Shown piece by piece: positions 1-64,000 of a DNA stretch of 64,000 nt (position 1 is its first letter; each line of letters starts with the position of its first letter). Source of the stretch: Lachnospiraceae bacterium (GTDB lineage: Bacteria > Bacillota > Clostridia > Lachnospirales > Lachnospiraceae); assembly GCA_021770755.1 (NCBI GenBank), contig JAETQI010000003.1, forward strand, positions 62,001 through 126,000, written 5' to 3'. Under the pieces are notes generated by a model. That model saw only the letters and a list, made by a program, of their open reading frames with translations, did not search any database and had not been told where the DNA came from. The position numbers and the translations under genes are program-made.

Positions 1-1572
1 GAGCTGGAGGAGGCAAGGAAAGAGGCGACGAAGGCAAACAGGGCAAAGAGCGAATTCCTCTCCAGCATGAGCCATGATATCCGCACGCCGATGAACGGTA
101 TCGTCGGCATGACGACGATCGCGATGTCCAATATTGACAATACAGAGCGTGTCAAAGACTGTCTGGCAAAGATAACATTGTCCAGCAAGCATCTGCTGGG
201 ACTGATCAACGATGTGCTCGATATGTCTAAGATCGAGAGCGGGAAGCTGACGTTGAATATGAGCCAGATTTCGCTGCGCGAGGCGATGGACAGCATCGTC
301 AATATTGTGCAGCCGCAGGTGAAGTCAAGACAGCAGCACTTTGACGTCTTTATACAGAACATTATCACCGAGGAGGTACGCTGTGACAGTGTGCGCCTGA
401 ACCAGGTGCTGATCAATCTGCTGTCTAATGCGCTGAAATTTACGCCGGAGGGCGGTGTGATCAAAGTTTTTCTGTCGCAGGAGGAATCGCCTGTGGGAGA
501 AGATTATGTGCGGTGTCATTTCCGCGTGAAGGATAACGGCATCGGTATGACAAAAGAGTTCCAGGAAAAGATATTCGATACATTTACCAGGGAAGAGAAG
601 GCGCAGATTGACAAGATCGAGGGAACCGGTCTTGGCATGGCGATCACGAAAGCCATCGTGCAGGCGATGAAGGGAACGATCGATCTGCAGAGTGCGCCGG
701 GCGAGGGCAGTGAATTCCATATTACGCTCGATCTGGAGAAGGCGGACACGAAGGAGGCGGATATGATGCTTCCATCGTGGAGGGTGCTCGTGGTCGACAA
801 CAATGAGGATCTGTGTCTGAGTGCAGTCTCCTCCTTAAAGGAGATCGGGATCAGTGCCCACTGGGCGACGAGCGGGCAGAAAGCGGTTGAGATGGTCAGA
901 AAATGCCACGATGAGAACAAGAATTATGAGGTGGTGCTGCTCGACTGGAAGATGCCGGATATGGATGGCCTGCATACTGCGCGTGAGATGCGAAAGCTTC
1001 TGGGGCAGAAAGTTCCGATCCTGATCATTTCCGCGTACGACTGGAGCGATATTGAGGAGGAAGCCAGGGAAGTCGGGATTCAGGGCTTTATATCCAAGCC
1101 GTTGTTCAAGTCCAATCTGTATCTGGGATTGAAACGCTATATGCTGGATGAGGTGGACGAGGAGAAGCACAAAGATGCTAAGATACAGAAGTTTGTCGGA
1201 AAGAAGATCCTGCTGGCGGAAGATAACGACCTGAACTGGGAGATCGCGGAGGATCTTTTGTCGGAAGCCGGGTTTGAGCTGGAGCGGGCAGAGAACGGCA
1301 AGATCTGTGTTGAGAAGTTCGAGCAGTCGGCGATTCGGTTCTATGATGTGATACTGATGGATATCCGGATGCCTGTGATGAACGGATATGATGCGGCGAA
1401 GGCGATCCGTGCCCTGCCGCGTGAAGATGCCAGCCTGCCGATCATCGCCATGACGGCGGATGCGTTCTCGGACGATATCCAGCATTGTCTCGACTGCGGC
1501 ATGAACGAGCATGTGGCAAAGCCGATCGACGTGAACAGGCTGACGCAGTTGCTTAAGAAATATCTGAGATAG
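1..1572 (+). CDS. Hybrid sensor histidine kinase with two receiver domains (5' truncated by window edge)
   Basis: Reads open from the window start; H-box 'SHDIRTPMNGIVGM', N box 'NQVLINLLSNALKFT', G box 'GTGLGMAI', then two REC domains ('VVLLDWKMPDMDG', 'VILMDIRMPVMNG'). Confidence 0.93.
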   Translation, partial: ELEEARKEATKANRAKSEFLSSMSHDIRTPMNGIVGMTTIAMSNIDNTERVKDCLAKITLSSKHLLGLINDVLDMSKIESGKLTLNMSQISLREAMDSIVNIVQPQVKSRQQHFDVFIQNIITEEVRCDSVRLNQVLINLLSNALKFTPEGGVIKVFLSQEESPVGEDYVRCHFRVKDNGIGMTKEFQEKIFDTFTREEKAQIDKIEGTGLGMAITKAIVQAMKGTIDLQSAPGEGSEFHITLDLEKADTKEADMMLPSWRVLVVDNNEDLCLSAVSSLKEIGISAHWATSGQKAVEMVRKCHDENKNYEVVLLDWKMPDMDGLHTAREMRKLLGQKVPILIISAYDWSDIEEEAREVGIQGFISKPLFKSNLYLGLKRYMLDEVDEEKHKDAKIQKFVGKKILLAEDNDLNWEIAEDLLSEAGFELERAENGKICVEKFEQSAIRFYDVILMDIRMPVMNGYDAAKAIRALPREDASLPIIAMTADAFSDDIQHCLDCGMNEHVAKPIDVNRLTQLLKKYLR

Positions 1573-1575
1573 ATC

Positions 1576-1601
1576 AAAAGGGGACGCAGTCCCCTTTTGT
1601 T
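1576..1601 (+). terminator. Rho-independent terminator-like hairpin
   Basis: AAAAGGGGAC-gca-GTCCCCTTTT followed by GTT. Confidence 0.7.
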
Positions 1602-1616
1602 ATGCGGAGGAATATT

Positions 1617-2681
1617 ATGGAGTGGAATCAGTTAGGGCGCATCACTGCGCCGCTTTTGGAATGGTATCATGAAAATCAGAGGTGTCTGCCGTGGCGGGAG
1701 AACAGGGATCCATACCGCGTGTGGGTGTCAGAGATCATGCTGCAGCAGACGCGCGTGGAGACGGTGATACCGTATTTTGAGCGTTTTATGGAGCGTTTTC
1801 CCACGATCGCATCGCTCGCAGCGTGTGCGGACGAGGAGCTTTTCAAGCTGTGGGAGGGACTGGGATATTATTCGCGCGCGCGGAATCTAAAGAAGGCGGC
1901 ACAGGTGATCTGCGAGTGCCATGACGGACAGTTTCCGGAGGAGTATCAGGAGATCCTCGAGCTTCCCGGGATCGGCGCTTACACGGCGGGGGCAGTCTCG
2001 TCGATCGCATTTGAGAAGGCGCGCGCCGCGGTTGACGGAAATGTGCTGCGCGTGATCACCAGGCTCACACAGGATGAGCGTGACATTGCGGACGCGAAAT
2101 TCCGCAGTCAGGTTACAAAAGAGCTGGAAAAGGTATATCCCACAGATCAGAGAGGCGATTTTACGCAGAGTCTGATGGAGCTTGGGGCGGTGGTGTGCGT
2201 ACCGAACGGGGAACCACGGTGCGGACAGTGCCCGCTGTGTCCGCTGTGCGGCGCGTACAACAGCGGGACACAGCTCCGGTATCCGGTCAGGACGAAGAAG
2301 GCAGCGCGCAGGATCGAGCAAAAGACTGTGTTCGTCCTGCGGTTTGAGGATAAGACCGCCCTTCGGAAACGGGATGACAAAGGAATCCTGTCAGGCATGT
2401 GGGAGCTGCCGAACACGGATGGGATCCTGGACGGGCAGCAGGCTGCAAAGTGGCTCGCTGAAAAGGGATTTTCTGTGAAAGGGATCAAAGCTCCTGCGGA
2501 TGGCAGCAGAACGTTTAAACATGTTTTTACACATATAGAGTGGCACATGGCATGCTGGATCGTCACATGTGACAATGAGGGAAGCGGCAATGACTTTACA
2601 TGGGTGACGGATGCACAGCTTGCGGATGAGATCGCGCTTCCCACTGCTTTCAAGAAGGTGTATCGGGCGTGTTCTGTCTGA
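1617..2681 (+). CDS. mutY: A/G-specific adenine glycosylase
   Basis: 'LPWRENRDPYRVWVSEIMLQQTRVETVIPYF', HhH 'ELPGIGAYTAGAV', Fe-S cysteines 'CGQCPLCPLC', C-terminal NUDIX-like region. Confidence 0.95.
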   Translation: MEWNQLGRITAPLLEWYHENQRCLPWRENRDPYRVWVSEIMLQQTRVETVIPYFERFMERFPTIASLAACADEELFKLWEGLGYYSRARNLKKAAQVICECHDGQFPEEYQEILELPGIGAYTAGAVSSIAFEKARAAVDGNVLRVITRLTQDERDIADAKFRSQVTKELEKVYPTDQRGDFTQSLMELGAVVCVPNGEPRCGQCPLCPLCGAYNSGTQLRYPVRTKKAARRIEQKTVFVLRFEDKTALRKRDDKGILSGMWELPNTDGILDGQQAAKWLAEKGFSVKGIKAPADGSRTFKHVFTHIEWHMACWIVTCDNEGSGNDFTWVTDAQLADEIALPTAFKKVYRACSV

Positions 2682-3531
2682 TCAGTGTCCGGTATTCCGA
2701 GGGGGATACCCCTTTCTGCTTTTTGAAGATACGGCTGAAATACAGCGGATTGTCGTATCCGACAATGTTTCCGATCTCTGTCACGTTGTAGTCGGTGGTC
2801 TCGAGGAGGATCTGCGCGTTGGTGATGCGTATGGATACGATATACTGCATGGGCGTCGTTCGGACATACTGCTTAAAGCTGCGGATAAACCAGCTCACGC
2901 TCATGCCCCTCGACGCAGCGTACGCTTCAACATTGATCTCAATGTTGTAATTGTCATTAAAATACTGTATGGCGGTCTCCATCTCCGTGTCCAGATAGAT
3001 ATTTTTGATCCTGTGTTCCGAGGTCAGATGGCGGTGGATGGCGATGAGCAGCTGACGCAGTAAAAGTGTCAGCATCTCCTGGTAATCAGGCTGACGGCGC
3101 TGAAGTTCCAGGATCATCTGTTTTAGTAATCTTGTATATTCCAGGGATGTCCCGGTATTGATGACGCGCATGTCATCTGTGATACCGTGGCTGCGGAGGA
3201 TATTCTTGACATCTTTTCCTGTGAAGTGTACCCAGTACACCTCGGTCTGGTCAGCACCGAAATATTCATACCGCTGTGGTTCCTTCGGACGGTAGATCAC
3301 CATGTTTCCGGCGGTGACGACTGTATCAATTCCTTTGTCGCCAAAATAGAAATGTGCTTTCCCGGAAGCGACATATAAGATCTGGAAATCCAGCCGTCCC
3401 TTGGGGCGGTAGGTGGGCAGCCTGTGCCTGGTGAACAGATGGTAAGTTCCGCAGCTGCCTACAATGAGCGGTCTGCTTTTGTCCATGAAGTCTATGAGGG
3501 AATTATTCAGGTATGCGGAATTCGTGTACAT
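2650..3531 (-). CDS. AraC family transcriptional regulator
   Basis: N-terminal cupin-like domain and C-terminal HTH 'VTEIGNIVGYDNPLYFSRIFKKQKGVSPSEYR'. Confidence 0.92.
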   Translation of the reverse strand: MYTNSAYLNNSLIDFMDKSRPLIVGSCGTYHLFTRHRLPTYRPKGRLDFQILYVASGKAHFYFGDKGIDTVVTAGNMVIYRPKEPQRYEYFGADQTEVYWVHFTGKDVKNILRSHGITDDMRVINTGTSLEYTRLLKQMILELQRRQPDYQEMLTLLLRQLLIAIHRHLTSEHRIKNIYLDTEMETAIQYFNDNYNIEINVEAYAASRGMSVSWFIRSFKQYVRTTPMQYIVSIRITNAQILLETTDYNVTEIGNIVGYDNPLYFSRIFKKQKGVSPSEYRTLIRQNTPDTPS

Positions 3532-3673
3532 TTTTGAGACCTCCTTTGTCCGATTATTGTCCATATTGTATCATTTTGTGAATGTTTTGTCCAATGTAGT
3601 TTATGGAGGACTGATGTGTGAAAAGGTATAATCTATTAGAGGCTATTATTAAATAGACTCCGAGAGCCTATAA

Positions 3674-6766
<3,093 letters not shown>

Positions 6767-6811
6767 GAAAGGAGTATCCTGTATCAACATGGGTATCTGC
6801 TATAGGTTTGA

Positions 6812-7444
6812 TTATGGAGTCAACGAAAGGTAACTCAGTGTCCCGGGAGCGACGCCGGTTCCTTTTTCCAGCAGTGAGATCAGCCCCTGCAGCGTGTCGG
6901 CGGTTTCGGCGTGGGTGGAAGGAATCAGGGAGTTGTCAAGCTTTACGGCGATGACGATCAATGCGATCTCCGCAAGAGCGGAGGGGGATCCGAATTGGAT
7001 ATCCCCGCTGTCAATGCCCTGTTTGATGATCTCCGTCAGGGCAGGCTTCAGCTCGGAGACGACGTGTGCGAGATATTTCTGGTGCAGGAAGGCCAGATCC
7101 TGCGCGCTTGCGTTGTCCGAGGAGCTGCCATGCTGTTTGATGAACGCAGTGGACGAGTTCTGGCATGCCTGGAACAGCATTGCCATACGCGTAAACGGCG
7201 AGATATCTGTCTGTGCCGCAAGGTTCTTGGCAGTGGAGAGAGGCTGTTCATAGCTGCGCTCTATGAGCGCGTCGAGGATTGCCTCCTTCGAGGGAAAGTA
7301 GTAGTAGATACTTCCCTTGCCAATGCCCGCTTTCTGCGCGATCTCGCTGACGGAGATGTTCTGTATGGTCCTCTCCTCCAGAAGCTGCTGGAGTGCGTCA
7401 AGGATCAGATTGTATTTTTTCTCGTTCTTTTTTGTGTCCGGCAT
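6812..7444 (-). CDS. TetR/AcrR family transcriptional regulator
   Basis: N-terminal HTH 'NISVSEIAQKAGIGKGSIYYYFPSKEAILDALIERSY'; divergent from the SCP2/ACP cluster. Confidence 0.92.
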   Translation of the reverse strand: MPDTKKNEKKYNLILDALQQLLEERTIQNISVSEIAQKAGIGKGSIYYYFPSKEAILDALIERSYEQPLSTAKNLAAQTDISPFTRMAMLFQACQNSSTAFIKQHGSSSDNASAQDLAFLHQKYLAHVVSELKPALTEIIKQGIDSGDIQFGSPSALAEIALIVIAVKLDNSLIPSTHAETADTLQGLISLLEKGTGVAPGTLSYLSLTP

Positions 7445-7554
7445 CGATCATGTCACCTCCATGTACAATATTTTACTCATCTACGATAGTCTCATACACC
7501 ATATTCATCATATTCACACATCATATTGTCTGAGCATTTTTTAAACACGCTCTA

Positions 7555-7680
7555 AGGAACTATTCAAAAATAACTTGTACATCTTGACTTGTCTATTTCT
7601 CCGATTGCAAATTGCTAAAGCAATTTCACCTCGAAGAAATATCCTGCGCAAGCTGCACATGTTATTTCTGAACAGTTCCT
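7555..7680. repeat. MITE-like palindromic element
   Basis: AGGAACTATTCAAAAATAACTTGTAC at one end and the imperfect reverse complement GCACATGTTATTTCTGAACAGTTCCT at the other (26 bp, 4 mismatches); symmetry continues to the centre ATTGC-TAAA-GCAAT. Confidence 0.7.
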
Positions 7681-7867
7681 AATATTTTCACGAAGAAAAA
7701 TCCGGCGAACTATCTGCAAATTATCTTGCGTCAGTTCCTGAATAAAATCGCGCCAGGATCAAATACAGATAATTAATGAAAGTATAGCACATATGCATAG
7801 CGGGAACAATTGTAAATAGTGTCACAAAAATCGGAAAAAAAGGAGGACATTTTCGGGGGAAATGTAC

Positions 7868-7927
7868 TTGACCACTGGTCGAAAAATGTGATAGGATAAA
7901 ATCAAACAGAATCGACTGCTGGTCGAA
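7868..7927 (+). promoter_or_regulatory. Promoter with two putative TetR operators
   Basis: TTGACCACTGGTCGAA (7868-7883) and TCGACTGCTGGTCGAA (7912-7927), both near-palindromic; TTGACC plus TAGGAT (7892-7897) resembles a sigma-A promoter. Confidence 0.6.
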
Positions 7928-8025
7928 ACTGGATCAAAGCTGCAGCGTTGCCTCCGTGGTAAGCGCTGGCAGTTTACAAAGAGTCTACAATGGTTTGATT
8001 TTATGAGTGATGATGGAGGAGAAAA

Positions 8026-8427
8026 ATGACATTCGCAGATTTTTTTTATGAAATTAAGGGGAAATTTATGGGAGCAGACGTGAGCGATATAAAGGAGCAT
8101 CTCGCATATCAGTTCAACATCGAGGATGAGGAAGCAGGCGGCGCGTTCTATGTGGAGGTGAAGGACGGCGTGCTCTATGTGGAGCCGTATGAGTACTATG
8201 ACAGGGACGCGATGTTCATCAGTACGCCGGAGGTGTTTACGAAGATCGCGGAGGGACAGATGGATCCTGTCTGGGCCTTCACGACGCAGAAGCTCAAAGT
8301 CGAGGGAAATATCGACAAGGCACTGAAGTTAAATGACATTATCCAGAGCAAGAAGAAGGCGCTGAAAAAAGAGGCGAAAGAGGCAAAGAAGGAAGAGAAA
8401 GAGAAAAAGAAGGCGGACAGAAAATAA
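8026..8427 (+). CDS. SCP2 sterol-binding domain-like protein with charged Lys/Glu-rich C-terminus
   Basis: 'DVSDIKEHLAYQFNIEDEEAGGAFYVEVKDGVLYVEPYEYYDRDAMFISTPEVFTKIAEGQMDPVWAFTTQKLKVEGNIDKALKL' is SCP2-like. Confidence 0.75.
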   Translation: MTFADFFYEIKGKFMGADVSDIKEHLAYQFNIEDEEAGGAFYVEVKDGVLYVEPYEYYDRDAMFISTPEVFTKIAEGQMDPVWAFTTQKLKVEGNIDKALKLNDIIQSKKKALKKEAKEAKKEEKEKKKADRK

Positions 8428-8460
8428 TATTGCGATTCAGTGCAGTGTGGAGGCGTAGAA

Positions 8461-9411
8461 ATGGGAAAACTGAAAAAGGCGGCGGCTTGCGCGGGGGTTC
8501 TGGCAGCGGCAGGCATCGGCGAAGTCGCATATTTTTACAGAAGGACGATGAAGCGGGGCAACGCGAAGGTGGAGCGGACGATCAAGATGTCAGGTACGGA
8601 CTGGAGCCAGTATGCGCCGATGATGGAAAAGAGAAAGGCGTTTATGCTGGCGCAGACGCACGAGGATGTCTATCAGACGTCCTTTGACGGTCTGAAGCTC
8701 CATGCGACGTATTTTCCCGCGATTGAGGAGGGTGCGAACAAGAAGAAGGTTGTGATCTGTTTTCACGGATATACAAGCCAGGGAATGTCGGACTATATCG
8801 GGCTGTCGGACTATTATCTCAAGAAGGGGTATGCGATGCTGCTGCCAGACGCGAGGGCCCACGGGGAGAGCGAGGGTGAGTACATCGGTTTCGGCTGTCT
8901 TGACAGGAAGGATGCGCTTGTGTGGATCGACTGGGTGATTCAGGAGCTCGGTGAGGATGTCGGGATCGTGCTTCACGGGACGAGCATGGGCGGCGCGACC
9001 GTGCTGATGGCAAGCGGGCTGGAACTGCCCGGACAGGTCAGGGGGATCGTCTCTGACTGTGCCTTTACCTCACCGAAGGAAGTGTTCACACATGTGCTTC
9101 ACAGCATGTACCATCTGCCCGCATTTCCGGCGATTCCGGGAGCGGATATCCTGAATAAAAGGCTTGCGGGGTACGGAATGGATGAGTGCAATGCAAAGCG
9201 CGAGGTGGCGAAAGCAAAGGTTCCGATCCTCTTTATCCACGGCACGAAGGACACGTTTGTGCCGTATCATATGTGCCGTGAGATCTATGACTGCTGTGCA
9301 TCGCCGAAGAAGATCCTTGAAGTGGAGGGTGCGGCGCATGCAGAGAGTTATTACAAAGACACAGAGAAATACGAGCAGGCACTGGATGAATTTTTTGGGG
9401 AAATCATGTGA
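8461..9411 (+). CDS. Alpha/beta hydrolase
   Basis: 'VVICFHGYTSQG', nucleophile elbow 'LHGTSMGGATVLMA', 'ILFIHGTKDTFVPYHM', 'GAAHAESY'; N-terminal hydrophobic segment. Confidence 0.9.
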   Translation: MGKLKKAAACAGVLAAAGIGEVAYFYRRTMKRGNAKVERTIKMSGTDWSQYAPMMEKRKAFMLAQTHEDVYQTSFDGLKLHATYFPAIEEGANKKKVVICFHGYTSQGMSDYIGLSDYYLKKGYAMLLPDARAHGESEGEYIGFGCLDRKDALVWIDWVIQELGEDVGIVLHGTSMGGATVLMASGLELPGQVRGIVSDCAFTSPKEVFTHVLHSMYHLPAFPAIPGADILNKRLAGYGMDECNAKREVAKAKVPILFIHGTKDTFVPYHMCREIYDCCASPKKILEVEGAAHAESYYKDTEKYEQALDEFFGEIM

Positions 9412-9493
9412 AAAAAACATATGCGGAAGTTTTTTCACAGCAAATTTGTGCATTTGTTCAAATTTGTGAACACAGGAAGCATGGAGGAAGAAC

Positions 9494-10894
9494 ATGAAAA
9501 CAAGAAAAGGTTATAAGACTTACCCGTTAACCGCTGCACAGAAGTATCACTTTTATTATTCACAGTATTGTCCGGGGCAGGAGATCCTCAATGTCGGCAG
9601 CAGTCTTACGATCGAGTTTGAGCTGAATATTGACGAGCTGAGAAAGGCGATCTACAAGGCGTATGAGCGCTGTGAGTCCATGCGCGCCAGACTCGTGTAC
9701 GACGAGAAGGAGAAGCAGTGGTATCAGTATATCGTTGACAAGGAAGAGCGCGAGATCGAGTTCGTGGATTTCACGGGAAAGACGATGGAGGAGGCGGACG
9801 CTGAGATGACGGCGTGGACGCGCGTTCCGTTCGGGCAGGACGAGCCGATGAACAAGGTTGTCATCATCAAGACTCCGGACGGATTTGAGGGAATGTATCT
9901 TGTGGGTGACCACCGTTTTCTCGACGCACAGTCGCTGATCGGATTTATGAAGGATGTCATCGAGCTGTACTGCAATGCAAACTTTGAGAATGTACCGTAT
10001 CCTGCCGATATGCGCTCCTATGTTGAGCAGCTTGAGAAGGATTTCGCGTACGAGGCGGGCAGCAAGGCACAGGCGAGGGACCGTGCTTATTTCCACAAGC
10101 TGTTCGAAGCGCCGGAGCCGATCTACAACGGCATTGAGGGCAGGAAGCGTCTGGACGATGCAAGGAGAGCGACAGGCAATCCCAATCTGAGGGCAGCGCC
10201 GACAGGCTCCGACAACTTTGCGGCTGATATTGATATCTTCCATCTGGAGGGCGAGCCGACGGAGCGTCTGATGACCTTCTGCGAGCAGCAGCATGTCTCG
10301 CTGCAGTGCCTGCTGATCATGGGAATCCGCACATATCTGCAGAAGATGAACAACTGCGACGATGTTTCCATGATGGTGGCCTATGCACGCAGGGCGACGC
10401 TCCTCGAAAAGAAATCAGGCGGCACGCGCATTCACAGCTTCCCGTTCAGGACGATTATTCCGGAGGACAAGACATTTCTGGAGGGGATCTTCGAGATCAG
10501 AGACAGGCAGAACGAGACATTCCGCTATGTGAATTTTGATCCGGTGGAGTGTATGAACTACAAGGCGCAGGTGTACAATCCGCCTAGAGGCATGGGCTAC
10601 GAGACTGTGGCGCTCACATATCAGCCAGCGACTCTGCGCGAGAAGGGGCTGGTTGATCTGGGCGATATCCGGTATAAGACAAAACGGTACGGCAACGGTT
10701 ACTATGCGGATGGTCTGTATCTCACCGTGATGCACAGGGCGGAGGACAACGGTCTGGATTTCAGTTTTGAGCATCAGACGAAAGCGTACAGCAGGGAGGC
10801 GCTGGAACTGTTTTACTATTATATGTGCAAGATTATGTTCAAGGGGATCGAGAACCCGAACCTGAAGATCGGCGATGTGATAAAACTGATTTAA
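9494..10894 (+). CDS. Stand-alone condensation-domain-like acyltransferase
   Basis: 'YPLTAAQKYHFYYSQY' resembles the C1 motif of NRPS condensation domains; 'GDHRFLDAQSLIGFMKDVIELY' corresponds to HHxxxDG with the second His and the Asp kept. Confidence 0.75.
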   Translation: MKTRKGYKTYPLTAAQKYHFYYSQYCPGQEILNVGSSLTIEFELNIDELRKAIYKAYERCESMRARLVYDEKEKQWYQYIVDKEEREIEFVDFTGKTMEEADAEMTAWTRVPFGQDEPMNKVVIIKTPDGFEGMYLVGDHRFLDAQSLIGFMKDVIELYCNANFENVPYPADMRSYVEQLEKDFAYEAGSKAQARDRAYFHKLFEAPEPIYNGIEGRKRLDDARRATGNPNLRAAPTGSDNFAADIDIFHLEGEPTERLMTFCEQQHVSLQCLLIMGIRTYLQKMNNCDDVSMMVAYARRATLLEKKSGGTRIHSFPFRTIIPEDKTFLEGIFEIRDRQNETFRYVNFDPVECMNYKAQVYNPPRGMGYETVALTYQPATLREKGLVDLGDIRYKTKRYGNGYYADGLYLTVMHRAEDNGLDFSFEHQTKAYSREALELFYYYMCKIMFKGIENPNLKIGDVIKLI

Positions 10895-10988
10895 CTGGTT
10901 TCAATCGGATGTCGTTTTGTGATACAATAAAGTGTAACGTTAACAGGGGTATCAAAAGTATTCCGACACAGGAAAGGCAGGGTAAGCA

Positions 10989-11216
10989 ATGTTTGATAAG
11001 TTGACAGATCTGATCACGAATTATGTCGAGGTGAAGAAGGAGGACATCAGGCCGGAGTCCCGTTTTATGGAGGATCTTGGTTTTAGCTCCTTTGACTTCA
11101 TGAGTATGCTTGGAGAGATCGAGGATGAGCTGGATGTCGAGGTCAATCCCGAGGAGGCAGCCAATATCCGCACCGTGCAGGAGGCAGTGGAGTATCTGGA
11201 GAAGATCTCGGAGTAA
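10989..11216 (+). CDS. Acyl/peptidyl carrier protein
   Basis: 75 aa; 'EDLGFSSFDFMSMLGEIEDELDVEVNPEEAANIRTVQEAVEYL', with the carrier-protein fold pattern and Ser site. Confidence 0.9.
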   Translation: MFDKLTDLITNYVEVKKEDIRPESRFMEDLGFSSFDFMSMLGEIEDELDVEVNPEEAANIRTVQEAVEYLEKISE

Positions 11217-11223
11217 AAGTTTG

Positions 11224-11263
11224 TCTGGTGCTTTCATAAACAGTTATGGGGGCACCAGATTTT
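11224..11263 (+). terminator. Intra-cluster hairpin, terminator/attenuator-like
   Basis: TCTGGTGC ... GCACCAGA followed by TTTT, between the ACP and AMP-ligase genes. Confidence 0.5.
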
Positions 11264-11338
11264 ATGTAGAGGGGCAGGGAGATAGCCTGTCCGGTCATGA
11301 TGGTTCAGAAAACAGAATAGAAAGGTGTGAAAAGGGAT

Positions 11339-12877
11339 ATGGGTAAAATGCATAGTACCATACGGGAACTGCTGGCTGCTGCTGCGCAGGACTTTGGTGC
11401 ACAGGACGCGTTCCGCTACAAGGTGAAAGGCAGCGGGGACGGCGGGAAAAAGGAAGTGAGAATCGAGGCAAAAACATACACACAGCTGAAAGAGGATTCG
11501 GAATGTTTTTCGGCTGTACTGGCTGCGCTGGGGCAGAAGGGGAAACATGTAGCGATCGTGGGACCGACGTCCTACTCGTGGGTAGTCGCGTACTTTGGTA
11601 CGGCGGACAGCGGGAGTGTTGTCGTGCCGCTTGACGCAAATCTTCCGGACGCGGATCTGTGCGAGCTGATCGACCGCGCCGATGTCACGACGCTCGTCTA
11701 TGACGAGGCGAAGGCGGGCGTGGCGCAGATGGCGGCACAGCGCTGTACAAAGCTGGAGCATATCCTCTGCATGAGCGAGCCGCACGGGATCGCGAAAGAG
11801 CAGTCCATGTGGGAACTGATCGGCGGGCAGGGTGCGGGATTTGATTATGTGCCGCAGCCCGACCAGCTGGCGACAATCATGTTTACATCGGGCACGACGG
11901 GTAAGAGCAAGGGTGTCATGCTCACACATAGAAATCTCGCGGAGAATGCGACCTGTCTGGATATGGGGCTTGAGTCCGGCATCGTGATCCTGTCCGTTCT
12001 TCCCATTCATCATGCGTACTGCCTTAGCATGGATATCCTGAAAGGGATCTCCATTGGCGCGGTGATCTGTATCAACGACTCGCTGCTGCGCGTTGCGAAG
12101 AACATCAAGCTCTTTGAGCCGAACATGATCCTGATGGTTCCGCTGATGATCGAGACGCTCGCAAAGAAGCTCGAGGAGGCGGCATGGATTCCGGCACCGC
12201 TTGTCAGGGCGAAGGTCTTCGGCAAACAGTTCCACACGGTGTGCAGCGGCGGAGCATACCTTAATCCGGCATATCTGGAAATGTTTCAAAAGTATGGGAT
12301 CACGATCTGGCAGGGTTACGGCATGACGGAGTGCTCGCCTGTCATCAGTACGAACTACGGTGATTTTATGAAAGATGGCTCAGTCGGAAAACTGATGCCG
12401 AACTGCGAGGCGAAGGTCGTGGACGAGGAGATCTGGGTGAAGGGTTCCAGTGTCATGCAGGGCTACTACAACATGCCGCAGGAGACCGCTGAGACACTGG
12501 CGGACGGCTGGCTGAAGACCGGGGATCTCGGCTATGTCGATGAAGACGGCTATCTGTTCCTGACAGGCCGCAAGAAGAACCTGATCATCACGCCAAACGG
12601 CGAGAATGTCTCTCCGGAAGAGATTGAGAACAAGCTCGGTGAGAACAGGCTCGTGCAGGAGGTGCTCGTGCGCGAAAGCGAGGGCGTGATCGAGGCGGAG
12701 ATCTTCCCGGATTGCGAATATGCGGGAAAGAAGAAGATCAAGGATATCCAGGGCGAGCTGCAGAAGATCATTGACGCGTATAATCAGGGCGCGCCGCTCT
12801 ACAAGAGGGTGTTCCGCCTCAAGGTGCGGGATACGGAATTTGAGAAGAATACGACGAAGAAGATCAAACGGTTCTGA
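11339..12877 (+). CDS. AMP-dependent synthetase/ligase (acyl-CoA synthetase or stand-alone adenylation enzyme)
   Basis: 'TIMFTSGTTGKSKGVMLTHRN', 'GYGMTECSPVIS', 'KTGDLGYVDEDGYLFLTGRKKNLIITPNGENVSPEEIE', C-terminal catalytic Lys region 'NTTKKIKR'. Confidence 0.93.
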   Translation: MGKMHSTIRELLAAAAQDFGAQDAFRYKVKGSGDGGKKEVRIEAKTYTQLKEDSECFSAVLAALGQKGKHVAIVGPTSYSWVVAYFGTADSGSVVVPLDANLPDADLCELIDRADVTTLVYDEAKAGVAQMAAQRCTKLEHILCMSEPHGIAKEQSMWELIGGQGAGFDYVPQPDQLATIMFTSGTTGKSKGVMLTHRNLAENATCLDMGLESGIVILSVLPIHHAYCLSMDILKGISIGAVICINDSLLRVAKNIKLFEPNMILMVPLMIETLAKKLEEAAWIPAPLVRAKVFGKQFHTVCSGGAYLNPAYLEMFQKYGITIWQGYGMTECSPVISTNYGDFMKDGSVGKLMPNCEAKVVDEEIWVKGSSVMQGYYNMPQETAETLADGWLKTGDLGYVDEDGYLFLTGRKKNLIITPNGENVSPEEIENKLGENRLVQEVLVRESEGVIEAEIFPDCEYAGKKKIKDIQGELQKIIDAYNQGAPLYKRVFRLKVRDTEFEKNTTKKIKRF

Positions 12878-12889
12878 TCTATGCGCACA

Positions 12890-12921
12890 GAAAAGACCTC
12901 ATACTGCTATGAGGTCTTTTC
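12890..12921. terminator. Bidirectional rho-independent terminator
   Basis: GAAAAGACCTCATA-ctgc-TATGAGGTCTTTTC between convergent genes. Confidence 0.85.
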
Positions 12922-12932
12922 GTTGTATCACA

Positions 12933-14594
12933 TTATTTCGCGTATTCCGCGATCATTTCCTCCAGCGACGGCAGCGGTTCCAGCTCATCCATCATTCTGT
13001 TGTAGCCCAGTCTGTCAAGCTCTTTTAGATAATCATCCCAGGTAGCATCCACATCAATCTGTCCCAGAATTGCCTGCGTCCTGTAGCTTGAGACATATGG
13101 ATCCAGATCTCCGCTGATTTCCTGATAGATCTGCTCATAGTTTGTCTCATTTGCCAAGTCGGATTTATAGGGTCTGTGCTGCCATTTCATCCATGATCCG
13201 TTTTCCGACTCGGACCAATATTTTCCTCCTGCCTGGAAGAGCGGCTCCTCGCCAACCCATTTTGTTACTTCCTTGGTCTGGCCAAACTGGCTGAAACTCC
13301 ATGTTCCCTTGTCACCGGAGTTCAGGTTATTGATCTTGACAGGGGTCTCGCCTGTCTCGTCCCATTTCCAGTCTATATCCTTTTCTCCAAACATCAACTG
13401 GGCCGTAACTTCTTTATCCCCGGCACCGAAAATCGTGTAGTTAAAAAATTCTAAGATTTTAGCGAGCTTTTCATCATCAACATTGGCATTGACAAAGAAG
13501 TTGCCGTAGGCCGGGGTCGGGTTCACGACAGCCATCACCTCACCGCCGTCGGGTCTAAGTCCCGGTGTCGCCAGCAGTTTTGCATTGGGATCGCGCTCCA
13601 GAAGCGTGAGTGGAGGTCTGTCCATAGCCCAGCTGTTTAGTGCGTTGGTCGAACTGATCCAGTAACCTGCGGCACCCGTATTGACCTTGTCCCAGCCAAG
13701 CGTTCTGTCATTGCTGATAATCTCTGGGTCCAGCAGATTTCTTTTGTACAACTCCTGAAAACCTTTCAAAAATTCTTTGTATTCCTCCATCGCATAGCAC
13801 TGTTCCGCCCTGCCGTTTACATCGTTGATTTCCTTCATAAATCCATAGGCGGAATAAAACTGTCCAAGCTGTCCGACTCTCCAGTCAGGTGCTGTCGCCC
13901 CGATCGTATCATTTTGTCCGTTTCCGTCGGGATCCTTATTGACAAATCCGTCCATAATCTCGATAAACTTACTCAGCTCAATACCTTCAGATGCCACATA
14001 CAGCCGGTCGGATACCTGCTCTACCTCAACACCCAGATCAATGCCCAGGTTCTCTATCCAGTCATACCGGTAAAAATCCCCGGGAAGATAATAGTCCACA
14101 AACTGAAATGTTACGCCGGCCAGATAGATAAATTCGTCTTCATTCTCCGGATTGAGCACCATCTTATACATCAGCGGGTTTTCCTCGTAGTACTCTATTA
14201 TTTTAGGGCAATATTTCTCCACCATTGACCTCGGTATCGTACGGATTAATTCCTGATCCTGCATCCATTTCGGTGTCTTTTCCTGTGTCCACATACAGTC
14301 AGGCATCTCCCCGGAAGCCAGCAGCAGGTCAATGGTGTCTGTCGTTTCTGCCTTCTCCACGGTAATATTGATATTGAGTGCATCTTCAATCAGCTTTTCT
14401 GCAAAAGAACCATCCTCATAATCGGAATAGCACCAATACCCTGTGTAGGTGATATCATAAGTCTTATCCGGATCGGGCTCCGCTTCATTGCTGACGGCAG
14501 AATCTTCTCCCGCAGAGCCGGCACATCCTGTCACGGCAATCATTGTGCACAATGTCAGGGGAAATAACTTTTTCATCACAAATCTTTTCTTCAT
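12933..14594 (-). CDS. Extracellular solute-binding lipoprotein (CUT1 sugar ABC transporter, LplA-type)
   Basis: Lipobox 'LTLCTMIAVTGCAGSAG'; large family-1-like binding protein next to LplB/LplC-like permeases. Confidence 0.9.
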   Translation of the reverse strand: MKKRFVMKKLFPLTLCTMIAVTGCAGSAGEDSAVSNEAEPDPDKTYDITYTGYWCYSDYEDGSFAEKLIEDALNINITVEKAETTDTIDLLLASGEMPDCMWTQEKTPKWMQDQELIRTIPRSMVEKYCPKIIEYYEENPLMYKMVLNPENEDEFIYLAGVTFQFVDYYLPGDFYRYDWIENLGIDLGVEVEQVSDRLYVASEGIELSKFIEIMDGFVNKDPDGNGQNDTIGATAPDWRVGQLGQFYSAYGFMKEINDVNGRAEQCYAMEEYKEFLKGFQELYKRNLLDPEIISNDRTLGWDKVNTGAAGYWISSTNALNSWAMDRPPLTLLERDPNAKLLATPGLRPDGGEVMAVVNPTPAYGNFFVNANVDDEKLAKILEFFNYTIFGAGDKEVTAQLMFGEKDIDWKWDETGETPVKINNLNSGDKGTWSFSQFGQTKEVTKWVGEEPLFQAGGKYWSESENGSWMKWQHRPYKSDLANETNYEQIYQEISGDLDPYVSSYRTQAILGQIDVDATWDDYLKELDRLGYNRMMDELEPLPSLEEMIAEYAK

Positions 14595-14607
14595 TTTCTT
14601 ATCCTCC

Positions 14608-15747
14608 TTAAAACGTTACTTGTCTATCTGATGCGTTGCGCAGTTCGTCCCAGCCAATCCTGCGGATGCGTTCCCTGGCCAGACAGCTTCTGTCCTCAGG
14701 CCCCCCGGCATTATATGCCAACAGCATGGCATCCTTCAGGAAATGAATAGCACAATAGCAATACCCGTGATCCTCCTCCGTCTCAAAGGCCACCTCTCTT
14801 GAAAAGGTTTCCCCGTTGTCCCTGCTGACTGCGATCACATACGGAGTACGTCCCCCCGTGAAAATATCTGTCTTTTTCCCACGTCCGTTGTACTCTGGAA
14901 TCGGATTCCAAACTGCCCAGATGGCTCCCGTCTGATCCCGCTTCATGCTTAGCGGGCTGTTAGGTGCAGTAAACCGCGAAGGCTGTGCACCTGTCCATGT
15001 ATTTCCGTTATCCAGGGAAAACATCTCATACTGTCTCCCGAGATCCGTCCTTGCAAATCCCCATAAAATCCCCGGATTCAGCTCTATTACCCCCGGCTCC
15101 TGCAGCCCTGAGGCGCAGTTTTTCATACTGGGCATACAGCATTTTCCCTTTGCAGCCTGCCATGAATACCCGTCATCGTCAGAATAAAAGAATACCACTT
15201 CCGAACAGTAATCTATAAAATTGTCTTTGGCTTCTCCCTGGCGTCCGGTTCTGTGCGCGGCAGCCGGAATCAATATTCTGCCGCTTTCCAGACGTACCAC
15301 CCGATCATTGTTTACTACAAAGAAATCCTCCTGCGGGGTACACAACACCCGGTCACTCCATGACTTTCCGCCGTCCTGTGAACGTCTCATATACATCTGC
15401 ATCATGGTATATGTATGACGCACCAGATAAAACAGTCCAATATCACCGTTTTCCATATCCAGCAAAGACAGCGACATAATATTGACTGCATTTTCCTCCT
15501 CGCAGGTCAGAAGCGTCCGCTCATTGCCAAAACTTCTTCCACCGTCTGACGAAACGACTGCACAGATATCAGAGTTTCCCCAGTCCTCACAGCCTTCACC
15601 TTTAAAACGGCTGTAGGCGAACAGGATTTTGCCATCTTCTAATTCGATAAACGCTCCCTCGCTGTTGCGGGGATTCCTTTTTTCCATTGACGGGATAAAC
15701 TCCGCCACAACTGTACCTAGTTCTCTTTTTTCCATTTTTTCTCCCAT
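14608..15747 (-). CDS. BNR-repeat/sialidase-like protein, no recognisable signal peptide
   Basis: Asp-box repeats 'SSDGGRSF', 'SQDGGKSW', 'SDDDGYSW', 'SLDNGNTW', 'SRDNGETF'; cytoplasmic-looking N-terminus. Confidence 0.85.
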   Translation of the reverse strand: MGEKMEKRELGTVVAEFIPSMEKRNPRNSEGAFIELEDGKILFAYSRFKGEGCEDWGNSDICAVVSSDGGRSFGNERTLLTCEEENAVNIMSLSLLDMENGDIGLFYLVRHTYTMMQMYMRRSQDGGKSWSDRVLCTPQEDFFVVNNDRVVRLESGRILIPAAAHRTGRQGEAKDNFIDYCSEVVFFYSDDDGYSWQAAKGKCCMPSMKNCASGLQEPGVIELNPGILWGFARTDLGRQYEMFSLDNGNTWTGAQPSRFTAPNSPLSMKRDQTGAIWAVWNPIPEYNGRGKKTDIFTGGRTPYVIAVSRDNGETFSREVAFETEEDHGYCYCAIHFLKDAMLLAYNAGGPEDRSCLARERIRRIGWDELRNASDRQVTF

Positions 15748-15773
15748 TTTCTATTCTTTTTTTACTATTTTTA

Positions 15774-16703
15774 CTAGCCCTTGACAGCGCCCACCATAAT
15801 GCCCTGCACAAAATATTTCTGCAGGAACGGATACACAATTACAATAGGCAGTACCACCAAAATCGTAGTCGCCGCTTTGATCGTATCCGGGTTCGTATCT
15901 ACCATGGCGCCAATCGCTTCCACCCCTGACGCTCCTGTTGCGGTTGAAGTGGATGCTGTCAGACTGTCAAGCATCCTGCGCAGCAGATATTGCAGCGTAG
16001 TCAGGTTTGCCGACCTGCGGCAGTATACCATGTTGTCAAACCATGCATTCCACTGCCCGACCATCTGCCACAAAGCTACCGTTGCGATCACCGGCTTGGA
16101 CAAGGGCATGATAATCGATGCAAAGATCCGTACCTGGGACGCCCCGTCGATCGAGGCGGCCTCCTCCATCCCTTTGTCGATGGAAAAGAAATAATTTCGA
16201 ATGATGATCGTATTGTAGATCGAAAACCCTGTCGGCAGTACATACACTAAAAAATTGTTCAGGAGTCCCAGCCTCTTCATATTCAGATATGCAGGAATCA
16301 TGCCTGCGGAGAAGAACATAGGAATCAAAAGGATTGCTGTGATAACTTTCCGAAAGGGCATCTCTGTCCTTGTCAGGGAATATGCTGCCATACAGCACAC
16401 AATAACATGAATCACTGTTCCGACTATCGTTCTCATCACGGATACGGCAAAAGCCGTGATGATCTCATTGTCCTGAAAACAGTACTTATATGCATCTAAT
16501 GTCCAGACCTTCGGAAACAGATTGATATGCATATAGGAAATATCCTGCGCTCTGGAAAAGGACCGTACGACAACATCCCAGAATGGCAGAATGATGGTAA
16601 TGCAGAACGCAATCATAAATATCGTATTACAAATGTCAAACACCCGGCTTCCGACGGACTGCTTCATCTTCATCTTTTTCTCTTTCTCACGCGCCATAAC
16701 CAC
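15774..16703 (-). CDS. Carbohydrate ABC transporter permease (LplC/YtcP-like)
   Basis: Multi-TM; EAA-like motif 'EEAASIDGASQVRIFASIIMPLSKPVI'. Confidence 0.92.
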   Translation of the reverse strand: MVMAREKEKKMKMKQSVGSRVFDICNTIFMIAFCITIILPFWDVVVRSFSRAQDISYMHINLFPKVWTLDAYKYCFQDNEIITAFAVSVMRTIVGTVIHVIVCCMAAYSLTRTEMPFRKVITAILLIPMFFSAGMIPAYLNMKRLGLLNNFLVYVLPTGFSIYNTIIIRNYFFSIDKGMEEAASIDGASQVRIFASIIMPLSKPVIATVALWQMVGQWNAWFDNMVYCRRSANLTTLQYLLRRMLDSLTASTSTATGASGVEAIGAMVDTNPDTIKAATTILVVLPIVIVYPFLQKYFVQGIMVGAVKG

Positions 16704-16721
16704 TTTCTCCTTTCCATGGAA

Positions 16722-17660
16722 TTATATAATCTTGTACTCTGGATTTGCCTTGCGTGCAAACCAGTTGGCAATGATCACAAGCGCCAGACTGACTACATTT
16801 TGAAACAGACCGATGGCTGTAGAAAAATCATAGCGGCTCTCAACCATACCTTTTCTGTACACATAGGTAGAAATCACGTCCGCTGTCTGGTATGTCGCAT
16901 CGTTGTACAGGTTGAACACAGGGTCAAATCCTACGCTGATCAGGCTTCCGATATTCAGGATCAGCATCGTGCACATTGTGGGGAACATCGCCGGGAGCGT
17001 GATATGCAAAACTCTGTGAAAACGGTTTGCCCCATCAATGGAAGCGGCCTCGTATAACGAAGTATCTATGCCGGATATGGTCGCGAGATAAATAACAATA
17101 CTGTATCCCGTTGATTTCCACAGATTTGTGATCAGATAAATTGGTAAGAACATATCTTTCTGAGCCATAAAATATATTGGCTTATCAAGAACGCCCATCC
17201 TGATTAGAATTGCATTTACCACACCGCCTGTAGGAGACAACAGCTGATACACAAAAGTACCTACCACAACCCACGAAAGAAAATGGGGCATATAAGTGAT
17301 CGTCTGTACTACGCTCTTAAACCGGGTATTCATGATCTCATTGACCAGCAGTGTGAATATAATCGTAACCGGAAATGTGGTAAGCAAAGTAAAAATGCTG
17401 ATTTTCAATGTATTTCCAAGTACTCTGTAAAAATTTGGATCCGTAAACAACGCCTGAAAATGTTTGAAACCTACCCAGTCACTGCCTTCGATCCCTCGTG
17501 CCATCCTATAATCCTTAAATGCTATCATAAGACCCTCCATGGGCATATAGCAGAATAGAATCACAAGGATAATTGCCGGAAGCAGGAATATGTAAAAAGG
17601 CAGATGTTTTTTCAGTTCTTTTTTCAGATTCCCTGTTCCTGATGTCATTGTTTTACCCAT
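16722..17660 (-). CDS. ABC transporter permease (LplB-like)
   Basis: Multi-TM; EAA loop 'YEAASIDGANRFHRVLHITLPAMFPTM'. Confidence 0.92.
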   Translation of the reverse strand: MGKTMTSGTGNLKKELKKHLPFYIFLLPAIILVILFCYMPMEGLMIAFKDYRMARGIEGSDWVGFKHFQALFTDPNFYRVLGNTLKISIFTLLTTFPVTIIFTLLVNEIMNTRFKSVVQTITYMPHFLSWVVVGTFVYQLLSPTGGVVNAILIRMGVLDKPIYFMAQKDMFLPIYLITNLWKSTGYSIVIYLATISGIDTSLYEAASIDGANRFHRVLHITLPAMFPTMCTMLILNIGSLISVGFDPVFNLYNDATYQTADVISTYVYRKGMVESRYDFSTAIGLFQNVVSLALVIIANWFARKANPEYKII

Positions 17661-17892
17661 CGTATCCTTCCTTTCTTTATAATGGTATTATCATTCATCC
17701 GTATGTCAATGCGTTCAGGCGTTGTTTCCTGGATTCTGCATGCTCACAGCGCCCTGTCTCAATTGATGTTATAATATTATTAAATTTCTGTAAATTCGTC
17801 CATGAACTGTATTGGACAAATTATGCACAAAATGATACCCTTATCGTTTTACCTGAAATTGGAGAAGCCTAAGAGTTTTAATGTGAATTTTA

Positions 17893-17921
17893 TTGTAAAT
17901 ATGAGTGCTTTTTTGTATAAT
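17893..17921 (+). promoter_or_regulatory. Sigma-A-like promoter for the MFS transporter leader
   Basis: TTGTAA - 17 nt - TATAAT. Confidence 0.65.
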
Positions 17922-17940
17922 GCAAATATAGCAGGAGATA

Positions 17941-18123
17941 ATGCTGTCTGAACTTGCGGCAGAAATATCCGGAACTTGCAGAACCTGTTTTTCCGCTATG
18001 GAAACGACAGGTTTTTGCGTTTTACAGGGCTGCCCCGTCTTTTATGGCATGCGCAACCGCAGACAGCCTTTGAAAACTGTAAGGATTGAAGAGGAGTACG
18101 ATGAAGATGGAAAACCAATATAA
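17941..18123 (+). CDS. Putative 60-aa leader ORF overlapping the MFS gene start
   Basis: ATG preceded by AGGAG with 5-nt spacing, just downstream of a promoter; stop lies 22 nt inside the MFS gene. Confidence 0.4.
   Translation: MLSELAAEISGTCRTCFSAMETTGFCVLQGCPVFYGMRNRRQPLKTVRIEEEYDEDGKPI
17982..18017 (+). terminator. Terminator/attenuator-like hairpin in the MFS leader
   Basis: AACCTGTttTTCC-gctat-GGAAacgACAGGTT followed by a T-run. Confidence 0.5.
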
Positions 18124-19303
18124 CAAGACGATCACCGCCTGCTTTGTGGGGTATATCGTGCAGGCAGTGGTCAACAATTTTACGCCGCTGCTTTTTTTGT
18201 TTTTTCAGAGGAGTTATCATATTCCGCTCTCGCAGATCACGCTGCTGGTGACGTTTAATTTTGGCATTCAGCTGCTGGTCGATCTTGTGTCTGTCGGATT
18301 TGTGGATAGGATCGGGTATCGCGCGTCGATGATCCTGGCGCATGTTCTGGCCGCTGCGGGGCTTATATTGCTCACGGTTCTGCCGGAGGTTCTGCCGTCT
18401 CCTTTTGCAGGGATTCTGGCTGCCGTGATGATCTATGCGGTCGGCGGAGGGCTGCTGGAAGTGCTCGTCAGTCCGGTGGTGGAGGCGTGTCCTTCTCGAA
18501 ACAAGGAGAAGGCGATGAGTATGCTGCATTCATTTTACTGCTGGGGACACGCCGGGGTCGTGCTGGTCTCGACGCTGTTTTTCCATGTGGCTGGCATTGA
18601 AAACTGGAAGATCCTGGCGGTGGTCTGGGCGCTCATTCCGATTGGGAATGCGTTTGCCTTTGCGAAAGTCCCCATAGCGCCATTGATCGGGGACGGTGAA
18701 TCAGGACTTCAATTAAAGGAGCTGTTCAGACTGAAAGTATTCTGGGTTTTGCTGGTCATGATGATCTGTGCGGGGGCGAGCGAGCAGGCGGTGAGTCAGT
18801 GGGCGTCGACATTTGCGGAGAAAGGGCTTGGGATCTCCAAGACAGCAGGCGATCTCGCCGGACCGCTGGCGTTTGCCGTTCTGATGGGCACGTCCAGACT
18901 GTTTTACGGCAGGTACGGGGACCGGATCGATCTGGATCGTTTTATGGTGTACAGCTGCTGCCTGTGCATCCTGTCCTATCTGGGGATCTCCCTGCTGCCG
19001 CTTCCGCAGCTTAGTCTGATCGCCTGTGCTGTCTGCGGGCTGTCTGTCGGGATCATGTGGCCGGGGACGTTCAGCAAGGCGTCTGCGGCGCTGCCAAAAG
19101 GCGGGACGGCGATGTTCGCACTGCTGGCTCTGGGCGGGGATGTCGGCTGTTCGGGAGGGCCTACGCTGGTCGGAATGGTGTCGGGCGCGCTGGGCGATCA
19201 TCTGAAAATGGGCGTCCTGGCGGGGATCATTTTTCCGGTGCTGCTGCTTGCCGGGGTGATCCTGTGCGGGAAGTCGAAGAAAGAAATCGTAAAAAACGCT
19301 TGA
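18101..19303 (+). CDS. MFS transporter
   Basis: About 12 predicted TM segments over ~400 aa; GAGGAG ribosome-binding site before ATGAAGATGG. Confidence 0.9.
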   Translation: MKMENQYNKTITACFVGYIVQAVVNNFTPLLFLFFQRSYHIPLSQITLLVTFNFGIQLLVDLVSVGFVDRIGYRASMILAHVLAAAGLILLTVLPEVLPSPFAGILAAVMIYAVGGGLLEVLVSPVVEACPSRNKEKAMSMLHSFYCWGHAGVVLVSTLFFHVAGIENWKILAVVWALIPIGNAFAFAKVPIAPLIGDGESGLQLKELFRLKVFWVLLVMMICAGASEQAVSQWASTFAEKGLGISKTAGDLAGPLAFAVLMGTSRLFYGRYGDRIDLDRFMVYSCCLCILSYLGISLLPLPQLSLIACAVCGLSVGIMWPGTFSKASAALPKGGTAMFALLALGGDVGCSGGPTLVGMVSGALGDHLKMGVLAGIIFPVLLLAGVILCGKSKKEIVKNA

Positions 19304-19328
19304 AATCAAATTTGACATGTGCTATTCT
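19300..19328 (+). promoter_or_regulatory. Promoter of the T-box/aspS transcript
   Basis: TTGAAA - 17 nt - TATTCT just before the leader. Confidence 0.6.
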
Positions 19329-19334
19329 AAGAAA

Positions 19335-19659
19335 AAGTTGATCGCGAGATGAACTTTTCCTGGAATAGAAATGAACTATATTGATGAAAATGCCATGAAG
19401 GAGACTCTTGCCAATGAAAACGACAGGAAGACGGCGTCACCGACTGAGAGCGCTGTCCGCGGAAGCTGGCGAAGGGAACACTCCGGAGCAGATGATCTGA
19501 AACGGCGTTCTGTTTGCAGACACCTTATTAGGATCATACGTGGACGCGCGTTAAGCGTGAGAGAGGACAAAGCTTTTTGGGTTTTGTCAATGCGGGTGGT
19601 ACCGCGGGTATATTTCAGATTATCCGTCCCGGAATACATTTTGTATTCCGGGATTTTTT
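19335..19659 (+). ncRNA. T-box leader upstream of aspS, including terminator
   Basis: T-box sequence 'GCGGGTGGTACCGCGG' (19592-19607), upstream 'GAAGGGAACACTCCGGAGC'-type element, terminator CCCGGAATACATTTTGTATTCCGGGATTTTTT (19628-19659). Confidence 0.92.
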
Positions 19660-19661
19660 CA

Positions 19662-19749
19662 TGCACACGGGCGTCCAGAGGAAAATGTCAGCATGAGCTG
19701 ACGGACGCCCGGCGCACGAGCAGGGGAAGATGGTTCTTCCCTGCTTGAT
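19662..19749 (+). repeat. Structured repeat copy R1 (88 bp)
   Basis: Outer stem CGGGCGTCC/GGACGCCCG, inner stem GTCAGC/GCTGAC, one-sided loop AGAGGAAAAT; second hairpin AGCAGGGGAAGA-tggt-TCTTCCCTGCT. Confidence 0.85.
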
Positions 19750-19837
19750 TGCACAGACCCGTGCAGAGGAAATATGCCGCTAAGGCGGCGCACGGGTCGC
19801 ACGCGAGCAGTGGAAGATAGTTCTTCCCCTGCTCGAT
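19750..19837 (+). repeat. Structured repeat copy R2 (88 bp)
   Basis: Outer stem GACCCGTGC/GCACGGGTC, inner stem GCCGC/GCGGC, one-sided loop AGAGGAAATAT; second hairpin CGAGCAGTGGAAGA-tagt-TCTTCCCCTGCTCG. Confidence 0.85.
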
Positions 19838-19929
19838 TGCACACGGGCGTGCAGAGGAAAATGTCAGCATGCGCTGACGGGCGCACGGGTCGCACGCGAG
19901 CAGTGGAAGATGGTTCTTCCCTGCTCGAT
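19838..19929 (+). repeat. Structured repeat copy R3 (~92 bp, apparently chimeric between R1-like and R2-like arms)
   Basis: Left arm CGGGCGTGC, loop AGAGGAAAAT, inner stem GTCAGC/GCTGAC, right arm GGGCGCACGGGTC, second hairpin as in R2. Confidence 0.8.
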
Positions 19930-19952
19930 TCATCAAAAAAGGAGGATTTGAG

Positions 19953-21689
19953 ATGTACAGAGACATTACGATGAAAGAGATCAGTGAACAGCATATCGGG
20001 CAGACGCTGCAGGTGGCGGGCTGGGTGGAGAATATCCGTGATCACGGCGGCGTGTCCTTTGTCGATCTGCGGGACATGTACGGGGTCCTGCAGGTGGTCA
20101 TGAGGGACACGTCCCTCTTGGACGGCATCACGAAAGAAATGTGCCTCTCGATCGAAGGGATCGTGGAAAAGAGGGACGAGGACACCTACAACCCGAGGAT
20201 CCCGACAGGCACGATCGAGCTGGAGGCAGGGAAAGTGACGGTGCTCGGAAAAGTGTATCATCAGCTTCCGTTTGAGATCATGACTTCGAAGGAGACGCGG
20301 GAGGACGTCCGTTTAAAGTACCGCTATCTGGATCTGCGAAATGCGAAAGTGAAGGACAATATCATCTTCCGCTCGCAGGTGATCAGTTTTCTGCGGCAGA
20401 AGATGACAGAGATGGGATTTCTGGAGATCCAGACGCCGATCCTGTGCGCATCGTCGCCGGAGGGCGCGCGCGACTACATTGTCCCGTCCAGAAAGTATAA
20501 AGGAAAATTTTATGCGCTCCCGCAGGCGCCGCAGCAGTACAAACAGTTGTTGATGGCATCAGGTTTTGATAAATATTTCCAGATCGCGCCGTGCTTCCGT
20601 GACGAGGACGCGCGCGCGGACCGCTCGCCGGGAGAGTTTTACCAGCTTGATTTCGAGATGAGCTTCGCCACGCAGGAAGATGTGTTCCGGGCAGGGGAGG
20701 AAGTGCTGTCTGCCACATTTGAGAAGTTTGCGCCGGAGGGGTATGCGGTGACAAAAGTGCCGTATCCGGTCATCAGTTACCGGCAGGCGATGCTGGAATT
20801 TGGCACGGATAAGCCGGATCTGAGAAATCCGCTGCGCATCATCGATGTGACAGACTTTTTCCAGAAGTGCTCGTTCAAACCGTTTATCGGCAGGACAGTG
20901 CGGGCGATCCGGGTGCACGCGGAGATGTCAAAAGGTTTTCACGAGAAGCTTTTGGGCTTTGCGACCGGTATGGGAATGGGGGGACTCGGCTATCTGGAAG
21001 TTGCGGAGGATATGACGTACAGGGGGCCGATCGACAAGTTCATTCCCGATGCGCTGAAACCGGAGCTTGCCACGACTGCAGGGCTTGAGGCAGGCGACAC
21101 GATCTTTTTTATAGCAGACAGGGAAGAGCGGGCAAACTACTATGCGGGGCAGCTTCGCATCGAGCTTGGCGACAAGCTGGATTTGTGCGAGAAAAATGCG
21201 TACCGTTTCTGCTATATCAATGATTTCCCGATGTATGAGCTCGATCCGCAGACGAAACAGATCGGCTTTACACACAACCCGTTTTCCATGCCGCAGGGCG
21301 GTCTGGAGGCATTAAACAGTGAGAACCCGCTGGATATCCTGGCATACCAGTATGATATCGTGTGCAACGGCGTCGAGCTCTCGAGCGGCGCGGTCAGAAA
21401 CCACGACATGGAGATCATGGTGAAGGCGTTTGAGATCGCAGGCTATGACGAGGAGACGTTAAAGTCAAAGTTTGGCGCGCTCTATCAGGCATTCCAGTTC
21501 GGTGCGCCGCCGCACGCGGGCATGGCGCCGGGCATTGACAGGATGCTCATGCTGCTGAAAAATGAGGAGAACATCAGGGAAGTCATCGCGTTCCCGATGA
21601 GCGGTTCCGCGCAGGATCTGATGTGCGGTGCGCCGAACGACGTCACGGAACAGCAGCTGCGGGAAGTGCACATTAAGATCAGGGATTAA
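19953..21689 (+). CDS. aspS: Aspartate--tRNA ligase
   Basis: 'SVHWAGWVENIRDHGGVSFVDLRD'-type N-terminus (here 'VAGWVENIRDHGGVSFVDLRDMYG'), 'SPEGARDYIVPSR', 'FRDEDARADRSPGEFYQLDFEMSF', 'GAPPHAGMAPGIDRMLMLL'. Confidence 0.97.
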   Translation: MYRDITMKEISEQHIGQTLQVAGWVENIRDHGGVSFVDLRDMYGVLQVVMRDTSLLDGITKEMCLSIEGIVEKRDEDTYNPRIPTGTIELEAGKVTVLGKVYHQLPFEIMTSKETREDVRLKYRYLDLRNAKVKDNIIFRSQVISFLRQKMTEMGFLEIQTPILCASSPEGARDYIVPSRKYKGKFYALPQAPQQYKQLLMASGFDKYFQIAPCFRDEDARADRSPGEFYQLDFEMSFATQEDVFRAGEEVLSATFEKFAPEGYAVTKVPYPVISYRQAMLEFGTDKPDLRNPLRIIDVTDFFQKCSFKPFIGRTVRAIRVHAEMSKGFHEKLLGFATGMGMGGLGYLEVAEDMTYRGPIDKFIPDALKPELATTAGLEAGDTIFFIADREERANYYAGQLRIELGDKLDLCEKNAYRFCYINDFPMYELDPQTKQIGFTHNPFSMPQGGLEALNSENPLDILAYQYDIVCNGVELSSGAVRNHDMEIMVKAFEIAGYDEETLKSKFGALYQAFQFGAPPHAGMAPGIDRMLMLLKNEENIREVIAFPMSGSAQDLMCGAPNDVTEQQLREVHIKIRD

Positions 21690-21698
21690 AAAAAGTAT

Positions 21699-22451
21699 AT
21701 GTGTGACGTAAATATTTTTCGTTTTATTGAGGGAGCAAAACGGGCTCAGGGGCTAACTGTTATTATTGATGTTTTCAGGGCTTTTTCGCTGGAATGTTAT
21801 TTGTATGACATGGATGTGGAACGGATACGCCCCGTGGGAACGATCGAAGAAGCATGTTCTCTCAAACACGATATTCAAAACAGTGTTCTTATAGGCGAAC
21901 GACATGGTAAAAAGTGTGACGGATTTGATTATGGAAATTCACCATCGTCTATTTTGAGGAAGGACGTGGCCGGAAAGACGATTATACATACTACCAGTGC
22001 GGGAACGCAGGGAATTGTCAATGCTGTCCATGCGAGTGAAATAATCACAGGAAGTCTGGTTAATGCAAAAGCGGTAGCCGAATATATCATTTCCAGGCAG
22101 CCACAAATGGTTTCTCTGGTATGTATGGGTAATGGCGGAGTAAGATTGGCGCCGGAGGATGAATTGTGTGCAGAGTATATTAAAAGTATTTTGGAAGGCA
22201 GGGAATTTTTAGACATGGAACAGAAGATCAACAGTTTAAAAAAGAATGGCGGCGAACATTTCTTTGATAAATCCAGACAGAATATCTTCCCTGAAGCTGA
22301 TTTCTACATGTGTGTAAAATATAACAAATTTCCTTTTGTAATTACAATTGATAAGGATGAAATTGGGTTTATTGCAAATAGGAAAAATGTACTGGAAGAA
22401 ACTACAGCAACGCTTTCCGCACAGGTTAAACGCCCACTGGAGCGTGTTTGA
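21699..22451 (+). CDS. 2-phosphosulfolactate phosphatase family (ComB-like) protein
   Basis: 'TVIIDVFRAFSLECYLYDM', 'LIGERHGKKCDGFDYGNSPSSI', 'GKTIIHTTSAGTQGIVNA', 'VSLVCMGNGGVRLAPEDELCAEYIKSIL'. Confidence 0.8.
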   Translation: MCDVNIFRFIEGAKRAQGLTVIIDVFRAFSLECYLYDMDVERIRPVGTIEEACSLKHDIQNSVLIGERHGKKCDGFDYGNSPSSILRKDVAGKTIIHTTSAGTQGIVNAVHASEIITGSLVNAKAVAEYIISRQPQMVSLVCMGNGGVRLAPEDELCAEYIKSILEGREFLDMEQKINSLKKNGGEHFFDKSRQNIFPEADFYMCVKYNKFPFVITIDKDEIGFIANRKNVLEETTATLSAQVKRPLERV

Positions 22452-22484
22452 AAAATGCCCAAAATGCGGCATGGGGAGGTTAAT

Positions 22485-22778
22485 ATGGCAAATGTGATTA
22501 CGGACGAGACGATCGAGTATGTAGGGATTCTCGCCAAGCTGGAGCTTTCGGACGAGGAGAAAGAGCAGGCGAAGAAGGATATGGGGCGTATGCTCGACTA
22601 TATCGACAAGCTGGCAGAACTTGACACGGCGGGCATCGAGCCGATGTCGCATGTATTTCCGGTGCAGAACGTGTTCCGCGAGGACGTGGTGACAAACGGC
22701 GACGAGAGTGAGAAAACATTGAGGAACGCGCCCGGCGAGAAGGATAATATGTTCGTGGTGCCGAAGACGTTTGAATAA
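22485..22778 (+). CDS. gatC: Asp-tRNA(Asn)/Glu-tRNA(Gln) amidotransferase subunit C
   Basis: '[65 protein letters not shown]'. Confidence 0.96.
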
Positions 22779-22788
22779 AGCACAAAAA

Positions 22789-22845
22789 TGTTACAGTTCA
22801 CCCGCCTAAAAGGTTGTCAGATTATGACAGGGGTGAATTGTAACA
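22789..22845. repeat. Inverted repeat with internal hairpin (MITE-like or structural)
   Basis: TGTTACAGTTCACCC ... GGGTGAATTGTAACA (15-bp arms, one mismatch) enclosing TTGTCA-gatta-TGACAg. Confidence 0.65.
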
Positions 22846-22988
22846 CAGAAATAACGCTTATTATATGGATAGGGAAAGTCTGATTGCATCGACAGTCTTT
22901 GACATGCTATAATATAATCGCATAGAGGGGGGCTGTGTTGCATTGGGAATTTGCCGAAAATGGATAAAAAACATGTCTGGAGGAGTAA

Positions 22989-23966
22989 ATGACAAAAGAG
23001 ATGAACAACACAGCGTCAGAGGCTGCATGGGAGCTCGCCATACAGTATGATGAGCGGGCAAAGAAAGCACTGGGATATAAGACAGTGCTTGCCTTCATTC
23101 TGTCAAAAGCAGTGGAAGAGTTCAAGGGAATATGTGTCAAAGATATTGCGGAGCTGATAGAAGGCGAAATCTATGTCGGTAAAGCTCCCGTGGATCCGGG
23201 GCATACAAATAAAATGAATGGAGAGCGGATCACAGGTCTTAATACGGAGAATGCTGAAGAGAACGAGGGATTGTTAAGGTATGATATCCTGTTCAGGGTG
23301 CGGACACCTGGTGATGTGAAAAAATCATATGGAATAATCATCAATATTGAGATGCAGAAAGATAAACCGACAGGTTATCATCTGTCCAATCGTGCTATAT
23401 TTTATGCGTGCAGGCTGATCAGTGCACAGAAGCAGAGGGAATTCGAACATATGAAGTTCGACAACATGGTAAAAGTGTACTCTATCTGGATTGTTGCGAA
23501 TATGGAGAGTAACAGTGTGAACCATATTCATTTTGTGCAGGATACCCTGTATGGTACGTACAAGTGGACAGGAGACACAAATGTGATAAACATTGTGATT
23601 GCAGGAATAACTGGAAAACCTGATGAATTGGGGGAAGAGATCAACCCGGCGCAAGCAGACAGCGTGGAGCTGTGCCGGATGCTCAATACGCTGTTCGCTG
23701 TGAAGTTAGATAACAGGATGCGGTTCCAAATGCTGTCAGATGACTTTGGCATAGACATCGATAAGGGGTTAAGGGAGGAAGTGGAAGCGATGTGCAATTT
23801 AGGACAGGGATTATTAGAGAAAGGTGTCAATAAAGCGCAGGAGGAAGCCATTATCAATTTCTACAAAGTGGGAGTTAATGTGACTGTGATCGCACAGGCC
23901 ATGGGCAAAACTGAGGAAGAGATTAAAAAAGTACTGACAGATCATGGCGTGAATCTTGATCACTGA
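22989..23966 (+). CDS. Rpn family (PD-(D/E)XK nuclease/transposase-like) protein
   Basis: 'RYDILFRVRTPGDVKKSYGIIINIEMQKDKPTGYHLSNRAIFYACRLISAQ' matches the Rpn/PD-(D/E)XK transposase-like pattern; C-terminal 'NFYKVGVNVTVIAQAMGKTEEEIKKVL'. Confidence 0.8.
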   Translation: MTKEMNNTASEAAWELAIQYDERAKKALGYKTVLAFILSKAVEEFKGICVKDIAELIEGEIYVGKAPVDPGHTNKMNGERITGLNTENAEENEGLLRYDILFRVRTPGDVKKSYGIIINIEMQKDKPTGYHLSNRAIFYACRLISAQKQREFEHMKFDNMVKVYSIWIVANMESNSVNHIHFVQDTLYGTYKWTGDTNVINIVIAGITGKPDELGEEINPAQADSVELCRMLNTLFAVKLDNRMRFQMLSDDFGIDIDKGLREEVEAMCNLGQGLLEKGVNKAQEEAIINFYKVGVNVTVIAQAMGKTEEEIKKVLTDHGVNLDH

Positions 23967-24038
23967 TACTTTTTGCAGAAGAGTGCTATTCGGTTTAGAA
24001 GAACTCGTGACGGCGGTTCTTCGGAATGGAGATTGCGT

Positions 24039-25508
24039 ATGGATATTTTGGAATACAGCGCCGTGGAGCTTTCCGCGGCGATCAGGGAGGGGAAGGTCAC
24101 TGCGACAGATGCGGTGGAGGCGGTGCTTGCAAGGATCGATGCGAGAGAAAAGGACATCAATGCGTATGTGACGGTCGACAGGGAACAGGCACTGAGAGCG
24201 GCGGCGTCCGTGCAGGAAAAAATTGAAAAAGGCGAGCTGACAGGACCGCTCGCGGGTGTGCCTGTGGCGGTGAAGGACAATATGTGCACGGAAGGCATGC
24301 TGACGACCTGCTCCTCTAAGATATTGGAGAATTTTGTCCCGACATTTACGTCGGAGGCGGTGGTCAATCTCGAGAGAGCGGGCGCGGTCATCATCGGAAA
24401 GACCAATATGGACGAGTTTGCGATGGGCTCCACGACGGAGACTTCCGCTTACGGCGTGACGAGAAATCCGTGGAACACGGCGCATGTGCCGGGCGGCTCG
24501 TCAGGCGGTTCTGCGGCGGCTGTGGCGGCGGGGGAGTGCTTCTTCGCACTCGGTTCGGATACGGGCGGCTCGATCAGACAGCCGGCGTCGTTCTGCGGTG
24601 TGGTCGGGTTAAAGCCGACGTACGGTACGGTCTCGCGCTACGGACTGATCGCGTACGGTTCCTCGCTCGACCAGATCGGACCGCTGACAAAGAACGTGAC
24701 AGACTGTGCGGCGGTGCTGGAGCTGATCGCCTCCCACGACACGAAGGATTCGACATCGGTCAGGCGGGAAGACACGGATTTCACATCTGCGCTGGTCGAT
24801 GATGTCAGGGGCATGAAGATCGGCATTCCGAGGGATTATCTTGGCGATGGGCTCGACGCGGAAGTGAAGGAAGCAGTACTGGCGGCGGCAAAGGTACTGG
24901 AGGAAAAGGGCGCTGTCGTCGAGGAGTTTGACTTAAGCCTTGTCGAGTACGCGATCCCGGCGTATTACACGATCGCGGCGGCGGAGGCGAGCTCGAACCT
25001 GGAGCGGTTCGATGGGGTAAAATATGGATATAGGACATCTTCGTATGAGGGGCTTCACAACATGTACAAAAAAACGCGCTCCGAGGGCTTTGGCGCGGAG
25101 GTAAAACGCAGGATCATGCTCGGCTCGTTCGTGCTCAGTTCCGGATATTATGATGCTTATTATTTAAAGGCGCTGAAAGTGAAAGCCATGATCAAAAAGG
25201 CGTTTGACGACGCTTTTGCCAGATATGATCTGATCCTTGGACCGGTGGCGCCCACGACTGCGCCAAGGCTGGGAGAGAGCCTGTCAGATCCGTTAAAGAT
25301 GTATCTCGGCGATATCTACACGATTTCCGTGAACCTTGCGGGACTTCCCGGAATCTCGGTTCCATGCGGAAAAGATACAAAGGGGCTGCCGATCGGATTG
25401 CAGATGATCGCGGACAGTTTTCAGGAAAAGAAGCTGATACAGGCGGCGTACACCTACGAGAAAACGAAAAGGGGGTGCGGAAAATGGCAAAGCAATATGA
25501 GACAGTGA
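24039..25508 (+). CDS. gatA: Asp-tRNA(Asn)/Glu-tRNA(Gln) amidotransferase subunit A
   Basis: Amidase signature 'GGSSGGSAAAVAAGECFFALGSDTGGSIRQPASFCGVVGLKPTYG'. Confidence 0.97.
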   Translation: MDILEYSAVELSAAIREGKVTATDAVEAVLARIDAREKDINAYVTVDREQALRAAASVQEKIEKGELTGPLAGVPVAVKDNMCTEGMLTTCSSKILENFVPTFTSEAVVNLERAGAVIIGKTNMDEFAMGSTTETSAYGVTRNPWNTAHVPGGSSGGSAAAVAAGECFFALGSDTGGSIRQPASFCGVVGLKPTYGTVSRYGLIAYGSSLDQIGPLTKNVTDCAAVLELIASHDTKDSTSVRREDTDFTSALVDDVRGMKIGIPRDYLGDGLDAEVKEAVLAAAKVLEEKGAVVEEFDLSLVEYAIPAYYTIAAAEASSNLERFDGVKYGYRTSSYEGLHNMYKKTRSEGFGAEVKRRIMLGSFVLSSGYYDAYYLKALKVKAMIKKAFDDAFARYDLILGPVAPTTAPRLGESLSDPLKMYLGDIYTISVNLAGLPGISVPCGKDTKGLPIGLQMIADSFQEKKLIQAAYTYEKTKRGCGKWQSNMRQ

Positions 25509-26914
25509 TCGGTCTGGAGGTTCATGTGGAGCTCGCGACAAAGACAAAAATCTTCTGCGGCTGCTCCACCGCGTTTGGCGGGGCGCCAAACACGCACACC
25601 TGTCCCGTGTGTACAGGTATGCCGGGTTCGCTGCCGGTATTAAATAAGCAGGTCGTGAACTACGCCGCGGCGGTCGGACTTGCCACAAACTGCACGATCA
25701 CGCAGTACTGCAAATTTGACAGGAAGAATTATTTTTATCCCGACAATCCGCAGAATTACCAGATCAGCCAGCTCTATCTGCCGATCTGCAGGGACGGCCA
25801 TGTGGATATTGAGACGGCGGCGGGAAAAAAGTCCGTCGGGATCCATGAGATCCACATGGAGGAGGACGCTGGGAAGCTGATCCACGACGAGTGGGAGGAC
25901 TGCTCGCTGGTGGACTACAACCGTTCCGGCGTGCCCCTGATCGAGATCGTGTCGGAGCCGGATATGCGCAGCGCGGAGGAGGTCATCGCATATCTCGAGA
26001 AGCTGCGCATGATCATACAGTATCTCGGTGCCTCTGACTGCAAATTAAATGAGGGATCCATGCGTGCGGACGTGAACCTCTCTGTCAGGGAAGTGGGCGC
26101 ATCGGAATATGGAACCCGCACGGAGATGAAGAATCTCAACTCCTTCCGGGCGATCACACACGCGATCGAGGGGGAGCGCGAGCGGCAGATCGATCTGCTG
26201 GAATCGGGGCAGCAGGTGGTGCAGGAGACGCGGCGCTGGGACGACGCGAAAGAGTATTCGTATGCGATGCGTTCCAAGGAGGACGCGCAGGATTACCGGT
26301 ATTTTCCGGATCCCGATCTCGTGCCGGTCTATATCAGCGATGAGTGGCTGCAGCAGATCAGGGACAGCCAGCCGGAGTTCCGCGAGGAGAAGATGGAGCG
26401 CTACAGAAAAGAATTTGACATACCGGAGTACGATATCGGCATCATTACCGATTCGAAGCATCTGGCGGATCTATTTGAGGAGACTGTGGCGATATGCGGC
26501 CAGCCCAAAAAGGTGTCCAACTGGCTGATGGGCGAGACGCTCCGTCTGTTAAAGGAGAAGAGCATGGATCCCGAGGATATTGTTTTCTCACCGGAGCATC
26601 TCGCGAAGCTGATCCGGCTGGTGGACAGCAAGGCGATCAACTCGACCGTGGCAAAGAAAGTGTTCGAGGCGATGTTTGCCGGGAATGTTGATCCTGAGCA
26701 GTACGTGGAGGAAAAAGGCTTAAAGACGGTGAACGACGAGGGCGCGCTCCGAACGACGATCGCGGAAGTGATCGCGTCCAACCCGCAGTCCGTGGAGGAC
26801 TACCGCAACGGCAAGGAGAAAGCGATCGGATTCCTCGTGGGGCAGACCATGAAGGCGATGAAGGGCAAGGCGGACCCGGCGTCCGTCAACCGGATTTTGA
26901 AGGAACTTTTATAA
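25484..26914 (+). CDS. gatB: Asp-tRNA(Asn)/Glu-tRNA(Gln) amidotransferase subunit B
   Basis: 'YETVIGLEVHVELATKTKIFCGCSTAFGGAPNTHTCPVCTGMPGSLPVLN', C-terminal GatB/Yqey domain; overlaps the gatA stop. Confidence 0.97.
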   Translation: MAKQYETVIGLEVHVELATKTKIFCGCSTAFGGAPNTHTCPVCTGMPGSLPVLNKQVVNYAAAVGLATNCTITQYCKFDRKNYFYPDNPQNYQISQLYLPICRDGHVDIETAAGKKSVGIHEIHMEEDAGKLIHDEWEDCSLVDYNRSGVPLIEIVSEPDMRSAEEVIAYLEKLRMIIQYLGASDCKLNEGSMRADVNLSVREVGASEYGTRTEMKNLNSFRAITHAIEGERERQIDLLESGQQVVQETRRWDDAKEYSYAMRSKEDAQDYRYFPDPDLVPVYISDEWLQQIRDSQPEFREEKMERYRKEFDIPEYDIGIITDSKHLADLFEETVAICGQPKKVSNWLMGETLRLLKEKSMDPEDIVFSPEHLAKLIRLVDSKAINSTVAKKVFEAMFAGNVDPEQYVEEKGLKTVNDEGALRTTIAEVIASNPQSVEDYRNGKEKAIGFLVGQTMKAMKGKADPASVNRILKELL

Positions 26915-26979
26915 ACTTTTACACATTCAGTCATATTTCGACATAAACTATAATAAAATAGTAGATTGGAGTATGACTT

Positions 26980-27915
26980 ATGTATCTATTGCTCGTAATC
27001 TTATTACTCATTGCACTTTTTGGCAGTATTTTCTTCTGGTGGCGCAAGCGGAGGATCGTCTGCCGGATCCAGTGCATGGATCCGTGTCAGAAGTGCTGCA
27101 AGGTAAATGAGATCGTCAAGCCGTTTGGCTATTGTTATCACGACAGGTACGGGTTCTTTTCCAGCACGCTGGACGCGTGGCAGCGGGAGGCGGGGTATAC
27201 CTGGTTCTACGACTATATGGCGCCGCGCTTCCAGATGGTGTTTGACACATTGCCAGTGTATTTTGACTACAATGGCAGGACGTGGCTGATCGAGTTCTGG
27301 AAAGGGCAGTACGGCATCAACGCGGGAGCGGAGATCGGGATCTACCACGCGGACGGGATCGTCCCTGAGCAGGAGTACAAGACGACCCTGTTTGCGGCGG
27401 CGTCTGACGAGGAAATGCTGCACTGTTCGTTCGTGCTCTGCGGCAAAAATGGCAGTTGTGTCCAGGTCTCGCAGACGCACTGGTGGCTCACCGCCTTTTT
27501 CCCTGGCTGTTTCGTGTGGCCGTCCGGGCTGGATATGAAGGCGGCGATCCGGTTTACGGATCGGAGGATGATGTGTGCCTTTGTGAACGGACTGCGCAGC
27601 GCAGGGTACACGGAACAGCATTTTGCAGTAAATGGTCTCTGCGTGACAGTGAATTTTACCTGTACTGCAAAAAAGCATTACAAACTGTGCACACGTTTCT
27701 GGCGCCGTTTTTCCCAGTGGAAGAACAGGATCTTCTGCAGGCTGTATCTGTGGGTCACGAGACCTTTCCAGTGCACGGAGGACAGGGTGCTCTGCCTGTA
27801 TTATTTCCTGCCGGTGGCTTTCAGGAAGCTGCTCAGGATGCGCAGGTTTCACAAGCGCTGTCATAAGAACCGCCGCTGCTGCCGGAAGAGATGCTGCCGG
27901 AAGGGGCGGCTGTGA
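26980..27915 (+). CDS. DUF4474-like protein with N-terminal TM and Cys/Arg/Lys-rich C-terminus
   Basis: 'PFGYCYHDRYGFFSSTLDAWQREAGYTWFYDYMAPRFQMVFDTLPVYFDYNGRTWLIEFWKGQYGINAGAEIGIY' is the DUF4474 pattern. Confidence 0.8.
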   Translation: MYLLLVILLLIALFGSIFFWWRKRRIVCRIQCMDPCQKCCKVNEIVKPFGYCYHDRYGFFSSTLDAWQREAGYTWFYDYMAPRFQMVFDTLPVYFDYNGRTWLIEFWKGQYGINAGAEIGIYHADGIVPEQEYKTTLFAAASDEEMLHCSFVLCGKNGSCVQVSQTHWWLTAFFPGCFVWPSGLDMKAAIRFTDRRMMCAFVNGLRSAGYTEQHFAVNGLCVTVNFTCTAKKHYKLCTRFWRRFSQWKNRIFCRLYLWVTRPFQCTEDRVLCLYYFLPVAFRKLLRMRRFHKRCHKNRRCCRKRCCRKGRL

Positions 27916-28790
27916 GTGTCTCTGCCAGACTGGAGCATGCTTTTCGGGCTGCTCCGGTCCTGCCGCTCACGTACCGTTCCCGGTATGTACTGATGAGCGA
28001 CTGCCACAGAGGGGTTGGGACGTCCTCGGACAATTTTCTGAAAAACCAGCACCTGTATCTGGCGGCGCTGAAGCACTATTACCAGAGAGGGTTTACCTAC
28101 ATTGAACTTGGCGACGGGGATGAGCTCTGGGAAAACCGCAGCATGAAGACGATCCTTGAGGTTCATGACGATATTTTTGAGCTGTTTATGCGGTTTCACC
28201 GGGAAAACAGGCTCTATCTCCTCTACGGCAACCACGATCTGGTCAAGAAGAAAAAGCTGCTGCCGGTTCCGTTTTCATTTTACGAGGGGATCATACTGCG
28301 CCCTGCCAATATGCCGCAGCGCACGCTGTATCTGACACATGGGCATCAGGCGAGCCTGTTGAACTCGACGTTCTGGCGGGTCGCATGTTTCCTTGTCCGG
28401 TATGTGTGGAGTCCGCTGGAAAATATGGGCGTGCTGGATCCCACGAGCGCGGCGAAGAACTATCGCGTGAAAAACAAATGTGAGACCAGGCTGAACAACT
28501 GGGCTTCTGAAAACAGGCGTATCCTGATCACGGGTCATACGCACCGCCCGGTGATGCCGGCAGAACCTTCATATTATTATAATACGGGCAGTTGTGTGCA
28601 CCCCCGGTGCATCACGTGCATCGAGATCGAGCAGGGGCGCATGGCGCTGGTCAAGTGGAGTATGAGCGCCAGGGCGGACAGCACGCTCTATGTGGCGAGG
28701 GAACAGATCGCACAGGCGGCACTGCTGTCCTCGTGGACGCCGCAGTACGGCAGACAGGGAGCAGGGACGATGCAGGTTTCGGCATGGTAG
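27891..28790 (+). CDS. Metallophosphoesterase
   Basis: 'VLMSDCHRGVG', 'YIELGDGDELWE', 'LLYGNHDLV', 'LTHGHQASLL', 'LITGHTHRPV'. Confidence 0.9.
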   Translation: MLPEGAAVSVSARLEHAFRAAPVLPLTYRSRYVLMSDCHRGVGTSSDNFLKNQHLYLAALKHYYQRGFTYIELGDGDELWENRSMKTILEVHDDIFELFMRFHRENRLYLLYGNHDLVKKKKLLPVPFSFYEGIILRPANMPQRTLYLTHGHQASLLNSTFWRVACFLVRYVWSPLENMGVLDPTSAAKNYRVKNKCETRLNNWASENRRILITGHTHRPVMPAEPSYYYNTGSCVHPRCITCIEIEQGRMALVKWSMSARADSTLYVAREQIAQAALLSSWTPQYGRQGAGTMQVSAW

Positions 28791-28799
28791 GGAAAGGTT

Positions 28800-28829
28800 A
28801 AGACTTCCAGAATTTCTGGGAGTCTTTTT
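28800..28829 (+). terminator. Rho-independent terminator
   Basis: AAGACTTCCAGAA/TTTCTGGGAGTCTT followed by a T-run. Confidence 0.8.
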
Positions 28830-28860
28830 CTGCTCGCGGGTCAGGGAAAAAATGATGAAT

Positions 28861-28925
28861 AAATGGAAACAAAACGATAAAATGGAAACAAAACGGTTGA
28901 CAAACGGTAATATCTGCTATACTCT
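28861..28925 (+). promoter_or_regulatory. Promoter with upstream direct repeat
   Basis: Two copies of AAATGGAAACAAAACG at 28861 and 28880 (19-nt period) abutting TTGACA (28897) and TATACTCT. Confidence 0.6.
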
Positions 28926-28972
28926 ATTTATATAAGGAGCTGTTAAAATAAAAATGAACAGGAGGAGCTGTT

Positions 28973-29761
28973 ATGACGATAGAGGAGATGAAGCAGAAGA
29001 AACTGCAGAAGGGCTACAGCTATGCGCAGATCTCGGAGCTGTCGGGGGTGCCGCTGGGGACAGTCCAGAAGATCTTTTCGGGGGACACGGAACACCCGCG
29101 GTACGCGACGCTGCAGGCGTTGGAGCAGGTGCTGAAGGACCGGGGGGACAGCATGGCGCTGAACGACAGCGCGGCTTTTTCGTATGGCAGTCCGCAGGAA
29201 AAGAAGCAGGGTGAATATACCGTCGAGGATTATCTTGCCATGCCGGAGGACGTCCGGGTGGAGCTGATCGACGGGGTGATCTATGATATGGCGGCGCCGG
29301 TATTTGACCACCAGAAGATCGCGGGGGAGATTCACAGGCAGATCGCAAACTATATCATGGACAACAATGGGAAGTGCGAGGCAGGTATATCACCGATCGA
29401 TGTGCAGTTGGATCGTGACGACAAGACGATGGTGCAGCCGGATGTGCTGATCCTCTGCGACAGCGAAAAGCTCGTGAAAGGCAGGGTGTTTGGCGCGCCC
29501 GATTTCGTGCTGGAAGTGATATCACCCTCCACAAAACGCAAGGATTATTTCAGGAAGCTCATGAAATATGAGAATGCGGGGGTGCGGGAGTACTGGATAC
29601 TCGATCCATACAAAAAGCAGCTTGTTGTCTTTTTCTTTGAGAGTGACATCTATGCACAGATCCACGATATGACACAACCAGTGCCCGTCAACATCTATGA
29701 GGGAAAGCTGCAGATCAGAACGGATCATATTTTGAAGTGGTGCGAGAATATAGAACGATGA
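28973..29761 (+). CDS. Uma2-family (PD-(D/E)XK) protein with N-terminal HTH domain
   Basis: N-terminal 'SYAQISELSGVPLGTVQKIFSGDTEHPRYATLQALEQVL'; Uma2 core 'VELIDGVIYDMAAPVFDHQKIAGEIHRQI', 'VQPDVLILCD', 'GAPDFVLEVISPSTKRKDYFRKLMKYENAGVREYWILDP'. Confidence 0.88.
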   Translation: MTIEEMKQKKLQKGYSYAQISELSGVPLGTVQKIFSGDTEHPRYATLQALEQVLKDRGDSMALNDSAAFSYGSPQEKKQGEYTVEDYLAMPEDVRVELIDGVIYDMAAPVFDHQKIAGEIHRQIANYIMDNNGKCEAGISPIDVQLDRDDKTMVQPDVLILCDSEKLVKGRVFGAPDFVLEVISPSTKRKDYFRKLMKYENAGVREYWILDPYKKQLVVFFFESDIYAQIHDMTQPVPVNIYEGKLQIRTDHILKWCENIER

Positions 29762-30468
29762 GGCGGACAGAGCTGTTTTGGGACGATTATCCGGACAGGC
29801 TGGCATCGATCTTTCGACCGCCCTCGGAATTGTACTACAGGGGCGGGATCGACGTGATCGATCAGAGACACAGCGTGGCAGTGATCGGCAGCAGGCGCGC
29901 GTCTGACCGGGGCATAGCGGCTGCATACCGGATCGGCTGCGAGCTTGGCAGAAGGGGGATCAGCGTGGTAAACGGGTTGGCGCTGGGCTGTGATACCCAT
30001 GCGCTGAGGGGGGCGCTGGCAGCGGGCGGAACCTGTGTGGCAGTCATGCCCTGCGGGTTGGACCAGATCGTGCCGCGCGCCAATGCCGGACTGGCAGAAC
30101 GCCTGCTGGCTGGCGGAGGCTGTCTGCTCAGCGAGTACCCTCCGCAGACACCGGTGCGCAGATATCAGTATGTGGAGAGGGACCGCCTGCAGAGCGGGAT
30201 CAGCGACGGCGTGATCGTGGTCGAGGCGGAGTGTGACAGCGGGACGATGCACACGGTGCGGTATGCGATCAGGCAGGGGAGGCGTCTGGCCTGTGTCGAC
30301 AGCCGGCTTGTACGGTATGCTTCCGGCAACCGGTGGCTTGAACAGCAGGGCGGCGTGCGTGTGATCCGCGACATGGCTGGTCTGAATGCCTTCATAGCGG
30401 AGATACAGGAGGATCCTGTATACAGACAGATGACGTTTGATTTAGAAATGCTTGATAAGAGTGTTTGA
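29758..30468 (+). CDS. DprA-like DNA-processing protein (Rossmann core only)
   Basis: 'VAVIGSRRASDRG', 'VVNGLALGCDTHALRGALAAGGTCVAVMPCGLD', 'LLSEYPPQTPVRRYQYVERDRLQSGISDGVIVVEAECDSGTMHTVRYAIRQGR'; ATGA overlap with the Uma2 gene. Confidence 0.8.
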   Translation: MRRTELFWDDYPDRLASIFRPPSELYYRGGIDVIDQRHSVAVIGSRRASDRGIAAAYRIGCELGRRGISVVNGLALGCDTHALRGALAAGGTCVAVMPCGLDQIVPRANAGLAERLLAGGGCLLSEYPPQTPVRRYQYVERDRLQSGISDGVIVVEAECDSGTMHTVRYAIRQGRRLACVDSRLVRYASGNRWLEQQGGVRVIRDMAGLNAFIAEIQEDPVYRQMTFDLEMLDKSV

Positions 30469-30517
30469 TAGAAATGCTTGGTATGAATGTTTGAAAAAGT
30501 TTAATAAGAATGTATGA
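30443..30517 (+). repeat. Degenerate ~26-bp tandem repeat spanning the dprA-like 3' end
   Basis: TAGAAATGCTTGATAAGAGTGTTTGA / TAGAAATGCTTGGTATGAATGTTTGA / AAAAGTTTAATAAGAATGTATGA. Confidence 0.7.
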
Positions 30518-30537
30518 AAAAATGTTGAATTAGCGGC

Positions 30538-30575
30538 TTGACAAATAGATGAATATATGATTAAATGTTCATATA
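30538..30575 (+). promoter_or_regulatory. Promoter overlapping a putative ArsR/SmtB operator
   Basis: TTGACA - 17 nt - TTAAAT, with inverted repeat TATATGA-ttaaatgt-TCATATA over the -10. Confidence 0.7.
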
Positions 30576-30660
30576 AGAAAAATACAATAATAAATACACA
30601 GGAAGGTCATTGCACAGTATGATCAACAAGGATCGTAAGAGAAGAGAGGGAGGTGGCTGA

Positions 30661-30978
30661 TTGAAGGATACGGACAAAAGCGTGAACATGGAGACGACGG
30701 AAACAATAGAGGATCTGGCAGCAATATTCAAGATATTCGGGGATTCCACACGGCTTATGATCCTTTCCCTGCTCATGGATCACGAGGAGCTGTGTGTGGG
30801 GGATATCGCCGAGCGGCTGAACATGACACAGTCAGGAGTAAGCCACCAGCTAGCGCTTTTAAAGCAGAGCAAGCTGGTCAGGACGAAGCGGGAAGGCAAG
30901 AGCATCTATTATTCCATCGCGGATGAGCATGTCTCGGCGATCATCCGCATCGGCATGGAGCATGTGCTGGAGGAATAG
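30661..30978 (+). CDS. ArsR/SmtB family metalloregulator
   Basis: 'IFKIFGDSTRLMILSLLMDHEELCVGDIAERLNMTQSGVSHQLALLKQSKLVRTKREGKSIYYSIADEHV'; TTG start. Confidence 0.93.
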   Translation: MKDTDKSVNMETTETIEDLAAIFKIFGDSTRLMILSLLMDHEELCVGDIAERLNMTQSGVSHQLALLKQSKLVRTKREGKSIYYSIADEHVSAIIRIGMEHVLEE

Positions 30979-31078
30979 CCGAAAAAGAGCGTGTGCCAAA
31001 GGCACTGCCGGCAAATGCAGTGTTTGGAAACAGACATATTGATGAAAAGTGTAAAATATGGAAAAGGAGAGGATCACA

Positions 31079-31297
31079 ATGAAAAAAACGTACAAGATCG
31101 AGGTGGACTGCGCAGCGTGCGCGGCAAAGATGGAGGAAGCGGCAAACAGGACAAACGGGGTGAAGGAAGCGACGGTCGCATTTATGCCGCAGAAGATGAA
31201 GGTTGAGTTCGAGGAGGGCGCCGATGTGTCCGCTGTCATGGCAGAGGTGCTGAAGAACTGTAAAAAGGTAGAATCGGACTGTGAGATCTTTATATAA
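31079..31297 (+). CDS. Stand-alone heavy-metal-associated (HMA) domain protein
   Basis: 'YKIEVDCAACAAKMEEAANRTNGVKEATVAFMPQKMKVEF'. Confidence 0.9.
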   Translation: MKKTYKIEVDCAACAAKMEEAANRTNGVKEATVAFMPQKMKVEFEEGADVSAVMAEVLKNCKKVESDCEIFI

Positions 31298-31342
31298 GGA
31301 GCTGTCGCATCTAAGCTAAGATCAGAAAGGATGTGAAACAAA

Positions 31343-33217
31343 ATGACCAAGAAGCAAAAAAAAGTGCTGGTCAGGATCATCGTATCAGCCGTACTGGTCG
31401 CGGTATTCAGCCTGATACCGGTCAACAACCCATATGTCAGACTGGCACTGTTTTTGATACCATATCTGATCATCGGATATGACATACTCAGGAAGGCAGT
31501 GCTTGGGATCGTCAACGGCCAGGTATTTGACGAGAATTTTCTGATGGCGCTTGCCACGGTGGGCGCCATCATTCTCGGGGAGTATGTCGAGGGGACGGCT
31601 GTCATGCTGTTTTACCAGATCGGAGAGCTCTTTCAGAGTTATGCGGTGGGAAAGAGCCGCAGGAACATATCGGCGCTCATGGATATCCGGCCGGACTATG
31701 CGAACATTGAGCAGGATGGGCAGCTTGAGCAGGTCGATCCCGACGATGTTGAGGTCGGGACGGTGATTGTGGTACAGCCGGGAGAGAAAGTGCCGATCGA
31801 CGGTGTGGTCGTGGGGGGAACCTCCACGCTCAACACGAGCGCCCTCACCGGCGAGAGCCTTCCGAGGGAGGTGCAGGAAGGGGATGAGGTGATCAGCGGA
31901 TGCGTGAACCTGATAGGATTGCTCCGGATAGAGACGACGAAGGAGTTCGGGGAGTCCACCGTCTCAAAGATCCTGGATCTGGTGGAGAATTCCAGCATGA
32001 AGAAATCAAGGTCGGAGAACCTTATCACCCGTTTTGCGAAGTATTACACGCCTGCGGTGTGTATCGGCGCGCTCGCGCTTGCCGTGCTGCCGCCTGTGGT
32101 CAATCTCATGATGGGCAATCCGGCGGGCTGGTCCCAGTGGGTGATCAGGGCGCTCACGACACTCGTCATAAGCTGTCCGTGCGCACTCGTCATATCCATA
32201 CCGCTCAGTTTCTTTGGCGGCATCGGCGGGGCGTCCTCCAAGGGCGTGCTCGTGAAGGGTTCGAACTATCTGGAGGCACTCTCGGAGACAAAATATGTGG
32301 TGTGTGACAAGACCGGAACGCTGACGAAGGGCGTCTTTGAGGTGACACACATCGAGGCCGCAGAGGGACTGGATGCGGATGAACTTCTTGAGATGGCGGC
32401 TTATGCGGAGAGCTATTCGAACCACCCGATCAGCAGGAGCTTAAAGGACGCTTACGGAAAGCGGACTGGAAAGCAGATCGATGCGGGCAGGGTCTGTGAT
32501 GTGGAGGAGATCAGCGGCCACGGGGTGTCAGCGGTCATCGATGGCAGGAAAGTATCGGCAGGAAATGCCAAGTTCATGAAAATGCTGGATATCGCATACA
32601 CAGTGCCGCAGAATATCGGAACGGAAGTCCATGTGGCAGTCGACGGCCGGTATGCCGGATATATTCTGATCTCGGATATCGTCAAGCCGAATGCAGGAGC
32701 GGCGATCGCAGGTCTTAAAGCGGCGGGCGTCAGGCAGGTGGTCATGCTGACAGGCGACGCGGGGAACGTGGCGGAAGCAGTGGCAGCGGAGCTTGGCGTG
32801 GATGTCGTGAAGAGTGAACTGCTTCCGGCGGACAAGGTTGCCGAGGTGGAGCGGCTCCTGGCGTCAAAAGGAGAGAAGGAGCGGCTTGCGTTCGTCGGGG
32901 ACGGCATCAACGACGCACCGGTTCTGTCCAGGGCTGACATCGGGATCGCGATGGGGGCGCTCGGCTCCGACGCGGCGATCGAGGCGGCTGATATCGTGCT
33001 GATGGACGATGATCCGGCGAAGATCGCCATCGCCATGAACATATCGAGAAAGACGCTGGGGATCGTGCACCAGAATATCGTGTTCGCGCTGGTGGTCAAG
33101 TTTGCGTGCCTCGGGCTGGGCGCGGTCGGCTTTGTCAACATGTGGTGGGCGATCTTTGCGGATGTCGGCGTCATGATCATCGCGGTATTAAATGCCACCA
33201 GGACGTTAAAATCTTAA
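31343..33217 (+). CDS. Heavy-metal translocating P-type ATPase (Zn/Cd type, lacks N-terminal HMA)
   Basis: CPC motif 'VISCPCALVISIPLSFFGGIG', 'CDKTGTLTKG', 'MLTGDAGNVAEAVAAELG', 'VGDGINDAPVLSRADIGIAMG'. Confidence 0.95.
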   Translation: MTKKQKKVLVRIIVSAVLVAVFSLIPVNNPYVRLALFLIPYLIIGYDILRKAVLGIVNGQVFDENFLMALATVGAIILGEYVEGTAVMLFYQIGELFQSYAVGKSRRNISALMDIRPDYANIEQDGQLEQVDPDDVEVGTVIVVQPGEKVPIDGVVVGGTSTLNTSALTGESLPREVQEGDEVISGCVNLIGLLRIETTKEFGESTVSKILDLVENSSMKKSRSENLITRFAKYYTPAVCIGALALAVLPPVVNLMMGNPAGWSQWVIRALTTLVISCPCALVISIPLSFFGGIGGASSKGVLVKGSNYLEALSETKYVVCDKTGTLTKGVFEVTHIEAAEGLDADELLEMAAYAESYSNHPISRSLKDAYGKRTGKQIDAGRVCDVEEISGHGVSAVIDGRKVSAGNAKFMKMLDIAYTVPQNIGTEVHVAVDGRYAGYILISDIVKPNAGAAIAGLKAAGVRQVVMLTGDAGNVAEAVAAELGVDVVKSELLPADKVAEVERLLASKGEKERLAFVGDGINDAPVLSRADIGIAMGALGSDAAIEAADIVLMDDDPAKIAIAMNISRKTLGIVHQNIVFALVVKFACLGLGAVGFVNMWWAIFADVGVMIIAVLNATRTLKS

Positions 33218-33236
33218 GATCAGGCGGGGAAGAAAA

Positions 33237-34220
33237 GTGAAGGACAGAAGTACAGACAGACGCAAGAGGGCGCTCGAGCTTATTGAGATGATTGCGGTCG
33301 TGACGATCTGCACCATCATGTATTTTCACGAGAGAGGCATGGCACGGCAGACCAGCGCAGATACGCTCCCTGCGCTGGGGGACCATGTCCTGTTCGGAAC
33401 GTATCTTGGCGAACCGATCGAGTGGAGGGTCATCGGCATTGAAAAAAATGGAGAGGTGGTGCTGATCGCCGAGGATATCCTGACGATGAAAGCGTTCAAT
33501 GCGGCGGACAGCGGAGAATTTAACTGTGACGACGACGGGAACAGCTACTGGAGTGTTGATCGGACGGAGGCGGACAGCGATATGGAGCTGCAGGCGCATG
33601 TGCGCGGCAACAGCCGTTGGGCGGACTCGGATCTTCGGGCATGGCTGAACTCGGACAGGGAGAATGTGATCTATGACGGGATCGGGCCTGTCGCGGGCGC
33701 GATGTCCTCCCACAAGAACGGATACGCGAGCGAGCCCGGATTTCTCACCGGATTTACCCAGCAGGAGCGGGACGCGATCGTGCCGACAGAGAACGTCACC
33801 AACGGCAATGCACTGGACGGCGGGGAGGTTCGGAGCACGGATCTGGTGTACCTGCTCTCGGAGGATGAACTGTCGTGGCTTGTCGAGGCGGATGTCAGTA
33901 TCCGTGCGAAGCCGACGCCGCAGGCAGTCGAACAGGATCAGACGGCATGGTACAACATGTATTCGCTCGAGCTGGGGATCGAGGCGTATTACTGGTGGCT
34001 GCGCGAGCCGGTGCCGGATATGGCGAGCAACTGCTATGTCGTCGATATCGGTTACAGATCGAGGCTGCTGCGCGGCGACAAGGCGGCAGGGCTGGAGGGA
34101 TTTGGCGTGCGCCCGGCGGTGAGGGTGGACACTGGGAAGATAGAGCTGTTGAACAGGGAACCCGAGAGCGGTACACAGGAGGAGACAGGGGAGCCGGGCA
34201 GTCTGGAAGAGGAATCATGA
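33237..34220 (+). CDS. DUF6273-like membrane-anchored protein
   Basis: N-terminal TM; 'LFGTYLGEPIEWRVIGIEKNGEVVLIAEDIL' and 'YYWWLREPVPDMASNCYVVDIGYRSRLLRGDKAAGLEGFGVRPAVRVD' are DUF6273-like. Confidence 0.7.
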   Translation: MKDRSTDRRKRALELIEMIAVVTICTIMYFHERGMARQTSADTLPALGDHVLFGTYLGEPIEWRVIGIEKNGEVVLIAEDILTMKAFNAADSGEFNCDDDGNSYWSVDRTEADSDMELQAHVRGNSRWADSDLRAWLNSDRENVIYDGIGPVAGAMSSHKNGYASEPGFLTGFTQQERDAIVPTENVTNGNALDGGEVRSTDLVYLLSEDELSWLVEADVSIRAKPTPQAVEQDQTAWYNMYSLELGIEAYYWWLREPVPDMASNCYVVDIGYRSRLLRGDKAAGLEGFGVRPAVRVDTGKIELLNREPESGTQEETGEPGSLEEES

Positions 34221-34238
34221 TGGAAAGGCTTGATCGAT

Positions 34239-34958
34239 ATGTATAATATAGGTATTTGCGATGACGAGCATGCCGCGTGCGCGCAGATCGCGGAGATGAT
34301 ATATGAGTATGACAGGAGAAATAAGGTCGGGATAGAGGTTACAGTCTGGAATACAGGGGAAGGGCTGTATCAGGATATGCAGAAGAAGAAAGCGATCGAT
34401 CTGCTCTTTCTGGATATCGAACTGGTGTCCACAGACGGTATACAGGTGGGCAGGCTGATCCGCCGTGAACTGGAGAATCAGGACATCAGCATCGCTTACA
34501 TCTCCTCCAAGAGCAGCTATGCGCTCGAGCTCTTTAAGATCCACCCGATCGATTTTCTCATAAAGCCGGTCAGCGCGCAGGATATTTATGAGACGATCGA
34601 TGAGGCGCTGCGCCTGTATGATCGGAACAACACCGTGTTCGAGTATAAGGCAAACGGCTATAACTGTAAGATTCCGTACAGGGAGATCCGCTATTTTTAC
34701 AGTGAGAATAAAAAGATCAACATGGTCACGGCAGATGCGACGGTACAGTTTACCGGGAAGATCAAAGACCTGGCTGGCATGGTGCCCGGGAATTTCATAC
34801 AGATCCATCAGTCCTACATTATCAACATGAACCACATGAGTGAGTGCAGCTATGAGCTTGTGCGGATGAACGGCGGAGCGGAGCTGAATATCAGCCAGCC
34901 CTACAGGAAACAGGTTCGGAAACAGATTATGGATTACGCATGGGGACAGGATACTTGA
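34239..34958 (+). CDS. LytTR-family response regulator (AgrA-like)
   Basis: REC 'LLFLDIELVSTDGIQVGRLIR' and LytTR domain 'EIRYFYSENKKINMVTADATVQFTGKIKDLAGMVPGNFIQIHQSYIINMNHM'. Confidence 0.93.
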   Translation: MYNIGICDDEHAACAQIAEMIYEYDRRNKVGIEVTVWNTGEGLYQDMQKKKAIDLLFLDIELVSTDGIQVGRLIRRELENQDISIAYISSKSSYALELFKIHPIDFLIKPVSAQDIYETIDEALRLYDRNNTVFEYKANGYNCKIPYREIRYFYSENKKINMVTADATVQFTGKIKDLAGMVPGNFIQIHQSYIINMNHMSECSYELVRMNGGAELNISQPYRKQVRKQIMDYAWGQDT

Positions 34959-34959
34959 G

Positions 34960-36237
34960 ATGACAGTATTGGGGAACACAGTGTTTCATATCGCGGAACT
35001 ATATATTGTATTTCGGTATATGCATAGCTTTTTTGACACAGTGCGCGCCGGGAACAGGAGGGAGCCTGCGGCATATGTGCTGTATCTGGCTGCCGTCAGT
35101 CTGGCCGATGCGCTGACAGGGGCAATGCTGGCCAGATTTGTGGCCGAGACGTTTTTCCTGTATCTGCTGGCACAGATTTATCACGGAAAACAGGGAAAAA
35201 AGCTGCTGGCGGCGTTGCTGGTCCAGGGCATGAACCTGTTCTGTGAGACGCTGGCAGTGTATATGCTGTATGACTGCAGCGTGGATGGGGAGTACGGCAG
35301 GGAGATGTACTATGCCATTTTCCTGTTCATGTATGTGGGCGAGCGTGTGATGGAGAAGTTCTGCGTCAGGAACATCAAGGAGGACATGGCGCTAAAACAT
35401 TGGGATCTTCTGATATTTCTGCCGGTCATCAGCGCGGTCATGGTGTTCGTACTGATCACGTCCGGCATGAAGAGCAGGTATGTCGGATCGGCAGTTGCCG
35501 CAGGGATCATCTGTCTGAACCTGATCGTATTTTATATCTGCGACGAGCTGGTGGGCGCTTATATCAAATTAAAGGAGAGCGCCCTTGTGACGCGCCAGTT
35601 GGAGAGCTACTCCAATCAGCTCAATGTCGTGATGCAGTCGGAGGAGCGGGTGCGTGGACTCCGCCATGACTTAAAGCACCATATGAGCGAGATCCGGCTG
35701 CTGGCAGATCAGGGAAGAACCGGTGAGATCGCAGAATATATTGATAATATGCAGACTGACCTGCTGAGCGGGGGAGAACATATCAGCAGCGGCAACGCGG
35801 ATATCGACAGCCTGGTCAATCTGATGCTCGAGCGGGCAAAACGGGAGCTGGAGAACGTCCGGTGCCATGTGTGCGTGCCAAAGGAGCTGGATATGCCTGC
35901 GTTTGACTGGAACATCATTCTCGGCAATCTGCTGGACAACGCGATCGAGGCTGCCGGAAAGTCAGAGGAGCGGCTTTTGCAGATCAGGATCCAGTATCAG
36001 AGGGGGATGCTTTTTATTGAGATCCAAAACAGCTACAGCGGCGAGCTGGTGAAGTCGGGAGACAGGTATCTGTCCACCAAGGAGTATGACAGGGCGGACG
36101 AATCGCAGGTTCACGGGCTGGGGATCCGAAATGTGCGGCGGATCGTGGAAAAATATGACGGCAGTATGGAGATCCGCGACAAGGACGGCATGTTTGTGGT
36201 CCGGATCATGATGTATGTCCCTGTGCAGCCGGTTTAA
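34960..36237 (+). CDS. GHKL sensor histidine kinase (AgrC-like)
   Basis: Multi-TM N-terminus; 'GLRHDLKHHMSEIRLL', 'ILGNLLDNAIEAA', 'HGLGIRNVRRIVEKYDG'. Confidence 0.92.
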   Translation: MTVLGNTVFHIAELYIVFRYMHSFFDTVRAGNRREPAAYVLYLAAVSLADALTGAMLARFVAETFFLYLLAQIYHGKQGKKLLAALLVQGMNLFCETLAVYMLYDCSVDGEYGREMYYAIFLFMYVGERVMEKFCVRNIKEDMALKHWDLLIFLPVISAVMVFVLITSGMKSRYVGSAVAAGIICLNLIVFYICDELVGAYIKLKESALVTRQLESYSNQLNVVMQSEERVRGLRHDLKHHMSEIRLLADQGRTGEIAEYIDNMQTDLLSGGEHISSGNADIDSLVNLMLERAKRELENVRCHVCVPKELDMPAFDWNIILGNLLDNAIEAAGKSEERLLQIRIQYQRGMLFIEIQNSYSGELVKSGDRYLSTKEYDRADESQVHGLGIRNVRRIVEKYDGSMEIRDKDGMFVVRIMMYVPVQPV

Positions 36238-36300
36238 ACGGATTTCGCCATTTCAGATACGGATTTCGCCGTTTTAAACATAAGCGGATCTGGGTATGAT
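36238..36300 (+). promoter_or_regulatory. Direct repeat plus -10 upstream of the SUKH gene; candidate LytTR site
   Basis: ACGGATTTCGCCATTT (36238) and ACGGATTTCGCCGTTT (36259), 21-nt period; TATGAT at 36295. Confidence 0.55.
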
Positions 36301-36336
36301 ATATTTTATCTCATAAAAACGGTAGAGGTAAGATAT

Positions 36337-37026
36337 ATGGCACGCACAGAGGAAGAGATCGTAAAAAGGGCATTTCAGAAACTGATCAGGAGAGGCGCGG
36401 CAAGGGAATCCATGTTCGTGCCCAGCACAGTGACGGATGGGGATATTGACACGTTTGAGCGGCAGTATGACGTCAGGCTGCCGGCTCTTTTCAGGGCATA
36501 TCTGAAAGCTTATTGTTACGATTTCACGACAATGTGCGCACCTATGCCGGTGGACGGCGCAGAGCACAGTGAACCGGAGAGTGAGAAGGGGCTTTGCTGG
36601 ATCGAGCTGATCGCACTTCCGCAAAAGGAGCCGCTTGTGAACCTGTATGCCGGCATGGAGAGCTTCCGCAGGATCTGTACGGACAAGGACCTTGTGAATC
36701 TGAAACTGGAGCGTATCAGGAATTTTGTGCCGATCGGGGAGTGGGACGGACCGCTGTGCATCGACCTTGGCAGGACGGATGTACATGCGGATGATCCGTC
36801 CTCGTGGCAGATCTGCCGATTTGACGAGACGGTATTTGACTGGAAAAGCGCCGGGTACATTGACGGCAGGGGCGTGGTGACAGGGGAGAAAAAGTTTCCT
36901 GATTTCAGGACGCTGTTAGATATTTATTTCTGCGGAAAGTATGACAAGGCGTATGAGCGGCAGTTGAGAGCCTGCGGCGGAGAGAAGCCGGATTACAGAT
37001 GTTATGTGCAGACAAGGATAAAATGA
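36337..37026 (+). CDS. SMI1/KNR4 (SUKH) family protein
   Basis: 'TDGDIDTFERQYDVRLPALFRAYLKAY' SUKH-like N-terminus, 'FVPIGEWDGPLCIDL'. Confidence 0.7.
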   Translation: MARTEEEIVKRAFQKLIRRGAARESMFVPSTVTDGDIDTFERQYDVRLPALFRAYLKAYCYDFTTMCAPMPVDGAEHSEPESEKGLCWIELIALPQKEPLVNLYAGMESFRRICTDKDLVNLKLERIRNFVPIGEWDGPLCIDLGRTDVHADDPSSWQICRFDETVFDWKSAGYIDGRGVVTGEKKFPDFRTLLDIYFCGKYDKAYERQLRACGGEKPDYRCYVQTRIK

Positions 37027-37070
37027 AAGACCGGGCAGGGGAAAATGTATGCCTCCGCCCGGTCTTATTT
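37026..37070 (+). terminator. Rho-independent terminator
   Basis: AAGACCGGGC ... GCCCGGTCTT followed by ATTTTT. Confidence 0.8.
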
Positions 37071-37202
37071 TTGCGCGCGCAAAATTTTTACTTGTGGTAT
37101 TTGGTTTGAGGAAATATAATAGAATGAGGAACTGGTTAAAAAATATAAGGTTGACATTGGGCGGGTATTTTGGCTTAATAGTTACATAGGGAGGAAACTG
37201 AA

Positions 37203-38609
37203 ATGGGCGGTTTTTTTGGAGTCACATCACAGCAGGATTGTGTATTTGATCTGTTTTTTGGCATCGATTACCACTCCCATCTGGGAACCCGGCGCGGCGG
37301 TATGGCGGTTTACGGGGCAGATGGGTTTAACAGGGCGATCCATAACATCGAGAATGCACCGTTCCGGACCAAATTTGACAAAGATGTGAATGAGATGCAC
37401 GGGAATTATGGTATTGGCTGCATATCGGACTATGAGCCGCAGCCTCTGATCATCCGCTCGCATCACGGCACCTATGCGCTGACGACTGTCGGGAAGATCA
37501 ACAATACGGACGAATTGATCCAAAGCCTCTTTGATGTGGGACATGCGCACTTTCAGGAGATGAGCGGCGGGGAGGTCAATGCCACGGAACTTGTCGCGGC
37601 GCTCATCAACCGCAGGGAAAACTTAATAGAGGGGATCAATTTTGCGCTGGATGCGATCAACGGTTCGCTGTCGATCCTGTTGATGAACAAGGCAGGGATC
37701 TACGCCGCAAGGGATAAGTACGGCAGGACGCCGATCGTGATCGGCAGGAAGGATGACGGCTTCTGCGCTTCGTTTGAAAATTTTGCATTCAAGAATCTCG
37801 GCTACGCGGATTACAAGGAACTGGGACCGGGCGAGGTCGTGGTGATGACCGAGAAAAACTGTGTGACGCTGGTGAATCCGCAGAAAGATATGAAGATCTG
37901 CACTTTCCTGTGGGTGTATTACGGGTATCCGGCAAGCTCCTACGAGGGGGTCAATGTGGAGCAGATGCGCTATCACTGCGGGGAGAAGATGGCACAGCGC
38001 GACAATGTGGAACCGGATATCGTGGCTGGTGTGCCCGACTCCGGCATCGCACACGCGGTGGGATATGCCAACGAGTCGGGCATCCCGTTCTCAAGACCGT
38101 TTATCAAGTACACGCCGACGTGGCCGCGCTCCTTCATGCCGACCATACAGAGCAAGCGGAACCTGATCGCCAAGATGAAACTGCTGGCAGTGGACGAGCT
38201 GATCAAGGATAAGAGCCTGCTGCTGATCGACGACTCGATCGTGAGGGGCACGCAGCTTCGGGAGACGACGGAATTTCTGTACCAGAGCGGCGCGAAGGAG
38301 GTTCATATCCGTCCGGCGTGCCCGCCGCTGTTGTACGGATGCAAATATCTGAACTTCTCCCGATCCTCGTCGGAGATGGATCTGATCACCAGGCGCGTCA
38401 TAGAGCGGCTGGAGAACGGAAATGTTACCAGGGAGATCCTGGAGGAGTACGCCGATCCCGAGTCTGAGAAATATGAGCGGATGGTGGAGGAGATCCGGAA
38501 AGAGCTGAACTTTACCTCGCTGCGTTTTAACAGGCTGGATGACATGCTCGACGCGACAGGGCTTGACCACTGTAAGCTCTGCACATACTGTTGGGACGGA
38601 AAAGAATAG
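37203..38609 (+). CDS. PurF-like amidophosphoribosyltransferase paralogue lacking the N-terminal catalytic Cys
   Basis: PRPP loop '[22 protein letters not shown]', '[30 protein letters not shown]'; N-terminus '[10 protein letters not shown]' where MCGIxG is expected. Confidence 0.88.
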
Positions 38610-38624
38610 GAAAGGCGGCGCAAG

Positions 38625-40643
38625 ATGGCAGGAGAAAAAAAGGAAAATCAAAAAAAGATCGTATCGATAAAGGTAAAGCTGCTCGGCATCATACTGCCGG
38701 TGGTGATCATCATTATGATACTGCTGGTGGGAATCTTGTACTATATATCGAAGAATATTATCAAGGAGTATTCGGAAAATCTGCTGAGCTCCTCGATCGA
38801 GAACCAGACAAACCAGATCGAGGCGTGGCTGAACGAAAACCTGTCGGCGTTTCGCGCAGTGAAGCAGTCGATCGAACAGACCAGTCCGGACGGGCAGCAG
38901 TTGCAGGCGATTCTGGACAGTTATTATGGGTTTAATGACAACTATCCGGATGGGCTGTACATCGCAGATGAAAACGGCAGTCTGATAAAGGCGTCGGCGT
39001 CGGAGAAGACAGAGGCAGATCCGACGCAGGCTGTGTGGTACAGACAAGGTCTGACCCGGTGGAACATGGGGCTGACCAACGCGTACACAAACGCCAAGGG
39101 GGAGGAGGTCATCAGCGCGTCGGGAATCCTGGATGACCAGTCCGGCACGATCAAGGTGATCTCTGCGGATCTCACGCTGGAGCGGATCAGTATCATCGTA
39201 AACAGCTATATCGAGATGGATCAGGCAAGGGCGTTTCTGGTGAGCAGCACCGACGGAACGATCCTGGCACATCACGAGACGGATCTGATCTCCACAAAGC
39301 TTAGCGAATCGAAGGATGCCTTTATGCGGGACATCTGGCAGAAGGTATCGCAGCATGACCTTGATATGGTCGAGATCGACAGCAATATGGCGGCACTTTC
39401 ACAGATACAGGGGACGGACTGGGTGCTGGTATCGTACATTCCTACCAGGGTCATCTATGCGGATATTGACAGTGTGCGGAATATGATGCTGGCGATCGGA
39501 CTGGTGTCCGTGATCCTGCTGGCCGTGCTGGTGGAGCGCGTGGTCCACATGGTGATCCGCCCTGTCAAGGAGCTGATCAGGGTGATCACAGCCATGACGG
39601 ACGGGGATTTCACAGTGGAGATCAAGGCAGGCAGCAATGACGAGATCGGCGTCATGGGCGGACATGTGCAGCAGTTCATACTGACCATGCGGCAGATGAT
39701 CGCCTCGATACATGCGGTTTCAGACAAGCTGGGCGCACAGGCAGGCGACAGTGACACGATCTCGAGGGAGATGTACGATGCCTCCAGGCTGCAGGGACAG
39801 TCCATGAGGGAATTAAACACCACGGTAGAACAGTTGTCGCTCTCTGTAGGGGAGATCGCGGAACATGCGACAACACTTGCGATGGTGGTGTCGGATACAA
39901 AGGATGACGGAGAGCAGGTGGGCAATAAGGTGCAGGAGACTGTGACCATATCGCGGAGCGGGCAGGAGGATCTGCAGCGCGTCAACAGTGCGATGGAGCT
40001 GATCAATGTGTCCGTGCAGAAGCTGCAGCAGTCGATCGACGAGGTCGGAAAGGCATCCGTGGAGATCACGAACATCACGGAGATCATAGGAAATATCGCG
40101 GACCAGACGTCGCTTCTCTCGCTCAACGCATCGATTGAGGCGGCGCGTGCGGGAGATGCGGGAAGAGGCTTTGCGGTGGTCGCAACGGAGATTGGGCAGC
40201 TTGCAAACACGAGCGCCGATGCCGTGCGTAACATCGAAGGTCTGATCAGCCAGATCAACAGCCTGGTGAGCGATACGGTGAAGCAGACCAGGGAGAGCGT
40301 GGAAAATATCAACCACAGCAACAGTCTGGTAGGGGATACCCTGCGGACCTTTGACTCGATCTTTGGCAATATCGACCAGGTAAGCACACTCGTGCGCGAG
40401 ATGATCCAAAAAGTGGAGAAGGTTGACGAGGTGGCGACGAATGTGGCTGCGATCTCGCAGGAGCAGGCTGCAAGTTCGGAGGAGATCCTTGCGACTTCCG
40501 AGTCGATGGTGCGCCAGGTGGACAATATCACGAACAGCAGCGAGCGCGTTTCCGAGGGAGCAAAGGAGCTGACGGCATCGGCGGAGGAGCTGTATGAACA
40601 GGTTGCCAGATTCAGGATTGGAGAGGAGGCAGGTCAGCGATGA
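38625..40643 (+). CDS. Methyl-accepting chemotaxis protein with Cache-like sensor region
   Basis: TM/periplasmic region/HAMP and '[44 protein letters not shown]'. Confidence 0.93.
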
Positions 40644-41632
40644 GGAGAAAGAGCCGTTTGATAAGATACATACCTGTACTGTTCGCAGCGGTCATGCTGG
40701 CAGCTTTTGCGTCAGGATGCGGACAGAAGTCAGCCGGAGGGAAAGGCGGGGTGAAGATCTTCTTTTCCCTGAACCAGATGGATACGTTCCGCCAGACGCT
40801 TGTGGACAGTGCCGCGGAGCAGGCGGCACAGGAGGGTGCACAGTTTGCCATGGAGGATGCGCAGGGCTCGATCGAGGAGCAGGTTGAGCAGATCAAGGCT
40901 GCCGCGGCAGGAGATTACGATGTGATCATCTGCAGCCCGGTCTCGGTGGACACGGCGGTTCAGTTGAAGATGAGCGCGGGGGATATCCCGATCGTGTTTG
41001 TCAATAGCTGTCCGGACGAAAAGCACCTGCAGGCGGGAAAATACATCTATGTCGGTTCCAGCGAGCAGGTTGCGGGAGAGTTTCAGGCAGAGTACGTGCT
41101 GGGGAAAATGTCCGGAAAGCAGGAGATCAACGTGGTGCTGATCAAAGGGCCGGCGAGCCATTCCGCCACGGAGGGAAGGACGACCGGGGTGAAGAGGACG
41201 CTGGAGGCGAGCGGCAGACAGATCCATTACGTGTTTGAGGACAGTGCCGCCTGGGACACGGGACAGGCGCAGAAATTGTTCGAACTGTTTCTGAGTACGG
41301 GAGTCTCCGCGGATTGTGTGATCTGCAACAATGATGCGATGGCGCTCGGCGTTATGGAGGCGTGCAGGAACAAAGGCGTTGACTGCAGCACGCTCCCCAT
41401 CCTGGGGGTCGATGCCACGGCTGACGGCTGCGAGGCGATCCGCAATGGCGACATGGCATTTACGGTGTACCAGTCCGGAAGCGGACAGGGACACGCGGCT
41501 GTCAAAGCGGCGATACAGCTTGTGGAGAGCGGCAGCGTGAAGGATATCGAGGGAAGCACGGAGGACGGCAAGTATGTCTGGGTGGACTTTGAGCGGGTGG
41601 ACAGCAGCAATGTTTCCCAATACGGCAAGTAA
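40640..41632 (+). CDS. Periplasmic-binding (ribose/galactose type) lipoprotein
   Basis: Lipobox 'LAAFASGCG'; '[33 protein letters not shown]', '[15 protein letters not shown]', '[25 protein letters not shown]'; ATGA overlap with the MCP. Confidence 0.92.
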
Positions 41633-41655
41633 GGACAGGGCATATCATATGGAGG

Positions 41656-44600
41656 ATGAATCAAATGGAAAATGTAAAACGGATCTATGTGGAGAAGAAG
41701 GAAGCTTTTGCTGTAAAGGCAAGGGAGCTCGAGGACGAGCTGAAAGGATATCTGGGCATCGCCGGGTTAGAGAAGGTCAGGATCTTTATCCGCTATGATG
41801 TGGAAAACCTTTCGGATGCGGTCTTTGAAAAGGCGTGTACGTGTGTATTTTCAGAGCCTCCGGTCGACGACCTGTATAGGGAGAATATCGAGATGCCGGC
41901 GGATTCACGATGTTTTTCCGTTGAGTATCTGCCGGGGCAGTTCGACCAGAGGGCGGACTCCGCAGTGCAGTGCGTGCAGTTTCTGAAAGAGGATGAGCAG
42001 CCGCTCATCAAGACGGCGGTTACCTATCTGCTGATCGGAAACATTTCCGACAGTGAGTTTGATAAGATCAAGCGCTATTGCATCAATCCCGTCGATTCGA
42101 GAGAGACAGGGCTGGAAAAGCCCGGTACGCTGGTGCAGACTTTTGAGGAGCCGGCAGATGTGGGAAGTTATGACGGGTTTGCGGACATGGCAGAGGATGA
42201 TCTGAAAGAACTCTATGACTCATTGGGACTTGCCATGACATTTAAGGATTTCCAGCACATCCAGAAATATTTTAAGGATGAGGAGCACAGGGATCCGACT
42301 GTGACGGAGATCAGGGTGCTTGATACCTACTGGTCCGACCACTGCCGCCACACGACGTTTTCCACTGAATTGAAGGATATCACATTTGAGGACGGTTATT
42401 ATACAGAACCGATCCGGACGACATACAGACAGTACCTTGCCGCGCGCGAGGAGATCTTTGCCGGCAGAAAGGACAAATATGTCTGTCTGATGGATCTGGC
42501 GCTCATGGCGATGAGAAAGCTCAAAAAGGATGGAAAACTGGAGGACTTGGAACAATCGGATGAGATCAACGCCTGCTCCATCGTCGTGCCGGTGGAGATC
42601 GATAAGGAGGACGGAAAGGGTGTTGTCACCGAGGAGTGGCTTGTCAACTTCAAGAACGAGACGCACAATCATCCGACAGAGATCGAGCCGTTTGGCGGCG
42701 CGGCAACCTGTCTGGGCGGTGCGATCCGCGATCCGCTCTCAGGGCGCACCTATGTATATCAGGCGATGCGCGTCACAGGTGCGGCAGATCCGACCGTGCC
42801 GGTGGAAAATACGATGCGGGGCAAGCTTTCCCAGAAGAAACTGGTGCGCGGTGCCGCGAGCGGATATTCTTCCTATGGTAACCAGATCGGTCTTGCGACC
42901 GGATATGTAAAAGAAGTGTATCATCCGAATTATGTGGCAAAGAGGATGGAGATCGGCGCGGTCATGGCTGCGGCGCCAAGGGCAGGTGTGATCCGCGAGA
43001 ATTCGGATCCGGGGGATATCATCATCCTGCTTGGCGGCCGGACAGGGCGCGACGGCTGCGGCGGCGCGACAGGCTCCTCCAAAGTGCACACGACAGCGTC
43101 ACTCTCCACCTGCGGCGCGGAGGTTCAGAAAGGCAACGCGCCGACAGAGCGCAAGCTGCAGAGACTGTTCCGCAGGACGGAGGTCAGCCGGATCATCAAG
43201 AAATGCAATGACTTTGGCGCTGGCGGCGTGTCCGTTGCGATCGGGGAGCTGGCGGCCGGCCTTGTCGTGGATATGGACAAAGTGCCAAAGAAGTATGCAG
43301 GTCTTGACGGGACGGAGCTGGCGATCTCGGAGTCGCAGGAGAGAATGGCAGTGGTTGTGGATCCAAAGGATGCAGACCAGTTCCTTGCATACGCCGCACA
43401 GGAGAATCTCGAGGTAGTGAAGGTTGCCGTTGTCACACAGGAGCCGAGGCTTGTGTTAAAGTGGCGCGGCAGGAAGGTGGTCGATATCGCGCGCGCTTTC
43501 CTGGATACGAACGGAGCGCACCAGGAGACGGGAGTGTTTGTGGACACACCCGTGAAGGAGGATAATTATTTCCTTAAGACAGCCGTTCCAAAGGTTGGGG
43601 AGGCGCTGAAAGCCGGCGATGTGAAGGCGGCGCTGCTCGCGACGCTCAATGATCTCAATGTCTGCTCGCAGAAGGGACTTGTGGAGATGTTCGACGCATC
43701 GATCGGCGCGGGCAGTGTATTTATGCCCTACGGCGGTAAGTATCAGCTCACGGAGACGCAGACGATGGTCGCGAAGCTTCCTGTATTGAAGGGAAAGACA
43801 GACGTCGTGACGATGATGGCATACGGTTTCGATCCGTATCTGTCGAGCTGGAGCCCTTATCACGGGGCGGTGTACGCGGTGACGGAGTCCATGGCAAAGA
43901 TCGTGGCAGCAGGCGGCGATCACACCAGGATACGCTTTACCTTCCAGGAGTATTTCAGGCGCATGACGGAGGAGCCTTCCCGCTGGAGCCAGCCGTTTGC
44001 GGCGCTGCTTGGCGCGTACGATGCACAGATCGGGTATGGGCTGCCCTCGATCGGCGGCAAGGACTCCATGTCGGGCACCTTTAATGAGATCGATGTGCCG
44101 CCGACACTCGTATCCTTTGCGGTCGATGTGGCAAAGAAGCAGGACATCATCACGCCGGAGCTGAAAAACGCAGGAGATCGGCTTGTCGTGTTTGATCTGC
44201 CAAAGAATGAATACGATCTTCCGGATTACACGAAGGTCATGGAGATGTACAGCGGTATCGCGAAGCTGATCGCGGACAGGGTGATCGTGGCGGCATACGC
44301 GCTCGACTCGAAGGGGATCGCGGCAGCGGCGGCGAAGATGGCATTTGGCAATAAGATGGGTGTTGCGTTTGACAGTGCGCTCACGGCGGACGAGCTCTTT
44401 GCGAATAATATGGGCAGCATCATCGCCGAGGTTCCTGCCAGCCAGCTTGACGCGCTGGCGGAGTGCGGTATGGCTTACCGGACGGCGGCATCCGTGCTTG
44501 ACGAGAACGCGGGCTTTGTGTACGGGGACGTGACTGTGACGATGGACGAGGCTTTGAAGGCGTGGACATCAAAGCTTGAGAAGGTGTTCCCGACAAAGGC

Positions 44601-45474
44601 TGTGAAAGGAAACGACGCGATCGGGACGAAGCTCTATGATGCGAAAGAGATCTATGTGTGCAGGAATAAAGTGGCGAAGCCGACTGTATTCATTCCGGTT
44701 TTCCCGGGGACGAACTGCGAGTATGACTCGACGATCGCATTTGAGCGGGCGGGTGCCGATGTCGTGACGAAAGTATTCCGCAATATGTCCGCCGGGGATA
44801 TCAGGGATTCGGTGGACGAGTTTGAGAAGGCGATCGCACAGGCGCAGATCATCATGTTTCCGGGTGGATTTTCCGCCGGCGATGAACCTGACGGAAGCGC
44901 GAAGTTCTTTGCAACGGCATTTCAGAATGAGAAGATCAGGGAAGCGGTGAACCGGCTTCTGAACGAGCGGGACGGACTTGCACTTGGGATCTGCAACGGA
45001 TTCCAGGCGATGATCAAGCTTGGACTGGTGCCTTACGGTGAGGTTGTGGGGCAGAAGGAGGATTCACCGACCCTTACATACAATACCATCAACCGCCATA
45101 TCTCCAGGATGGTATACACCAAAGTGGTCACAAACAAGTCGCCGTGGCTTGCGCTCGCAGAACTTGGGCGGACGTATGTGACGCCGGCTTCCCACGGTGA
45201 GGGGCGCTTCGTGGCGCCGCAGGAGTGGATCGACAAGCTCTTTGCGAATGGCCAGGTGGCGACGCAGTATGCGGATTTTGACGGGAATATCTCGATGGAT
45301 GAGGAGTGGAATGTGAATGGCTCCTACGCGGCGATCGAGGGCATCACATCTCCCGACGGAAGGTGCCTTGGCAAGATGGCTCATGTGGAGAGGCGCGGCG
45401 ACGGCGTGGCGGTGAATATCTACGGAGAGCAGGACATGAAGATCTTTGAGGCCGGAGTGCAGTATTTTAGATAA
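41656..45474 (+). CDS. purL: Phosphoribosylformylglycinamidine synthase (large single-chain form)
   Basis: 1272 aa; 'TYWSDHCRHTTFSTEL', 'FKNETHNHPTEIEPFGGAATCLGGAIRDPLSGR', C-terminal GATase I 'LGICNGFQAMIKLGLVPYGE'. Confidence 0.97.
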   Translation: MNQMENVKRIYVEKKEAFAVKARELEDELKGYLGIAGLEKVRIFIRYDVENLSDAVFEKACTCVFSEPPVDDLYRENIEMPADSRCFSVEYLPGQFDQRADSAVQCVQFLKEDEQPLIKTAVTYLLIGNISDSEFDKIKRYCINPVDSRETGLEKPGTLVQTFEEPADVGSYDGFADMAEDDLKELYDSLGLAMTFKDFQHIQKYFKDEEHRDPTVTEIRVLDTYWSDHCRHTTFSTELKDITFEDGYYTEPIRTTYRQYLAAREEIFAGRKDKYVCLMDLALMAMRKLKKDGKLEDLEQSDEINACSIVVPVEIDKEDGKGVVTEEWLVNFKNETHNHPTEIEPFGGAATCLGGAIRDPLSGRTYVYQAMRVTGAADPTVPVENTMRGKLSQKKLVRGAASGYSSYGNQIGLATGYVKEVYHPNYVAKRMEIGAVMAAAPRAGVIRENSDPGDIIILLGGRTGRDGCGGATGSSKVHTTASLSTCGAEVQKGNAPTERKLQRLFRRTEVSRIIKKCNDFGAGGVSVAIGELAAGLVVDMDKVPKKYAGLDGTELAISESQERMAVVVDPKDADQFLAYAAQENLEVVKVAVVTQEPRLVLKWRGRKVVDIARAFLDTNGAHQETGVFVDTPVKEDNYFLKTAVPKVGEALKAGDVKAALLATLNDLNVCSQKGLVEMFDASIGAGSVFMPYGGKYQLTETQTMVAKLPVLKGKTDVVTMMAYGFDPYLSSWSPYHGAVYAVTESMAKIVAAGGDHTRIRFTFQEYFRRMTEEPSRWSQPFAALLGAYDAQIGYGLPSIGGKDSMSGTFNEIDVPPTLVSFAVDVAKKQDIITPELKNAGDRLVVFDLPKNEYDLPDYTKVMEMYSGIAKLIADRVIVAAYALDSKGIAAAAAKMAFGNKMGVAFDSALTADELFANNMGSIIAEVPASQLDALAECGMAYRTAASVLDENAGFVYGDVTVTMDEALKAWTSKLEKVFPTKAVKGNDAIGTKLYDAKEIYVCRNKVAKPTVFIPVFPGTNCEYDSTIAFERAGADVVTKVFRNMSAGDIRDSVDEFEKAIAQAQIIMFPGGFSAGDEPDGSAKFFATAFQNEKIREAVNRLLNERDGLALGICNGFQAMIKLGLVPYGEVVGQKEDSPTLTYNTINRHISRMVYTKVVTNKSPWLALAELGRTYVTPASHGEGRFVAPQEWIDKLFANGQVATQYADFDGNISMDEEWNVNGSYAAIEGITSPDGRCLGKMAHVERRGDGVAVNIYGEQDMKIFEAGVQYFR

Positions 45475-45497
45475 GGGACATGATAATATAATATAAG

Positions 45498-45543
45498 AAA
45501 CAGCGCCCCGCTGCCTGAAACCAGGTAGCGGGGCGCTGTTTTA
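45498..45543. terminator. Bidirectional rho-independent terminator
   Basis: AAACAGCGCCCCGCTGCCT-gaaacc-AGGTAGCGGGGCGCTGTTT between convergent genes. Confidence 0.92.
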
Positions 45544-45559
45544 ATGCGCTTTATGTATG

Positions 45560-47257
45560 TTATTGTTTCAGGGAGAATTGTCCGATCAATCCGTTTAAGA
45601 TCGTTGCCTGCGCGGACAATTCCTGGCTGGTCGCCGATGCCTCCTGCGCAGTTGCGGCATTGCTCTGTACGACCTCTGAAATCTGGTTGATGCCTTTCTC
45701 TGCCTGGCGCATCGCCTCGGTCTGATCCTGCACCATTGTCTTGAGGTTCTTGGAGAAGTCGGCGATCTGCTTGATCCCGTCCACGACGGAGCCGATCGCG
45801 TTCGCGGCGTTCTCCGCGGCGCGGTTTCCGTCGGAAACCTCACGGATAGAGCCTTCGATCAATTCCCTGGTATCGACAGCCGCCTTGGCGCTCTGGTTTG
45901 CCAGTACCCTGATCTGGTCAGCCACGACCGCGAAACCGCGTCCGGATTCGCCGGCACGCGCTGCCTCGATCGATGCGTTCAGCGACAGCAGGTTGGTCTG
46001 GGAAGCGATAGACTCGATCTCGGAGATGATGTCCCCGATCCTGTTGGAAGCGGCGTTGATGCGCTCCATTGCCGCCATCATGGAATTCATCTCCTCGCGG
46101 CTGTTGTCTGCCTTGTCGGCGTAGAGCTGAGCCTTCGTGTAGGATTCATCTGCACTTTGTGCGCTCTGCTCCATGGTATTGGTGATCTCAGAGATCGTGG
46201 CGTGCAGTTCCATGACGGCGTTTGTCTGTTCCGTTGCACCCTCTGCCAGTACCTGTGATGCGTCGGCAAGATCACCGGAGCCGGACGATACCTGGCTGGA
46301 GACTTCGCCGATGGATGTGAGCGTCTCCACCATCTGGTCGCGCAGTCCGCGCATGGATTCGTACAATTTCTGGAAATCTCCGGTATATTTTTCCGTGTAG
46401 TTTGATTTCACGGCATAGTTTCCGCCTGCCATCTCGCCCAGCACCTCGCTGATGTCATGGATGATGATATTCAGGTTGTTTGCCATATCGGTGGCGTCTT
46501 TTTCCATGTGCTCCACTTCGTCGCCGGTCTCCACCATCGGGAACGGGGAAGTGAGGTCTCCGGCTGAAAACGTTTTGAGACGCTTGCCGAGCTTGCCAAG
46601 GGGAGACGCGATCCCTTTGGCAATATTCTTGCCGATCTTGGTCGACAGTGTCAGCGAGATCCCAATGACGACGACAATGGCGATCGAGAGAATCAGCCCT
46701 GTCACCGAGAGTGTTGCGGAAAGATGATTTCCCTCTGTCACTTTGACGTTCAGGAGGGATTCCAGTTTGCTGTATATGCTGTTGTAGGCGGGAGCAAGAT
46801 CCTCGAGCGCGATATCCTGTGCCTGCTTGCACAGGGATCTGTCCGTTGTGGCTCCAAGATCCATGATCTTTTGATCCAGTGCCCAGTACGCGTCCAGCTC
46901 GGAACTGATCTCATCATAGGTTTTTCTGCCGTCCTCCGACACGATCGTGTTCTCGATCGTGGCAAAATATTCTTTAAAAAGAACTTTGTTTTCATTATGC
47001 TGCTGCACTACAGTGGCGATCGCGTCCGCATCATCATAGCCGATCGCCGCCCGCAGGGACGACCGGCTGTCAGCAAATTCAAACATCGCTTTTCCAATAT
47101 CGCCCTGTGCAAATCCGAAATTTTTTAGAGCGTAGGAATATCTGTTTGAAATGATGATCAGGGCGATCAACCCGAGTAATGCGGCGGCAGCCGTTATGGA
47201 AGCCACCTTAAAAAAGGATTTGGTCAGCTTTCTCTCGATGCTGTCATGTTCGTTCAT
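45560..47257 (-). CDS. Methyl-accepting chemotaxis protein
   Basis: '[50 protein letters not shown]', HAMP and N-terminal sensory helices. Confidence 0.93.
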
Positions 47258-47404
47258 TGTTCATTTTCCCCTTTCTTTGGTCATGGTCTTGTTCATTATG
47301 TTTTAAAACTTATGCATTTTCCCCTCATTATGAAATGCATAAGCCATCAAACATTATTATAGTCCCTTTGGAAAAATATGCAAGATGAAAACAGTGCAAA
47401 TTTC

Positions 47405-47935
47405 CTATAAAAACGTGACCTGTGCCTGCAGATCATACGTATGAGGCTCCTTTGTGACAGCTTTGTGCCCAAACGCGATGGCGATCTCATATTCGTACTG
47501 CTCCGGGAATTGCAGGCGCTTTGAGAAATAGTCCTTCTTCTCCCCGCGCAGGGCATCGTAGATGCAGCCGATGATCAGATTGCCAAGGCCAAGCTCCTCC
47601 GCAGCCAGAGCCATATTTTCTACAGCGATGCCGGCGTCGAGCGGGCTCCACTTGTACGTACTGTCCGCACTCAGCACGATGACGGTGGGCGCTTCGTAGT
47701 AAAAATTGTGCGGCTGCGGCGCAAGACCGCGCAGACGGTTCTTTTCGTCCTCAAGCTCCTGCAGGATGGGATCGCCGCCTTTTAACACTGTGAAATGGAT
47801 CTCCTGCCTGTTTGCCGCGGTGGGTGCCTGCAGCCCGGCGTGCAGCAGGGCGTCCAGCTCGGCATCTGTCAGGGGGGCTGGCGTATAGCCCCTTGTGGAA
47901 CTGCGTTTTTTGATCACATCGATTACATTGCTCAT
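47405..47935 (-). CDS. Nitroreductase family protein
   Basis: 'VIKKRSSTRGYTPAPLTDAELDALLHAGLQAPTAANRQEIHFTVL', 'GIAVENMALAAEELGLGNLIIGCI'. Confidence 0.92.
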   Translation of the reverse strand: MSNVIDVIKKRSSTRGYTPAPLTDAELDALLHAGLQAPTAANRQEIHFTVLKGGDPILQELEDEKNRLRGLAPQPHNFYYEAPTVIVLSADSTYKWSPLDAGIAVENMALAAEELGLGNLIIGCIYDALRGEKKDYFSKRLQFPEQYEYEIAIAFGHKAVTKEPHTYDLQAQVTFL

Positions 47936-48096
47936 GATTGTCGTCCTCCTTAAATATTAGGTGTTTTATATCCTGCCCTTATTATAAGATATCCCATGTG
48001 CAACGGCAAGCTTGTATTTCGGATCAAATGATGATATGATATAAAGAACGCGCTCCGGGTCTGATCGGGGCAGCGATATAGCAGAGGGAGGAAGCC

Positions 48097-49494
48097 ATGA
48101 AGATACGTACAAAATTTATCGGGAACAGGGATTTTTACAAGATGGTGCTGATGATCGCGGTGCCGATCATGATCCAGAACGGGATCACCAACTTTGTCAG
48201 TCTGCTTGACAACATTATGATCGGGCAGGTCGGGACAGAGCAGATGTCGGGGGTGGCGATCGTCAATCAGCTAATATTTGTATACAATCTGTGCATATTT
48301 GGCGGCGTGTCCGGTGCGGGGATCTTTACAGCGCAGTATTTCGGACAGGGGAATCACGAGGGTGTGCGCCAGACGATGCGGTTTAAGCTGTGGATGGTCA
48401 CGATGATCACAGCGTTGACAGCCGTTCTTTTTTTGGGCTTTGGCACGACGCTGATCGGAGCTTATCTGAAGGGAGAAGGCTCTGCGGAAAGCATCGCCGC
48501 GACTCTTTTGTACGGAGAGAGGTATCTGCGGATCATGCTGATCGGTCTGCCGGCATTTGCGGCGGTACAGATCTACTCGAGCACGCTGCGCGAGTGCGGT
48601 CAGACGCTGCTGCCCATGAAAGCGGGGATAGCGGCTGTTATTGTAAATCTGCTGTTTAACTACATATTAATATATGGAAAGTTCGGCGCACCCGCGCTCG
48701 GCGTGAGCGGTGCGGCGATCGCGACGGTTCTCTCGCGCTATGTGGAGATGCTGATCACAGTGATCGGTGTCCACAGAAAGAGCGTCGGGGAGCACGCGGC
48801 GTATTCTTTCGTCCAGGGATTGTACCGGACACTGAAAGTGCCGCGGGAGCTGACCTTCAAGATCATCAGGAAAGGAAGTCCGCTCCTGTTCAACGAGACT
48901 TTGTGGGCAGCGGGTATGGCGATGCTGACACAGTGCTATTCCATCCGCGGGCTGAATGTCGTTGCCGGACTGAATGTCTCCAACACGATCAACAACGTGT
49001 TCAATATCGTATTTATCGCACTGGGGGATTCTGTTGCCATCATTGTGGGACAGCTTCTCGGAGCCGGAAAGATGAAGGAGGCAAGGGATACGGATAACAA
49101 GCTGATCGCTTTTTCCGTGATGTGCTGCACGGGCGTGGCGTTTGTCATGTTTCTCATGGCGCCGCTGTTTCCCAGGCTGTACAAGATCAATGATGAGGCG
49201 CGGCTGCTTGCGCGGTACTTCATCATGGTGACGGCTTTCTTCATGCCGCAGAATGCCTTCCTGCACGCGACGTACTTCACGCTGCGCTCCGGCGGCAAGA
49301 CGATCATCACCTTCCTGTTTGACAGTGTCTTTATCTGGTGCGTGAGCGTTGTGATCGCCTTTACGCTCAGCCGCTTTACAGGGCTTCCGGTCATAGCGGT
49401 GTATGCGATGGTGCAGCTCGGGGATATCATCAAGTGCATCATTGGATTCGTGCTGGTCAAAAAGGGTGTGTGGCTCCAGAATATCGTGACATAA
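48097..49494 (+). CDS. MATE family efflux transporter
   Basis: 'IAVPIMIQNGITNFVSLLDNIMIGQVGTEQMSGVAIVNQLIFV' and MATE repeats. Confidence 0.94.
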   Translation: MKIRTKFIGNRDFYKMVLMIAVPIMIQNGITNFVSLLDNIMIGQVGTEQMSGVAIVNQLIFVYNLCIFGGVSGAGIFTAQYFGQGNHEGVRQTMRFKLWMVTMITALTAVLFLGFGTTLIGAYLKGEGSAESIAATLLYGERYLRIMLIGLPAFAAVQIYSSTLRECGQTLLPMKAGIAAVIVNLLFNYILIYGKFGAPALGVSGAAIATVLSRYVEMLITVIGVHRKSVGEHAAYSFVQGLYRTLKVPRELTFKIIRKGSPLLFNETLWAAGMAMLTQCYSIRGLNVVAGLNVSNTINNVFNIVFIALGDSVAIIVGQLLGAGKMKEARDTDNKLIAFSVMCCTGVAFVMFLMAPLFPRLYKINDEARLLARYFIMVTAFFMPQNAFLHATYFTLRSGGKTIITFLFDSVFIWCVSVVIAFTLSRFTGLPVIAVYAMVQLGDIIKCIIGFVLVKKGVWLQNIVT

Positions 49495-49524
49495 AAAGAT
49501 GAGCGCCTTGGCGCTCATCTTTTT
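49493..49524. terminator. Bidirectional rho-independent terminator
   Basis: AAAAAGATGAGCGCC-tt-GGCGCTCATCTTTTT. Confidence 0.9.
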
Positions 49525-49531
49525 ACATTGG

Positions 49532-51331
49532 TCATGATTCTGCCTTGTCTGCGAGAAAATCATACTGTGACATGAACAGCTTATAGTATTCGCCCTTTTG
49601 TGCGAGCAGTTCATCGTGCGTGCCCGCTTCGAGGATATTTCCCTTGTCGACATACATGATGCAGTCCGCATTCTTGATGGTTGAGAGCCTGTGGGCGATG
49701 ATGAAGGAGGTGCGTCCCTCCAGCAGCCTGTTCAGACCCTTCTGCAGCAGGATCTCTGTCTCGGTGTCGATGCTCGATGTCGCCTCGTCCAGAATGAGAA
49801 TCGCCGGGTTTTCGAGCAGCGCCCGCGCGAAGCTGATGAGCTGTCTCTGACCGGCGGAGAGGCGGCTTCCGCGCTCATTGACCTGTGTCTGGTAGCCGTT
49901 CTCCATCTCCATGATAAAGTCGTGCGCGCAGACGGTCTTGGCGGCGGTGATGACCTCCTCGTCCGTTGCGGTCAGATTTCCATAACGAATGTTATCCATA
50001 ATGGTTCCCGAGAAGATAAAGCTGTCCTGCATCATGATACCCATCTGCTTTCGCAGGGATTTGAGAGTCACGCCGGAGATGTCCGTGCCGTCGATCAGGA
50101 TCCTGCCCGAGTCCACATTGTAGAAACGGCTGATGAGGTTGACGATGGTCGATTTGCCGGCGCCGGTGGGTCCTACGATCGCGTATGTGTCGCCCGGGTT
50201 TGCGGTGAAATTTACCTTATTTAAGATCCGGACACCGTCCTCGTAGCTAAAGCATACGTCCTGGAATTCCACTTTTCCGTCGATTGCAGGCATCGGCACA
50301 GCATCCTCGGCGTCCCTGACATTGACAGGCTCGTCGATCGTCTCAAAGATGCGCTCTAAGTAGGCGATCGCGGTGAGCAGCGAGTTGTAGAACGAGGCGA
50401 GCGTGTTGATCGGTTCCCAGAATCTTGAGATGTAGGAGGTAAACGCGATCAGGATACCGACTGTCACACCGTAGATCTCCCCCGAGATCCAGCCGATGCC
50501 GATCACGTAGATGAACGCTGTCGTGACGGTCGAGATCGAGTCGATGCAGGGCCACATGATAAAGTTGTATTTGACGGCACGCATCCACGCACTCCGGTAG
50601 CTGTCGCTTAAGTGGTTGAAGATCGAAGTGTTCTCGCGCTCGCGCACGAAGGACTGTGTGACGCGGATACCGTTGATGCTCTCCGCGATGTAGGCGGTGA
50701 GGTTGGACTGCTTGTTGCTCTGGATCTGCCACGCGCGCCGCTGGCGTCTCTTCACGAACACGATGACGGCAAAGAGCACAGGCAGTCCGCACAGGCAGAT
50801 CAGCGTGAGCCGGACATGCAGCAGGAGCATAAAGATCAGGATAAAAATTAAATTACACATGTCCGTTATCGTGTTGATGATGCCGTTAGACAGCAGGTCG
50901 CTCAAGCTGTTCACATAGTTGACCACGCGCACCTGGATCTTGCCGTGGGGGCGGTCGTCATAGTAAGAGAACGGCAGCTCCTGCAGGTGGCAGAAGATGT
51001 CGGAGCGCAGTTGGTGCACGATCGCCTGCCCGATACGGCTGGTGATGCGGATCTTGAGTCGGATGCACACGCAGGTGTACAGTACGATAACGAGTGATAT
51101 TAAAGTGATGGCCACGATCGCCCGGATATCCTTTGCAGGGATATAGGTGTCCATGATCTCACTGATGAACAGGGGGAAGAGCATGGTCAGCGCGGATGCG
51201 GACAGCATCAAAAAGAGCGCGAAGGCAAGCTGTCCCCGATAGGGCTTTACATACTGGAAGACACGTTTGAGCTGTCCAAAGTCAAATTTGTCCTCGATCA
51301 CTTCGTCGATATCATATTTATTTCGTGCCAT
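49532..51331 (-). CDS. ABC exporter, ATP-binding/permease half (heterodimer subunit)
   Basis: Walker A 'VGPTGAGKSTIV', signature 'LSAGQRQLISFARALL', Walker B 'ILILDEATSSIDTETE'; start at MARNKYDI. Confidence 0.93.
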   Translation of the reverse strand: MARNKYDIDEVIEDKFDFGQLKRVFQYVKPYRGQLAFALFLMLSASALTMLFPLFISEIMDTYIPAKDIRAIVAITLISLVIVLYTCVCIRLKIRITSRIGQAIVHQLRSDIFCHLQELPFSYYDDRPHGKIQVRVVNYVNSLSDLLSNGIINTITDMCNLIFILIFMLLLHVRLTLICLCGLPVLFAVIVFVKRRQRRAWQIQSNKQSNLTAYIAESINGIRVTQSFVRERENTSIFNHLSDSYRSAWMRAVKYNFIMWPCIDSISTVTTAFIYVIGIGWISGEIYGVTVGILIAFTSYISRFWEPINTLASFYNSLLTAIAYLERIFETIDEPVNVRDAEDAVPMPAIDGKVEFQDVCFSYEDGVRILNKVNFTANPGDTYAIVGPTGAGKSTIVNLISRFYNVDSGRILIDGTDISGVTLKSLRKQMGIMMQDSFIFSGTIMDNIRYGNLTATDEEVITAAKTVCAHDFIMEMENGYQTQVNERGSRLSAGQRQLISFARALLENPAILILDEATSSIDTETEILLQKGLNRLLEGRTSFIIAHRLSTIKNADCIMYVDKGNILEAGTHDELLAQKGEYYKLFMSQYDFLADKAES

Positions 51332-53099
51332 ACTGTCCACCTCCTTTGTTGTTCTGGTTGATCTCGTCAACGTATTTCTCGAACTCGCCGTATTGATGGC
51401 GGAACACGGTAGCATAATAACCGTTATTTTTGAGCAGCTCATCGTGCGTTCCCTGCTCCACGATCTTTCCGTCATTCAGCACCAGGATCAGGTCGGAGTC
51501 CTTGATGGATGAGATGCGGTAGGCAACGATAAAGATTGTGCAGGCATGGTCGATGTTGTTTAGCTGCTGCTGGATATAACTCTCGGTCTCCATGTCGACG
51601 GCGGAAGTCGTGTCGTCGAGTATTAATATAGAAGGTTCTTTTAAGAGCGCCCTCGCCAGTGAGATGCGCTGCTTCTGACCGCCGGAGAGTCCGACGCCGC
51701 GCTCCCCGACGATCGTGTCGTAGCCGTCGGGCATCTCGCGGATAAAGCTGTCGGCGTCCGCCATGACAGCAGCCTTCTGGACAGCTTCGAAGGGACAGTC
51801 GGGCTTGCTGTAGGCGATGTTGCCCTCGACTGTGTCGGAGAAGAGAAAGACGTCCTGCATCGCCATGCCGATGTTCTGGCGGAGGTTGTAGAGGTCTAAG
51901 TCCTTCACGTTCCTTCCGTCCACCAGCACTTCCCCGTCAGTGACATCGTAGAACCGGCAGAGCAGGTTCATGATGGTCGATTTGCCGGAGCCAGTCGAGC
52001 CAAGGATACCGACTGTCTGACCGCTCTTTACCTGAAAGCTGACGTTGTGGATGATATCCTCGTCGTCGGCGCTGTAGGAGACATTTTTGAACTCCACATC
52101 ACCCCGGAGCTTCCTGCACGGGATCGGTTTTGCCGGATGCTTGACTTTTGGCTCCTCGCTGTAGGTGGCATAGATCTTCTCCACGGAGGTCGTGAAGCGC
52201 TGGATGTCGTTGATACGCCAGCCGATCTGGCGCAGCGGGTTCATGAGCATCCACAGATAACCGTTGATCGTGACATAATTTCCGAGCGTCATGCTGCCCT
52301 GGATCACCATGATGCTGCCGACAAGCATCAGGATCACTGTGAGCATGTTTGAGAGAAATTCAAATTTGGGTACGTACTTTGTCCAGATCTCTGCGGCGGC
52401 AAGCTCCGCATCGCGGTAGCCGTCATTTTCCTTATTAAATTTTCCGATCTCGTAGTCTTCCTTGGAGAACGCCTTGACCACGCGGTTTCCGCTGACATTC
52501 TCCTGCACGAAGGTGTTGAGGGAGGAGAACTGCTCCCGGATCCGCTGGAAGCGCGGGCGCCCCTCCTTCGTCTGGCTCAGCGTCACGAGCAGCGCAAATG
52601 GCAGCACGGCACACATGCAGAGCGCAAGCTTCCAACTGACAGTGAAGATCATGACCAGCGCGAAGAAGAACAGGAAGACATTTTCATACACCTGATAGAT
52701 AACAAATGCTATGAAATGCCGTATGGCGTCCATGTCGCCGGTCTGGCGGCTCAGCAGGTCGCCGGTGCGCTTCTTGTTGTAGAAGTTGAAGTCCTCCTGC
52801 AGAAGCTTGCGATAGACGGTGTCGCGCATGGCGTAGAGCACATCCTGCGAGCAGGTCTCAAAGATGACCTGGGACCAGTAGCGAAGCGTTCCGCGCAGGA
52901 TCGTGATGAGGACGAGCAATGCGATCAGCTTCGGCAGCAGGCCATAATTTCCGGCGGTGATCACATCGTCGACGATGGCGCCGGAGACGATCGGCTTTAC
53001 GATGGCAAGGATCGAGATCACTGTCACGATCACAATGCCGAGCGCCATGCTCCGATTGTGCTTTTTGAGAAAAGAGTAGAACCATTTCATGGCAGTCAT
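51318..53099 (-). CDS. ABC exporter, ATP-binding/permease half (heterodimer subunit)
   Basis: Walker A 'LGSTGSGKSTIM', signature 'LSGGQKQRISLARALL', 'ILILDDTTSAVDMETE'; 14-nt overlap with the next gene. Confidence 0.93.
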   Translation of the reverse strand: MTAMKWFYSFLKKHNRSMALGIVIVTVISILAIVKPIVSGAIVDDVITAGNYGLLPKLIALLVLITILRGTLRYWSQVIFETCSQDVLYAMRDTVYRKLLQEDFNFYNKKRTGDLLSRQTGDMDAIRHFIAFVIYQVYENVFLFFFALVMIFTVSWKLALCMCAVLPFALLVTLSQTKEGRPRFQRIREQFSSLNTFVQENVSGNRVVKAFSKEDYEIGKFNKENDGYRDAELAAAEIWTKYVPKFEFLSNMLTVILMLVGSIMVIQGSMTLGNYVTINGYLWMLMNPLRQIGWRINDIQRFTTSVEKIYATYSEEPKVKHPAKPIPCRKLRGDVEFKNVSYSADDEDIIHNVSFQVKSGQTVGILGSTGSGKSTIMNLLCRFYDVTDGEVLVDGRNVKDLDLYNLRQNIGMAMQDVFLFSDTVEGNIAYSKPDCPFEAVQKAAVMADADSFIREMPDGYDTIVGERGVGLSGGQKQRISLARALLKEPSILILDDTTSAVDMETESYIQQQLNNIDHACTIFIVAYRISSIKDSDLILVLNDGKIVEQGTHDELLKNNGYYATVFRHQYGEFEKYVDEINQNNKGGGQYGTK

Positions 53100-53129
53100 A
53101 GTTGTGCACCTCACTTTTCTTTCGTTTTT

Positions 53130-53200
53130 TGCACTCGGGCACCCAAAGGAGATATGTCAGCGAGGCTGACGGGTGTCCGGCGCATGAGCCTACTCGATTC
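53130..53200 (+). repeat. Structured repeat copy R4 (dispersed member of the 19.7-kb family)
   Basis: Outer stem CGGGCACCC/GGGTGTCCG (one G-U), loop AAAGGAGATAT, inner stem GTCAGC-gag-GCTGAC, trailing CGGCGCATGAGC ... CTCGATTC. Confidence 0.85.
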
Positions 53201-53501
53201 GAACACATATTTGAAAATTGAGCAGTGTGTTCGAGCGGTTACGTCTTAGTATAGCGGAAAAAATATAAAATGCAAGCTTAAAAGTGTTACGTTTTAATGC
53301 ATTAATTGTCGTTTTCTCTTCGCTGTCCCATCCTGCCTGCCGTACAGAAAAATGAAAAAAGTTTAGAGCAAAAGTGCATAAAGATCAAAAAAATGGTCAC
53401 AATAAACTGTGAAAATAGCACAACGAAAATCGGGAGTGTATACAGACAGGAAAGCGGCGCTTTCAAAATCGACGAAATGCAGCAGAAGGCGACAAAAAAA
53501 C

Positions 53502-53530
53502 TTTACTTGAGGCATATTGTATACTATAAT
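53502..53530 (+). promoter_or_regulatory. Sigma-A-like promoter upstream of the HPr-like gene
   Basis: TTTACT - 17 nt - TATAAT. Confidence 0.6.
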
Positions 53531-53606
53531 ACGTGAAACAGTGATTGGGAGGAGCTGTATAGGAGAACGGCAGACTCTTTGTTTGTGTAGAAAGGAAGTT
53601 GTTATT

Positions 53607-53831
53607 ATGAGAGAACGTAAAATTAAGATGACACCTGCAGATGTACAGAATTTTGTGAACGAAGCATCGAAATGTGATTTTGATATCGACATTTCCTACA
53701 ACCATTACACAGTGGACGCCAAATCGATCATCGGCGTGATGGGATTGGATTTCCGGTCAATACTGACGCTGCAGTACACTGGATACAACGATGAGTTTGA
53801 GAGTTACGTGAGCGGGCTTGCGATCGCGTAA
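53607..53831 (+). CDS. HPr-like protein lacking His15 and Ser46
   Basis: 'PADVQNFVNEASKCDFDIDISYNHYTVDAKSIIGVMGLDFRSILTLQYTGYNDEFE' aligns to the HPr fold. Confidence 0.8.
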   Translation: MRERKIKMTPADVQNFVNEASKCDFDIDISYNHYTVDAKSIIGVMGLDFRSILTLQYTGYNDEFESYVSGLAIA

Positions 53832-53866
53832 ATGTACAGCAAGAGAGATGCATCAATAAATAATTG

Positions 53867-53913
53867 ACTCCCTCCGAATGATGGCGTAAACTGTCATTTG
53901 GAGGGAGTTTTTG
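53867..53913 (+). terminator. Rho-independent terminator
   Basis: ACTCCCTCCgAATGA ... TCATTtGGAGGGAGT followed by TTTT. Confidence 0.85.
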
Positions 53914-53939
53914 CAGTTTATAATCAGAAGGGGACAGAC

Positions 53940-56417
53940 ATGGAGATACGCGTATCAGTCCGGCAGCTTGTGGAATTTATCCTGCGGGAAGGCAGCATCG
54001 ACAATCGGAAATCGGGCGGAGCGGACACTGCGATGCAGGAGGGAAGCCGTATTCACAGGATGCTGCAGCGGCGCATGGGCAGCGGATACCATGCGGAGAT
54101 CGGTCTGCAGTGCACATGGAGCACGCCGGAGTACGATATTATAATAGAAGGAAGAGCCGACGGGATCGTTGATCCTAACTGGGGAGAGTTCGAAAGGATC
54201 GAACAGGATAAGGGACTGCCGGCACAAGTGAAGGATGAAAAAGTGGTCGTCGATGAGATCAAGGGGACCTACAGGGAGCTGAAACGCATCACGCAGCCTG
54301 TGGGTGTCCATCTTGCGCAGGCGAAGTGTTATGCGTATATGTACGCGGATGAAAAACATCTAGAACACATCGGTGTGCGTATGACATACTGCCATATCGA
54401 GACGGAGGAGCTCAAATATTTTCATGAGGACTACACCTTTGCGGAACTGAAACAGTGGTTTGACGAACTGATGCAGGAGTACAGGAAGTGGGCGGATTTT
54501 CAATTTGAGTGGAACGGGATCCGCACTGCGTCGATCAGACAGCTACAGTTTCCCTTTCCGTACCGCGAGGGGCAGAAGGAGCTTGTCACCTATGTCTATC
54601 AGACTATCTATCACAAAAGAAAACTCTTTCTCGAGGCGCCGACAGGTGTCGGCAAGACGATATCGACAGTCTTTCCGGCAGTGAAGTCCATGGGGGAGGG
54701 GCTGACAGAGAAGATATTTTACCTCACCGCCAAGACCATCACGCGCACTGTGGCGCAGGAGTGTTTCGGCCTGCTGCAGGAAAAAGGGCTTCGGATGAAG
54801 ACGATCGCGCTGACGGCAAAGGACAAGATCTGCTTTCTGAAACAGGAGGGATTTCAGGGGGAAGATGTGCTGGCGGACAGCGTGATTGAGGCGGAGTGCA
54901 ATCCCGATGCCTGCCCCTACGCGGACGGGCATTTTGACCGCATCAACGATGCCATGTATGACTTTCTCGTGCATGAGGATCACTTCACACGGGAGAAAGT
55001 GCAGGAGTACGCAGTTCGTTACCGGGTCTGTCCGTTTGAGTTCAGTCTTGACATGAGTCTGTTCTGTGATGCCGTCATCTGCGACTACAATTATGTGTTT
55101 GATCCGAGGGTGTATCTCAAGCGTTTTTTTGCGGACGGCATCGGAAAAAGGGACTATGTGTTCCTGATCGATGAGACGCACAATCTGCTCGACCGCGGCA
55201 GGGAGATGTACAGCGCGGCGCTGCTCAAAGATGCTTTCCTGCGCACAAAGCGGCTGATGAAGGAAGCGTCCCCGAAGATCGCAGGCCATCTTGACAAGTG
55301 CAACAGAGAGCTTCTTGTCATGAAACGGCAGTGTGAGAGTTACCGCAGGGAGGAGAAGATTGACGGATTTGTGGCAGCGCTGAACCGTCTCTACGGGGCG
55401 ATCGACGACTTTCTCGATGAGCATGACACCTTTCCGGACAAAAGAGAACTGCTGGAATTTTATTTTGAGGTGGCGCATTTTCTCAATATGTACGAGATCA
55501 TGGACGATCATTACGTGGTGTACAGCCAACTGATGGACGACGGAAATTTCCTGTTAAGGCTCTTCTGTGTCGACCCGTCGCGGAATCTGCGCCTGTGTAT
55601 GCAGAAAGGGAGGAGCGCGATCCTGTTCTCGGCGACGCTGCTGCCGATCCAGTATTACAAGAGACTTCTGGGCGGGGAACCGACAGACTATGAGGTTTAT
55701 GCGAAGTCTGCGTTTGACGAGAACAAGAAAGCGCTGCTGATCGCAAACGATGTCACGAGCAAGTATACGAGAAGAAACGGGGAAGAGTTTCTGCGCATCG
55801 CGCGCTACATCTATGAAGTGGTGACGCAGCGCCATGGCAACTACATGGTCTTTCTGCCGTCGCACCTCTTTCTGGAACAGGTGTACGACAGCTTTATGGA
55901 AGCGTACTATGACGCGGACACGATGGAGTGCATCGTGCAGGAAGACTATATGAGCGAGGGGCAGCGGGAGGAGTTTCTGCTGCGGTTTCAGGGAAATGGG
56001 AACAGCGATCTCTCCGGGGAGGCTGCCGATTCGATACTGATCGGTTTCTGCGTGATGGGCGGGATCTTCTCGGAGGGGATCGACTTAAAGCACGACAGCC
56101 TGATCGGTGCGATCATCGTGGGAACAGGCATTCCGCAGGTGGGCTGCGAGCGGCAGTTCTTAAAAGAATATTTCGACGCGCAGGGGGAGAACGGCTTTGA
56201 TTACGCTTATCGGTATCCCGGCATGAACAAGGTGCTGCAGTCGGCGGGGCGCGTGATCCGCACGGCGGAGGATATCGGCGTGGTGGCGCTGCTCGACGAG
56301 CGCTTTTTAGAGCCGCAGTACCGCCGCATGTTTCCGCGGGAGTGGAGTCAGTACGATGTCGTCAGCGTAACGCAGATCTCTGGGAAGGTTGAGCGCTTCT
56401 GGAACGAGTGGCTGTAA
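53940..56417 (+). CDS. DinG/XPD-type DNA helicase with N-terminal PD-(D/E)XK nuclease-like domain
   Basis: N-terminal 'GSRIHRMLQ ... IIEGRADGIV ... VVVDEIKGT ... QAKCYAYMYA'; 'FLEAPTGVGKTISTVFPAVKSM', Fe-S cysteines 'CNPDACPYA ... CPFEFSLDMSLFCDAVICDYNYVFDP', 'LIDETHNLLDRG'. Confidence 0.9.
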   Translation: MEIRVSVRQLVEFILREGSIDNRKSGGADTAMQEGSRIHRMLQRRMGSGYHAEIGLQCTWSTPEYDIIIEGRADGIVDPNWGEFERIEQDKGLPAQVKDEKVVVDEIKGTYRELKRITQPVGVHLAQAKCYAYMYADEKHLEHIGVRMTYCHIETEELKYFHEDYTFAELKQWFDELMQEYRKWADFQFEWNGIRTASIRQLQFPFPYREGQKELVTYVYQTIYHKRKLFLEAPTGVGKTISTVFPAVKSMGEGLTEKIFYLTAKTITRTVAQECFGLLQEKGLRMKTIALTAKDKICFLKQEGFQGEDVLADSVIEAECNPDACPYADGHFDRINDAMYDFLVHEDHFTREKVQEYAVRYRVCPFEFSLDMSLFCDAVICDYNYVFDPRVYLKRFFADGIGKRDYVFLIDETHNLLDRGREMYSAALLKDAFLRTKRLMKEASPKIAGHLDKCNRELLVMKRQCESYRREEKIDGFVAALNRLYGAIDDFLDEHDTFPDKRELLEFYFEVAHFLNMYEIMDDHYVVYSQLMDDGNFLLRLFCVDPSRNLRLCMQKGRSAILFSATLLPIQYYKRLLGGEPTDYEVYAKSAFDENKKALLIANDVTSKYTRRNGEEFLRIARYIYEVVTQRHGNYMVFLPSHLFLEQVYDSFMEAYYDADTMECIVQEDYMSEGQREEFLLRFQGNGNSDLSGEAADSILIGFCVMGGIFSEGIDLKHDSLIGAIIVGTGIPQVGCERQFLKEYFDAQGENGFDYAYRYPGMNKVLQSAGRVIRTAEDIGVVALLDERFLEPQYRRMFPREWSQYDVVSVTQISGKVERFWNEWL

Positions 56418-56525
56418 GGGGCAAAGTTTTAGTGGCTTTCGGGTGTATAAAGTGATATAATGAATACATTATGAAATGTTTTGAAGAGATCGGATATTGC
56501 TGGGAAAGAGGAGGTGGAAATAACG

Positions 56526-56972
56526 ATGGGCTATTACGAATCGCGCAGCGAGTTTGACGGTTTTGACAATACAGATCCCGTACAGGCGTATGACGACAGG
56601 AAGGAGAAGCGGTTTCAGGCGGACATCTGGCTCCTGTTAAGCATTTTTTTCGTGGGCATCTTTCTGATAAATGGTTATAAGCATATCCGCGAGCTGCTGC
56701 TGGTGCGAAACGGTACCTGCATAGAGGCACAATATTTTGAACAGCAGCGGCGTGCGTCCTATTCTGACGGAAACGGGACATACTATAACTTTGACGTCAG
56801 CGGGTTCTATCAGGTGAAGGACGACGACAGGATCGATCTGTATTATACAGATGAAGTTATGGAGGCGCGGCCGCAGACGGCGCCGGCTTTCTGGATCGTA
56901 TGTTATGTTCTCTTCGGTGCATTGTCAGTATTCTGTATTGGACGGGTGGTCTCGGTGTATTGGAAGAAATAA
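56526..56972 (+). CDS. Hypothetical membrane protein (two predicted TM segments)
   Basis: '[18 protein letters not shown]' and '[25 protein letters not shown]' hydrophobic segments. Confidence 0.6.
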
Positions 56973-57016
56973 GAAAAATAAGGAAAAATAAAGATAAAAC
57001 GGAGGAATTGATATTT

Positions 57017-58183
57017 ATGAAGATAGCAGTGGCAGGTATTGGTTATGTAGGACTCTCGAATGCGATACTGCTCGCGCAGCACAACGAGGTGACGGCAGTG
57101 GACGTCTTCCAGGAGAAGGCGGATCTGATCAATAACAGAAGATCGCCGATCATCGACAAGGAGATCGAGGAATACCTGACGACAAAGGAACTGAACCTGA
57201 AAGCGACGACAGACGGAGCCGCCGCATACAAGGATGCGGAGTATATCATCATCGCGACGCCGACGAATTATGATCCGGACAAGAACTACTTTGATACCAG
57301 CTCGATCGAGGCGGTGATCGAACTGGTCATGAAAGTGAACAAGGATGCCGTCATGATCATCAAGTCGACGGTTCCGGTAGGCTATACAAAGTCCGTCAGG
57401 GAGCAGTTTGGCACGGATCACATCATCTTCTCGCCGGAATTTCTGCGTGAGGGCAGGGCATTGTATGACAATCTCTATCCGTCGCGCATCATCGTCGGAG
57501 AGCAGTCAGAGCGGGCGGAGGTGTTTGCCAACCTGTTAAAACAGGGCGCGATCAGGCAGGATATCCCGACACTGTTCACGGACACGACGGAGGCGGAGGC
57601 GATCAAGCTCTTTGCAAACACCTATCTGGCACTCCGCGTCGCTTATTTCAATGAGCTTGACACGTACGCGGAGCTGCGCGGTCTGAACACAAAGCAGATC
57701 ATAGAGGGCGTCGGGCTTGATCCCAGGATCGGAAGCCATTACAACAATCCGTCTTTTGGCTACGGCGGATACTGTCTGCCCAAAGACACCAAGCAGTTGC
57801 GCGCCAATTATGCGAATGTGCCGAACAATATCATCTCGGCGATCGTGGATGCCAACAGGACGAGAAAAGATCATATCGCGGACATGATATTGGCGAGGAA
57901 GCCGCACATCGTGGGCGTGTACAGGCTGACGATGAAGACGGATTCCGACAACTTCCGCCAGTCGTCCATACAGGGCATCATGAAGCGCATCAAGGCAAAG
58001 GGCGTCGAGGTGGTCGTGTATGAGCCAAGCCTCAAGGATGACAATTTCTTCCGGTCAAGGGTGATACGGGATCTGGGTGCATTTAAGGAGATGTCGGATG
58101 TCATCATCGCAAACCGCCTGACAGAAGAGCTTGCGGATGTGGAGGAAAAGATTTATACAAGGGATATTTACGGCAGGGATTAA
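57017..58183 (+). CDS. UDP-glucose 6-dehydrogenase / nucleotide sugar dehydrogenase
   Basis: '[30 protein letters not shown]', '[21 protein letters not shown]', '[11 protein letters not shown]', '[13 protein letters not shown]'. Confidence 0.95.
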
Positions 58184-58266
58184 TTCCTGCCGTGGTAAAA
58201 ATGCATAAAAGTCCCGCCGTGTTTCATATAGTTTTCATAAACATTGATCAGCCGGCGAATTAAGCC

Positions 58267-58320
58267 TTGCTATTTTGAGGGCAAGATGGTATGATTAGGT
58301 TGTCCATTGGAAACGTTACC
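58267..58320 (+). promoter_or_regulatory. malQ promoter with LacI-family operator-like palindrome
   Basis: TTGCTA - 17 nt - TATGAT (58290), then GGAAACGTTACC (58309-58320). Confidence 0.55.
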
Positions 58321-58404
58321 GAAGTTTTGGATCCGAATTCCGATAATTCCCTGCTCCGGTAATGATCCTGTGGACGATTCTGTTATTTTTGTGGAGAAAG
58401 GGAG

Positions 58405-59898
58405 ATGCGTATGAGAAGAAGTGGTGTGTTAATGCCGGTGTCCAGCTTACCGTCGAGATTCGGAATTGGTGGATTTTCAAAGGAAGCTTATGATTTTGTG
58501 GATTTTCTGGCAGCGTCAGGACAGACATTGTGGCAGATCCTGCCGCTGGGACCTACCGGATATGGGGACTCTCCGTATCAGTCCTTTTCGACTTTTGCAG
58601 GCAGCCCGTATTATATCAGCCTGGATGCGCTGATCGGGGAGGGGCTGCTCACGGAGGAGGAGTGCTCGTCCGTCGACTTTGGAAACGATACCAGCAGGGT
58701 GTCGTACGAGAAGATCTATCGCACCAGATTTGGACTTCTGCGCAAAGCGTTTGAGCGGGCGGACCTCGGAAAAGATCCGGAATATACGACATTTGTCGGG
58801 GAAAATAGACAGTGGCTGAAAGATTATGCGATGTATATGGCGATCAAGGATTCCCTGGGGGGCGCGTCGTGGATCGAGTGGGATGAGGATATCCGTCTCA
58901 GGAAGCCGGAGGCTATGGCAAGGTACGAGAAAGAGCTTGCGGACGATATCGCCTTTTACAGCTACCAGCAGTATCTGTTCTCGAAGCAGTGGATGGCGCT
59001 CAAGGATCACGCCAACAAAAAGGGAGTCCGTATCGTGGGCGATATTCCGATCTATGTGGCGTTTGACAGCGCGGATACCTGGGCGAATCCCGAACTGTTC
59101 CAGCTTGATGGGGAGAATGTCCCTGTCGCGGTGGCAGGCTGTCCGCCCGATGCGTTTTCGGCGACCGGACAGCTCTGGGGAAATCCGTTGTACAAGTGGG
59201 AATACCACGAGGAGACCGGATTTGCGTGGTGGATCAGGAGGCTTGCTCACTGCTTTTGCATCTATGATATCGTGCGCATCGACCATTTCAGGGGCTTTGA
59301 TGCGTACTGGGCGATCCCGTACGGCGATGAGACGGCGGAGCATGGCGAGTGGAAGAAGGGACCGGGGTACAAGCTCTTTGAGGTCATGAAGAAGGCGCTT
59401 GGAAACCGCGCAGTGATCGCGGAGGATCTGGGCTTTTTGACGCCGGGCGTGCGAAAGCTTGTGAAAAAGACAGGCTATCCCGGGATGAAGGTACTGCAGT
59501 TTGCGTTTGATGCGGACGGGGAGAGCGATTATCTTCCGCACAATTACAATAACAACTGTGTGGTATACACAGGGACGCACGACAATGATACGGTAAACGG
59601 GTGGATCCATTCGATTGGCAGGAAGGATCTGGCTTTTGCCAAAAAGTATCTCAATGTCAAAAGAACGCAGGAGCTGTGTGAGCGCCTGATCCGGACAGCG
59701 CTTGGAAGTGTGGCGGACACAGCCATCATTCCCATGCAGGACTATCTGGGGCTTGGCAGCGAGGCGAGGGTCAATACGCCGTCGACATTAGGCGGCAACT
59801 GGGAGTGGCGCATGGAGCAGGGCGTGTGCACACAGGAGCTCTCGGCGCATATGCTGGAGCTGGCGCAGTTATATGGAAGAACAGGAAAATTGAGGTGA
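58405..59898 (+). CDS. malQ: 4-alpha-glucanotransferase
   Basis: 'RRSGVLMPVSSLPSRFGIGGFSKEAYDFVDFLAASGQTLWQILPLGPTGYGDSPYQSFSTFAGSPYYISLD', 'VRIDHFRGFDAYWAIP', 'EDLGFLTPGV'. Confidence 0.96.
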   Translation: MRMRRSGVLMPVSSLPSRFGIGGFSKEAYDFVDFLAASGQTLWQILPLGPTGYGDSPYQSFSTFAGSPYYISLDALIGEGLLTEEECSSVDFGNDTSRVSYEKIYRTRFGLLRKAFERADLGKDPEYTTFVGENRQWLKDYAMYMAIKDSLGGASWIEWDEDIRLRKPEAMARYEKELADDIAFYSYQQYLFSKQWMALKDHANKKGVRIVGDIPIYVAFDSADTWANPELFQLDGENVPVAVAGCPPDAFSATGQLWGNPLYKWEYHEETGFAWWIRRLAHCFCIYDIVRIDHFRGFDAYWAIPYGDETAEHGEWKKGPGYKLFEVMKKALGNRAVIAEDLGFLTPGVRKLVKKTGYPGMKVLQFAFDADGESDYLPHNYNNNCVVYTGTHDNDTVNGWIHSIGRKDLAFAKKYLNVKRTQELCERLIRTALGSVADTAIIPMQDYLGLGSEARVNTPSTLGGNWEWRMEQGVCTQELSAHMLELAQLYGRTGKLR

Positions 59899-59902
59899 TA
59901 GG

Positions 59903-60940
59903 GTGTTTGAGCCGACGATCAAAGACATAGCAAAAATATGTGGTGTGGGTGTCAGCACTGTATCGAGGGCGATCAATGATCACCCGGATATCAATTCGGA
60001 GACAAAAGAGAAGATCATGAGCGCGATCCGGGAGTACGGATACGTTCCAAACGACAGCGCGAGAAATCTAAAGCGGGTCGATGCCAAGGCGATCGCAGTG
60101 CTGGTGAAAGGGATCGCGAACCCGTTCTTTACCGGTATGATCACGGTGATCGAACAGGAGTGCAAGAAAAGACATTACTCGATGGAGCTGTCCCATATCG
60201 AGGCGGATGAGGACGAGGTGGATGTGGCGCAGAAGGTGGTCAAGGAGAAGCGTCTGCGCGGGATCATATTTCTGGGAGGTCTGTTCTCCCACTCGGAGGA
60301 AAAATTAAAGAAGCTCACTGTGCCGTTTGTGTTCAGCACGGCGGGCTCTATCCCCGAAAATATCAGCAGGAAGCTGTATTCAAGCATTAGTGTGGACGAC
60401 CGCAGGGAAAGCGCGAGAATGGTGGAATACCTGATCCGGTCAGGGCACACGCGGATCGCGATCCTTGTGGCGGAGGCGCAGGAAGAGAGCGTTGGCAGGC
60501 TGCGCCTGGACGGGTACTGCGACGCGCTGAAAGCGCATGGCATCGCAGTGGATCCAAAGCTGATCTGCCAGACGAGAGACGACCGGGGGCACTTTTCCAT
60601 GGAGAATGGATACCTGTCGACCCAAAAACTGCTGGGGCGCGGGGAAGCGTTCACGGCGCTGTACGCGGTGTCGGATACACTTGCCATCGGGGCCATGAGG
60701 GCGCTGTATGAGACGGGGCTGCGCGTGCCGCAGGACGTCTCCCTGGCGGGTTATGACGGGATCGATATGACAGACTATATCGTGCCGAGTCTGACGACGA
60801 TACGCCAGCCGGTGGAGGAGATGGCGAAGGATACGACCAGACTGCTCTTTGACATCATCGCTAAAAGGACAAAACACCAGCATATTACATATGAAGCAAA
60901 GCTCCTGGTAAGGGAGTCTACGATCAAAATCCCTGAGTGA
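59903..60940 (+). CDS. LacI family transcriptional regulator
   Basis: N-terminal HTH 'TIKDIAKICGVGVSTVSRAINDHPDINSETKEKIMSAIREYGYVPNDSARNLKR'; GTG start. Confidence 0.95.
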   Translation: MFEPTIKDIAKICGVGVSTVSRAINDHPDINSETKEKIMSAIREYGYVPNDSARNLKRVDAKAIAVLVKGIANPFFTGMITVIEQECKKRHYSMELSHIEADEDEVDVAQKVVKEKRLRGIIFLGGLFSHSEEKLKKLTVPFVFSTAGSIPENISRKLYSSISVDDRRESARMVEYLIRSGHTRIAILVAEAQEESVGRLRLDGYCDALKAHGIAVDPKLICQTRDDRGHFSMENGYLSTQKLLGRGEAFTALYAVSDTLAIGAMRALYETGLRVPQDVSLAGYDGIDMTDYIVPSLTTIRQPVEEMAKDTTRLLFDIIAKRTKHQHITYEAKLLVRESTIKIPE

Positions 60941-60957
60941 CTGTCAGGGATTTTTTT
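60929..60957 (+). terminator. Rho-independent terminator overlapping the stop codon
   Basis: ATCCCTGA-gtgactg-TCAGGGAT followed by TTTTTT. Confidence 0.85.
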
Positions 60958-61046
60958 GTTTTTGCCTTTTAATGGTTTTTTTGTGGTGCAAAATGGTATA
61001 TAATAAAGGTGGTTAACGAGGGACAAGACAGAAGTGGGGGATTCAT

Positions 61047-63140
61047 ATGGATCATGAAGTGTATCACAAAAGAATGAAGCGGGTTTTTGATGCGGGTACA
61101 CTGTCCAGCATCGGACCGATCCTGGAGGGGATGCCGGGAGGTCTGTTCATATACTATGCGGACGGTGACGAGGAGCTGCTGTATCTCAACAGCGCGGTGC
61201 TGCGGATCTTTGGCTGTGATACGGAGGAAGAGTTCCGCAAACTTACAGGGTACACGTTCAGGGGAATGGTGCACCCGGAGGACATCGACGAGGTGGAGCG
61301 AAGCATCCAGACCCAGATCGCAAACAGTGTCTATGATTTTGACTATGTGGAGTACCGCATCATCCAGAAGGACGGTACGATACGGTGGATCGAGGACTAT
61401 GGGCATTTTATGCATACGGAGGCATACGGCGACATCTTCTATGTCTTTATCGACGACAGCACGGAGCGGCTGAAAAACCGCATGAGCGAGCTGGAGAAGA
61501 TGAACGAGGAGCTGCGCGCGATCTACGCGCGGGAAAGCCAGTACCGCAAGGCGATCCTGTACGATGCGATCTCCTTTTTTGAGGTGAATCTGACAAAGGA
61601 CAAGTTTTTGTCCGCCTACATACAGATGCCGGATGGGCAGTTGAAGGATTTTTTTGAACATGCGGGCATTCCGCGGTTTGAGAAATACTCGGATTATGTC
61701 AGATTCTGGATGAGAGACATGAATTCCGAGGAGTCGGAGAAATATGCGCGGTTTATCGACGCAGAGCGCCTGATCCAGTGCCATGCCAGGGGAGAGCTGG
61801 AACAGACCTACGATGGCTGGATGACAGACACGGCAGGCAGGAGACACCTGTATCACTATGCCTTCCTGCTTGGCAGGAATGAATATACGGGGGATGTGAT
61901 CACGATGGCGATCACAAAGGACATGACAGAGCAGGTTCAGCGGCAGAACCTGCTGAAATCTGCGCTGAGCCAGGCACAGACTGCCAGCATAGCGAGAAAT
62001 ACCTTTCTTCAGAATATGTCGCACGATATACGGACGCCGCTCAATGCGATCATCGGTTACGTGGAGCTTGCAAAGAAGCACAAGACAGATGAGGCAAAGA
62101 TCGACAATTACCTGAACCAGATCCGCGACGCCGGCGAACAGCTACTCTCGATCGTGAACGAATCGCTGGAAGTCACGCGCATGGAATCCGGCAAGGTGAA
62201 CCTGGTGGAGAATATGGTCGAGCTGGATGAGCTGCTCGCGGATCTTGAGCGGATGATACTGCCTCAGATAAAGAAGAAGTCGATCTTCTTTGCGATCGAC
62301 AGATCCCGTGTTTGCAACAGCGTGATCTACATGGATCTCCTTCGGATGAAGGAGATGCTGTTCCAGTTGCTGGACAATGCGGTGAAATACACTGGGTCAA
62401 ACGGCAGGGTGACGCTGACCGTGGTGGAGGAGGATCTGAATCTCAGCCATTACGGAAAGTTCCAGTTTATCGTGGAGGACAACGGGCGGGGGATCTCCGA
62501 GGAGTTCATGCGCGATCTGTTCCAGCCGTTTAAGCGGGAGAAGAATACGACGAAAAGCGGTGTGCTCGGGACAGGGCTGGGACTGAGTGTCGTAAAGAGT
62601 CTTGCGGACCTGATGGAAGGCACCGTTGCGGTCGAGAGCAAGGAGGGGCTGGGCAGCAGGTTTACAGTGGATCTCATGCTGCGGCTGCCGGAAGAGCCGA
62701 ACAGGCAGGATCAGGCGCGCCGTGTTCTGGATGAGGCGGATCTGAGAGGAAAGCGGATCCTGCTCGTGGACGACAATGAGATCAACCGTGAGATCGCGCA
62801 GGAGCTTTTGAACGGAGAGGGGTATCTTGTCGAGACGGCAGACGACGGAAGTGTCGCGCTGGAGATGGTCAGAGACTCGAAACCGCGGTATTTTGACCTG
62901 ATCCTGATGGATATCCAGATGCCCGTGATGGATGGGCACGAGGCGACTAGGGCGATCCGCGCGCTGGAGAACAGGGAGCTGGCAGGCATACCGATCGTCG
63001 CGCTGTCTGCGAACGCGTTTGCGGAGGATTACAAGCGATCGATCGAGGCGGGAATGGATGCGCACATTCCAAAGCCGATCAGGATCGGGGAACTGCAGGA
63101 TACGATACGGAATGTGCTGGAGCGTCTGCATCGGGAATAG
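61047..63140 (+). CDS. PAS-domain hybrid sensor histidine kinase/response regulator
   Basis: PAS region, 'MSHDIRTPLNAIIGYVELAKKH', 'LFQLLDNAVKYTG', 'GTGLGLSVVKSL', REC 'LILMDIQMPVMDGHEATRAIR'. Confidence 0.94.
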   Translation: MDHEVYHKRMKRVFDAGTLSSIGPILEGMPGGLFIYYADGDEELLYLNSAVLRIFGCDTEEEFRKLTGYTFRGMVHPEDIDEVERSIQTQIANSVYDFDYVEYRIIQKDGTIRWIEDYGHFMHTEAYGDIFYVFIDDSTERLKNRMSELEKMNEELRAIYARESQYRKAILYDAISFFEVNLTKDKFLSAYIQMPDGQLKDFFEHAGIPRFEKYSDYVRFWMRDMNSEESEKYARFIDAERLIQCHARGELEQTYDGWMTDTAGRRHLYHYAFLLGRNEYTGDVITMAITKDMTEQVQRQNLLKSALSQAQTASIARNTFLQNMSHDIRTPLNAIIGYVELAKKHKTDEAKIDNYLNQIRDAGEQLLSIVNESLEVTRMESGKVNLVENMVELDELLADLERMILPQIKKKSIFFAIDRSRVCNSVIYMDLLRMKEMLFQLLDNAVKYTGSNGRVTLTVVEEDLNLSHYGKFQFIVEDNGRGISEEFMRDLFQPFKREKNTTKSGVLGTGLGLSVVKSLADLMEGTVAVESKEGLGSRFTVDLMLRLPEEPNRQDQARRVLDEADLRGKRILLVDDNEINREIAQELLNGEGYLVETADDGSVALEMVRDSKPRYFDLILMDIQMPVMDGHEATRAIRALENRELAGIPIVALSANAFAEDYKRSIEAGMDAHIPKPIRIGELQDTIRNVLERLHRE

Positions 63141-63150
63141 GAGCGAGTTT

Positions 63151-64000
63151 ATGGATTTGAGTGTGATCATACCTGCACGCGGCGGGCAGCGCTATCTTGC
63201 GGGGTGCCTTAGAAGCGTCACCAGATGTCCGGGGGACAAGATCGGGATGGAGTGCATCGTGGTGTGCGATGACGGCACAGATGAGACGGCTGCCATTACA
63301 GGCAGATATATGGAGCGGGATAACCGTATAAAACTGGTCATAACAGAGGAGCGTGCGGGAGCTGGCGCATATAATACCGGGATCGAGAGCGCGGCGGGAA
63401 ACTATATCATGTTTCTCGAAACATCGGACCGACTGTGCGAGGATGCCTGGGAGCAGATCGAGGCGGCAGTCGGCGAAGAGTATGCCGACTTTGTGGCTTT
63501 CAGCCAGATCACATCGCGCAGGAACGGAAAGCTGAAAGCGCAGATGCTCCCGCTGTCGGATGTGATATCGACAGACGACAGGGAGGCGAGACGGCTCCTG
63601 TACACGGATTCGGTGCTGGGCTCCTGTGCCGGAAAGCTTTTTAAGAGCAGGATCATCAGGGATAACAATCTCTTTTTCCAGACGGATCATCCGCTATATG
63701 CAGAGACCGTGTTTGTGACAGAGTATTTTGAACACAGCGAGAGCTGTCTGCTGACAAAGGCGATGATCCTGTACCGCCCGCCAGAGGACGGGAGCGCTGT
63801 GGGAGCGCACGGCGTGGAGGAGCGTCTTGACATGCTGCGGGGGCTGTATGATCTTCATGCAGGTGCGGTCGGACGCTGTAATGACAGCGCGCTGATGCAC
63901 GGCATGCAGGTACATTATCTGCAGGTGCTGACAGATCTGTTCTGCGGGTATGCGGCGGCGTACGGCGACAGCAAAAGTGCCCTGGAGACAATTTATGCTA
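63151..64000 (+). CDS. Glycosyltransferase family 2 (3' truncated by window edge)
   Basis: Open frame from ATG at 63151 to the window end: 'MDLSVIIPARGGQRYLAGCLRSVTRCPGDKIGMECIVVCDDGTDETAAITGRYMERDNRIKLV'. Confidence 0.85.
   Translation, partial: MDLSVIIPARGGQRYLAGCLRSVTRCPGDKIGMECIVVCDDGTDETAAITGRYMERDNRIKLVITEERAGAGAYNTGIESAAGNYIMFLETSDRLCEDAWEQIEAAVGEEYADFVAFSQITSRRNGKLKAQMLPLSDVISTDDREARRLLYTDSVLGSCAGKLFKSRIIRDNNLFFQTDHPLYAETVFVTEYFEHSESCLLTKAMILYRPPEDGSAVGAHGVEERLDMLRGLYDLHAGAVGRCNDSALMHGMQVHYLQVLTDLFCGYAAAYGDSKSALETIYA

Follow-up and report, generated by a model that had tools for sequence, protein, structure and literature searches.

The structured repeat at positions 53,129 to 53,199 (plus strand) of the window, which is the whole 64,000-nucleotide stretch of Lachnospiraceae DNA analysed here, belongs to a family that is a real, widespread and apparently recently active mobile element. 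The insertion address of the family is a T-run, usually that of an intrinsic terminator, and the unit lies directly 3' of it. In our view the family is probably a non-autonomous mobile element, about 91 bp long, that homes to terminators and inserts in the manner of IS200/IS605, with the 53.1-kb copy as an old, internally deleted example. That the copies follow terminator T-runs, that tandem units are ordered by age and that the family spans the Lachnospiraceae goes beyond a preliminary description of the repeat. No description of a terminator-associated repeat of this kind was found in open-licence papers, and an earlier description is possible.

Results

Family size and structure of the unit

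The preliminary description had proposed that copies be counted in the complete genome. A covariance model (R1) built from 36 units gave 123 units at E<0.001 in the genome that holds the window (G000), distributed over 101 loci (83 single, 14 double and 4 triple), and 30 of the 35 other genomes of this Lachnospiraceae genus also have matches, as does one genome of another family. The window holds four of the 123 units, three at 19,661–19,930 and one at 53,129–53,199. The latter had been described as a fourth copy of the 19.7-kb repeat; it is indeed of the same family as these three units, but the count was wrong, since it is one of about 120. Its score with the model is 60 bits (E 7e-9), the copy itself being among the 36 building sequences and the shortest of them. 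BLASTN with the 53.1-kb copy gave 45 genomic matches (lowest E 1e-15, leaving out the query itself), and BLASTN with one of the 19.7-kb units gave 53. A coincidence of short stems, named in the preliminary description as what would speak against a repeat, is excluded by BLASTN and the model search; nothing was found in favour of such a chance resemblance and its probability is negligible.

The unit of about 91 bp consists of a two-tier hairpin with a conserved purine loop, followed by a second hairpin ending in CTCGATT, and typically starts with (AT)GCACACGGGCGTCC-AGAGGAAAATG. In hairpin 1, nine pairs make up the outer stem and five or six the inner one, with a purine-rich bulge of about 11 nt on the 5' side; this hairpin is followed by GCGC, hairpin 2 (GCGAGTAGGGGAAG...CTTCCCTACTCG) and ATT. 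Three stem classes (A, B and C) occur in the genome. Within this genome, standard pairs are found in 96% of the pair cells, double-changed cells number 78 against 16.5 in shuffles, and the pairing collapses when the partners are slid. Between genera the stems are completely different in sequence, yet pairing in hairpin 1 is retained in 93% of cells, and 72 cells are double-changed, compared with 24.5 in shuffles. Roughly constant are the TGCRCA head, the loop of purines and the terminal CTCGATT. These compensating changes bear out the earlier view of a dispersed structured repeat with stems that differ yet pair. Rfam, searched in both gathering and E-value modes, gave no significant match to the repeat.

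Insertion site

Among the 99 loci with upstream sequence, 86 are T-rich (four or more T among the last six bases ahead of the junction), and in 64 the junction is preceded by exactly TTTAT. A hairpin adjoins the T-run at 66 of the 86 T-rich sites, compared with 26% of 749 other T-runs in the same loci; about 20 of the 86 fail the hairpin test. In genomes G236 and G517, a strong hairpin (fold below -8 kcal/mol) stands at the T-run in 18 of 19 records, which represent 17 distinct sites, two pairs of records being the same site. Terminator targeting by the family is well supported.

Target-site duplications and empty sites in sister strains had both been suggested as checks. In none of 36 complete single units do the bases before the junction recur downstream over more than 2 nt, so that no target duplication is seen. 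An empty site is present in the sister G003 at the position of G000:C13:4075, with TTTTTTAT intact.

Ends, truncation and order of insertion

The ends of the element are fixed, the 5' end usually being GCRCA adjoining ...TTAT and the 3' end ...CTCGATT. Four distinct sites in G236 carry identical 91-nt units in unrelated flanks, nine sites in G517 carry very similar units, and the units from both genomes all finish at CTCGATT or a one-base variant; these copies were chosen as full-length model matches, which fix the ends and give no truncation frequency. Since identical copies stand in unrelated flanks, and this in another genus, both ends are taken as fixed and recent movement is indicated. 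The mobility of the family is well supported.

Nearly all copies in G000 have an intact 5' end, and 55 of 99 loci stop inside a unit. Orthologous sites at C110:7510 have five different contents in five species. Judged from orthologous sequences, deletion after insertion produces at least some of the truncations. Two truncated G236 copies are nearly unmutated (no more than one mismatch in 32 and 38 nt), and truncation at the moment of insertion is therefore kept as an option.

The arrays are graded. In 36 of 41 informative pairs of neighbours, the distal one, farther from the T-run, has diverged more than the one closer to it (p=3.6e-6), and the same holds for 12 of 14 pairs (p=0.013) if only complete units are considered. 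Because the distal units are the more diverged, new units most likely enter next to the T-run, and the order of units in an array is a relative record of insertions. Insertion of whole arrays in one event is disfavoured by the age gradient.

The copy at 53.1 kb and the ABC exporter leader

By the covariance model and its orthologue at locus L166, the copy at 53,129–53,199 is a class B unit with an internally deleted hairpin 2 and the 3' end CTCGATT. The T-run TTTTTT lies directly before it (53,125–53,130, plus strand, read from the sequence), and the hairpin test found no terminator hairpin before this T-run. Hairpin 1 (53,136–53,179, plus strand) is supported by folds and by the family covariation, and comprises the outer stem (53,136–53,144/53,171–53,179) of nine pairs with one G-U, the purine-rich bulge (53,145–53,155) and the inner stem (53,156–53,161/53,165–53,170), the loop/bulge sequence being AAAGGAGATAT. 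The two-tier hairpin reported earlier, including the G-U pair, is thus correct in sequence and position. Both strands of the copy fold below shuffles (z -2.0 and -2.9).

Hairpin 2 is represented by a remnant, GAG...CTC, at 53,186–53,195 (plus strand). Locus L166, which is attributed to the sister species G017 through contig L160 of the same isolate, matching G017 locus L079, has the orthologous insertion with a complete hairpin 2, and in the alignment the 53.1-kb copy is about 17 nt shorter. Since G017 shares the insertion with a full hairpin 2, the insertion at 53.1 kb is evidently old and the reduction of hairpin 2 evidently a later 17-nt deletion. The suggestion that hairpin 1 is the sole conserved core does not agree with this orthologue, nor with the presence of hairpin 2 and CTCGATT in young full-length copies. 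A Shine-Dalgarno sequence and start codon held in the loop, also suggested earlier, find no support in the family, where class B has TTG in place of the ATG, other genera lack this ATG, and the reading frame is not conserved.

The ABC exporter gene (ABC_membrane and ABC_tran; identified as an ORF and by Pfam) occupies 51,318–53,114 on the minus strand, and its start may be the ATG at 53,099. The repeat stands reversed in its leader, so that the opposite orientation claimed for the ABC transcript is confirmed, and the T-run is antisense to the leader of this operon. A motif search gave a promoter-like TTGCAT-16-TATACT (53,248–53,275, minus strand) upstream of the repeat, on the far side from the gene, and because of this position the repeat probably lies inside the ABC 5' UTR in reverse orientation. 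The copy would have landed in the antisense T-run of the operon leader, and is now probably a passive hairpin in the 5' UTR. A small plus-strand ORF with an HPr-like domain (PF00381) is found at 53,517–53,828 of the window, beside a helicase gene.

The array in the aspS leader

The aspS gene is preceded by a T-box leader (19,386–19,634, plus strand; RF00230, 81 bits, E 6e-18), which a default Rfam scan misses since 81 bits is below the gathering score of 93. The terminator hairpin and T-run of this leader (19,628–19,659, plus strand), read from the sequence and kept in relatives, are the insertion address of the array. T-box and terminator T-run are followed on the plus strand by an A-C-A array of unit 1 (class A, 19,661–19,750, 108 bits), unit 2 (class C, 19,749–19,838, 82 bits) and unit 3 (class A with a changed stem, 19,837–19,930, 75 bits). 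The elements also alter mRNA leaders, one of them T-box-controlled. In relatives, the aspS T-run is followed by a C-C-C array, by isolated members that have diverged, by short remnants or by no family member, and this varied occupancy among species suggests that units inserted there repeatedly and independently. The aspS terminator of the sisters G017 and G014 (L258, L259) carries a tandem repeat unrelated to the family (AAAACAGCATTAGCCCGGACGATGC..., with a unit of roughly 150 nt). In G236, a truncated copy (L438, near 10,955 of the reverse strand) comes after a probable T-box terminator and upstream of apparent tryptophan biosynthesis genes.

Distribution

A broader model (R2) has matches in at least 70 of 396 Lachnospiraceae genomes and at least 60 of 333 genera; these are lower bounds, with 11 candidates scored per genome, and family f1 is taken as Lachnospiraceae from the names of the carriers. 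Most of the carriers that have names are uncultured Lachnospiraceae; the others are Lachnospiraceae bacterium A4 and IMSAGC_011. A search of the INPHARED phages and PLSDB plasmids gave no match to the repeat. The elements are common in gut Lachnospiraceae, yet they are without an Rfam family and without a phage or plasmid record in these databases. In two IMG/VR phage contigs (L334:666-693 and L335:8075-8102), a T-run is followed by a class C unit, with the small terminase gene immediately downstream. A diverged model match at L443:18243-18334, with a long AT-rich second hairpin and without a T-run, closely precedes a gene and could represent a cellular RNA akin to the mobile family.

Search for the moving enzyme

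Y1_Tnp was not found in the copy-rich genus genomes G034, G012, G014, G006 and G030 (about 20 to 50 copies each). Y1 loci are without the ends of the repeat, and the presence of Y1 does not track copy number among the genomes, which are partly incomplete. A Y1 transposase was rejected as the resident mobiliser, as G000 has only IS200-like copies, unlinked to the repeat in the genus; the multicopy Y1/IS200 elements of G022 have ends and targets unrelated to it. No composite end-gene-end element was seen among 85 truncated-hairpin matches or at the two truncated G236 copies, and no RAYT gene flanked by family repeats was found. There was no reverse-transcriptase motif in the examined DNA, which covers only part of any genome, and neither the window nor the repeats gave a group II intron match. 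TnpB-like genes were also rejected as a partner, the only one close to a clear repeat copy (G000:C14) being judged coincidental. Most genus genomes, including some without Y1_Tnp, have one to a few copies of such genes, encoding proteins of about 450 aa with only PF07282 matches (L366:208-1563, L367:2297-3658), and both TnpB-like genes of this genome are near a similar gene of about 456 aa. The mobiliser may have disappeared, may be encoded in sequence that is missing here, or may be an enzyme of another class.

Discussion

IS200/IS605 elements use a T-rich pentanucleotide target, TTTAT included, and make no target duplication and have no terminal inverted repeats (PMC4227781). The family conforms to these rules: its ends are fixed, the T-rich left target is retained, no duplication is made, and each end has a hairpin nearby. 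Movement would then be single-stranded transposition in trans of the IS200/IS605 type, with the hairpins as the ends that the enzyme recognises and TTAT/TTTAT as the left target that stays in place. Points that weigh against this reading are that no transposase could be linked to the family, that Y1_Tnp was not found in several copy-rich genomes, that no composite element turned up, that about 20 of the 86 T-rich sites fail the hairpin test, and that many copies are 3'-truncated, two of them nearly unmutated. Repeated insertion at one T-run builds direct tandem arrays; the unit nearest the T-run is the youngest, and the older units farther away decay. Homing to the T-run just past a terminator hairpin should spare genes, and such insertion would be nearly harmless, making a load of more than 100 copies tolerable. 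A broader formulation, which we put forward only tentatively, is that of a Lachnospiraceae-wide two-hairpin class that uses terminators (hairpin and T-run) as its insertion address and builds age-ordered arrays, with an enzyme outside the known Y1/RAYT groups and possibly RNA-based retrotransposition.

In a retroelement-like (SINE-like) origin, the RNA of the unit would be copied into DNA, primed by the T-run at its 3' end; the enzyme might be that of a group IIC intron, which recognises DNA stem-loops. Such an origin would explain the fixed 5' end and the variable 3' end in 55 of 99 loci as aborted copies, and is in line with the two nearly unmutated truncated G236 copies, the hairpin preference at the insertion sites and the recognition by group IIC introns of a DNA stem-loop adjoining the insertion site (PMC10190682). 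Many young copies, however, stop exactly at CTCGATT and some truncations are later deletions according to the orthologues, which weakens variable 3' ends as proof of target-primed reverse transcription; with no reverse-transcriptase motif in the DNA examined from partial genomes and no group II intron match in the window, we regard this origin as unlikely. It is rather improbable that the family is a REP-like element spread by RAYT (a domesticated Y1), with a TGCRCA head replacing GTAG. Short extragenic high-copy hairpins with compensating changes and a conserved head before the palindrome fit such an element, but the head is not GTAG, the arrays are direct and not inverted (comparison in PMC2817692), no RAYT is flanked by repeats, and Y1 genes do not track the copies.

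A regulatory RNA of the host, or an element that stabilises mRNA, maintained behind terminators by selection and spread by ordinary recombination, could account for a structure preserved across genera by compensating changes and for the diverged L443 match, upstream of a gene and without a T-run. Identical copies at unrelated genes, presence that varies among species at one locus, copies in phage contigs and frequent decay speak against it, and we consider it very improbable.

Comparison with known systems

Like IS200/IS605 elements and their non-autonomous derivatives, the palindrome-ended MITEs, the repeat inserts on the 3' side of a T-rich motif, for which TTTAT is among the reported targets (PMC4227781), without target duplication, lacks terminal inverted repeats and has a hairpin near each end. 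Unlike IS200/IS605, it has no linked tnpA/tnpB, prefers terminator hairpins, forms age-ordered direct tandem arrays and has a two-tier left hairpin with an 11-nt 5' bulge. With REP/RAYT systems it shares short, extragenic, high-copy hairpins with compensating changes, whereas it has no GTAG head, direct arrays, a longer unit with two hairpins and no RAYT gene that could be found. Eubacterium rectale is a member of the Lachnospiraceae. The studied example of a group IIC intron is from this species, and such introns attack a site beside a DNA stem-loop (PMC10190682), which resembles the 66 of 86 T-rich sites of the repeat that abut a hairpin. The repeat differs from them in its length of 91 nt, its lack of an intron core, an encoded protein or an Rfam match, and its misfitting ends. 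Compared with integron attC cassette arrays, it is without a cassette gene, no integrase is shown, and it has many dispersed targets and another junction sequence, but both are structured elements whose arrays grow at one fixed end. In integron cassette arrays, too, the newest unit comes first at that end.
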